A model generated the notes under the pieces. It was not told where the DNA came from, ran no database searches, and saw nothing but the letters and a program-made list of their open reading frames with translations. A DNA stretch of 35,029 nt. It comes from a virus. Position 1 is the stretch's first letter; every line of letters begins with the position of its first letter. This document shows, piece by piece, positions 1 through 35,029 of this stretch. Where the stretch lies: the IMG/VR virus record IMGVR_UViG_3300037502_003275, positions 1 to 35,029 of that record; one strand, 5' to 3'. Both the position numbers and the translations under genes were made by a program.

Positions 1-299
1 TTGCTCCTGAAGGTGACTGGTCAAAAGCAGATACAGTAGATACAGGACAGTATAATAAGATGAAATTTAACTATGAGTTTAGAGATAAAGATTGGGCGAA
101 CCAATTAACTAAACAAGAAGTTAGGGTGTGGAGTGCTTGGAAGCGGTTATATAAAAAGGTGGCTGAAAATGATATCTCTAAAATCCCTGACGAGAATGAA
201 ATAACTAATACTATTGCCGAAAGATTTAACACAACTGTCAATAAAGTTGAAGATATTCTGAATAAACAGATTGATTGGACTTATGAAGATAAAAAATAA
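1..299 (+). CDS. C-terminal part of an unknown protein (truncated by window edge)
   Basis: The reading frame is open from base 3 to the TAA at 297-299, so this is the 3' end of a longer gene. An in-frame ATG at 60 has no Shine-Dalgarno sequence in front of it and is probably internal. The visible part is about 98 residues, charged and helical, with a KQEVRVWSAWKRLYKK segment and an acidic tail. There is no membrane segment or motif I recognise. It ends 20 bases before the nuclease-like gene on the same strand and may share its transcript. Function unknown; the missing N-terminus may hold the diagnostic domain. Confidence 0.6.
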   Translation, partial: APEGDWSKADTVDTGQYNKMKFNYEFRDKDWANQLTKQEVRVWSAWKRLYKKVAENDISKIPDENEITNTIAERFNTTVNKVEDILNKQIDWTYEDKK

Positions 300-319
300 C
301 TTATATAAGGAGTGGTAGT

Positions 320-1408
320 ATGGATTTTTCAGATGGATTAAAAAAATTAGCAGAAAAAATATCGAATTTCCAATCTCAAATCAATACTGAGGAAGCAACT
401 AAAACAGCATTTATTATGCCTTTTTTCGATTTACTTGGATATGATACTAGAAACCCATTAGAATTTGTCCCAGAATTTACAGCAGATATAGCTACTAAAA
501 AAGGAGAAAAGGTTGATTATGCCATCATTATAGATGACCAACCTCAAATTTTAATAGAAGCTAAATGGTGTGGAGAGAAGTTAGATAAGCATGATCATCA
601 ATTAATGAGATATTTTTCTGTGACTAGAGCAAAAATAGGTATTTTAACAAACGGAATTATATATAAGTTTTATACTGACTTAGAGGAAGTTAATAAAATG
701 GATAAAAAGCCATTCTTGGAAGTCAATCTATTAAATTTAAGAGACAATGATATCCCTGAATTAAAGAAATTCTTTAAAGAAAACTTCAATATAGAAAATA
801 TTCTTTCTACAGCAGAAGTTCTAAAGTATTCAAATGCAATTAATAGACTTATTTCATCGCAATTCAAGCAACCTGATGAACATTTTATTGATTATATATT
901 AGGTCAAGTCTACGAAGGCAGAAGGACTCAAAATGTTAAAGAAAAATTTGAAGATATCATTAAGAAATCTATTTCACAAGTTATAAATGATATTGTTAGG
1001 AATAAGTTGGAGAATGCTTTAGAAGCAAAAGAAGAGGTTGCTCCTACAGCTGAAAAGGTCGAAGATATTGAGATTGAAGAAGAGTTAGAAGCGGAGGATA
1101 GAATTGAAACTACTGAAGAAGAGCTTTCGGGCTATTATATAGTTAAATCAATTTATGCAGAATTTACAAACTCCGAAAGAATAACTTACAAAGATACTAT
1201 TAGTTATTTTGGAATTTTACTAGAAGACAACACTAGAAATTGGCTTTGTAGATTGAGGTTTAACTATTCTCAAAAGTATATCACATTCCCTGTTTATAAC
1301 GACGAGGGGAAAAGAGTATCTAAGGAAAAATTCCCTCTAGATAGTATTGAAGAAATTTATAATTATAAAGATAAGTTTAAAGAAATATTAGATAAATTAG
1401 ACGGCTAA
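320..1408 (+). CDS. Orphan HsdR N-terminal-type nuclease domain protein
   Basis: A 362-residue protein whose first ~200 residues look like the N-terminal nuclease domain of type I restriction R subunits (HSDR_N family, PD-(D/E)XK fold). Candidate active-site residues are E25, D66 (in KVDYAIII), E80 and K82 (in ILIEAKW). No SNF2 helicase motifs follow. Instead there is an acidic Glu-rich linker (about 238-268) and a C-terminal domain (about 270-362) of unknown role. No hsdM or hsdS gene is in view. Such stand-alone proteins are common on phages and plasmids and are often annotated as type I restriction endonucleases, but their substrates are unclear. GGAGTGG lies just before the ATG. An intrinsic terminator follows at 1583. 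Confidence 0.75.
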   Translation: MDFSDGLKKLAEKISNFQSQINTEEATKTAFIMPFFDLLGYDTRNPLEFVPEFTADIATKKGEKVDYAIIIDDQPQILIEAKWCGEKLDKHDHQLMRYFSVTRAKIGILTNGIIYKFYTDLEEVNKMDKKPFLEVNLLNLRDNDIPELKKFFKENFNIENILSTAEVLKYSNAINRLISSQFKQPDEHFIDYILGQVYEGRRTQNVKEKFEDIIKKSISQVINDIVRNKLENALEAKEEVAPTAEKVEDIEIEEELEAEDRIETTEEELSGYYIVKSIYAEFTNSERITYKDTISYFGILLEDNTRNWLCRLRFNYSQKYITFPVYNDEGKRVSKEKFPLDSIEEIYNYKDKFKEILDKLDG

Positions 1409-1464
1409 GGAGTGGTTACAATTTCAAGAAAAGAAGAAAGAATAGTTGAAAAACTATATGAGAT

Positions 1465-1560
1465 TCATACTAATAGTGAAATCATGAACCCTATTACAGT
1501 AACGAGTATTTCTATTCGAGTTCCACTTTCCTCTTTTGAGAATATTTCTTTTAACCTCAT
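1465..1560 (-). CDS. Possible holin-like (Hol_Tox/TxpA-type) toxin peptide
   Basis: A 31-residue frame on the minus strand that starts MRLKEIFSKEE and ends in a hydrophobic stretch, IEILVTVIGFMISLLV. The ATG is preceded by GAGGTGATAAT, the same ribosome binding site type used by the terminase and portal genes here. The hydrophobic segment resembles the short Firmicutes putative holin-like toxins that act in type I toxin-antitoxin pairs. The plus-strand terminator at 1583-1610 lies in its presumed 5' leader, so a plus-strand RNA ending there would be antisense to its ribosome binding site and whole frame. No clear promoter was found for either RNA. It could also be a chance frame. Confidence 0.4.
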   Translation of the reverse strand: MRLKEIFSKEESGTRIEILVTVIGFMISLLV

Positions 1561-1582
1561 ATTATCACCTCAAAATAGATTG

Positions 1583-1610
1583 AGACCAGCTGCCGAAGGC
1601 TGGTCTTTTT
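1583..1610 (+). terminator. Intrinsic terminator after the nuclease-like gene
   Basis: An 8-bp perfect stem, AGACCAGC (1583-1590) with GCTGGTCT (1599-1606), has an 8-nt loop and is followed by a run of T. It closes plus-strand transcription from the first two genes and may also end an RNA antisense to the 31-residue peptide frame. Confidence 0.85.
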
Positions 1611-1612
1611 CT

Positions 1613-1848
1613 TATAATCTTATATAAGTAGTAAAAGAATGTTAGCATTAGCATTAATCCGTTTGGAGCTGAGATGTAATGCTTAGAGTATGCTACCCAG
1701 AAATAAAGAATATATACCTTTAAAATAGTAATATATGAGTAATTATTAAGTAACTATTATTGAACACAGTATTGTATAATTTAGGTAATAACTCCCTTAA
1801 TCATTATAATTGTAAATAAACTACATGTTGTAAAACTCTAATTTTACC
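1613..1848. other. Intergenic region without recognised gene
   Basis: AT-rich spacer between the terminator at 1610 and the promoter at 1849. It holds a tandem AGCATTA repeat (1644-1656) whose second copy is inverted as TAATGCT at 1677-1683, giving a possible hairpin or protein-binding dyad. A TATAAT at about 1774-1779 lacks a good -35. I see no convincing coding frame. Confidence 0.5.
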
Positions 1849-1877
1849 TTTAAATGACTGATAATAACATGTATAAT
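1849..1877 (+). promoter_or_regulatory. Promoter of the three-gene operon
   Basis: TTTAAA (1849-1854), a 17-bp spacer and a perfect TATAAT (1872-1877). The -35 matches consensus at 4 of 6 positions. It would start transcription near 1884, giving a ~55-nt leader before the ATG at 1939. Confidence 0.55.
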
Positions 1878-1938
1878 ATAGTTAAATTAAATGCTAAATA
1901 TCATAAAAAATGATAATGATGATTATGGAGTGATTAAA

Positions 1939-2646
1939 ATGAAGCTAAAAAATAATAAAATTAAAAAAATTATAACTCAATTGAATTACAAACCTACTGG
2001 AGCTTTTATAGATAATAGAGGCAAAATAATAGATTGTGGAGATTATGATGACGCTGAAGAAAGATGGAGCTATAGAAAGTTTGATTATGACAAATTACAA
2101 TTTAAAGATGATAATAATAAAAATCAAAGTTATATTACTTGGAAACAAGCAGGTTTTATAATGGAAGATCTACCCAACTTCGGGTTTTACAGTGACCACA
2201 TAGGAAACAAGCTCCCTAGAGAACTATGGTCTATAATGAATGTCAATAATTTTCTGTCTGCTAAATACGATATATTTTTATTATTTGATACAGAAGATAA
2301 GTTCCCTAGTATGGTAAATAAATTAAAAAAGCTTTTTAATATATCAGAAAAAACATTAGAATCATTAGACATGAAACTGGCTGATATAGGTTTCCCATTA
2401 ATTTTTGAAGATGAAAACAAAAGAATAAAAATTACTTTTGGTCCAATGGAAAAAGAACAAATGCTTTCCTTCTTTGATTACAAAGAAGATTTACCAAGCG
2501 AAGCTCTTTTTGTTCAAATTGAATTTCTAACAAAAGAAAATTACATAAATAAAGCAGATACAAAATTATTATCAAAAAAAGTTTTTGATTATACCGGTAA
2601 CAAGATTATACCTTTCATTCATAAAATAGTAGAAGGAGTGAATTAA
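1939..2646 (+). CDS. Unknown soluble protein, first gene of a three-gene operon
   Basis: A 235-residue protein when started at the ATG at 1939, which has GGAG eight bases upstream. An in-frame ATG at 1891 has no ribosome binding site and lies almost at the predicted transcription start, so I reject it. The N-terminus is very basic (MKLKNNKIKKII); the rest is mixed and acidic with no signal peptide or membrane helix. I do not recognise a family. The gene ends one base before the next start, so translation is probably coupled to the two membrane-protein genes that follow. A cytoplasmic partner, sensor or effector of a membrane complex is an inference from context only. Confidence 0.8.
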   Translation: MKLKNNKIKKIITQLNYKPTGAFIDNRGKIIDCGDYDDAEERWSYRKFDYDKLQFKDDNNKNQSYITWKQAGFIMEDLPNFGFYSDHIGNKLPRELWSIMNVNNFLSAKYDIFLLFDTEDKFPSMVNKLKKLFNISEKTLESLDMKLADIGFPLIFEDENKRIKITFGPMEKEQMLSFFDYKEDLPSEALFVQIEFLTKENYINKADTKLLSKKVFDYTGNKIIPFIHKIVEGVN

Positions 2647-2647
2647 T

Positions 2648-3181
2648 ATGTCGCTTTCAAGTACAACAAGCTCAAGCAGTTTTAATGATACATGGAATAA
2701 TAATAGCTTTTCTGGTAATAATTTTAATAGTACTTCTGAAACATATCTTGAACCATATAAATATAGTGATGATACAAAAAAAACTAAAATAGAAGATGAA
2801 GATTCTGCCTCAACCATAAAATCAAAATCTGAAGAAGACAACATTATAGATATGACTGGTGTTTTCTCTAAAAAATTAATGGACAATGATAGTCTTGTTA
2901 TTAGTATTAAAGAAAAAAATAACAAAGAAAAGGAGTTGGAAATGATGAAAATAAAATTAGACAATGCCCTGCCAATTCCTAGTATAGTTTATATGTGTAT
3001 TACAACAGGTACTTTTGTATTTTGTTTAATCTCATATCTTTTAACAGCTTTCAGAGATATAACAATTATTCATCCTTATTACGCTACTGGAGGAATGCTT
3101 TCATCTTTATCATTATTTCTCACAGCCGCAACCGGCATTAAATATTGGAAGGAGAACGTTTTGAAAGATGAAGAATATTAA
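2648..3181 (+). CDS. Ser/Asn-rich protein with two C-terminal membrane helices
   Basis: A 177-residue protein. Residues 1-35 are low-complexity Ser/Asn/Thr; about 36-110 are highly charged and probably coiled. Two hydrophobic segments follow (about 113-133, VYMCITTGTFVFCLISYL, and about 145-163, GGMLSSLSLFLTAATGI), then a short charged tail. No signal peptide is seen, so a long cytoplasmic N-terminal domain anchored by a helical hairpin is likely. AAGGAGTG lies before the ATG at the end of the upstream gene. Its last 14 bases overlap the next gene. Family not recognised; the architecture would fit a membrane effector but nothing in the sequence proves that. Confidence 0.8.
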   Translation: MSLSSTTSSSSFNDTWNNNSFSGNNFNSTSETYLEPYKYSDDTKKTKIEDEDSASTIKSKSEEDNIIDMTGVFSKKLMDNDSLVISIKEKNNKEKELEMMKIKLDNALPIPSIVYMCITTGTFVFCLISYLLTAFRDITIIHPYYATGGMLSSLSLFLTAATGIKYWKENVLKDEEY

Positions 3182-3485
3182 AGAAATTGTTAGAGAGACA
3201 ATAAAAGCCGAATTTAACACTCCCCATGGTAAAATAAATTGCATAACAACTATACTTTGTTTTTTTATAGTCATTAGTAGTTCTACCATCGACTTTATAA
3301 AGTGGATGGTAGTGGCCTTGAGATTTAATGAATTTTCTTCTCTTGGCTTATGGGCAAATTTATGGCCAATATATCTTTTGCTTATCCCTTGTTTATTTTT
3401 TACCGGATGGCTCTGGTATAAAGAGCAACAATTAAATTTAGAAAAAGAGAAAATAAGACTCAAATATAAAGAATATGAAAAATAA
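3168..3485 (+). CDS. Small two-helix membrane protein, third gene of the operon
   Basis: A 105-residue protein with hydrophobic segments at about 26-48 (TTILCFFIVISSS and following) and about 63-83 (ANLWPIYLLLIPCLFFTGWLW), then a strongly charged C-terminal helix, KEQQLNLEKEKIRLKYKEYEK. It overlaps the upstream gene by 14 bases, and the nearest AAGGAG is about 13 bases upstream, so translation is probably coupled. The strong palindromic terminator at 3498-3525 follows 13 bases after the stop. Family unknown. With its upstream neighbour it may form a paired membrane complex. Confidence 0.8.
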   Translation: MKNIKEIVRETIKAEFNTPHGKINCITTILCFFIVISSSTIDFIKWMVVALRFNEFSSLGLWANLWPIYLLLIPCLFFTGWLWYKEQQLNLEKEKIRLKYKEYEK

Positions 3486-3497
3486 ATAATATTTATT

Positions 3498-3525
3498 AAA
3501 AACCCCATCATATGATGGGGTTTTT
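3498..3525 (+). terminator. Palindromic terminator of the three-gene operon
   Basis: A perfect 18-nt palindrome (CCCCATCAT / ATGATGGGG, 3503-3520) is flanked by an A run on the left and a T run on the right. It can act on both strands; on the minus strand it lies downstream of rep. Confidence 0.85.
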
Positions 3526-3529
3526 AAAT

Positions 3530-3767
3530 TATCTAACTAATATTAGTTGACTACCGACCAATTAATTATATCCACTGACCAATTTTAACTGAACTAATCA
3601 CTTGTTATCCCTAGCCGCTATAGTAACTATTAAACTTTACTTTCACATAAAAAGATTTTAAAGAGAAAATAAATATTAAGTATAAGATTAATCTCCTTAA
3701 GAGAAAAACAAGAGCAAGATCAGCACTTAACTAGCTAAACTCATGCCTATAAATTTATATTTTAACT
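3530..3767. other. Intergenic region downstream of rep
   Basis: AT-rich stretch between two converging terminators. It contains a palindrome ACTAATATTAGT near 3537-3548 and two copies of GACCAATT about 22 bp apart near 3556 and 3578, each preceded by AC(C/T). Two helically phased copies could be Rep-binding iterons, but the number is too small to claim an origin. No coding frame seen. Confidence 0.4.
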
Positions 3768-3807
3768 AAAAAAGGATAACCATACCTAAAAATAGGTACA
3801 GTTATCC
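3768..3807 (-). terminator. Terminator of rep (minus strand)
   Basis: GGATAAC (3774-3780) pairs with GTTATCC (3801-3807). After a 2-nt mismatch, TACCTA (3783-3788) pairs with TAGGTA (3793-3798) around an AAAA loop. On the minus strand the hairpin is followed by six T. It lies about 80 bases after the rep stop codon. Confidence 0.8.
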
Positions 3808-3823
3808 CTTGATCTATAATTAT

Positions 3824-3855
3824 CAACCAAAAAGGGCAAATTAAACCCTTGGTTG
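3824..3855 (-). other. Second hairpin downstream of rep
   Basis: CAACCAA (3824-3830) pairs with TTGGTTG (3849-3855), and GGG (3834-3836) with CCC (3846-3848). It lacks a T run on either strand, so it is not a terminator by itself. It lies between the rep stop and the rep terminator and could stabilise the mRNA 3' end or belong to a replication site. Confidence 0.5.
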
Positions 3856-3887
3856 TTCTCATATTTTATGCATAACATCATGTAATG

Positions 3888-4997
3888 TTATCTTAAAGCT
3901 TTATTTTTACTATCTAAGAGCTGTAATAAGCAATTAACTGTATTATACTCAGAGAAGATATGAGGCTGTCTAGATAGATTCTCGACTTCCTCAAAGGAAA
4001 ATTCCGAGACTTGTCCTATCTTCTTGATTACCTTCTTAATATTCTGTTTAGTACTATCAATTCTCATATTGAATAGTATAGACTTCACTCTCTCATAAAG
4101 ATGGTGATTTTCTACTTCTTCAACAGTATCCTCTACAATGCCAATTCCTAGTTCAATAAAGTTAAAAGTTAATCTCAAGGACTTCATTAGGACACGCTTA
4201 ACCTTAGTCCAGAAGTTGTCCACTGTTTCAAAGATAACCCCTGCCATATCCTTAATCAATTCTCTAAGTTCCTTAAAGCTGACCGACTTAGTAATATTCT
4301 TTAAAGTCTGTTGTTTAATCCCACCCTTGTCTCTATTATTAGGCATATGATGCTTGTGGGCTACCAGATACCAGACCAAACGATAATGCTTAAGGTTGTA
4401 TCCTTGTAGCTTTTTAAACATTTCTAAAGGCATGATATAGCCGCCCTTACCACCTTTTAGGATAGCTTGCTTATATCCTGTTATGGTGTAAGAGCTAATA
4501 ACTTCATCACGATTGACCGAAATTAATTTAGATTCTTCTAACTTAGATATAGCTTGTACCACTTTTGAATCCGAGCTATGACCGATAAAATCAGCTATGT
4601 CCATGGTTGATAGTCCGATTACTTGTCCATGCTTAGCATGATAAGATAAGCAGTAATAGACATTGAACATAGTTTGAGTCATTTTGTAATTCCACTGTAT
4701 AGCAAATTGATATTGTAAAAATGGCATAAAGGCTCCATCTTCAACTAATTCTAGATCTGTATATTGAGTATAATCTATAGCTTCAGTTTCTTGAGTAGTT
4801 TTTGGTGATTTTTTAGCTTCCTGATCCTCTTGGATAAATTCAAGATACTCCCTAGCAACTGCTGCTAACTCTTTAGCTGCTTGAGAACTAATCCTATTCT
4901 CTTCTAGCAAAGTAGCTAATCTACCGTGAAAATTAATCAATTGCTTTTGATTATATATCTCTTTAATTTCTCTCTGTAGTTTTTCAATGATTGGCAT
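3888..4997 (-). CDS. rep: Probable plasmid replication initiator (winged-helix Rep-like)
   Basis: A 369-residue protein. The N-terminal ~70 residues are charged and helical; about 90-185 look like a winged helix-turn-helix unit (LSTMDIADFIGHSSDSKVVQAISKLEESKLI), followed by a second helical domain with a conserved-looking YNLKHYRLVWYLVAHKHH segment, and a basic helical C-terminus. The tandem DNA-binding layout is typical of theta-type plasmid initiators, but I cannot assign it to RepA_N or another named family. The main evidence is context: a long leader covered by an antisense RNA, a hairpin over the ribosome binding site, a dedicated promoter and terminator, and a nearby ParMRC locus. The ATG at 4997 has GGGGAGG eight bases upstream. 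It could instead be a DnaD-like replication protein. Confidence 0.65.
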   Translation of the reverse strand: MPIIEKLQREIKEIYNQKQLINFHGRLATLLEENRISSQAAKELAAVAREYLEFIQEDQEAKKSPKTTQETEAIDYTQYTDLELVEDGAFMPFLQYQFAIQWNYKMTQTMFNVYYCLSYHAKHGQVIGLSTMDIADFIGHSSDSKVVQAISKLEESKLISVNRDEVISSYTITGYKQAILKGGKGGYIMPLEMFKKLQGYNLKHYRLVWYLVAHKHHMPNNRDKGGIKQQTLKNITKSVSFKELRELIKDMAGVIFETVDNFWTKVKRVLMKSLRLTFNFIELGIGIVEDTVEEVENHHLYERVKSILFNMRIDSTKQNIKKVIKKIGQVSEFSFEEVENLSRQPHIFSEYNTVNCLLQLLDSKNKALR

Positions 4998-5005
4998 AAA
5001 AATAA

Positions 5006-5028
5006 CCTCCCCAGATTTTCTGAGCAGG
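5006..5028 (-). promoter_or_regulatory. Hairpin sequestering the rep ribosome binding site
   Basis: In the rep mRNA, CCTGCTCAGA (bases 5028-5019) can pair with TCTGGGGAGG (bases 5015-5006) around an AAA loop: nine of ten pairs, one of them G-U. The 3' arm contains the whole Shine-Dalgarno sequence GGGGAGG. Rep translation should therefore be closed unless the 5' arm is engaged elsewhere. Confidence 0.65.
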
Positions 5029-5099
5029 TTTCCGTTAGCTTAAATATCTGATTTTATATGTTTACTATATATTACCTTTAATTTATCTTTAAAAATACA

Positions 5100-5128
5100 T
5101 TGACAGATAAAATGAAATTATATATAAT
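5100..5128 (+). promoter_or_regulatory. Promoter of the antisense RNA in the rep leader
   Basis: Perfect consensus: TTGACA (5100-5105), 17-bp spacer, TATAAT (5123-5128), reading away from rep. Expected start near 5135. Stronger by consensus than the rep promoter, as is usual for a countertranscribed RNA. Confidence 0.85.
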
Positions 5129-5134
5129 AAACAT

Positions 5135-5231
5135 ACAATTTGATATTTAAGGTTTCAATTGGTTTGGACGCCATTTTTGGAAACCTACTTCATAGCCCTT
5201 GTGTTACCAGCACAAAGGGTTTTTTATTTTT
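5135..5231 (+). ncRNA. Antisense (countertranscribed) RNA controlling rep
   Basis: A ~95-nt RNA is bounded by a consensus promoter and an intrinsic terminator, with no coding frame. It forms a first hairpin by pairing AGGTTTC (5150-5156) with GAAACCT (5180-5186). The loop carries TTTGGACG, including a UUGG that fits the YUNR U-turn motif of many plasmid antisense loops. The second hairpin is the terminator. It lies wholly opposite the leader of rep (start near 5263, ATG at 4997). The role as copy-number inhibitor is inferred from this layout, which matches known countertranscribed-RNA plasmids. Confidence 0.75.
5196..5231 (+). terminator. Terminator of the antisense RNA
   Basis: CCCTTGTG (5196-5203) pairs with CACAAAGGG (5211-5219), with one bulged A, around a 7-nt loop. 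It is followed by TTTTTTATTTTTT. On the minus strand there is no T run after it, so rep transcripts should pass through. Confidence 0.85.
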
Positions 5232-5269
5232 TGTATGTTTTTGTTCAAAAATTAAGTAAAGTTTATCTA

Positions 5270-5298
5270 ATTATATAGCAAAAATTTCTTCTCGTCAA
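5270..5298 (-). promoter_or_regulatory. rep promoter
   Basis: On the minus strand TTGACG (bases 5298-5293), a 17-bp spacer and TATAAT (5275-5270). Transcription would start near 5263 and give a leader of about 265 nt before the rep ATG, fully covering the antisense RNA gene. Confidence 0.85.
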
Positions 5299-5357
5299 CT
5301 ATAGTATTGTTTTAAGACTAACATATGACATTCACTAATATACATGGTCATCTATGA

Positions 5358-5636
5358 CTATGAAAACTTCTTCCCTTCAAAAAAATTCAAAGCCTTTATA
5401 ATTTCTTTTTCTACAGCTTTCCCCACTGTTCTAAAATCACCTTCACTTAATTTTATTTTTACCCTAGGCTTTCTTCCGTGCATCTTATCTTCTAGAACAT
5501 CTTCTGTGAAATCTAAACTTAATCGTTTAATATCAATGTCTTTAGGTTCGCCTTTAGTATCTTGTAGCATTTTGATTATATATAAATATAAATCTTCTCT
5601 ATAAGCATATGGTACAATTTTTGTTAAACCAGTCAA
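5358..5636 (-). CDS. Unknown 92-residue protein upstream of rep
   Basis: A soluble, charged protein that begins TTG, with GGAGG seven bases upstream (no in-frame ATG nearby). It mixes basic and acidic stretches (KMHGRKPRVKIKLSEGDF) and a helical C-terminus ending EGKKFS. No membrane segment. It follows the helix-turn-helix gene by 16 bases and so belongs to cassette 1. No clear terminator separates it from the rep promoter, so read-through into rep is possible. Family not recognised; it could be a regulator or a replication accessory factor. Confidence 0.75.
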   Translation of the reverse strand: MTGLTKIVPYAYREDLYLYIIKMLQDTKGEPKDIDIKRLSLDFTEDVLEDKMHGRKPRVKIKLSEGDFRTVGKAVEKEIIKALNFFEGKKFS

Positions 5637-5652
5637 AACACTGCCTCCTTAT

Positions 5653-5838
5653 TTACTTTTGTCCATACTCCCTTTCCATAGCTGCCTTAGTAACCAACCA
5701 AACTCTTCCTGCTTTTCTTACATCTACACCATGCTTAAAGCTAGCTCCACGATCAAAATTCCTTCTTAGTGTACTAGTATCCTTATCGTACATTTTAGAT
5801 GCTTCTGCTATAGTTAGAACTTCATCTAGAATATTCAC
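5653..5838 (-). CDS. Small helix-turn-helix DNA-binding protein (cassette 1)
   Basis: A 61-residue protein of the excisionase/MerR-like type common on Firmicutes mobile elements: LTIAEASKMYDKDTSTLRRNF forms the likely helix-turn-helix (about 9-29), followed by a wing-like stretch RKAGRVWLVTKAAMEREYG. Starts at GTG with AAGGAGG seven bases upstream. It is preceded by the conserved hairpin at 5861-5897. It is the best candidate for the protein that binds the dyad in the cassette 1 promoter at 6344-6363. Alternatives are an excisionase-like factor or a replication regulator. Confidence 0.8.
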   Translation of the reverse strand: MNILDEVLTIAEASKMYDKDTSTLRRNFDRGASFKHGVDVRKAGRVWLVTKAAMEREYGQK

Positions 5839-5860
5839 ATCAATTCCTCCTTTTTTATTT

Positions 5861-5897
5861 TACCCCGCTTTTGATCTAGCAGAGCGGGAAACTGCTT
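5861..5897 (-). repeat. Conserved intergenic hairpin R, copy 1
   Basis: 37 bases, 36 identical to 6678-6714. CCCGCT (5864-5869) pairs with AGCGGG (5883-5888). In the mRNA the hairpin sits between the small membrane protein gene and the ribosome binding site of the DNA-binding protein gene, in both cassettes. There is no T run after it, so it is more likely an mRNA processing, stability or regulatory element than a terminator. Confidence 0.8.
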
Positions 5898-5917
5898 GAT
5901 GACTAATACACATAAAT

Positions 5918-6097
5918 TTAATTTTGATTTTTGCTTAGCAACCTGAAAAATAGGGTTACTAATGCAGGGAAAGCAAAAATTAAAGTTGCAGTCCAGTCTT
6001 TATCTAAGGCAGAACTTAAAGCTAACAATCCAAATACTAATTCAACAGGAATCTTAGAACCTAATTTTCTTAAAAATTTAAAAATTGATTTTATCAT
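5918..6097 (-). CDS. Small two-helix membrane protein B1 (cassette 1)
   Basis: A 59-residue protein: basic N-terminus MIKSIFKFLRKLGSKIP, hydrophobic helix VELVFGLLALSSAL, a DKDWT turn, then a second hydrophobic helix LIFAFPALVTLFFRLL and a basic tail. It is paralogous to the protein at 6721-6858; both have AL-D-(K/R)-x-W followed by (L/G)IFAF. The ATG at 6097 has no Shine-Dalgarno within 20 bases; the closest purine tract, GGGAGGGGAAA, is inside hairpin Q about 40 bases upstream. Translation may depend on coupling to A1 or on RNA rearrangement. Function unknown; holin, toxin, immunity or exclusion roles are all possible. Confidence 0.7.
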   Translation of the reverse strand: MIKSIFKFLRKLGSKIPVELVFGLLALSSALDKDWTATLIFAFPALVTLFFRLLSKNQN

Positions 6098-6098
6098 A

Positions 6099-6143
6099 TT
6101 ATTTTGATAGAATGGTTTTAGAGGCGGGAGGATTTCCCCTCCC
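6099..6143 (-). repeat. Conserved intergenic element Q, copy 1
   Basis: Directly upstream of the B1 start. It has a 20-base box, TTTTGATAGAATGGTTTTAG on the plus strand (6101-6120 area), identical in copy 2. Next to it a hairpin pairs GGGAGG (6126-6131) with CCTCCC (6138-6143). In the mRNA this reads GGGAGGGGAAAT then CCTCCC, so the purine tract is locked in a stem. Confidence 0.75.
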
Positions 6144-6150
6144 TATGTTG

Positions 6151-6321
6151 TTACTTGTGCTTATCACTGTCGTTACCAGTGATGAGCTTTTTTAATTTTT
6201 TGTAAATCTTTTTAGCGTATCCGAGATATTTTTTTAAAACATCTGGTGCTAAATCCAAAACTTTAAGTAGTGAAAAAATTAAAGTTGTAGCTAATGTTGC
6301 CACCTTCAACCACTCTACCAT
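6151..6321 (-). CDS. Small helical protein A1 (cassette 1)
   Basis: A 56-residue protein that starts MVEWLK, has a hydrophobic segment (about 6-25, ATLATTLIFSLLKVLDL), then a basic amphipathic region (KKYLGYAKKIYKKLKKLI) and a hydrophilic end GNDSDKHK. AGGAGGTGAG lies just before the ATG, and a consensus promoter lies 21 bases upstream of it. It is paralogous to A2 (6914-7036): both share EWLK, a (T/G)LIF motif and a K-rich middle. The shape recalls small membrane-active peptides, but no family is recognised. Confidence 0.75.
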   Translation of the reverse strand: MVEWLKVATLATTLIFSLLKVLDLAPDVLKKYLGYAKKIYKKLKKLITGNDSDKHK

Positions 6322-6341
6322 TTCCCTCACCTCCTATATAT

Positions 6342-6370
6342 ATTATACACTATATCGTGTATAAAGTCAA
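6342..6370 (-). promoter_or_regulatory. Cassette 1 promoter with dyad operator in its spacer
   Basis: On the minus strand TTGACT (6370-6365), a 17-bp spacer and TATAAT (6347-6342). The spacer is filled by the dyad TATACAC-N6-GTGTATA (6344-6363), an obvious repressor-site candidate. The 22 bases 6365-6386 (the -35 and upstream) are identical to 7092-7113 at the second cassette. Confidence 0.85.
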
Positions 6371-6412
6371 GTAAATATTAGAATTAATTCAATAAATTTA
6401 TCGAAATAGCAA

Positions 6413-6440
6413 AATAAAAACCACCCTTTACGAGTGGTTT
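6413..6440 (-). terminator. Terminator of cassette 2
   Basis: On the minus strand AAACCAC pairs with GTGGTTT and is followed by TTATTTT. It overlaps the stop codon of the winged-helix gene and separates cassette 2 from the cassette 1 promoter, so the two cassettes are independent transcription units. Confidence 0.8.
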
Positions 6441-6657
6441 AACTATCCTCTTTCCTAAATTCCTCCAAATCAATTCTAAATCCTTGCTCTGCTGCTTTTT
6501 TACCATAGAATTTCCTTAACTTGGTCAGAGTTAACCCTTCACCTGCCAGTATAGTCCTTACATAGTTGCTACTTGAGTCGGTTTGTTCTCCTATTTCATC
6601 TAATGATAAGTATGGATTCTTTGATATTAAATCTAATATTCTCTCTTTTTTAGTCAT
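6439..6657 (-). CDS. Small winged helix-turn-helix protein (cassette 2)
   Basis: A 72-residue protein with a clear N-terminal helix-turn-helix: KKERILDLISKNPYLSLDEIGEQ then TDSSSNYVRTILAGEGL as the recognition region. A short basic stretch and an acidic tail follow. AAAGGAGG lies eight bases before the ATG. It occupies the same place in cassette 2 as the unrelated DNA-binding protein at 5653-5838 in cassette 1, preceded by the near-identical hairpin R. It is the candidate regulator of the dyad at 7071-7091. The different fold family fits the different operator sequence. Confidence 0.8.
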   Translation of the reverse strand: MTKKERILDLISKNPYLSLDEIGEQTDSSSNYVRTILAGEGLTLTKLRKFYGKKAAEQGFRIDLEEFRKEDS

Positions 6658-6677
6658 TTTAATACCTCCTTTATATT

Positions 6678-6714
6678 TACCCCGCTTTTGATATAGCAGA
6701 GCGGGAAACTGCTT
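6678..6714 (-). repeat. Conserved intergenic hairpin R, copy 2
   Basis: 36 of 37 bases match 5861-5897. CCCGCT and AGCGGG form the stem. It is placed, as in copy 1, between the small membrane protein gene and the regulator gene. Confidence 0.8.
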
Positions 6715-6720
6715 AAAATA

Positions 6721-6858
6721 TTATTTTCTTAAAAAGCTTACTGCCAAAACTAATGCTGCATTGAAAGCGAATATACCAGTGCCCCACCAACTTCTATCTA
6801 ATGCGAAAATAAAAGCGATGAATAAAAATACCAATGCGGTTGATATTGATTTTCTCAT
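6721..6858 (-). CDS. Small two-helix membrane protein B2 (cassette 2)
   Basis: A 45-residue protein: MRKSIST, hydrophobic helix ALVFLFIAFIFAL, a DRSWWG turn, second helix GIFAFNAALVLAVSFL, ending RK. Paralogue of B1 with a shorter N-terminus. The frame stays open upstream to an ATG at 6924, and the residues LKPFYQN just before the start are the same in the upstream frame of B1. In cassette 1, however, a TAG and the lack of a start codon exclude such an extension, so the conservation is more likely of RNA than of protein. The ATG at 6858 lacks a nearby Shine-Dalgarno sequence. Function unknown. Confidence 0.7.
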   Translation of the reverse strand: MRKSISTALVFLFIAFIFALDRSWWGTGIFAFNAALVLAVSFLRK

Positions 6859-6860
6859 AA

Positions 6861-6903
6861 TGTTTTGATAGAATGGTTTTAGGTGGGAGGGTTTCCCCTC
6901 CCG
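6861..6903 (-). repeat. Conserved intergenic element Q, copy 2
   Basis: It has the same 20-base box as copy 1, followed by the hairpin GGGAGGG (6885-6891) with CCCTCCC (6896-6902) around a TTTC loop. In the mRNA it again presents GGGAGGGGAAA in the 5' arm and loop, upstream of a start codon without its own Shine-Dalgarno sequence. Confidence 0.75.
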
Positions 6904-6913
6904 ATGGTTGGGC

Positions 6914-7036
6914 TTAACTCTCATCATCGGAGTTAAGCTCTTTGTATTTTTTGATGATTTCTAAGGCTGTTAGGATTATTTTTTCAAATGTGAAGATTAA
7001 TCCTAAGATTAGCCCTAGATTTTTTAACCATTCCAT
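6914..7036 (-). CDS. Small helical protein A2 (cassette 2)
   Basis: A 40-residue protein: MEWLKN, a hydrophobic helix LGLILGLIFTFEKIILTAL, then EIIKKYKELNSDDES. It parallels A1 (EWLK, LIF, KKY) but is acidic at the end. AAGGAGGGG lies six bases before the ATG. It is the first gene after the cassette 2 promoter. It ends 55 bases before B2. A membrane-associated peptide is likely; function unknown. Confidence 0.75.
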   Translation of the reverse strand: MEWLKNLGLILGLIFTFEKIILTALEIIKKYKELNSDDES

Positions 7037-7068
7037 CTATTCCCCTCCTTTCCTCATGTTCTATATAT

Positions 7069-7097
7069 ATTATATCATTCGGAATGGTATAAGTCAA
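7069..7097 (-). promoter_or_regulatory. Cassette 2 promoter with dyad operator in its spacer
   Basis: On the minus strand TTGACT (7097-7092), a 17-bp spacer and TATAAT (7074-7069). A 21-bp dyad, TATAtCATTC-g-GAATGgTATA (7071-7091, one mismatched pair), fills the spacer. The -35 and its upstream flank are identical to cassette 1, yet the dyad sequence is different. Confidence 0.85.
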
Positions 7098-7113
7098 GTA
7101 AATATTAGAATTA

Positions 7114-7339
7114 TTTTATATTTATGTATAATAATTTTTAAATTAGGAATAGTACCAATATATAACTAGAGCAACTAACTAATGTTGCTCATCAACTAAA
7201 AAATAGAGGCTCTAGAAAATTCTCTTTGTCGAAAACTCTTAACCTAAAAAATTTTTGAACCTCTCCTCTAAAATTTTCTCATGTCTAACGTTTGCTACCC
7301 CATGAAAAGCTATTTTGAAAATTTTAGAAATTTGGTAAA
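7114..7339. other. Intergenic region between cassette 2 and the G-rich element
   Basis: Holds a hairpin GAGCAAC / GTTGCTC at about 7171-7193 without a T run, and loosely repeated AGAAAATT/AAAATTTTCTC stretches (7215-7290). No promoter of good quality and no convincing gene seen; a 61-codon plus-strand frame through 7281-7466 has no ribosome binding site. Confidence 0.4.
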
Positions 7340-7430
7340 CTTGGACACGCTAGGGGGGGAGGATGGACAAGCCTATTGGGGGAGGGGAAAATTGTCACAG
7401 GGACAACCTCGGGGGAGGGGAAACCTGTCG
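7340..7430 (+). other. G-rich structured element (possible G-quadruplex or small RNA)
   Basis: In an otherwise AT-rich area this stretch carries a G7 run (7353-7359) and two copies of GGGGGAGGGGAAA (7378-7390 and 7411-7423, 33 bp apart), plus local inverted repeats (TTGTC / GACAA at 7392-7406; ACAGG / CCTGT at 7397-7428). The core GGGAGGGGAAA also occurs, in the mRNA sense, in both Q hairpins of the cassettes. A plus-strand terminator follows at 7517-7542, so a G-rich RNA is possible. It could instead be a replication or partition site. Confidence 0.55.
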
Positions 7431-7516
7431 GACTGTTGTAAGTTGTTCAATGGGTATAACTTATAAACTATTGGGTATAATTAAATATTAACTTGGTTTA
7501 GCATTTAATATAGACT

Positions 7517-7542
7517 GCTGGGGCTTATGCCCTAGCTTTTTT
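7517..7542 (+). terminator. Terminator downstream of the G-rich element
   Basis: GCTGGGGC (7517-7524) pairs with GCCCTAGC (7529-7536), one G-U pair, TTAT loop, followed by six T. No protein gene precedes it on the plus strand back to 3525, so it implies an untranslated plus-strand RNA through 7340-7516, or insulation of the par locus. Confidence 0.75.
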
Positions 7543-7545
7543 ATT

Positions 7546-7729
7546 TGTTAACATAATAAACCTATTAATATAAGCTGTTTAATTAATTTTTGTTAACAAA
7601 ATAATGAATGTTAACAAAAGTATTGATTATCTTCTAGTGTTATGTTAACATTATATATAGAAAGGTTAGTTATTGAAGGCTTTTATAGTGTTAACAAAAT
7701 AACTGACACTAAAATAATAAATGTTAACA
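7546..7729. repeat. parC-like centromere: six TGTTAACA sites upstream of parM
   Basis: The 8-bp palindrome TGTTAACA occurs at 7546, 7591, 7609, 7643, 7689 and 7722 (first base). The gaps between starts are 45, 18, 34, 46 and 33 bp. The last copy touches the parM ribosome binding site. In type II partition loci the centromere lies upstream of the actin gene and is bound by ParR, which also represses the operon; the same dual role is inferred here. The promoter itself could not be placed with confidence within the repeats. Confidence 0.75.
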
Positions 7730-7742
7730 AGGAGGAATTAGA

Positions 7743-8738
7743 ATGAAAGTAGTTCCAGTATTAGGTTGGGATAATGGTTTTGACTTTGAAAAGTTTGAGG
7801 CTGGTGAAAATAAGGTTAAATTTGTTTCTCGTACATATCAACCAAGAAAGGATAAAGTGTTTGATTTAGGCAAGTCTATTTTTAATCCTGATAATATGGT
7901 TGTGGAGTTAGATGGTAATATCTATTATGTAGGTGCTAAGGCTGACAAGCAAGCTGCAGACTCTTCTGATAGAAAGTTTAGAGATGAAAAGTTTAAAGAA
8001 GATACTGAGTTAGTTAAGTTATTGGCTGGTATAGAGTTATTATTTGGTGATGAAATAGATGGTAAAATTAGAATTGAACAATTAGGGTTAGGTCTTAACG
8101 TTGGAGCTTTTAAAAAGTATAAAGATGAAATTGTAGAGTTATATAATAATAGAACTATTAAATATCAAGCTGGAGGAAAAGAAAGAGAATTATATATAGA
8201 TAGTGTTTCTTGCTATCCTCAAGGTATTGCATCATTCTATGACGAGCTTCTTGATATGGAAGGTAATATGAAGAATGATAATTTAGCAACTGCTAGATAT
8301 GGATTAATCGATATTGGAGGAAGGACAGTAGATGCCTTTGTAGCTGATGGAATAGATGTTATTACAGATAGTGTAATTAATCTAAAAGAAGGTACTACTA
8401 ATGCTTTTAAAATAGCTAGTTCGGCTTTAGATGATATCCCTTTTGGTATTATACAAGAAGATTATCTAAAAGGGAATGATAAGACTTTCTATAATAAAGA
8501 ATATGATATTAAGAAACCTTGTGAAGATGCATTTAGAGAATTGGCTGAGAAGATATATGATGAAGTTCAGTTGGCTTGGGATGATTATATGCCAAGAGTT
8601 CAATTTATTATCTTATGTGGTGGAGGAGCTCAAAGTTTAAGAAAAGATTTAAATGACTTATTTGATAAAGATATTACAGTTATTTCAGATGCACAATTTA
8701 GTAATGCTCGTGGTTATTACAAACTAACTAAAATGTAG
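7743..8738 (+). CDS. parM: ParM-like actin-type plasmid segregation ATPase
   Basis: A 331-residue actin-fold protein. Phosphate-1 region is VLGWDNGFDF (D10 and G12), phosphate-2 is GLIDIGGRTVD (187-197), and the adenosine motif is ILCGGGAQSL (290-299). Length and motif spacing fit the ParM/StbA and Alp families, which form ATP-driven filaments that push sister plasmids apart. AAGGAGG lies just before the ATG. It directly follows the six-repeat centromere and precedes the adaptor gene, nine bases apart. It is not MreB-like (too short, no amphipathic N-terminal helix). The subfamily within ParM/Alp cannot be set by eye. Confidence 0.9.
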   Translation: MKVVPVLGWDNGFDFEKFEAGENKVKFVSRTYQPRKDKVFDLGKSIFNPDNMVVELDGNIYYVGAKADKQAADSSDRKFRDEKFKEDTELVKLLAGIELLFGDEIDGKIRIEQLGLGLNVGAFKKYKDEIVELYNNRTIKYQAGGKERELYIDSVSCYPQGIASFYDELLDMEGNMKNDNLATARYGLIDIGGRTVDAFVADGIDVITDSVINLKEGTTNAFKIASSALDDIPFGIIQEDYLKGNDKTFYNKEYDIKKPCEDAFRELAEKIYDEVQLAWDDYMPRVQFIILCGGGAQSLRKDLNDLFDKDITVISDAQFSNARGYYKLTKM

Positions 8739-8747
8739 GTGGTAGTT

Positions 8748-9050
8748 ATGGATAGGAATATACTTCTTGCAGGTAGAATTAGTGATAAATCAATGAATAA
8801 GAAAGATGTTGATTTTGTAGAGGGTAGATTGAAGCAAGGAGTAAGTAAAAGCGAGTTAGTCCAGAATGCTATATCAGTCTATCGGAAGTATTTAGATGGG
8901 GAACTGTTAAAAGATGAAGTAAATAATATAGTAGAAGCTATTAAGAGTAATAACATTAAGATCGAGAATGATGATAAGCCTAAAGAAAAGAAACAAGATA
9001 ATGAATTACTTGATAAGATAAAATCTAAAAAAGATGCTGGATTCTTTTAA
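8748..9050 (+). CDS. parR: ParR-like adaptor protein
   Basis: A 100-residue protein from the ATG at 8748, which has AGGTGG six bases upstream; an in-frame GTG at 8739 is part of that ribosome binding site. The N-terminal half (KDVDFVEGRLKQGVSKSELV) fits a ribbon-helix-helix DNA-binding fold. The C-terminal half is charged and flexible and ends DKIKSKKDAGFF, a helical tail with a hydrophobic tip like those ParR proteins use to bind ParM filament ends. It should bind the TGTTAACA sites. A strong terminator follows eight bases after the stop. Confidence 0.75.
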   Translation: MDRNILLAGRISDKSMNKKDVDFVEGRLKQGVSKSELVQNAISVYRKYLDGELLKDEVNNIVEAIKSNNIKIENDDKPKEKKQDNELLDKIKSKKDAGFF

Positions 9051-9057
9051 ATAAAGA

Positions 9058-9095
9058 AAGCCCCTAAGGATCTAATCCTTGGAGGGCTTTTTTTT
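9058..9095. terminator. Terminator between the par operon and the late operon
   Basis: AAGCCC (9058-9063) pairs with GGGCTT (9084-9089) and AAGGAT (9066-9071) with ATCCTT (9075-9080), loop CTA. Eight T follow on the plus strand; on the minus strand the tail is CTTTCTTTAT. It separates converging transcription units. Confidence 0.85.
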
Positions 9096-9209
9096 GTCTA
9101 TAATTTCAAACTTATCTTTTGCAGTTAACTTAGTCCATACATCTAACTCTTCCCTTTGGGGTAATTCTATCTCTTGATTAACTATGTGATCAGGAAGAGG
9201 TCTAATTAC
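9072..9209 (-). CDS. Possible -1 frameshift extension of the holin-like gene
   Basis: A 45-codon frame without any ATG, GTG or TTG start, which begins in the -1 frame right at the end of the upstream gene and stops at TAG (9074-9072). It encodes VIRPLPDHIVNQEIELPQRE and then a helical stretch with DVWTKLTAKDKFEIID, which looks like real protein. The last seven codons lie in the terminator hairpin. The zero-frame sequence before the stop is tcG GGA AAG taa, an exact X XXY YYZ slippery heptamer (9215-9209). A -1 slip there would append these 45 residues to give a 149-residue product. A decayed former gene is the alternative. Confidence 0.4.
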   Translation of the reverse strand, partial: VIRPLPDHIVNQEIELPQREELDVWTKLTAKDKFEIIDKKKPSKD

Positions 9210-9520
9210 TTTCCCGATTTCCTCACAATCTTAGCTTTAGCTCTGTTCTCTATCTTCTTTCTTGCTGAATTATCAATTTTATATCCTGCTTCCTCTAATT
9301 CAGAGATTACCTTGTCACTAATCTTATTAGCATTAGCTAAGTATTGATTGTTAGGAAACTCATTAAAAGCCAAGTCAATAATGTCATCTACTTCCTCCAG
9401 CACTGGTCGAGCAACACTGAAATAGCTATCAATCTCTGGTTTAAACTTTCTAGCAATCCCAATCACAATGCTTAGTCCTCCCAGTATAGTCACTACAGTT
9501 TCGATATTAATATTCATCAT
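9206..9520 (-). CDS. Holin-like protein with N-terminal membrane helix
   Basis: A 104-residue protein with one hydrophobic helix near the N-terminus (VVTILGGLSIVIGIA, about 9-23) followed by a charged helical domain ending in AKAKIVRKSGK. This layout fits the LLH-type phage holin superfamily found beside endolysin genes; the assignment rests on architecture and position. The first of two ATG codons has AGGAG eight bases upstream. It lies 63 bases after the amidase gene with a terminator-like hairpin between. Its stop codon follows a GGGAAAG slippery site (see the extension entry). Confidence 0.65.
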   Translation of the reverse strand: MMNINIETVVTILGGLSIVIGIARKFKPEIDSYFSVARPVLEEVDDIIDLAFNEFPNNQYLANANKISDKVISELEEAGYKIDNSARKKIENRAKAKIVRKSGK

Positions 9521-9552
9521 TTATCACACTCCTAAAAATTTATAGTTTATAT

Positions 9553-9585
9553 AACAAAATCTACCAACTTATAGGCGGATAGATT
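9553..9585 (-). terminator. Terminator-like hairpin after the amidase gene
   Basis: On the minus strand AATCTATCC pairs with GGTAGATT (one bulge) around an 11-nt loop and is followed by TTGTT. It overlaps the amidase stop. Moderate strength; it may only reduce transcription of the holin-like gene. Confidence 0.5.
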
Positions 9586-10126
9586 AATTATTTGATTTTC
9601 TGCTTCTGACAAACTCATCTACAGCTTTTACAATCGCTAAAGACACTTCTACTTGATATTCTACACAATTAAGTAATACCTCTTCTTCTATGTTACTTAT
9701 GAAGCCAATTTCGGCTAACACAGCAGGACATTTAGTATTCTTTAATACATATAGATTCTCGTTCTCTTTAACTCCCCTGTCGACTCTACCAGTACCTTTA
9801 ATCAGATTAGCTTGTACTAATTCAGCTAACTCTTTTCCTTCCTCGCTGCTGGTATAGCAGAATGTCTCTATACCAGCAGCACGAGGATTATTAGAAGCAT
9901 TACAGTGAATTGATATATATAAGTCGTCTGATTTAGACTTAACTCTCTCTTTCCATTCTGGGTAAGCATCATCATTCCTAGTCAGTACGACTTCATAATC
10001 TAGATAACTAAGCAGGAATTGAATTAATTTAGCTACTTTGAGATTTATATCTTTTTCCTTTTTTCCACTTGGTCCTATTGCTCCTGGATCCTTTCCTCCA
10101 TGACCAGCATCAATTATAATCTTCAT
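9584..10126 (-). CDS. Phage endolysin, N-acetylmuramoyl-L-alanine amidase (Amidase_3)
   Basis: A 180-residue single-domain zinc amidase that cuts the bond between N-acetylmuramic acid and L-alanine in peptidoglycan. Metal ligands are H9 (DAGHGG), E24 (SGKKEKD) and H74 (SIHCNA); the catalytic glutamate is E139 (LAEIGFIS). There is no signal peptide and no separate cell-wall-binding domain, so export should rely on a holin. GCAGGAGGG lies before the ATG, inside the end of the upstream gene. It is clustered with an XhlA-like gene and a holin-like gene as a lysis module. Confidence 0.92.
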   Translation of the reverse strand: MKIIIDAGHGGKDPGAIGPSGKKEKDINLKVAKLIQFLLSYLDYEVVLTRNDDAYPEWKERVKSKSDDLYISIHCNASNNPRAAGIETFCYTSSEEGKELAELVQANLIKGTGRVDRGVKENENLYVLKNTKCPAVLAEIGFISNIEEEVLLNCVEYQVEVSLAIVKAVDEFVRSRKSNN

Positions 10127-10130
10127 ATTT

Positions 10131-10700
10131 TTACCCTCCTGCCTTAATTAAGTATCCTATTATCCCCAGCAAAGTAGTTATAATAGTTATTAATCCTGCT
10201 ATAGTTTTATCAGATTTGCCACTTGATTTATTACTAGACTTGCTTTTTAATTGTTCATCTTTCAAATCACTCTTCTCTTCTAATCTCTTATCATTAAGCT
10301 CGCTAATTTTGCCTAGCTCAGCTAAAGATACAGTTAATTTCTTAATATCTTCTGACATGTTGAATAGCAATTTCTTGATATCGTCTATATCCCTATATAT
10401 TTTCTCTTCAATTCTATCTACTTTATCAGACAAGCTATGAATTTTTTCCTTATTTCTTTCGATGTACTTATTATTATCATTTATTCTATCTTTAGCTTTT
10501 TCTAAATCTAGCTTTAACGGTGTCAGTTCATCTTTGATTGTTGATTCAAATTTAGCTAAAATTTCATTAACATAACCTTTATGTTCCTGAAATTTTGTTT
10601 CAAATTCCCTAAGAGTTTCTCTTACTGCAAGTTCTGCATTTTCTACTCTTTTTTCTAACTGCCTAACAGCTGCTATGTGTTCTCCGCATTTGTTTGTCAA
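10131..10700 (-). CDS. Coiled-coil protein with C-terminal membrane anchor (XhlA-like lysis protein)
   Basis: A 189-residue protein. Residues ~10-150 are charged heptad-like coiled coil, followed by a Ser/Lys-rich linker (KSKSSNKSSGKSDK) and one C-terminal membrane helix (TIAGLITIITTLLGIIGYLI). The arrangement matches the XhlA/haemolysin-type proteins of PBSX-like lysis cassettes, though it is about twice as long. The start is TTG, with GGGAGGTGAT at normal spacing and no better codon nearby. It ends four bases before the amidase gene. It is preceded by a strong terminator, so its transcription needs read-through or an unseen promoter. Confidence 0.7.
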   Translation of the reverse strand: MTNKCGEHIAAVRQLEKRVENAELAVRETLREFETKFQEHKGYVNEILAKFESTIKDELTPLKLDLEKAKDRINDNNKYIERNKEKIHSLSDKVDRIEEKIYRDIDDIKKLLFNMSEDIKKLTVSLAELGKISELNDKRLEEKSDLKDEQLKSKSSNKSSGKSDKTIAGLITIITTLLGIIGYLIKAGG

Positions 10701-10725
10701 TAATAATCACCTCCCTTATTAAAAT

Positions 10726-10753
10726 AAAAAAGACTCCAAAAGGAGTCTTTTTT
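10726..10753. terminator. Bidirectional terminator between lipoprotein and lysis genes
   Basis: Perfect 7-bp stem AGACTCC (10731-10737) with GGAGTCT (10742-10748), AAAA loop, flanked by A and T runs. On the minus strand it follows the lipoprotein gene, whose stop codon is in the T-run flank. Confidence 0.85.
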
Positions 10754-11246
10754 ATTCATAAACAATATTAATATTATTTATATAGCAGTTATTATCAACT
10801 TTCTCTAATTGTATTTGTATATATCCTTCATTATTAACGACAATATTATCAGAACTAGTTTTAGTTGTAATTATATTCCCTGTAACTTGAATATAATTAA
10901 TGCCTTCCGAGCCAGTTCTATTAGTTATTTCAAACTTTGAATACTCCACCTGATCCCATAGTTCTTGTTGCACATATAAAATAAATTCATCATTATCTTG
11001 AAGAGAAACATCTTCATTATCAACAGTGAAATTGATTGCCCCAGTTGACATAACAGATTTTAATTTTATTTCATCTTTATCAAGAAAAGACTCAGAAAAT
11101 TTATCTATTTGTTGATATGCTAATGTCATATTGGTAGTGCCATCGTCTTTAGGGCGTGTTACAGTACCATCATCATCTCCTCCAAAACATCCCGTCAAAC
11201 CGATTAATACTAGTGTTAGAGTTAAAAATACAACTATTTTTTTCAT
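10752..11246 (-). CDS. Predicted lipoprotein within the late region
   Basis: A 164-residue protein with a classic lipoprotein signal: MKK, a hydrophobic core (IVVFLTLTLVLIG) and the lipobox LTGC with C20 as the lipidated residue. An Asp/Gly-rich linker and a ~120-residue globular domain follow; no family recognised (possibly NTF2- or DUF-like). AGGAGG lies before the ATG. It lies between a tail fibre gene and a strong terminator, an unusual spot for a bacterial-type surface protein. Phage lipoproteins are known to block superinfection (for example Ltp of phage TP-J34), which is a possible role but unproven. Confidence 0.85.
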   Translation of the reverse strand: MKKIVVFLTLTLVLIGLTGCFGGDDDGTVTRPKDDGTTNMTLAYQQIDKFSESFLDKDEIKLKSVMSTGAINFTVDNEDVSLQDNDEFILYVQQELWDQVEYSKFEITNRTGSEGINYIQVTGNIITTKTSSDNIVVNNEGYIQIQLEKVDNNCYINNINIVYE

Positions 11247-11313
11247 ATTCTACGCCTCCTAAAATATTTAATATACTGATATTTAATTCATCAAATGTTA
11301 TCTTATCCCTTTT

Positions 11314-12126
11314 TTAGATTCCATTTCTAGTCCAATTGATCGTTATATCTTGAGTCGCATCATTATTCGTTATTTCAATGGTAAAAAAATCATTACTGAT
11401 CTCATCACTATTACTAAATAAAATTCTAAGATTAACATTATTAGCATCTGTTGATACAGTTGGATAAGCAGGAATCGTTAAAGCTGGATGATTAATAATT
11501 GTTGTTATTGTTTCTCCTGCTGCAACTGCTGTTTTAGTTACTGATCCACTTAAATTTGTAATTTTAGCTAACTGTGGATCTGATAATTCTCCAGATAAGC
11601 CATTAACATTAAGCTCGTCAGCTCCTCCCTTTTCATGTCTTGAAGTATGATTATCAATTAGATTTTTTAAATCTACTAAAGTTAATATCTGTTGTCTCTT
11701 ATCACTTATATTAGTGATAGTTCCACCTGAAGTTGTTACCTCTGCCAATACAATAGATCTGCTAGGAATTGCTCCTGTTGTTGCACCTCCATCTCTCTGA
11801 TCTGTAATATAAACTCTATTTACAGCATTATCAGTAAGTGATATAGAATAACTTAAATCAGATATAACCCAAGTTCCATTTACTAAAGCTTTACCTGGTG
11901 CTACACTTACATTTAGCCCGCCGCCATCAGAAACTAAGTAATCTCCTCCAACTTTATCATAAATCCCCTGACCAAGTACTAAACCACTATAAAGACCTTG
12001 GTCGTCTAAATCTTGAACGGCATATTCCAAAATTTCAATATCACTTTTAATTGAATTATTAATACCATTCAATTTAGATGATGTTATCTCTTCATCAGTA
12101 TTCCAAGCTGGTAATGATGTTGCCAT
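11314..12126 (-). CDS. Tail fibre / receptor-binding-type protein
   Basis: A 270-residue protein beginning with a short N-terminal segment (SLPAWNTDEEITSSKLNGIN) often seen in phage tail-tip and baseplate proteins. It has a Gly/Ser/Thr-rich beta-strand body and the motif HTSRHEKGGADELNV (about 160-174), a His/Gly-Asp motif widespread in Firmicutes tail fibres. The C-terminal ~80 residues are beta-rich. AAGGAGG lies just before the ATG. It is the last tail gene before the lipoprotein and lysis genes. Contact with a host receptor is inferred from family and position. Confidence 0.75.
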   Translation of the reverse strand: MATSLPAWNTDEEITSSKLNGINNSIKSDIEILEYAVQDLDDQGLYSGLVLGQGIYDKVGGDYLVSDGGGLNVSVAPGKALVNGTWVISDLSYSISLTDNAVNRVYITDQRDGGATTGAIPSRSIVLAEVTTSGGTITNISDKRQQILTLVDLKNLIDNHTSRHEKGGADELNVNGLSGELSDPQLAKITNLSGSVTKTAVAAGETITTIINHPALTIPAYPTVSTDANNVNLRILFSNSDEISNDFFTIEITNNDATQDITINWTRNGI

Positions 12127-12139
12127 TTATTTTCCTCCT

Positions 12140-12487
12140 TTACTTTACTAGATGTCCTTGATCCAAACGATGTCCGGCATCACAACGAGCGTATAAACTA
12201 GTTCCTTTTGCACTTCTTAAATCGATATTTACATAGCTTTTTCCTGTAATTTGCCACTCTGTTCGATTGATACGGTCTAAGCTAACTCTATCCCTAAGCT
12301 TAAATTTTAAATCAGTTACATTAGGTACTTTTCTAATCACCTGTTTTTCTGTTATAATCTTTACATCATAAGAAGTTGGTTCCTTAGGTCTTTTATCTAA
12401 ATCATAATTAATACCAGCAATAACCCCTATATATTTTTGCTGATAATACTTTGCCTGGCGGTTAGATCTATTCTTAATTATTGACAT
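12140..12487 (-). CDS. Unknown small tail-region protein
   Basis: A 115-residue basic protein (starts MSIIKNRSNRQAKYYQQKY) with a likely beta-rich middle. No membrane helix or motif recognised. It overlaps the upstream gene by 14 bases and is separated by 13 bases from the fibre gene. Tight packing with the hub-like gene and two small genes suggests a baseplate or tail-tip part. Confidence 0.7.
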   Translation of the reverse strand: MSIIKNRSNRQAKYYQQKYIGVIAGINYDLDKRPKEPTSYDVKIITEKQVIRKVPNVTDLKFKLRDRVSLDRINRTEWQITGKSYVNIDLRSAKGTSLYARCDAGHRLDQGHLVK

Positions 12488-12704
12488 TATTTAGCCTTCT
12501 TTTATTTTTAAAAAAGAAATAAGGTCTAACCTTAATAATTACTTTCTTAGCATCAGGGTATAATGTATAATTATCTACCTGCCAGATTTGGTTATCAAGT
12601 CCTTTGAAAATTTGTCCAGTTTGAGGGATTGAATCAAATTCCATTTCAAAAAGTTTCTGATCCCCTAAGAATTCTTTAGATAAGATAACTATCGCTTTAT
12701 ACAT
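12474..12704 (-). CDS. Unknown 76-residue tail-region protein
   Basis: A small protein with a beta-strand pattern (IFKGLDNQIWQVDNYTLYPD) and a basic C-terminus. It overlaps both neighbours (8 and 14 bases), which argues for coupled translation. Family unknown; probably a small baseplate component. Confidence 0.7.
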   Translation of the reverse strand: MYKAIVILSKEFLGDQKLFEMEFDSIPQTGQIFKGLDNQIWQVDNYTLYPDAKKVIIKVRPYFFFKNKRRLNNVNN

Positions 12705-13077
12705 TATTATCTACCTCCATAAAATCACGAACTATTGCTTTAGCAATCAAACGTCCTTCTTTGATATAACTTTCTATATCTTGATTAATTCTTAAATCTT
12801 TATCAATAAATTGATTATCTAATCTATACTTAACTTTAATTTTAAAACAATTTAAAGATATACTTAGAATCTGATCTTTTGTAATTTTATAATTTATTCT
12901 GTTAAGCTGGTTTAGACTCTTACAAATAATTTCTTTTCCTATATTCACATATTCTTTAGTTTCAGAAAATCTATTTTCAATAGAGATTTTATCAATAATA
13001 TCATCTTTTTTAAAAATAATTTTTGCCTTTTGATCTGAAATTATAACTCTCATAACCTCATAATCATCTTTATACAT
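12697..13077 (-). CDS. Unknown 126-residue tail-region protein
   Basis: Start chosen at the ATG at 13077 (MYKDDYEVMR), which has a GGGG tract upstream; a TTG at 13110 in the same frame lies within the upstream gene and has a weaker context. The protein is rich in Ile and Lys with predicted alternating strands and helices, and no recognisable domain. It overlaps the next gene by 8 bases. It lies between the hub-like protein and other small tail genes. Confidence 0.65.
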   Translation of the reverse strand: MYKDDYEVMRVIISDQKAKIIFKKDDIIDKISIENRFSETKEYVNIGKEIICKSLNQLNRINYKITKDQILSISLNCFKIKVKYRLDNQFIDKDLRINQDIESYIKEGRLIAKAIVRDFMEVDNNV

Positions 13078-13093
13078 TAGACCAACCCCTATC

Positions 13094-14473
13094 TTAAATA
13101 CTTTCTGCAATATAACAATATAGATCTGTTATATCATGCTTCTCTCTAGCATATTGGTGTTTAACCTTATATATATATAATCTTACCATTCTTTTATATA
13201 CTGGATGCCAAACTTCAATAATGTCTCCAGCTTGATGAGCCATATTTCCAACAACTTGAATATTCATTTTATTTCTAGACCATTTATGAAGTTGAAGGCG
13301 TTGATCTGCTAAATACTGAGCTTGTTGCTCTGTTTGGATTAAAGGATTATCAATCTTGTCCTCTACCTCTCCATATTGGTTAATTAAATACTCATCCATT
13401 GCTTCAGCTGCTAATACATCAGGGGCAGCCTGTCCTAGAGGTTTACCATAAATATTAACCGTAATATCTGCATCAGTAGACTTATGATTTTTATTTCTTA
13501 ATTTTACTTTAACATAATGGTCAGTCTTTTCTTGAATAGATGCATAATCGCTAGTATCCCATTTTTCTTTTATTGCTGTATACTCCATTCTGACATCAAC
13601 TGCTGTTCTAGTATGATCATCAAAGTAGTATAAAGTTTCTGTATGACTACTTTCTCCTGACATAACGTGCTTAGTAAATGTTACTAATAATTTTTCAGCC
13701 AATGGAACTAGTTTCGGTTCGCTGATATTACGCCCGTAAACTCGGACAATATTTTTTATATCATCATCACTCCATTTAGGCTGATAAAATATCACAAAAT
13801 CAGAATTATCATAGGTCCACGATACAGTTTTATTAAAATTAATTTTAGAAGATCTTAATTTACCTTCTTCATCAAAATAAAGGTTGTGTAGGGCAGCCTG
13901 TAAAGGCATAAACATAGCATCCCAGGATAGTTCATCGATAAATTGTACACTTTTGATTGTAAAATCTAAAGGAGCAAGATTTAACTCACTTGGGTTTAAG
14001 CCTGCATGATTAATAGCAATATCTGCAACAATATCGTTTGCTTGCATATTTTCATAGATATCTGTTGTAACTTTAGCCTTTAAAAGGTTTTTACTTTTAT
14101 CAAAGCATTTAACTGATAAGATTTGCTCTGCTCCTCTGGAATATTTTTCAGGTTCAGCAGATCTAATCAGATATATCCCTGCTGGCATATACTCACCATT
14201 ATTACCTTTTTCAATAATAATCTTATTGTTCTCTTTAAACCAGTTTCTTTTAGTAGAATTAAAATTTAATTTATCATATTGCCCATCTTTATTACTGATT
14301 TTTAAATTAGCTTTATTTGCTTGATTATGTTCTGACAACTCAATATCAAAGCTGATCACATCTTTAGTTATGTCATGACTAACTTCATTTTCTGTGATTA
14401 ATGTTACTCTAGCACAAGGGCTTCTCAATAATGATTTTTGGGCTAATTCTAAATTAGGGGATAAAATCTGCAA
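13094..14473 (-). CDS. Baseplate hub-like / tail-associated protein
   Basis: A 459-residue protein in the position of a tail hub. The N-terminal part (VISFDIELSEHNQANKANLK followed by YMPAGIYLIRSAE) resembles the beta-barrel regions of phage late-control or gp27-like hub proteins. The C-terminal part, with a repeated pattern of barrel strands and WHPVYKRMVRLYIYKVKH, also fits. Start is TTG, with AAGGAGGATTAAT upstream and no suitable ATG. It follows the giant adhesion gene by 16 bases. The match to a specific family such as XkdQ or gp37-like could not be tested here. Confidence 0.65.
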   Translation of the reverse strand: MQILSPNLELAQKSLLRSPCARVTLITENEVSHDITKDVISFDIELSEHNQANKANLKISNKDGQYDKLNFNSTKRNWFKENNKIIIEKGNNGEYMPAGIYLIRSAEPEKYSRGAEQILSVKCFDKSKNLLKAKVTTDIYENMQANDIVADIAINHAGLNPSELNLAPLDFTIKSVQFIDELSWDAMFMPLQAALHNLYFDEEGKLRSSKINFNKTVSWTYDNSDFVIFYQPKWSDDDIKNIVRVYGRNISEPKLVPLAEKLLVTFTKHVMSGESSHTETLYYFDDHTRTAVDVRMEYTAIKEKWDTSDYASIQEKTDHYVKVKLRNKNHKSTDADITVNIYGKPLGQAAPDVLAAEAMDEYLINQYGEVEDKIDNPLIQTEQQAQYLADQRLQLHKWSRNKMNIQVVGNMAHQAGDIIEVWHPVYKRMVRLYIYKVKHQYAREKHDITDLYCYIAESI

Positions 14474-14489
14474 ATTAATCCTCCTTTCT

Positions 14490-17405
14490 TTAGATTATTT
14501 TAAAAGGTTTTAAAGATAAAGTTACATTTTGATAATAATCTTTTTTCCACGGTGTACCTGTTAAATCAACTATTTCAACTTGATAAGTTTGACTATTAAT
14601 TCCATCTTGAAAATTATATAAGTTTGCTCCATTGTTAGCTTCAAATAAAGTTAATAATTTATTATAAAAATCGGCATTTATTAAAGGATACTTAATAACA
14701 ATTCTAGCCTCTTGTAAGATTAACGGATCATCAAAAATAATAGTATCTGCTAAGGTTTGAACTTCACTATAATTTTTAGGAATATTTATCCCTGTATATT
14801 GTCCTCTTGGTGGATCATATGGAAACAAATAATCACCTAATTTCATGGTGAATTTATTAATAATTATTGAGGATCTTAAATCTTTAATTCTTTTACTTTT
14901 AATCAAGATTGAACTATCTAACTTATCAGCTTTAATTATATCAATTGTTCCTTTTAAATAAGGTTTACTATAATTAATATCATAATGTACCCCTGGCTCA
15001 ACTTCTATTATCCCTGTTATGTTGCTCTGTCTTTGCCAATAGATTTTATTGATATAATATAAGTGATAATAAGTTTCTGTAAAATCATAACGAGTTTGTT
15101 TTGTAGAATAGACTTCATAGTCTATTCCTCTAGTCATTCCATTATAAGTTTCTGGATATTTACGCCCCCAAAATGTCCACGCATCTCCAGATACAAAAGT
15201 TTCTTTTGCTTTCCATTCAGCTTCAGTCATACCAATATATAATTCAGATTTAATTTCTGAATTATTGTATATCCAATCATCTTGTTGTAAATAAAGATCT
15301 AATAAATCAGGATCACCACTTATAGTAATATTACCTGATAAATTCCCTTGACCTTGTCCTTTGATAAATATACTTGAATTTAATTTATCGTAAGGTAATT
15401 CAACTTTAATAGAACATCCGACATTTGGATAGCTTTCACCTTTAATATGACTTACTTCTTTAATAATGTTTAATTCACTTGATAAATCCTTAAATTCTTT
15501 CCAAAGATAAGGTAGTACGTTAATGTTTCCATCTATATCATCATGTGGATCTAGCCTTCTAACTTTTAATTGCCCTGCTAAATAAGGATAGCTAGATTTT
15601 TTATTCCTTTCTCTTCTTAAAATATTAACTTGTGAAGAAAAATAGGAATTAGTCGTTTGACGAGCAAATATCCTTCCTTGCATAGTTAAACTGTGTTCAA
15701 CCTTAATCTTAGTAATTAAAGCATTATAACTTAAATCTGACCAGATAAACTGTAAACCTTCAGTATTTGGTTTAGGTCCTACAATTTGACCAGGTTCTCT
15801 AATTATGTTGATTTCACTAGACAAGTGACTATGATAAAAAGGTCTAACCTTCATTAGTGAATACAACTCAGATATCTGATAAATATCAATAGAACCATCT
15901 AATCTTCCAGGGCTTAAAGTTTCTCCTATGATTGCTAGATCACTAAAACCTTTTTGCCTTGTTGTGACAAAGCTCCATTTTTGAGTAATACCTTCACTTG
16001 GAATCAATATACTAGCTTTGATATACCCACTATTAACATATAAACTGCTTTCTAATATTTCTTTATACCAAACATCTATATTTGATGATATTGCGTTAAA
16101 TCCACTTTTCCTAATCTTTATCGACCCTGTTAAATCATCAGTTACATTCTGTTTTACTTTTATATTAGATTTTAATAAAGTTTTATGCCAAACCTCAATA
16201 TAACTTAATTTCTCCAATTCACTAACTGTAATTGAACTTGATAAATCAGAATTACCTGGTATTCTTGGTGTTAAAGTACCATTAAGGTTATCCATCGAAT
16301 TGAATCTTGGTTGAATCGATCCGAACATATAAGGTTTATTGATTGAAAAATCACTATTAAGATCATCCATTAAGTTAAATCTAGGTGTCAAACTACCATC
16401 AAAATTATCTACTGAATTAAATCTTGGTCGAATTAATCCTTTAAGATTATGACCTAGCACTTCAATAGAACCTTTTATTTGATAACTAAAATCAATACTA
16501 CTAATTAAATCGTCAATATCCCAGGATGATTTTATATTCATAAATCCTTTAAAATCTTGATCTTTATCTTGCTCAACTGTAATTGATCCATTAGTCTCTG
16601 ATCTGCCAGCAGAATATATAATATCTAATGTATATTCAATCTCTAATTCTGGAGGATAATATTCATATTCACTAGAATAAAAAGATTTTACTGAATCAAA
16701 CTTCTCATCTTTAGCTTTAATTGCAAAACCATAATTTTCTTTATCAGTTTCATCCCACTCTGTTACAAGATCTGTTATGTCAATTTCAACATAACCAAAA
16801 CCATCACCAACTGAATTCTCAACAATTATATTGTCTAAGTTAGGCTGATTATCCCAAGTGACTCCAAGTTCATCCCAATGCTCTTTTAATAATAAAACTT
16901 CTATATCTATTTTAGGATCGAAATCAGGAGATTTATAGAATCTTAATTTAGCTTTCTTGACCTTAGCTTCATAAGGTAGATTTTCTTTAACAGGAAAGTA
17001 AATAAAAGCCCTGTAAACTTCATCTTTAGACTCTGAATAACCAACCATTAACTGCTGTTCAGTACCATAATTTAAAGTCGGAACATTTTCACGAACAAAA
17101 GCATCCTTAGTTGGATTAAGAGTTATATTATAAGTCGGAGGTGGCTTAATATCAGCTAATACAGCAAATTGACCGTTCGGATTAACAAAAATTTCGCTTA
17201 TTAAATTTCCTACCTGGTTAACTTTAATAAAACTTTTAAAATCATCAATATAAGTTGGAATTACATCATATTGACCCAATAATGTATTTTTGGAAGCAAC
17301 TTCTAGAGTTGAAGTTGTGTTAAAGTTATAAGGAACAGTCATATATCCTTTACAATCATTTGGACCATTAATAATATTAATTATTCCTTCTAAATCTGCT
17401 AGCAT
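14490..17405 (-). CDS. Giant tail adhesion protein with DNRLRE/CBM96-type domain, beta repeats and a baseplate-type C-terminal domain
   Basis: A 971-residue protein. After ~90 residues, a domain at about 96-260 (NPTKDAFVRENVPTLNYGTE, then WDELGVTWDNQP, DITDLVTEW, SSEYEYYPPELEIEY) fits the DNRLRE/CBM96 carbohydrate-binding fold. Residues ~270-850 are many short beta repeats of the type 'L-x-G-x-I-x-V ... D-L-x-S-x-I', including PRFN units at 327, 341 and 366. The last 118 residues (from MKLGDYLFPYDPP) are homologous over the full length to the separate 118-residue protein at 20127-20483. The ATG follows GGGATGTGAT. It probably extends from the baseplate and binds cell-surface glycans; that function is inferred from the domain. 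Confidence 0.75.
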   Translation of the reverse strand: MLADLEGIINIINGPNDCKGYMTVPYNFNTTSTLEVASKNTLLGQYDVIPTYIDDFKSFIKVNQVGNLISEIFVNPNGQFAVLADIKPPPTYNITLNPTKDAFVRENVPTLNYGTEQQLMVGYSESKDEVYRAFIYFPVKENLPYEAKVKKAKLRFYKSPDFDPKIDIEVLLLKEHWDELGVTWDNQPNLDNIIVENSVGDGFGYVEIDITDLVTEWDETDKENYGFAIKAKDEKFDSVKSFYSSEYEYYPPELEIEYTLDIIYSAGRSETNGSITVEQDKDQDFKGFMNIKSSWDIDDLISSIDFSYQIKGSIEVLGHNLKGLIRPRFNSVDNFDGSLTPRFNLMDDLNSDFSINKPYMFGSIQPRFNSMDNLNGTLTPRIPGNSDLSSSITVSELEKLSYIEVWHKTLLKSNIKVKQNVTDDLTGSIKIRKSGFNAISSNIDVWYKEILESSLYVNSGYIKASILIPSEGITQKWSFVTTRQKGFSDLAIIGETLSPGRLDGSIDIYQISELYSLMKVRPFYHSHLSSEINIIREPGQIVGPKPNTEGLQFIWSDLSYNALITKIKVEHSLTMQGRIFARQTTNSYFSSQVNILRRERNKKSSYPYLAGQLKVRRLDPHDDIDGNINVLPYLWKEFKDLSSELNIIKEVSHIKGESYPNVGCSIKVELPYDKLNSSIFIKGQGQGNLSGNITISGDPDLLDLYLQQDDWIYNNSEIKSELYIGMTEAEWKAKETFVSGDAWTFWGRKYPETYNGMTRGIDYEVYSTKQTRYDFTETYYHLYYINKIYWQRQSNITGIIEVEPGVHYDINYSKPYLKGTIDIIKADKLDSSILIKSKRIKDLRSSIIINKFTMKLGDYLFPYDPPRGQYTGINIPKNYSEVQTLADTIIFDDPLILQEARIVIKYPLINADFYNKLLTLFEANNGANLYNFQDGINSQTYQVEIVDLTGTPWKKDYYQNVTLSLKPFKII
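16262..16448 (-). repeat. Tandem RFN repeats inside the adhesion gene
   Basis: Codons ~320-382 encode related units with the pattern (I/L)xPRFN-x-(V/M)-D-(N/D)-(F/L)-(D/N)-G-(S/T)-L-TPR. They are also repetitive at DNA level: plus-strand GAATTGAATCTTGG, AAGTTAAATCTAGG and GAATTAAATCTTGG. Such tracts can recombine and change fibre length. Confidence 0.7.
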
Positions 17406-17432
17406 TTAATCACATCCCATTGTATTGAGATT

Positions 17433-18989
17433 TTAAACTGGCTTGCCTTTTGCTATAATTTTAAAAGTACCTCCATTTTTAACTGATATATCAGAAGATA
17501 ACCTGACATAAAATTTTTTAACTTCTCCAGGAGCAAGAGAACCATCTAAATAAATATAATCTTCTTCAATAAAAGGATTCTTGTATTTGCTTAATTTTAA
17601 TTTTATACCTTGATCTAAACTCGATTGTTCAACCCAAATCTCTATAAATCCAATATCAAAACCACATCTATTCTCTAAAACAACTTCTTTAACCAAGGAA
17701 GTTGATCCAGCTGTCATTATTCCAAAATCTAAGTATTTAATTATATCGCCCGATGTATTAGATAATATGTTGCCATTAACATTTTTAAAAATTATATTAG
17801 GTACATCTCTATATTGAACGACTAATCTAGGAGGGTAACTGCTTAAATAGCTGTAAAAAGTAGAACGTCGCCCCCAACCAGTTCTTAAAGCAATACCATA
17901 AAGCGGATTTTCACCTGAAATACTCTCTTTATATCTGTCTGTAATATCCCAAATCCACCAATCGGGATTATTAAAATTTTGAGGATTATTTCCTATATAA
18001 TCTCCTTTAATAATTGATTTCCAATTAGTTCCTCTATTAAAATCAGATAATAATTCCTGAGGATAAAGCCAACTTGCATTAGAATATTTACATAATACTT
18101 CAAAAGTAACCTTCTCTATCCTATTAAATTGATCGACTGTTGTTGGAATCCTAAAGCCAGGAGTCCACATATTTTGAACAGTACCCCAAACTCCACAAGC
18201 TGCTGTATACCTATCATCTGCTGGATGTAAATGTTCAGTATGGTCATACCCAACCCATTGAGTAACATAAAGAATTTCATTTTCAATATAAGTTGTTGGA
18301 TCGATTATAACTGGATAAGTGGCTGTATCTAGAAAAGATACATCAGTTATGATTAATTCAATAGCATCATAACTATCATAAGTAGTCATTTGATACTCAA
18401 TGCCATAATTATAATTATCATTATCATCTAGCATATAAGGGGTATCTAACACCCAAATAATTTCTTTAGTTTGCTGATCTACAAATTCAACTTCTCCTTT
18501 ATCATTTAAACGAAAATCAACCCCATCAGATTTTAAAGTAAAGATGAAACTGGTTTGATCTGGTTTTTCTTTTAGTATTATATTCTCTTTTAATCTTGTC
18601 TTTTCTACGATGTACTCAACATCAACGCCGGGAAAACAATCAATAAATTTAAATTTATTGTCTTGATAAATATAATCTGTTGGTAGAGCATCAACCAACT
18701 TATAATTAACCCACCTACTTCTATTATTCTTGTTTTTAAATTCAAATGAGACTAAATGTTTATTTTTAGAAGTTTTATCATAAAAGTAGGTGAAGTATAA
18801 GTTAGAAGTTACCCCATGGGTAAATTCCCAAACTGATAGAGGCTCAATATCAAGAATTATATCCTTCCAGCTTCCTTTTTGATCCTGATAGTGAACTGGT
18901 CCCATATTAATAACTGTTTCTTTCACACCATTTCCTTTATCATAATGTTTTGTGTACAAATCTCTTTTTTCTATTATTTCAGTTGCCAA
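17433..18989 (-). CDS. Tail adhesion protein with WapA/DNRLRE-like architecture and C-terminal Ig-like domain
   Basis: A 518-residue protein. Its N-terminal ~230 residues (KRDLYTKHYDKGNGVKETV, GPVHYQDQKGSWKDI) resemble the region that precedes DNRLRE domains in wall-associated proteins of the WapA/RHS type. A DNRLRE-like domain follows (about 235-395). The C-terminal ~110 residues form an Ig-like module with LDFGIMTAGSTS, similar to the neighbouring 158-residue protein. The start is TTG with GGGGGTGAG five bases before it, within the end of the upstream gene (16-base overlap). A baseplate or side-fibre adhesin is inferred. The bacterial wall-protein resemblance is unusual for a siphophage. 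Confidence 0.7.
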   Translation of the reverse strand: MATEIIEKRDLYTKHYDKGNGVKETVINMGPVHYQDQKGSWKDIILDIEPLSVWEFTHGVTSNLYFTYFYDKTSKNKHLVSFEFKNKNNRSRWVNYKLVDALPTDYIYQDNKFKFIDCFPGVDVEYIVEKTRLKENIILKEKPDQTSFIFTLKSDGVDFRLNDKGEVEFVDQQTKEIIWVLDTPYMLDDNDNYNYGIEYQMTTYDSYDAIELIITDVSFLDTATYPVIIDPTTYIENEILYVTQWVGYDHTEHLHPADDRYTAACGVWGTVQNMWTPGFRIPTTVDQFNRIEKVTFEVLCKYSNASWLYPQELLSDFNRGTNWKSIIKGDYIGNNPQNFNNPDWWIWDITDRYKESISGENPLYGIALRTGWGRRSTFYSYLSSYPPRLVVQYRDVPNIIFKNVNGNILSNTSGDIIKYLDFGIMTAGSTSLVKEVVLENRCGFDIGFIEIWVEQSSLDQGIKLKLSKYKNPFIEEDYIYLDGSLAPGEVKKFYVRLSSDISVKNGGTFKIIAKGKPV

Positions 18990-19600
18990 TTCAACTCACC
19001 CCCTACATCAACCTCTAAAGGAGCTTTAATTCTATCAGTTTCTTTTCCATTTCTGATAAAAACTAATTCTCCTTCTAGGTCTTTATTAGATACTAACCAA
19101 ATATAAATATAAGGTTTTTTATTAAAAGGCATCTTAAAAATAGATTTGAAGTGAAAGTCAACATTATTAAAGGTTAACTTTGCTTTATAACCTAAGTTAT
19201 ATTGATTAATCCTTGATGGATCTCTTTTTAATTGGTTTTGTGGCTTAACTCCTGGTGCTAATTTTCTAATATTCATCACAGTTTCAGCATCTTTATAAGT
19301 AATGATATCATTGTAATTCTGTCTAGGATTACCTGTTAATAAGTAATCACGCTCTTTAGTACGATAAATAATATCTATTCTTTGACCAAATATTTTAAAG
19401 GTGCCATCTGGAACTTCATAATAGACTTTACGCCCGTGACCAACTAATCCAAAACGAATTAATTTTTTTCTATCTATCTGATAAAAGTCATTATGTTCTT
19501 TAGTCTTAAAATCATATTCAGAAAAGAGAGTACCATTTAGATACTCTCCAACCCAAATAAAATCTTGTTTAACTGGTGAAAATGCCTGAACTCTATCCAT
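18974..19600 (-). CDS. Unknown tail/baseplate protein, 208 residues
   Basis: Start at the ATG at 19600, seven bases after AGGAGG (an upstream TTG at 19603 is too close). The protein begins MDRVQAFSPVKQDFIWVGEY and contains segments with tail-protein character (DGTFKIFGQRIDIIYRTKERDY), with a C-terminal beta domain (PYIYIWLVSNKDLEGELVF). No catalytic motif recognised. It lies between the Ig-like protein and the WapA-like adhesin, overlapping the latter, so it is likely a structural linker in the tail tip. Confidence 0.7.
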   Translation of the reverse strand: MDRVQAFSPVKQDFIWVGEYLNGTLFSEYDFKTKEHNDFYQIDRKKLIRFGLVGHGRKVYYEVPDGTFKIFGQRIDIIYRTKERDYLLTGNPRQNYNDIITYKDAETVMNIRKLAPGVKPQNQLKRDPSRINQYNLGYKAKLTFNNVDFHFKSIFKMPFNKKPYIYIWLVSNKDLEGELVFIRNGKETDRIKAPLEVDVGGELNWQLK

Positions 19601-19632
19601 CAAAAAACCTCCTCATTGTATTGAGAGAATTA

Positions 19633-20109
19633 TTATACATACTGATAAGAGACTCTAGTTAAAAAGACCACGTTTCCAGCTGTTGCTGTTGGTGGTACTT
19701 CAGCATGTAAAGTTACACGAGCAAAATTAGCATTATCTGCTGCTGCATTTGGATCTCCTGTATTAGCAAGACCTGATATTTCTCCTGGATTTGTTGCTCC
19801 TTCTGCCTCTATGGTCTTAGTTATAGTTCCTCCAATAGCTCCAAATGTATCAGCAGAACCATTTTGAAGAGAGTCACAACGAGCCTTAATCCAGGTATCA
19901 GTTACTAATTCTCCAGTATTACCACCTGCTGAATCTTTAGTTGTGATCTGGCAATTTTGCATGGTAGAGACATCATTTGTTCCACCTTTATTATTCCAGA
20001 TATCGACAGTAAAATCAGCTGATACAGAACCTGCATCAACTGTTCCTATATTCCATTGACTAACTGCATTATTATTTGGATCATACCAACTTACTATTGG
20101 TGCTGGCAT
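19633..20109 (-). CDS. Ig-like tail protein, 158 residues
   Basis: Start at the ATG at 20109 (MPAPIVSWYDPNN), eight bases after AAGGAG; a GTG and an ATG just upstream in frame are too close to the ribosome binding site. The motif WNIGTVDAGSVSADFTVDIW and the NNKGG turn match the C-terminal module of the 518-residue adhesin (LDFGIMTAGSTS, then NRCG), so both probably share an Ig-like fold. Rich in Ala, Thr and Gly; few charges. Role: decoration or tail-tip structural protein, inferred. Confidence 0.7.
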   Translation of the reverse strand: MPAPIVSWYDPNNNAVSQWNIGTVDAGSVSADFTVDIWNNKGGTNDVSTMQNCQITTKDSAGGNTGELVTDTWIKARCDSLQNGSADTFGAIGGTITKTIEAEGATNPGEISGLANTGDPNAAADNANFARVTLHAEVPPTATAGNVVFLTRVSYQYV

Positions 20110-20126
20110 AAACATCACTCCTTTTC

Positions 20127-20483
20127 TTAAGTTAATTGCTCTAAAATTTTAAGGTTTAAAACTACATTAGATCGATAAGAGCCCTTTTTATATACTTGTC
20201 CTGTAAAATGGACTATTTTCACAGAATAAATATGACCATCTTTAGGATCATAATTAAACTCTTGATCTAACTCATACTTGTTCTTTAAAGATTGAAAGAA
20301 ATTCTCTTCCATTAATGGGTATTCATAAGAAACTAAACTACCTTTAATATGAACCCCCCAATTTAAAGTCACATTGCTGCTATAAGTAGAAACATCTACT
20401 CTTGATTTTACCTTCTTAATTCCACTCCAGGCATTATCTGGTGGTAAGTAGGGGAATGTATAGCCCCCTAGAATATGAGACAT
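20127..20483 (-). CDS. 118-residue tail protein, stand-alone copy of the adhesin C-terminal domain
   Basis: Begins MSHILGGYTFPYLPPDNAW, and ends with VKIVHFTGQVYKKGSYRSNV followed by VLNLKI. It aligns over its full 118 residues with residues 854-971 of the 971-residue adhesin (LGDYLFPYDPP; YPL...F; NFQDG; VEIVDLTG; KKDYYQNVTLSLK). Placed right after the tape measure, where distal tail or baseplate-ring proteins are coded. The shared domain may be the module by which both attach to the tail tip. The TAA is eight bases before the next ribosome binding site. Confidence 0.75.
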   Translation of the reverse strand: MSHILGGYTFPYLPPDNAWSGIKKVKSRVDVSTYSSNVTLNWGVHIKGSLVSYEYPLMEENFFQSLKNKYELDQEFNYDPKDGHIYSVKIVHFTGQVYKKGSYRSNVVLNLKILEQLT

Positions 20484-20495
20484 ACATTATCCCTC

Positions 20496-23400
20496 CTATA
20501 AACTATATAATCCTAATCCAAAATCATTATCCTTTAATATTTCTAAAACCTTAGCAGCTGTCATATTTGCTAACTGTTCTCCAGCTTGATTAAACCCTTC
20601 TTCTCCAGCTCCTTCAACTTGAACAGCTCCTGGTTGAACATTAACAGTTAATTTAAGATTGCCACCTTTTACAGATCCTTGACTTCCTTTAGCTCCAATA
20701 GATAGCAGACTATCTATATTAACAACGCTTTTAGCTATCTCACGTAAGATAGTTATAATCTGAGTGTCAGTATTAGCTACTTGTTGACTGGTAAATCCAC
20801 CATTTGTACTAGCTCTAGTATCTGGTTGTCTAGATCCTCCTACACCTCCAGTTTCAGGATCATCCTCAGGACGTTCTGTTTTACCTGGTGAATCAATGGT
20901 ATCTATTTCTCCAAATAACCAACCAAGCAACATATTATAAGCCTTAATGAAGAAATTAATCACACTAATAATAGTTTCGACTACAAAAGCTAAAACTTTT
21001 GCTAAAACCTTAATAATAGGTACTATAACTTTCATTATCATAGCTAGAATTCTTCCAAATAATTGACCGATTAAAATTAAAGGTTCAATTAAGGGTTGAA
21101 GTGCTTGAAATAAACTCTCAAATACAGGTATCAAAGGTTCTAAAAATGCCTGAAATGCATCCATAATACCACCAATAAATTCATTAAACCCTTCTAATTG
21201 AGCAAATAAGCTTGTAATCATTTCGATAGCCCCACCAACTACATCTCCTGATGCCATTGTCATGGCTCCTTGAGCAAATCCTGGTGCTGCTGCCTCAGCT
21301 TTTTCTTCTGTTGACATTTGAGCTAGCTCTTCTTGACGTTGTGGGTTATAAGAAGATAATAAATCTTGAAATTTTTCTGTAAATGTATTAAATGCTAACT
21401 CTAGTTTACTGATATTTTGATCAGTTTTATTCTTTGGATTATTTGATTTTTTTGAACTATTTCGTTTTTGTCTTAATTTATTTAATCTTTCTTGCAATCT
21501 AATCTTTTCTTCTGTAGCTAATTTTTCAGTCTGTAAAATCTTATTGATGTTATTAATCTGCTCTTCAGTTGATAAATTATCTTTTTTTACTATCTGATCA
21601 AACATTTTGAGTCTAGTATCAGCAATCTGTCCTTGTAACCTAATCCACTCATCACTATATTTTTTAACCCCTTTAAGTTGGTTTTGTAACCTTTTTCTAT
21701 GTTCTTTTAAATCTATTTGACCAAGCTTTAAAAGGAAATTATAGCGATTAGACGCAAGTCTCTTTTCTTCTTCTGCCTGTTGACGTTTAAGATTTAAAAT
21801 CTCTTCTTCAATAGCCTTCTTTTGATCAGCTGTAATAGCATAATATTTGACTTCTTCTTGAAGAAGTTTAATCTTTTCAGCAGTTGATAATTGTTGCTTA
21901 GATACATCTTCTTCATATTGATCTAATACTTCATTAAATAACTGTTTTTTAAGTTCATAAATTCTTACATTTGCTTCTCTTTCTTGTTCTTCATTTTCTG
22001 CAAGTTCATCTCTAATTTTTTGTAACCCTACAATCTGCTCTCTAGTGTTTAACTCTCCCATATCGACTTTATAATCAAAATTACTTAAAGCATCATCAAA
22101 AGCTCCTCCAACAGTATCTCCTAATTTAGAAAATACTAATTTCTTCATTTCTTCAGTTAAACCATAATTAAAACTTTCAGCGATTTCTTTACCTTTTGCT
22201 TCAATATCTGGTTTAGCCTCTTCTGCTCCTTTATCTGCTGCATGGGCTATTTCACTGCCAAAAGATTTTTGAACAAGATCCTTTGCTTTAGAAAATGTAT
22301 CTTTAAAACCTGAGGTTATGGCTGTTGTTATTTCTTCGCCGCCTGTATTAAAAGAATCTCTAATCTGTGCTAACCCATCTTTAAAATCACCTTTTAGTAA
22401 CTTCCACAGTCCCCCCATCATACCAGCAACTTCTTTAATCATTGCTTTTGTAACATCTCGTAGTCCTAAGAAGTTACCTTTCCAAGCTGCAGCAAAGGCT
22501 ATAACAGCAGCAATAACCCAACCGATTGGTGTTGTCATTCCTCCAATAGCTACTGTAGTAGTACTCAACCAACTCCACACAGCACTTAATACAGGTATTA
22601 AGTTACCTATTGCCCCAACCATAACACCTATGATTGTAATCACTGGACCAAGTACAGTAACTAGACCACCAAATATCAATAGAGTTTTTTTAACTACTGG
22701 AGATAATCCTCCAAACCATTTAGTTAGATTAGTTAATTTCTTAATAATTTTAGTTGCCATTGGGAGCATTTCTTTTCCCATAACCTCAGCTGTATTTCTA
22801 AGTTCCCCTTTGAACCTTTTTAGCACATTAGCAAAATTTCCACTTGTGCGGCTAGCATCACCTTGAGCATCTTTAGTTGAATTAACAATGATACTATATC
22901 TTGCTAAAACCTTCTGTTGATCTGTTAGCTCTGCTCCAACCTCTGCAATTCCTTGTTTATAGGCCTCTGATTTTAACCTAGACTCATTAATTATAATCCC
23001 GTATTTCTTTACAGTTTCATGATTACCAACTAAAGCAGAATTAAAATCATCTATAACTTTAGAATCAGCTTTATTTTTAAAACTAGCAACATCAACACCT
23101 AGCTGCACTAAATTCTGAGATAATCGAGCAGCTTGGTCCCTAGCAAAACCCAAAGGAACAAAAGTATCTTGTAATCCTGATGCAAACTCTTTAATTTGGG
23201 TTCTAGATCTTCCTATATCATCAGCATATTGATTTGCCCATACATTAACACTTTTAGATATCTCACCAAAGACTTGATCAAACTGTCCTTGTGTCTCCTG
23301 AGCATCAGAGGCCGCCTTTATCATCAGTCCGCCTAAAGCAGAAAGGGGAGCGGTTAAAGTCATCGACATAGTAGTCCCTACATTGGTTGCCATTCCTCCA

Positions 23401-23534
23401 AGCTTAGTTAATGATTTTTGAATACTCTTCTCATTAGTTTTAATCTCTGTTTTAACTTGTTTAAAACCTTTTTGTAATTTAGAGTATTTCAAACCCATTT
23501 CAGCCCAGACTGTTCCTAAATTACCAAAACCCAT
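20496..23534 (-). CDS. Tail tape measure protein
   Basis: A 1012-residue protein with the usual tape-measure features. The N-terminal part has coiled coil and the stretch IKAASDAQETQGQFDQVFGEIS typical of phage tail length tape measures. Hydrophobic segments lie at about 285-350 (LLIFGGLVTVLGPVITIIGVM, AVIAFAAAWKGNFL) and about 800-890 (LIGQLFGRILAMIMKVIVPII). Long Glu/Lys/Gln coiled coil lies at about 490-690. The C-terminus is Gly/Ser-rich. GGGGAGGGGGTG precedes the ATG. It is the longest gene in the window; length predicts a tail of roughly 150 nm by the usual ~1.5 Å per residue rule. Confidence 0.92.
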   Translation of the reverse strand: MGFGNLGTVWAEMGLKYSKLQKGFKQVKTEIKTNEKSIQKSLTKLGGMATNVGTTMSMTLTAPLSALGGLMIKAASDAQETQGQFDQVFGEISKSVNVWANQYADDIGRSRTQIKEFASGLQDTFVPLGFARDQAARLSQNLVQLGVDVASFKNKADSKVIDDFNSALVGNHETVKKYGIIINESRLKSEAYKQGIAEVGAELTDQQKVLARYSIIVNSTKDAQGDASRTSGNFANVLKRFKGELRNTAEVMGKEMLPMATKIIKKLTNLTKWFGGLSPVVKKTLLIFGGLVTVLGPVITIIGVMVGAIGNLIPVLSAVWSWLSTTTVAIGGMTTPIGWVIAAVIAFAAAWKGNFLGLRDVTKAMIKEVAGMMGGLWKLLKGDFKDGLAQIRDSFNTGGEEITTAITSGFKDTFSKAKDLVQKSFGSEIAHAADKGAEEAKPDIEAKGKEIAESFNYGLTEEMKKLVFSKLGDTVGGAFDDALSNFDYKVDMGELNTREQIVGLQKIRDELAENEEQEREANVRIYELKKQLFNEVLDQYEEDVSKQQLSTAEKIKLLQEEVKYYAITADQKKAIEEEILNLKRQQAEEEKRLASNRYNFLLKLGQIDLKEHRKRLQNQLKGVKKYSDEWIRLQGQIADTRLKMFDQIVKKDNLSTEEQINNINKILQTEKLATEEKIRLQERLNKLRQKRNSSKKSNNPKNKTDQNISKLELAFNTFTEKFQDLLSSYNPQRQEELAQMSTEEKAEAAAPGFAQGAMTMASGDVVGGAIEMITSLFAQLEGFNEFIGGIMDAFQAFLEPLIPVFESLFQALQPLIEPLILIGQLFGRILAMIMKVIVPIIKVLAKVLAFVVETIISVINFFIKAYNMLLGWLFGEIDTIDSPGKTERPEDDPETGGVGGSRQPDTRASTNGGFTSQQVANTDTQIITILREIAKSVVNIDSLLSIGAKGSQGSVKGGNLKLTVNVQPGAVQVEGAGEEGFNQAGEQLANMTAAKVLEILKDNDFGLGLYSL

Positions 23535-23553
23535 ACTTCACCCCCTCCCCTCT

Positions 23554-23814
23554 TTACTTTTTAAATCTTGGATCAGTCATAAAGTTCATCATGTTTTGCC
23601 CTTTTAGACTAGTGCTTTTTTTCTTTCCAGAGTTAGGGATATCTTTAGAAGCTTCTTGCATAGTCTGATTTTTTAATTGCATCCAAAAGACAGCTGCTGC
23701 TTCATCAAAACAATAAGCATCATATCCATTCTTTAAACCTATCAATTCTGATGGTCTTACACCCCAAGTTTTAGCTGTTAGAGTTAGACTTGACATCTTC
23801 TCCTTGTTCTTCAC
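23554..23814 (-). CDS. Tail assembly chaperone, downstream (T) part
   Basis: A short frame that encodes SSLTLTAKTWGVRPSELIGL and FDEAAAVFWMQLKNQ, the pattern of the second tail-assembly chaperone segment (lambda gpT equivalent). It overlaps the upstream chaperone frame by 44 bases in the +1 (or -2) frame. It may start alone at the ATG (23796) or GTG (23814), or be made as a fusion by frameshift at TTT C (23818-23815), the best slip site in the permitted window. Located directly before the tape measure gene, as usual. Confidence 0.75.
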   Translation of the reverse strand: MKNKEKMSSLTLTAKTWGVRPSELIGLKNGYDAYCFDEAAAVFWMQLKNQTMQEASKDIPNSGKKKSTSLKGQNMMNFMTDPRFKK

Positions 23815-24196
23815 GAAAAGGTTTTAAAGCATCAATACCACTTTGAGTATAGTTAAATATTGCAATAACTTGATCATCATTGATATATTCTTCAACATCT
23901 TCATAAGCAGGCTCTACTAAAGAAGCAGCAGCAACACAATAAAACAATTCAATAGATTGCTTAAAAGCTTCTGGGTCATCGGCAAGATCAGACTCATTGC
24001 TATTACCTTCAAACATATCTTTAGCAACTCCCAAAAGAGAGTTAGGTATCTGTCCATCTTTAACCATTTTTAATAATGAAGGCTTTTTCAATCTTGCTAC
24101 AAAGGGCTTACCTGGTTTAAAACCTGGTAATGGTACTATTTCTCCCCCTGCAATCTCTTTAATTTCCTCAACCGTTGTTACTTTTAATTCTGACAT
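23771..24196 (-). CDS. Tail assembly chaperone, upstream (G) part
   Basis: A 141-residue acidic protein from the ATG at 24196 (MSELKVTTVEEI), eight bases after AAGGAG. Features: PGFKPGKPFVARLKKPSLLKM, a pattern frequent in Firmicutes siphophage gpG-like chaperones, and helical C-terminal two-thirds ending in a Ser/Asn tail. Such proteins coat the tape measure during tail assembly. It is separated from the tail tube gene by a terminator, which fits the need for much less chaperone than tube protein. Confidence 0.8.
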   Translation of the reverse strand: MSELKVTTVEEIKEIAGGEIVPLPGFKPGKPFVARLKKPSLLKMVKDGQIPNSLLGVAKDMFEGNSNESDLADDPEAFKQSIELFYCVAAASLVEPAYEDVEEYINDDQVIAIFNYTQSGIDALKPFREEQGEDVKSNSNS

Positions 24197-24228
24197 TAAA
24201 ATCACTCCTTAAAATTTAATGTAATAAA

Positions 24229-24254
24229 ATAAAAAAGCACCCACTTAGGTGCTT
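24229..24254 (-). terminator. Attenuating terminator after the tail tube gene
   Basis: On the minus strand AAGCACC pairs with GGTGCTT around a 6-nt loop, followed by TTTTATTTTATT. It lies between the tail tube gene and the chaperone gene. Confidence 0.8.
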
Positions 24255-24280
24255 GATAATTAGTTATTTATTTTTAGTTA

Positions 24281-24877
24281 TTAAGTAGGTAGATCAGGCA
24301 CTTGTTCCCACTGCATTACTGATAAATTTTGAACCCTGTTCTCTCTAGCTTTTAAAGTGAACTCTGGTGTTAAAAACTCTTGATCTGATGCTGTGAGGTT
24401 AGGAATAGATCCCTTACAATAAGGAAAGGTAAATCTAATATAACCTAGCTTAGAACTTTTAGATTGTGATCCCTGCTCATACAAGGATACATATAGCTCA
24501 GCTTTAAAAGGAACTTTCTCTGATTGTTGTTGTTTCATTGTTGGAGCTTTGTATCCAACTGCATTACCTGAAGCATCAAAAATAATTTCTCCATTTCCGG
24601 CAATAGCTCTAACTTCATCAGGTCTTAATTCTGCATTAGTAAAAGTTAAATTCAATCCAGTTAAAACATCTTCATCTTCAATAGTAGCAATAATATTATC
24701 ACCCCCTCTAAGCTCTGCCTTATTACCCTCTGTAATCTGTGGCTCAATACTAGCTTCCTGAGGAACATCAATTGCAAAAGTATCTGCTGATGGATTAGGT
24801 GAACCATCAACATTTAAAGGGGTTATATCTAATCTTTTACATCCATATAAAACCCCTGCTGTTTCTTGTACTGGCAT
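24281..24877 (-). CDS. Major tail tube protein
   Basis: A 198-residue protein beginning MPVQETAGVLYGCKRLDITP, with the beta-rich, Gly/Thr-rich composition, length and gene position of siphophage tail tube proteins. It lies after the head-tail genes and right before the chaperone pair and tape measure. Segments such as ADTFAIDVPQEASIEPQITEG and DVLTGLNLTFTNAEL fit the tube fold that recurs in this family. AGGAGG lies just before the ATG. Strong ribosome binding site and following terminator indicate high, separately tuned expression. Confidence 0.85.
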   Translation of the reverse strand: MPVQETAGVLYGCKRLDITPLNVDGSPNPSADTFAIDVPQEASIEPQITEGNKAELRGGDNIIATIEDEDVLTGLNLTFTNAELRPDEVRAIAGNGEIIFDASGNAVGYKAPTMKQQQSEKVPFKAELYVSLYEQGSQSKSSKLGYIRFTFPYCKGSIPNLTASDQEFLTPEFTLKARENRVQNLSVMQWEQVPDLPT

Positions 24878-24898
24878 AATAGAACCTCCTTTTTAATT

Positions 24899-25606
24899 TT
24901 ATAATTGTGGCTCTCTTTCTTTTTTAATTCTAATTATTGCTTGATCTCCTAATGTTCCTCCTATGAGAGTTACATTAAAGACATCAATATACATATTATC
25001 TTTATTTGTATGATCTCCAATAGAAAATACATCACCTGTTAAGGACCCTGCTGGTACTGTAACTGTATGAGTGGTATTAGTCCCATCTAGTCGACTACAA
25101 GTAATATCAAAAGTAGATTCTGCTAGAAAATCGTTGCTCAAAACTAATTCAAAATAAGCCTTCCCATAACTACTTATATCAATAGTATTTAGATTAGTTC
25201 TTTCCACTATATCTATTTCAGTAACATCAAGCTGCTCTAAATCAATAACGGGAGTCATAACATATTCAGGTTCAAGAGCAATTCCAAGATAGTCTAAAAG
25301 ATCTTTAAAATCTTCTGTAACTCTTATATCATTATCAGCTAGGAATTGACTACCACCCACAGCATCAAATAAGGCTCTTGTAAGTGGAGTTAGACCAGTA
25401 TAAAAAAGTCTATTACTAACTATTCTTTGACTGGTCATTTTCATAGCTGGAACTAGTTTCTCAGAATCTTCATAATTATCTAATTGTCCAATTCTAGCCT
25501 TGTTATTACTTAATCCTGTATTAACTTGTAACATAGACTTTTGCAATACCCTCTTTTGTTCTCCTAAACTATCAGAAATAGCTATAAAATCATCCTCTAA
25601 AAGCAT
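24899..25606 (-). CDS. Unknown 235-residue head-tail region protein
   Basis: A protein with a helical N-terminal half (DDFIAISDSLGEQKRVLQKS) and a beta-rich C-terminal half (YFELVLSNDFLAESTFDITC, VTVPAGSLTGDVFSIGDHTN). The second half resembles an Ig-like or decoration domain. It lies between the tail terminator-like gene and the tail tube gene, a place where extra tail-completion or tube-decoration proteins occur. No family recognised. AGGGGTGATTAG is the upstream ribosome binding site. Confidence 0.7.
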   Translation of the reverse strand: MLLEDDFIAISDSLGEQKRVLQKSMLQVNTGLSNNKARIGQLDNYEDSEKLVPAMKMTSQRIVSNRLFYTGLTPLTRALFDAVGGSQFLADNDIRVTEDFKDLLDYLGIALEPEYVMTPVIDLEQLDVTEIDIVERTNLNTIDISSYGKAYFELVLSNDFLAESTFDITCSRLDGTNTTHTVTVPAGSLTGDVFSIGDHTNKDNMYIDVFNVTLIGGTLGDQAIIRIKKEREPQL

Positions 25607-25610
25607 CTAA

Positions 25611-25988
25611 TCACCCCTTTATTCCTGGTATTCTAAAATCGACTCTTCTACAAATTGCTTTTAAATCTTCATCCCAAAATATTTTAAGATGATTAACATA
25701 TTCAATCAAAAACTCCTCACCTAAATCAGTGGTTAACAACTGATTAGAGAGGAGTTTTTTAACCTCTTTCATGGCTTTATCTAGTTTATGAGCTTGACCT
25801 TTCTCAAAATAAAGCCATATATTTAATTCTAAAAATCTTCCTTTATGATTAATTTTACTATTAGATTCACTATTTAAAGCAAATACGCCATAAGGTTTAG
25901 GTGTTTTATCATTAGCTGAATATACTTGAAACCATTCATTAATTTGTATCGATTTGTTACTTAAATGTTGATAAATTGCTTGCCACAT
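25611..25988 (-). CDS. Probable tail terminator / head-tail joining protein
   Basis: A 125-residue protein (MWQAIYQHLSNKSIQINEWF) with alternating strands and helices, and residues ending RRVDFRIPGIKG. Position directly after the HK97 gp10-like gene and before the tail genes fits a tail terminator (gpU/gp17-type). Starts at TAATG, sharing its first base with the upstream stop, so translation is coupled. The assignment is from order and size, not from a motif. Confidence 0.65.
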   Translation of the reverse strand: MWQAIYQHLSNKSIQINEWFQVYSANDKTPKPYGVFALNSESNSKINHKGRFLELNIWLYFEKGQAHKLDKAMKEVKKLLSNQLLTTDLGEEFLIEYVNHLKIFWDEDLKAICRRVDFRIPGIKG

Positions 25989-26323
25989 TACTTATTCACC
26001 AACTTTTTAATATCATTAAAGAAATTGTCTTCTAAAGCCTTTAAGGTTGGCTCTAATACAGAGTACCTGCCTTGGTTGGCTAACTCTAAATGAACACCAT
26101 ATTCCATGGTATGAGCTAACCTAATTAATACTTCATTTCTATTAACAGCAGAACTTCCTTGAAGACCTTGACGAGCATGACCAGTCTGATCTACCCAATT
26201 AGCATCTTGTTTAGCTTTGTTTTCTGCTTTCATAGCATAGTGATCTCCTAGTGTTTTAGCGGCCTCTTCTTTTTCTTTAATGAATCTTCTTAAGTTTTTG
26301 AGAACTTTATCTGTCCCTTCCAT
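25988..26323 (-). CDS. HK97 gp10-like head-tail protein
   Basis: A 111-residue protein with the family's usual shape: a helical N-terminus rich in Lys/Glu (LKNLRRFIKEKEEAAKTLGD), then KAKQDANWVDQTGHARQGL, a segment typical of the HK97 gp10 / SPP1 gp16-17 group, and HTMEYGVHLELANQGRYSVL near the C-terminus. It is joined to both neighbours by TAATG overlaps. Role: completion of the head-tail interface or tail. Confidence 0.8.
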   Translation of the reverse strand: MEGTDKVLKNLRRFIKEKEEAAKTLGDHYAMKAENKAKQDANWVDQTGHARQGLQGSSAVNRNEVLIRLAHTMEYGVHLELANQGRYSVLEPTLKALEDNFFNDIKKLVNK

Positions 26324-26673
26324 TAAACCACCTCAACCTTACATTGATAACTCACAATTTCACCTTTATATTTAATAGGAGTTACATCTACAACTTTATA
26401 ACCTTCAAATTCATCACTTATCTTAATGTCAGCTTCATAATCTGCTAACATACCATAAGTTTTCTTCTTAACCTCTCCACCTTCAGTAGTCTTAGTGCTT
26501 AATTTAGGATTATTAAGAAAGATTCTAACTATCTGGGTAGGTAGATCAATAGGTCCTTCATCATATCCACCAGCCTTATTTTTTATCTTATCAGTCCTTG
26601 TAATGATAACCTCAGTAGGGTTAATAGCTATGCTATCTTTAGCCATCTTTCTTCTTAAAGCTAAATTCAACAT
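26323..26673 (-). CDS. Head closure-type protein
   Basis: A 116-residue protein: basic N-terminus MLNLALRRKM followed by beta strands (PTEVIITRTDKIKNKAGG) and ending SYQCKVEVV. Size, beta-rich nature and position between the connector gene and the gp10-like gene fit a head closure / stopper protein (SPP1 gp16-like). GGAGGTGTTATA precedes the ATG, which shares a base with the upstream TAA. No diagnostic motif. Confidence 0.65.
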   Translation of the reverse strand: MLNLALRRKMAKDSIAINPTEVIITRTDKIKNKAGGYDEGPIDLPTQIVRIFLNNPKLSTKTTEGGEVKKKTYGMLADYEADIKISDEFEGYKVVDVTPIKYKGEIVSYQCKVEVV

Positions 26674-27047
26674 TATAACACCTCCGGAGACTTCACTTTA
26701 AGAACAAAGCTGCCTAATTGATTAGATTCATTTTCTTTCTTATAATCATTTGATAATTTTTTATACATATCTACCATATCTTTAGCAGAATTAAGAGCTG
26801 TTTTAAGATTAAGCAGTGTATAGCTTTCTTGACCAGTATCTATGCTCTGATAATATCCTATCTCTCTTTGCAACATACCAGCTTTAAGAATCCACCCTTT
26901 ATATGCTGCTTGATAAATATTAGAACTTTCTATAATCAAATCATCAATTTCTTCCTCTTCAAATCTAGTATCAGAAGCAGAATCGCCAGTTATCTTCTCA
27001 TCAAGTAACTGGCGTAGTTTCTTCCTTACCTTATCTGTTACTTCCAT
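26673..27047 (-). CDS. Head-tail connector (adaptor) protein
   Basis: A 124-residue, mostly helical protein with KLRQLLDEKITGDSASDTRF and a following EEEIDDLIIESSNIYQAAYKGW, matching the all-helical adaptor proteins (HK97 gp6 / SPP1 gp15 / YqbG type) that sit below the portal. Placed right after the major capsid gene, as usual. AAGGTTGTGATATAG is the ribosome binding site. Confidence 0.75.
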   Translation of the reverse strand: MEVTDKVRKKLRQLLDEKITGDSASDTRFEEEEIDDLIIESSNIYQAAYKGWILKAGMLQREIGYYQSIDTGQESYTLLNLKTALNSAKDMVDMYKKLSNDYKKENESNQLGSFVLKVKSPEVL

Positions 27048-27066
27048 CTATATCACAACCTTATTA

Positions 27067-28131
27067 TTAAGATTGACCAGGCAAAGTAATCTCCTGTACA
27101 TTCTCCTCAACTGCAGCAAAGACTCCTCTCCAGAAATCTCCTACTATTTGAGATTCAACTAGTCTAGTTTTATCTCCCATAGTAGAATCAACCACCAATC
27201 TTTGCTTGATTAACTCTTTAAATCCACGTTTAGGTCTAATTAAGTAAGCTTTTCCTTCTGGTACTCCTGGATAAGCTATTGTTCTTTTACCAACATTGAC
27301 TTCCCATCCATCATAATAAATAATATCAGAGATTCCACTAACCGCTTTATATGGAGTAGCTTGAATATTCATAGCACTCATACCATCTTCAATATCTTCT
27401 TTATTAGCTGAGTTAGCTAATAATATAGTTCCTGGTCTACCTGCTTTACGGGAATCAGTTAATCCCTGTTTCAATGTCTGTCTCATTGATAGATAAAAAT
27501 GAGCACCAGTAGAACTAGCTAATACTTTTCCTTTCTCATCTACATAAACAGGAGCAGTTTTATTTGCTGCTTGATAATTAAATTGAAAAATAGGAGCCAA
27601 GTGTAAATGATTTAAGATAGCATTATGCCCTTCTCCAAAAGCTTTATTTATGATCTCTAAGTTAAAGGTTTGATTAAATAATTCCATCTCCTTAGTATAT
27701 TCAAATCCAGCAGCATAACCTTTAATCTTAGCAATAGGTCCTGATTCTGCATTTAAAGATCCAAACTTAACCTCTTCTCCTTCCATATGTTCAAAAAAGA
27801 TTACTGATCCATGTTGAGCCCATTTAGCCTCAAATTCTTTAGGGAAGTTAGAGTCTTCTAAAGTATCATAAATAGGACCATATAAAGTAGGAACTTGCTC
27901 TCTTCCTAACTCCACATCAAGAACAATCTTCTCTAATAACTCTTGTCTAGCGGTTTCACTAGTCATCATCTCACCAATAGGAGCACCCAAAGCTAAAGTC
28001 TCCATCTCTCCTGCCACAATATTTTTTTCAGCATAATAAGTCTGTCCATCTAATCTAAACGGGACTTGCTCACTAATATCTCTTTTTCTTCTTTCTTCTA
28101 ATCTAGTTTCTATACTGTGTATTCTTGCCAT
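27067..28131 (-). CDS. Major capsid protein (HK97 fold)
   Basis: A 354-residue protein with the features of an HK97-type coat protein of the group with a separate scaffold: long charged N-terminal region, then FEAKWAQHGSVIFFEHMEGE, a stretch with AAGFEYTKEMELFNQTFNLE, the segment GRPGTILLANSANKEDIEDG, and a C-terminal RLVESQIVGDFWRGVFAAVE. Located between decoration and connector genes. GAGGTAATATATAG precedes the ATG. Whether it is cleaved by the linked protease-scaffold protein is unknown. Confidence 0.85.
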   Translation of the reverse strand: MARIHSIETRLEERRKRDISEQVPFRLDGQTYYAEKNIVAGEMETLALGAPIGEMMTSETARQELLEKIVLDVELGREQVPTLYGPIYDTLEDSNFPKEFEAKWAQHGSVIFFEHMEGEEVKFGSLNAESGPIAKIKGYAAGFEYTKEMELFNQTFNLEIINKAFGEGHNAILNHLHLAPIFQFNYQAANKTAPVYVDEKGKVLASSTGAHFYLSMRQTLKQGLTDSRKAGRPGTILLANSANKEDIEDGMSAMNIQATPYKAVSGISDIIYYDGWEVNVGKRTIAYPGVPEGKAYLIRPKRGFKELIKQRLVVDSTMGDKTRLVESQIVGDFWRGVFAAVEENVQEITLPGQS

Positions 28132-28152
28132 CTATATATTACCTCCTCAAAT

Positions 28153-28680
28153 TTACTCACTAATAACATTAGCAGCTCTTAAAGCAGCTAATAGCTCATT
28201 AAGTTTAGTTTTTAATTCATCATCATTAGTATCTGCTGACATATCTGTAACAATGTCATCTATTGCACTAGCCTTAACAATTGGGTTAGCTTGAGCAGAT
28301 AGCTTAAAACTAATCACACCATTAGCATCTTTAGGTTCTGTAACTGTACCTACATATCGATTACCTGTTGCAGTCTCAGTAATCTTCTTAGTAGAGCTAT
28401 TCCAAAATAATGGAGTACCAACAGTATACTCTTGAGACTCATTAGTTTGATTTGTCTCATATTCAGCTTCCTCAATATTTAAAATAACATAATCTGTCTC
28501 TCCTGCTTCAGTAGTAACACTTTGCATAGCGGCCCCAAACCATCCATCTAACAAATAAAAGTTGTGTGCCTTAATTGTAGTTTCTGCTGGAACTGTTACC
28601 CTTATTGACTTTCCATCACTTATTTTCGCCCTACTTTGATTATATTTTTTAGTAGGAATAGGTCTTATCTCTTGTACCAT
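28153..28680 (-). CDS. Capsid decoration protein (DUF2190-type)
   Basis: A 175-residue protein. The stretch SDGKSIRVTVPAETTIKAHN, followed later by GTPLFWNSSTKKITETATGN and RYVGTV, is characteristic of DUF2190 proteins, the small cement proteins of HK97-like capsids. The C-terminal ~40 residues (DDIVTDMSADTNDDELKTKL, then NELLAALRAANVISE) form a helical extension typical of many phage capsid-associated proteins. AGGGGG is about 13 bases before the ATG. A terminator just upstream separates it from the scaffold gene, so it may have its own expression level. Confidence 0.8.
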   Translation of the reverse strand: MVQEIRPIPTKKYNQSRAKISDGKSIRVTVPAETTIKAHNFYLLDGWFGAAMQSVTTEAGETDYVILNIEEAEYETNQTNESQEYTVGTPLFWNSSTKKITETATGNRYVGTVTEPKDANGVISFKLSAQANPIVKASAIDDIVTDMSADTNDDELKTKLNELLAALRAANVISE

Positions 28681-28715
28681 TATTTATATATACCCCCTTG
28701 AATTTATAGTTTAAA

Positions 28716-28743
28716 ATAAAAAAAAAGAACCCCTGAGGTTCTT
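28716..28743 (-). terminator. Attenuating terminator after the protease-scaffold gene
   Basis: On the minus strand AAGAACC pairs with GGTTCTT around a 5-nt loop, followed by a long T run. It overlaps the stop codon of the protease-scaffold gene and precedes the decoration and capsid genes, which need more, not less, product; a missing upstream promoter or antitermination is implied. Confidence 0.8.
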
Positions 28744-29860
28744 AAATTCCAACTCTTTTTCTTTTTACACTAGAATAAGTTCTTTTCTTATTAGAAACAC
28801 CATTATCCATCTCACCTGCTACAATTTTACCAGCTGGCTTATCAATATGAGCATTGCCTACAACAGCTTTAAATACTTCATCCTCTAAGATTTTATCTAT
28901 TTCAGCAGCAATAATTTTCTTATCTGCTCCTGCTTCTACTTTTAACATCTTTTTAGCTAAGGCTTGAGCTTGCTCACCAGCTACCTTTTCCTCAACAACT
29001 TCATCAATAACTTGTTCCTGATTCTCTTCTTGATCGGCGTCATATACCTCTTTCATCTTTTCAGCTTTTTTAATTGCTTTATCTAAATCCTCTTGACTAT
29101 CTAGACCTAAAGCTTGAACCAATTTCTCTGCTTTTTTAGCAGTTTCTTTATTTTGTTTAGCTTCTTCTAACTGCTCAGATGCAATAATTTGTAGCACTTG
29201 TTCATCAGTAAAACCAATCTCACTAACAACAGTCTTTAAATCTACTTCTTTTTTAGCAATTTTACTTCTCAAATTAGCTAATATCTCATTTAAATCCATT
29301 TCTTTTCCTCCTCCATTGTTAATTTCACTAGCCCAAACTAGTCTGGTATCCATTCCAGGGCGACCTTTTGGCGTCCAGTCTATAGAATATAAGTTAAATC
29401 CTACAATATCAGAAGTTCCATCACCTTTATAAATTGGCTCACCATAAATTGAAACTTCTTTTATTCGTCTTGCCCTAATCCATCTTTTAAGTTTGGCTTC
29501 AGCTTCATCTACCAATCCATAAACTTTAGCAATAGTCTTGCCACCTGCTCTATATATTTCAGCAGCTAACCAATGAGTAGTTATTTCAGGGAACTCATAA
29601 GGTAAATCCTCTGGTCTTTGGTGTCCAGCAAATCCATTTGGTAACCCTTTATTAACTTTATTAACTACATCTTCAATAGCCATTGCAGTATAGTAACCAT
29701 AATTCCCTTCCCCTTCAGGTATCTCTACACAAACATAACAAGGGTCTTCCCCTTCTAGTTGTTGAGCTACTTCTTCGGCTTCATTAGAAGGAAAAGGGAT
29801 CTTATCTCTGGCAATTTCACTTTTCATCTCCCCTATAATTCTTCTTATCTTATCTCCCAC
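28742..29860 (-). CDS. Capsid maturation protease fused to scaffold
   Basis: A 372-residue protein in two parts. Residues ~40-180 look like a herpesvirus-assemblin/prohead-type serine protease: candidate His H80 (GFAGHQRPED) and Ser S137 (KEVSIYGEP), ending with SIDWTPKGRPGMDTRLV. Residues ~190-345 are a Glu/Lys/Ala-rich coiled-coil scaffold, and the last ~25 residues are very basic (NKKRTYSSVKRKRVGI), as scaffold tails that bind coat protein often are. Start is GTG after GGGGTGAAATA. The fusion is a known solution in siphophages. Catalytic residues are assigned by eye only. Confidence 0.75.
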   Translation of the reverse strand: MGDKIRRIIGEMKSEIARDKIPFPSNEAEEVAQQLEGEDPCYVCVEIPEGEGNYGYYTAMAIEDVVNKVNKGLPNGFAGHQRPEDLPYEFPEITTHWLAAEIYRAGGKTIAKVYGLVDEAEAKLKRWIRARRIKEVSIYGEPIYKGDGTSDIVGFNLYSIDWTPKGRPGMDTRLVWASEINNGGGKEMDLNEILANLRSKIAKKEVDLKTVVSEIGFTDEQVLQIIASEQLEEAKQNKETAKKAEKLVQALGLDSQEDLDKAIKKAEKMKEVYDADQEENQEQVIDEVVEEKVAGEQAQALAKKMLKVEAGADKKIIAAEIDKILEDEVFKAVVGNAHIDKPAGKIVAGEMDNGVSNKKRTYSSVKRKRVGI

Positions 29861-29897
29861 TATTTCACCCCCTTAATAAACTAAATATAAAAATATC

Positions 29898-30047
29898 TTA
29901 TTTAGTCTCTTGGTCAAATATAGCTTGAATTCTCTTTAATAACCAGATTCCTAATTCCAAAGAGATAATTAATGGTTGCATAAACCATCTGTATTTCCAA
30001 GGTAATTTCTTATATGGTGTAGTCCATATATTTGTCTCTTTATCCAT
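29898..30047 (-). CDS. Small protein of 49 residues between head genes
   Basis: MDKETNIWTTPYKKLPWKYR then a hydrophobic stretch (about 22-38, WFMQPLIISLELGIWLL) and KRIQAIFDQETK. GGAGGG lies seven bases before the ATG, directly after the minor head protein gene, and the frame fills the gap between that gene and the protease-scaffold gene. Rich in Trp. Could be a membrane-touching peptide or a small head component; function unknown. Confidence 0.65.
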   Translation of the reverse strand: MDKETNIWTTPYKKLPWKYRWFMQPLIISLELGIWLLKRIQAIFDQETK

Positions 30048-30059
30048 ATCAATACCCTC

Positions 30060-31076
30060 CTAAAATGCTTCATAATAGTTTTCCTTCCACTCATCAAGGT
30101 AATCGACTGATTCGCCCTCAGACCACCTTTTCAAATCATTAATAAACTCTTCTCTCTCAATAAGTACAGCCACCAAATAGCATAGACAATTAGGATGAGG
30201 CATAACAGGTTCTTTTCCCCGTGGATATACTCCAACTCCTAGACCATGAGCATCAGTTTCAGCCAGTACATCACAAATATCAGTAATAGGATGACTATCT
30301 GATAATATCCATTGTACCCCCTTATATCCAGGAGTTCTTTGCCCTCTCTTGATAGTAGCTTCAGTAAAAGCAGTAGTATATTCTGTTCTAATTAATCTTA
30401 AAGCTTCATAACATATATCCTTAGGAATCCTTTTTTTCATTCTAACCATCATATTAGGATAGTACTCAGCTAATGTTTTGCTACCTTTCCTTACATACTT
30501 TTCTAAATCTCTAGCAACTTCTATACTGTCTCGACCAGTAGCAAGTCCAACTTCAATGAAATCTATAACAGTATCCTCTATCTTAGGACCTTTACTCCAA
30601 ATAGTTTCACTAATAGTCATCCCATTTTCAGTAACTCTATTCCAAAAACTTAATACAGCTTCTCTGTTAATTGCTATCATCGAACTTCTAGCACCTGATA
30701 AGCTTAAAGCCCTAGTTTCTCTAATTGCATCTAGAAAATAATTCTCTGCTGCACTTCCTCCAAAATCAAAAGATTGCTGTATTCCTTTTTCTATTAGTGA
30801 TTCAGTCGCTTTATTGATTTTAAATATCTCTTCTTGCAGTTGCTCTTGAACTACTTTTAATATAGCTTTTTTAGTTGCTGATTCTTCTTCGGCTAATCTT
30901 TCTGCTACACTATTAATACTTTTTTCATATATTTTTCTTAAGGCCTTCTCGTGCAATGCCCTCAATTTAAGAAAACTACTCCTAGATTTTAATACATCTC
31001 TAATAAACCTCTTATCTCCTAAAGACTTAATCAACTCAATATTTTGTTTAATTTGTCGACCATGCCTACTCATCAT
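30060..31076 (-). CDS. Minor head protein, SPP1 gp7-like
   Basis: A 338-residue protein with the C-terminal pattern of the phage Mu gpF / SPP1 gp7 family: RLIRTEYTTAFTEATIKRGQ, GVQWILSDSHPITDICDVLAE and HPNCLCYLVAVL, the conserved 'W..s.....C..C...' arrangement. The N-terminal half is helical and charged. It overlaps the portal gene by 11 bases, typical for this pair. The role is DNA ejection or head morphogenesis in relatives. Confidence 0.85.
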   Translation of the reverse strand: MMSRHGRQIKQNIELIKSLGDKRFIRDVLKSRSSFLKLRALHEKALRKIYEKSINSVAERLAEEESATKKAILKVVQEQLQEEIFKINKATESLIEKGIQQSFDFGGSAAENYFLDAIRETRALSLSGARSSMIAINREAVLSFWNRVTENGMTISETIWSKGPKIEDTVIDFIEVGLATGRDSIEVARDLEKYVRKGSKTLAEYYPNMMVRMKKRIPKDICYEALRLIRTEYTTAFTEATIKRGQRTPGYKGVQWILSDSHPITDICDVLAETDAHGLGVGVYPRGKEPVMPHPNCLCYLVAVLIEREEFINDLKRWSEGESVDYLDEWKENYYEAF

Positions 31077-32589
31077 TATTACCTTCTACCTGACTTAATA
31101 CTTCATCAATTAATTTTTGTTCTTCATCTGCTAGATCTGCATCTCCTAATCTATCACTAAGTAATCTACTATTGATTATCTTATCTCTTTCTCCTGGTAT
31201 CTCTGGGTCATCAGTAATATAATCTGACATAGTGTCTATATAATTAGATAAGAAACTAACAGCTGCTTCATGGCTCAATAAATCATTATTATAAGCCATC
31301 ACTAAAGCTTCAACTATGGTCTTAATTTCTGTAGCTATATCCTTAGTATCTCTTGGATCTATCTCATCCCAGAGTATAGTAGTTTGATGAGTACTGTATT
31401 TCTTACCTGAGCTAATACTTAACATAGCTAATACTATTCTAGCTACTAGCTGCCAACTGTCTTCAAACTGCTCTCTTTTCCTACTTACTCTACGAATAAG
31501 AATAGGCATCTGCTCTTTAACACTAGCATTAGAGCTCTTAATATGAGTACCAAAAGCAAATTCAGGAGTCTCACTTACTGATATAATACAGTAGAATAAG
31601 AATTTTAGTAAGACTTCTGCTGAACCAATAGCACTTTGAACCTCGATGAATTCTGCATCTTCTGCTTCCCTTTTATCATTTCCAGCTTGAAGGAATAATA
31701 GCTCATGACCATCTAAATCTACAGCTCCACCTTCTCTAGCAAACTTAGCTGGGTCATCTATTCCAAAATTATTCTTTAGGAAAGCAGCTACATCCGCAAC
31801 CTTAAGTTTAAGTCTAGGAGTAGAGTGCATTTTAGAACCTTTAATAGCATGCTCCATGACATCATGGTAAGCCTTAATAAATGGCTCAATAGCCTCTAAA
31901 TCACTCTTACCATTTAGCATATACTCATCTTTCTCATTATAGAAAGTAACTATAGGTATAAAGCCCCACTTATTCGTTTCCTCTCCTGCCTCTATCTCTT
32001 CTGGTTTATCACCATCTATTTCAGTTATAATCTTATCAGCACTAATTATCTGAGTAACAGTACACCTCTTCTTAGCATTTCTTGCACTTTTCCACTCGTG
32101 AACGCTCTCTAAAGTGTACTCTGTAACTTTACCAGTCAAAGGGTGCCTTTTAACATTAGTCACTTGTTCTGGAGGGATGATATTAAATTTAATTTCAACT
32201 TTCTTTTCTGGATACAATATATCATTAACTTCTTCTCGAGTTATCCAAACATAACACTTTCCATCACGAAGAGCATTACGATGAACCCTCTGCATCTTAG
32301 AAGCATTATTATTAAAGAAGTCTTTCAATTCTGTTTGAGCTGATTCATCTTCTGCCCTAAACCAAGGAACACCCATAAATCCTACCGGAGTATTGATTAT
32401 CGGCTTACAAAAAGCAGCACCTAGTTTATATTTATCATTAGTATTATTGTACAACTCTCTAGCTAACTGATAGTCAACTTCTGAACTATCAACCTTATAT
32501 GGTCTACTAATCAATCCAGTTAATATACCAGGAAAGTAATTTCTTAACTTAGATATCTCACCTACTACTTTTTTAGTCCATTTAAACAA
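31066..32589 (-). CDS. Portal protein (SPP1 gp6-like)
   Basis: A 507-residue protein with size and segments of the SPP1-type portal family: ELYNNTNDKYKLGAAFCKPI near the N-terminus, a middle with GFIPIVTFYNEKDEYMLNGK and SDLEAIEPFIKAYHDVMEHA, and a C-terminal acidic tail. Twelve such subunits form the DNA channel at one capsid vertex. Starts at TTG after GGAGGTGATAATAG; no in-frame ATG is close. It follows the terminase gene by 14 bases. Confidence 0.88.
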   Translation of the reverse strand: MFKWTKKVVGEISKLRNYFPGILTGLISRPYKVDSSEVDYQLARELYNNTNDKYKLGAAFCKPIINTPVGFMGVPWFRAEDESAQTELKDFFNNNASKMQRVHRNALRDGKCYVWITREEVNDILYPEKKVEIKFNIIPPEQVTNVKRHPLTGKVTEYTLESVHEWKSARNAKKRCTVTQIISADKIITEIDGDKPEEIEAGEETNKWGFIPIVTFYNEKDEYMLNGKSDLEAIEPFIKAYHDVMEHAIKGSKMHSTPRLKLKVADVAAFLKNNFGIDDPAKFAREGGAVDLDGHELLFLQAGNDKREAEDAEFIEVQSAIGSAEVLLKFLFYCIISVSETPEFAFGTHIKSSNASVKEQMPILIRRVSRKREQFEDSWQLVARIVLAMLSISSGKKYSTHQTTILWDEIDPRDTKDIATEIKTIVEALVMAYNNDLLSHEAAVSFLSNYIDTMSDYITDDPEIPGERDKIINSRLLSDRLGDADLADEEQKLIDEVLSQVEGNNDE

Positions 32590-32603
32590 CTATTATCACC
32601 TCC

Positions 32604-33881
32604 TTAGTATACCTTGGCTCCCTGTAATAATGCTACAGCTGATGGATCTTGTTCTATTGGCTCTTCAACATTCCAATAATCACTTAATCCATACATAGAA
32701 GCATCTAAAGCATGATTATTTCTGTCCTCTGGTTGAGGCAATGGATTCCCATGCCTGTCCTCCTTCCATTTATGAACTTGTAATTCTCTTTTATAGTTAA
32801 CACATTTGACATCAAGGACAATTTTAATACCTTGCATCCATCTATATCTAGTTTTAATTGAACCGGGTCCTTTGGTTGCTCCTCTAGCATTTACACCATT
32901 GTCTCTTAAGTGCTCTATCGATTTAGGCTCTGCACTTTCACAAATAACTTCTTCTTCGCCTACCATATCTATAGTTTTCTTAGCAAGTTCACGATCTAAT
33001 AAGCCAGATTGATATATCTCGTCAAACACATAAAGAGTTCTACTAGACTTATCAAAATATTGTTTAAGTACTGCTGCGGGGTCGTTGGAGAAACCAAAGT
33101 CTAATCCATGACAACTTCTATCCAACTTGTCGACCATATCAGAAAGGTCTCTAACTTCCCAATTTTTAAAGATGATATTACCAAGAACTCCCCAATTACC
33201 ATTGATGTATACATCAAGATAATAAGGATCATCTTCATCTAACAATCTTTCAATATCATCTTCAGTTAAAAAGTCATTATCTTTATAAGTGGTTTTGAGA
33301 ATACTCAATCTATCATCTAGGTATTCTTGCTTATTATCTTCCCAACTATGAAAATACTTTCTATATATCCAGTGAGATTTAATTATCGGGTTAAACGACA
33401 AAATCAGGCGCTTCTTTACACTGGCCTGACCTCTTAAACGTTTATTTAACTGTTTAATATCTGCCTCTTCGAACTCTGTAGCTTCTTCACACCATATATC
33501 GGTTATAACTCCCTTTTGAGGAGTGATTGATTTAACTCTTTCTCTATCATCCAAACCACCAAAAAGTATTTGATAACCATTAGGAAATGTTATAACAAAG
33601 TCTGATTTATTTATATTTACATATTCATATAACCCAAACCTAATTATAGCTTTAATTATTTCATTCCAAACTGATTTCTTACAGTCTCTTTGTACTTTTC
33701 TTAATACGAGGTAGTTATGGCCGCCCTCAGCCATATCCTTGACTGCTCTCTGGGCTAAGAAATAACTCTTACCAGAAGAACTACCTCCGTAAAATAATTG
33801 AGTAGCTCTATAATTATCTAAATGAGGAATATAAACTGGATTAAAAACTTCTTTCTTTATCTTTAGATTGATTTTAGGCAT
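32604..33881 (-). CDS. terL: Terminase large subunit (PBSX type)
   Basis: A 425-residue packaging motor. The ATPase has Walker A GGSSSGKS (32-39) and Walker B/catalytic carboxylates in VITDIWCEEA (125-134). The RNase H-like nuclease has Asp in LDFGFSNDP (261), the carboxylate in YVFDEIY (about 287-288) and a late Asp in NHALDASMYG. The length fits PBSX-family enzymes. TAGGTGATAAT lies before the ATG. Eight bases separate it from the small subunit gene. Confidence 0.93.
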   Translation of the reverse strand: MPKINLKIKKEVFNPVYIPHLDNYRATQLFYGGSSSGKSYFLAQRAVKDMAEGGHNYLVLRKVQRDCKKSVWNEIIKAIIRFGLYEYVNINKSDFVITFPNGYQILFGGLDDRERVKSITPQKGVITDIWCEEATEFEEADIKQLNKRLRGQASVKKRLILSFNPIIKSHWIYRKYFHSWEDNKQEYLDDRLSILKTTYKDNDFLTEDDIERLLDEDDPYYLDVYINGNWGVLGNIIFKNWEVRDLSDMVDKLDRSCHGLDFGFSNDPAAVLKQYFDKSSRTLYVFDEIYQSGLLDRELAKKTIDMVGEEEVICESAEPKSIEHLRDNGVNARGATKGPGSIKTRYRWMQGIKIVLDVKCVNYKRELQVHKWKEDRHGNPLPQPEDRNNHALDASMYGLSDYWNVEEPIEQDPSAVALLQGAKVY

Positions 33882-33889
33882 ATTATCAC

Positions 33890-34585
33890 CTAATCTTCCA
33901 ATGTTACTTCTATTTCTATAGTATCTGTCGGCATTTCATTGTTCTGGATCTTATGTTTAAGGCTTAATAATCTAGCTTTCCTACCCTGAACTCTAGTCAA
34001 GGCATCTTCTATGCCTTGTATTTGACTTAATGTAGCTAATACTTTTTCCTCTTGTTCACTGACAACTACAGAAGGTATTTGTTTGTCCTTTGAAGGTTTG
34101 CTCTTGACTACCTTTTGGACTGTCGTATAATCTACTTCCGCTAAATCAGCTATTCTTTTCATCATTTTGTACTCTCTGAAAGTAGTTAATTTAATCTCTT
34201 CGTCTATTTGGACTGAGAGATCGGTATCTATACTATTATATTTCTTTTGCTCTTTCTCGCTTAAACAATCCAACCAGATAGTTTCATACTCTCCAGTAGT
34301 AACAGCATTCTTATTCTTTTCTGGAGCAGAGCCTCCAGAATTTCCTTTTGCATTTTGATTCCCTTTCATTTTAGAAGGCGAGCCATTATGTTTACTTATT
34401 CTACACCTGCCATTCACTGCTGGGCTTTTCTTGCATGGTGTTCCTGCTCTAGTCTTGACACCACAAATTGGTCGACCTTTCTCAAGTGCTGTTTCAACTA
34501 CTTCATGAATGTAGTCATCATCCCAATTACGACTAATCTTAATCTTTAACTTCATTTCCTCATAATCTTTTTGAGAATAATTCAC
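33890..34585 (-). CDS. terS: Terminase small subunit (with Cys/His cluster)
   Basis: A 231-residue protein. Residues 40-70 carry CGVKTRAGTPCKKSPAVNGR followed by CRISKHNG, a Cys/His cluster (zinc-binding type) found in many Firmicutes small terminases. It is followed by KMKGNQNAKGNSGGSAPEKN, a common linker in the family. A helix-turn-helix-like region (RIADLAEVDYTTVQKVV) and a coiled-coil C-terminus follow. It begins at GTG, with GGGAGGTGAG upstream. It should recognise the packaging site on the concatemer. Confidence 0.85.
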   Translation of the reverse strand: MNYSQKDYEEMKLKIKISRNWDDDYIHEVVETALEKGRPICGVKTRAGTPCKKSPAVNGRCRISKHNGSPSKMKGNQNAKGNSGGSAPEKNKNAVTTGEYETIWLDCLSEKEQKKYNSIDTDLSVQIDEEIKLTTFREYKMMKRIADLAEVDYTTVQKVVKSKPSKDKQIPSVVVSEQEEKVLATLSQIQGIEDALTRVQGRKARLLSLKHKIQNNEMPTDTIEIEVTLED

Positions 34586-34612
34586 ATATACGACTCACCT
34601 CCCTTAAATAGA

Positions 34613-34636
34613 GAAAAACACCAAATAGGTGCTTTT
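34613..34636 (-). terminator. Terminator-like hairpin in front of terS
   Basis: On the minus strand AAAAGCACC pairs with GGTGTTTTT around a TATTT loop (one G-U pair). It lies 28 bases upstream of the terS start, so it either ends an upstream transcript or regulates entry into the late operon. Confidence 0.6.
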
Positions 34637-34639
34637 ATG

Positions 34640-34770
34640 AATAATTATAATGTTATTTTGTATAAATATTCGGTAATTCAAGTTTATATATGCATAAAGT
34701 CTAAATTTACAGTATAATCCTGTTATTATTTCGTAAAATACATGGATTGCGAAATAATTGTAATTTTACT
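34640..34770. promoter_or_regulatory. Possible late-promoter region with 9-bp inverted repeat
   Basis: ATTATTTCG (34725-34733) is repeated inverted as CGAAATAAT (34750-34758), 16 bases apart. On the minus strand TTTACG overlaps the left arm and TATACT follows 15 bases later, a poor but possible promoter. An activator or repressor site for the late operon is plausible. No gene seen here. Confidence 0.4.
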
Positions 34771-34890
34771 TTAGTCTGTTAAAGTATCATAGCTGTGTTT
34801 GTTTTTGAATCTTATCGCATCTCTAATACACTCTCTCAGTCCTACACACACCACAATAGCAGGCCCGAGCAAAAATAATATATTGATCAT
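34771..34890 (-). CDS. Short membrane peptide of 39 residues
   Basis: MINILFLLGPAIVVCVGLRE then a basic hydrophilic part ending KHSYDTLTD. The first ~18 residues form a membrane helix with no cleavage site. GGGGTGATAAATT precedes the ATG, the local ribosome binding style. It stands alone between a terminator (34908-34935) and the inverted repeat. It may be a holin-like, toxin-like or regulatory membrane peptide; unknown. Confidence 0.55.
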   Translation of the reverse strand: MINILFLLGPAIVVCVGLRECIRDAIRFKNKHSYDTLTD

Positions 34891-34907
34891 AATTTATCAC
34901 CCCAAAT

Positions 34908-34935
34908 AAAAAAGACACCCGAATTAACGAGTGCC
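34908..34935 (-). terminator. Terminator after the HicB-like gene
   Basis: On the minus strand GGCACTCG pairs with CGGGTGTC (two G-U pairs) around TTAATT, followed by six T. It closes the transcription unit that ends with the antitoxin-like gene at 34951. Confidence 0.8.
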
Positions 34936-34950
34936 TTTACGCTATTTAAA

Positions 34951-35029
34951 TTAATCATTTAAATCCAAATGGTTCTTTAATGATTTTTGTAATAGCTGAG
35001 AAAAGTTGACGTGTGCCTTTTCAGCTTCT
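34951..35029 (-). CDS. hicB: C-terminal end of a HicB-type antitoxin (truncated by window edge)
   Basis: Only the last 25 residues are in the window: EAEKAHVNFSQLLQKSLKNH then LDLND. The pattern 'A...gvnFSqlLQ.sLk..L' is the C-terminal helix-turn/ribbon DNA-binding end of HicB antitoxins. HicB neutralises the HicA mRNA nuclease, whose gene would lie beyond the right edge. A plasmid-stabilising toxin-antitoxin pair fits a phage-plasmid. The assignment rests on a short stretch. Confidence 0.55.
   Translation of the reverse strand, partial: EAEKAHVNFSQLLQKSLKNHLDLND

Follow-up and report, generated by a model that had tools for sequence, protein, structure and literature searches.

The leader of the replication initiator gene (rep) in the virus record analysed here is, on comparative evidence gathered in silico, a real regulatory element, and it probably works as a two-state RNA switch that is read by a counter-transcribed antisense RNA and gives negative feedback on copy number. 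The record, whose full 35,029 bases we call the window, carries terminase, portal and tail genes together with an actin-like partition gene (7743–8738), and appears to be a bacterial virus living as a plasmid. The antisense RNA seems to limit the copy number of this virus-plasmid by making the rep leader hide its own ribosome-binding site. The features concerned are collected in Table 1.

Table 1. Features of the rep gene, its leader and the opposing antisense RNA in the window.
Feature	Position	Strand	Description
rep	3888..4997	(-)	369-aa replication initiator ORF
rep mRNA leader	4998..5263	(-)	~265-266 nt; start site inferred from -10 box
SD hairpin (OFF), CCTGCTCAGAaaaTCTGGGGAGG	5006..5028	(-)	holds GGGGAGG; followed by TTATTTTT ahead of the rep ATG; terminator-like match
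Element C, GGAAACCT	5026..5033	(-)	ON: pairs with A; OFF: its CCT is the anti-SD
Element B*, GATATTTAA	5040..5048	(-)	pairs with TTAAATATC of B (5142-5150); in the window minimum-energy fold
Antisense promoter, TTGACA-17-TATAAT	5100..5128	(+)	12/12 consensus match; within apical part of ON stem
Antisense RNA, predicted	5135..5225	(+)	~91 nt; from a 5' tail through stem-loop I, whose loop is hypervariable, and a spacer to stem-loop II, the terminator
Element B	5142..5156	(-)	GAAACCT (5156-5150), which pairs locally with A, continuing into TTAAATATC, which pairs with B*
Element A, AGGTTTCC	5179..5186	(-)	upstream partner of C; pairing in the window extendable to 5189
Intrinsic terminator of antisense RNA	5195..5225	(+)	its complement forms the hairpin at the 5' end of the rep leader; other leaders keep the hairpin with changed stem sequence
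rep promoter, TTGACG-17-TATAAT	5270..5298	(-)	11/12 consensus match; like promoter at the matching place in related leaders

In the proposed ON state, A would pair with C and B with B*, giving a single long nested stem that spans the antisense-promoter region; with C thus occupied, the lower SD hairpin would be open and Rep would be made. The level of antisense RNA would track copy number. On the way to the OFF state, the loops of the antisense RNA would make first contact with the leader, A and B would then be covered, and the CCU of the freed C would pair with the SD's AGG, so that the ribosome-binding site is hidden. Through the U-run behind the SD hairpin the OFF state may end transcription as well, and the hypervariable loop would fix incompatibility specificity. 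The two transcripts, their kissing contact, the repression and the effect on copy number are what we infer here.

Ten leaders of one sequence type were compared: that of the window (W) and L002, L003, L004, L008, L010, L012, L015, L150 and L155. They sit on Halanaerobiales plasmid or phage contigs, and an intact rep lies behind eight of them. Four belong to close relatives of the window's Rep (73–85% identical), namely L002, a second viral contig whose Rep is 84% identical to that of the window, L003 and L004, two contigs of Orenia metallireducens, and L008, from another genome of the same order. The distant Rep relatives (L009–L013 and L015) are 21–25% identical in alignment, yet L010, L012 and L015 among them have the same leader type; upstream of L013 no recognisable switch was found. 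A covariance model of the segment from B* to the ATG added L150, whose leader precedes a decayed rep, and L155, whose leader precedes a rep cut by masked sequence. A profile search of 398 genomes of the phylum yielded no full-length Rep outside the Halanaerobiales set, tblastn found no Rep relatives in phage and plasmid records, and the leader DNA matched neither those records nor any PLSDB plasmid. The leader reached the gathering score of no Rfam family; the best sub-threshold match, MicX, which scored 20 bits where the cut-off is 75, is attributed to chance. A looser DNA pattern gave more than 100 matches in viral contigs, none with a convincing A element and a start codon in place. Two contigs hold several loci of this family. 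One, of 108 kb (G012 contig C8), has four rep loci (L010, L013, L015, L155), one of them cut by masked sequence, with the leader switch at three of the four and differing loops. The other, of 28.2 kb (G013 contig C2), has the decayed rep of L150 behind a leader switch that still looks intact, and the intact copy L008.

All switch elements are common to the ten leaders. They were aligned as joined segments, as MAFFT put inserts of L004 and L015 in the wrong place when given whole leaders, and in this alignment A:C is paired in every leader (100% of cells). Seven of its eight pairs are invariant and by themselves carry no covariation signal, but at one position U-A has become C-G by a double change in both L010 and L155. 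The whole-leader tree joins as sisters L010 with the window (97/95) and L155 with L015 (100/100), and given these separate nearest leaders the changes represent two independent events. Element B keeps its GAAAC in L010 and L155, so that A:B is worsened there while A:C is still perfect. The comparison thus speaks for selection on A:C, with A:B a secondary, less constrained pairing. The earlier note had placed A (5186-5179), GAAACCT (5156-5150), C (5033-5026) and the SD hairpin (5028-5006) on the minus strand, all of them exactly, and had given A two alternative partners; the distant one is conserved and covaries, whereas the local GAAACCT is the weaker and did not follow the compensatory changes.

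The other helices are nearly as well kept. B:B*, nested inside A:C, is paired in 95.6% of cells across the ten leaders, and the SD hairpin in 96%, with a compensatory change from G-C to A-U in L003 and L004. Two further leaders, L009 and L011, have other sequences with the same A/C/SD logic (AGGCCTCT/AGAGGCCT and AGGGAGGCC/GGCCTCCCT, each against a GGGAGG SD), the upstream element, middle element and SD forming a mutually exclusive trio. When the leader upstream of C was shuffled 20,000 times with dinucleotides preserved, a perfect 8-nt partner of the anti-SD arm fell within the antisense-covered stretch in 49 cases and the three-way arrangement arose in none, by criteria chosen after the sequence was seen; conservation in ten leaders is the stronger test.

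The predicted fold of the leader is bistable. The window leader up to the ATG has the ON fold as its free minimum (-63.5 kcal/mol), with A:C extended to 11 pairs, and forcing the SD hairpin gives a best fold of -62.5 kcal/mol, a gap of about 1; adding 27 nt of coding sequence makes the minimum OFF-like. With energies so close, the outcome is probably set by folding kinetics. The equilibrium probability of A:C is 0.27 in the window, 0.02–0.19 in L008, L010 and L150, and 0.02–0.99 across the ten, and the SD hairpin of L009 and L011 predominates even without blocking, so that the ON state in such leaders would be kinetic or helped. Blocking the antisense-covered stretch raises the probability of C pairing with the SD to 0.95–1.0 in all ten leaders. 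The circuit logic proposed in the earlier note is supported computationally, both by the conservation and covariation of A:C and by the pairing of C with the SD once the antisense-covered stretch is masked.

The SD hairpin could serve mainly as a terminator, with A as a pre-emptor and antisense binding halting transcription before rep, which is how pT181 operates (PMC5703833); there too the 5' arm of the ribosome-site hairpin is paired with the pre-emptor until the antisense RNA releases it (PMC5703833), although pT181 mainly terminates transcription and its initiator is a rolling-circle Rep_trans protein. A U-rich run follows the hairpin in all ten leaders and the window hairpin gives a terminator-like match, as attenuation would require. 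However, the SD lies in the hairpin itself, its stem has a G.G mismatch and a U-G pair, and the U-run is interrupted (TTATTTTT), and we consider attenuation alone unlikely. Dual control, as proposed for pSA564, would account for both the SD-hiding and the terminator-like features.

The promoters agree with the earlier note, which described a leader of ~265 nt with a consensus antisense promoter opposite it. Most related leaders have TTGACA with a TATCAT-like -10 box as the antisense promoter; in L150, where rep is decayed, no clear one was found. The predicted 91-nt antisense RNA folds into a hairpin and a terminator hairpin (z = -2.6 against shuffles) and has 15 unpaired nt at its 5' end, and its counterparts in related leaders are predicted at about 84–122 nt. 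The loop of stem-loop I is only 45% identical between leaders, against 96–97% for A and C, a hypervariability that fits what is expected of a specificity determinant. Where replicons share a cell the loops differ in five of five pairs, too few for a test of avoidance. An inverted repeat makes up the tip of the ON stem in the window (5130-5142) and in related leaders (in L003, GTATCTATATGATACCATATAGATAC); the antisense promoter sits within it, and it could double as a protein-binding site.

The two promoters are convergent and about 140 bp apart, and the antisense one is the closer to consensus, an arrangement under which antisense transcription might act mainly by interfering with that of rep, the pairings being incidental. 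The compensatory changes in A:C, the conserved SD hairpin and the hypervariable loop nevertheless require RNAs that pair, which leaves interference very improbable as the main mode of action.

The earlier note had likened the system to the pseudoknot-controlled IncI/IncB plasmids. In the IncI, IncB and IncL/M systems control involves a pseudoknot and in several of them leader-peptide translation too (works cited in PMC10724649). The window leader resembles them in a general way, with an antisense RNA governing access to the hidden SD of a plasmid initiator and a long leader, but a design of that type, in which a leader loop forms a pseudoknot with a site adjoining the SD, coupled to leader-peptide translation, is the least probable of the alternatives and the comparison does not hold: A:C and B:B* are nested, the ten leaders show no consistent complement of either loop between -70 and +12 of the SD, and no pseudoknot or conserved leader ORF is seen (11 of 12 leaders have no ORF of at least 8 codons with an SD-like sequence, the single one, a TTG ORF, being confined to L015).

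By analogy, the best match to the leader switch is instead the GG-up/CC-mid/GG-down switch of the staphylococcal plasmids pSK1, pSK41 and pSA564, a precedent that the earlier note had missed along with B:B* and the U-run, and hence dual control of termination and translation. The pSA564 leader adopts a 46-bp ON stem or, alternatively, a terminator-like OFF hairpin that hides the SD (PMC8129170), and its GG-up, CC-mid and GG-down correspond one to one to A, C and SD of the window. Three likenesses extend to the group as a whole. First, the counter-transcript (RNAI or RNA1 in the staphylococcal plasmids) has a length below about 100 nt, that of pSK41 being 83 nt, and is complementary to the leader ahead of the translation start (PMC8129170, PMC5703833). 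Second, it has a single-stranded 5' tail and two stem-loops, the 3' one also being the terminator. Third, a nested long ON stem excludes an SD-hiding, terminator-like OFF hairpin with a U-run. In the pSA564 antisense RNA the second of the two stem-loops, which has CGCCAA as its kissing loop, is also the terminator. The design was tested genetically, mutations altering both copy number and the RepA level (PMC8129170). The same CGCCAA is read in the antisense loop of L008, L012, L015 and L009 (leader loop TTGGCG); the mRNA loop of the window is CUGGUAA and not UUGGCG.

The differences lie in the initiator and the setting: the staphylococcal initiators are RepA_N proteins, whereas the window Rep has no RepA_N match and a predicted RepE/pi-like fold, and its system is phage-borne in Halanaerobiales hosts. 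The control thus appears to work like that of pSK41 without being filed there, because the initiator differs. Neither RepA_N (PF06970) nor the Rep_3 family (PF01051) was found in the window Rep at E-values up to 10, or in 11 relatives at 0.01. In an AlphaFold2 model (pLDDT 80, pTM 0.60), residues 85–282 align with RepE54, pi and Rep–DUE complexes over 177–185 residues (VIA Z 8.7–9.0, rmsd 4.0–4.6 Å), and RepE54 and pi make up the top rows of the VIA matches; Foldseek gave RepE/pi structures E-values of only 0.007 and above. A RepE/pi-like two-winged-helix fold is accordingly predicted for these residues, a Z of about 9 being moderate and speaking to fold only. RepA_N structures were absent among the structural matches, an absence that by itself means nothing. 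Beside rep, no repeat array of iterons was detected between 3400 and 6500, where diverged iterons could escape detection.

The kind of control is therefore already known, and what is new is the host group (Halanaerobiales, relatives of Orenia), the initiator and the phage setting. A review found pSK41-like RNA control not apparent in RepA_N plasmids outside the staphylococci (PMC5703833), and the literature searched yielded no paper on plasmid replication in Halanaerobiales. If the proposed reading is true, a pSK41-like design works far from the staphylococci, with another initiator fold and in a phage apparently persisting as a plasmid; the leaders would be a natural series, with switch elements, specificity loops and initiators each varying on their own; and a source of incompatibility groups in Halanaerobiales would be at hand. 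More tentatively, and at somewhat less than an even chance, the leader switch may be a portable module, one RNA design ruling initiator families that are unrelated, those of phage-plasmids among them: it is kept before initiators only 22–25% identical to one another, is wholly rewritten in sequence with its logic intact in L009 and L011, and would have arisen independently of the staphylococcal RepA_N system or been exchanged with it.

Several other parts of the window deserve mention. Directly 3' of rep lies a non-coding stretch of ~310 bp (3570-3870), 72–80% conserved with L002, L003, L004 and L008, with a near-invariant block at 3644-3687 and an inverted repeat (GGATAAC...GTTATCC) at about 3774-3808; this is a candidate replication origin. 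Upstream of the actin-like partition gene are six TGTTAACA sites (7546-7729), GTTAACA occurring only twice elsewhere in the window, and this array is a likely centromere (parC-like). The segments 6090-6150 and 6860-6910 nearly duplicate each other (TTTTGATAGAATGGTTTTAG.GG.GGGAGG.TTTCCCCTCCC) and are adjoined by small minus-strand ORFs. Finally, the product of 320-1408 is a stand-alone match to the N-terminal domain of type I restriction HsdR (PF04313, E 1.7e-11).
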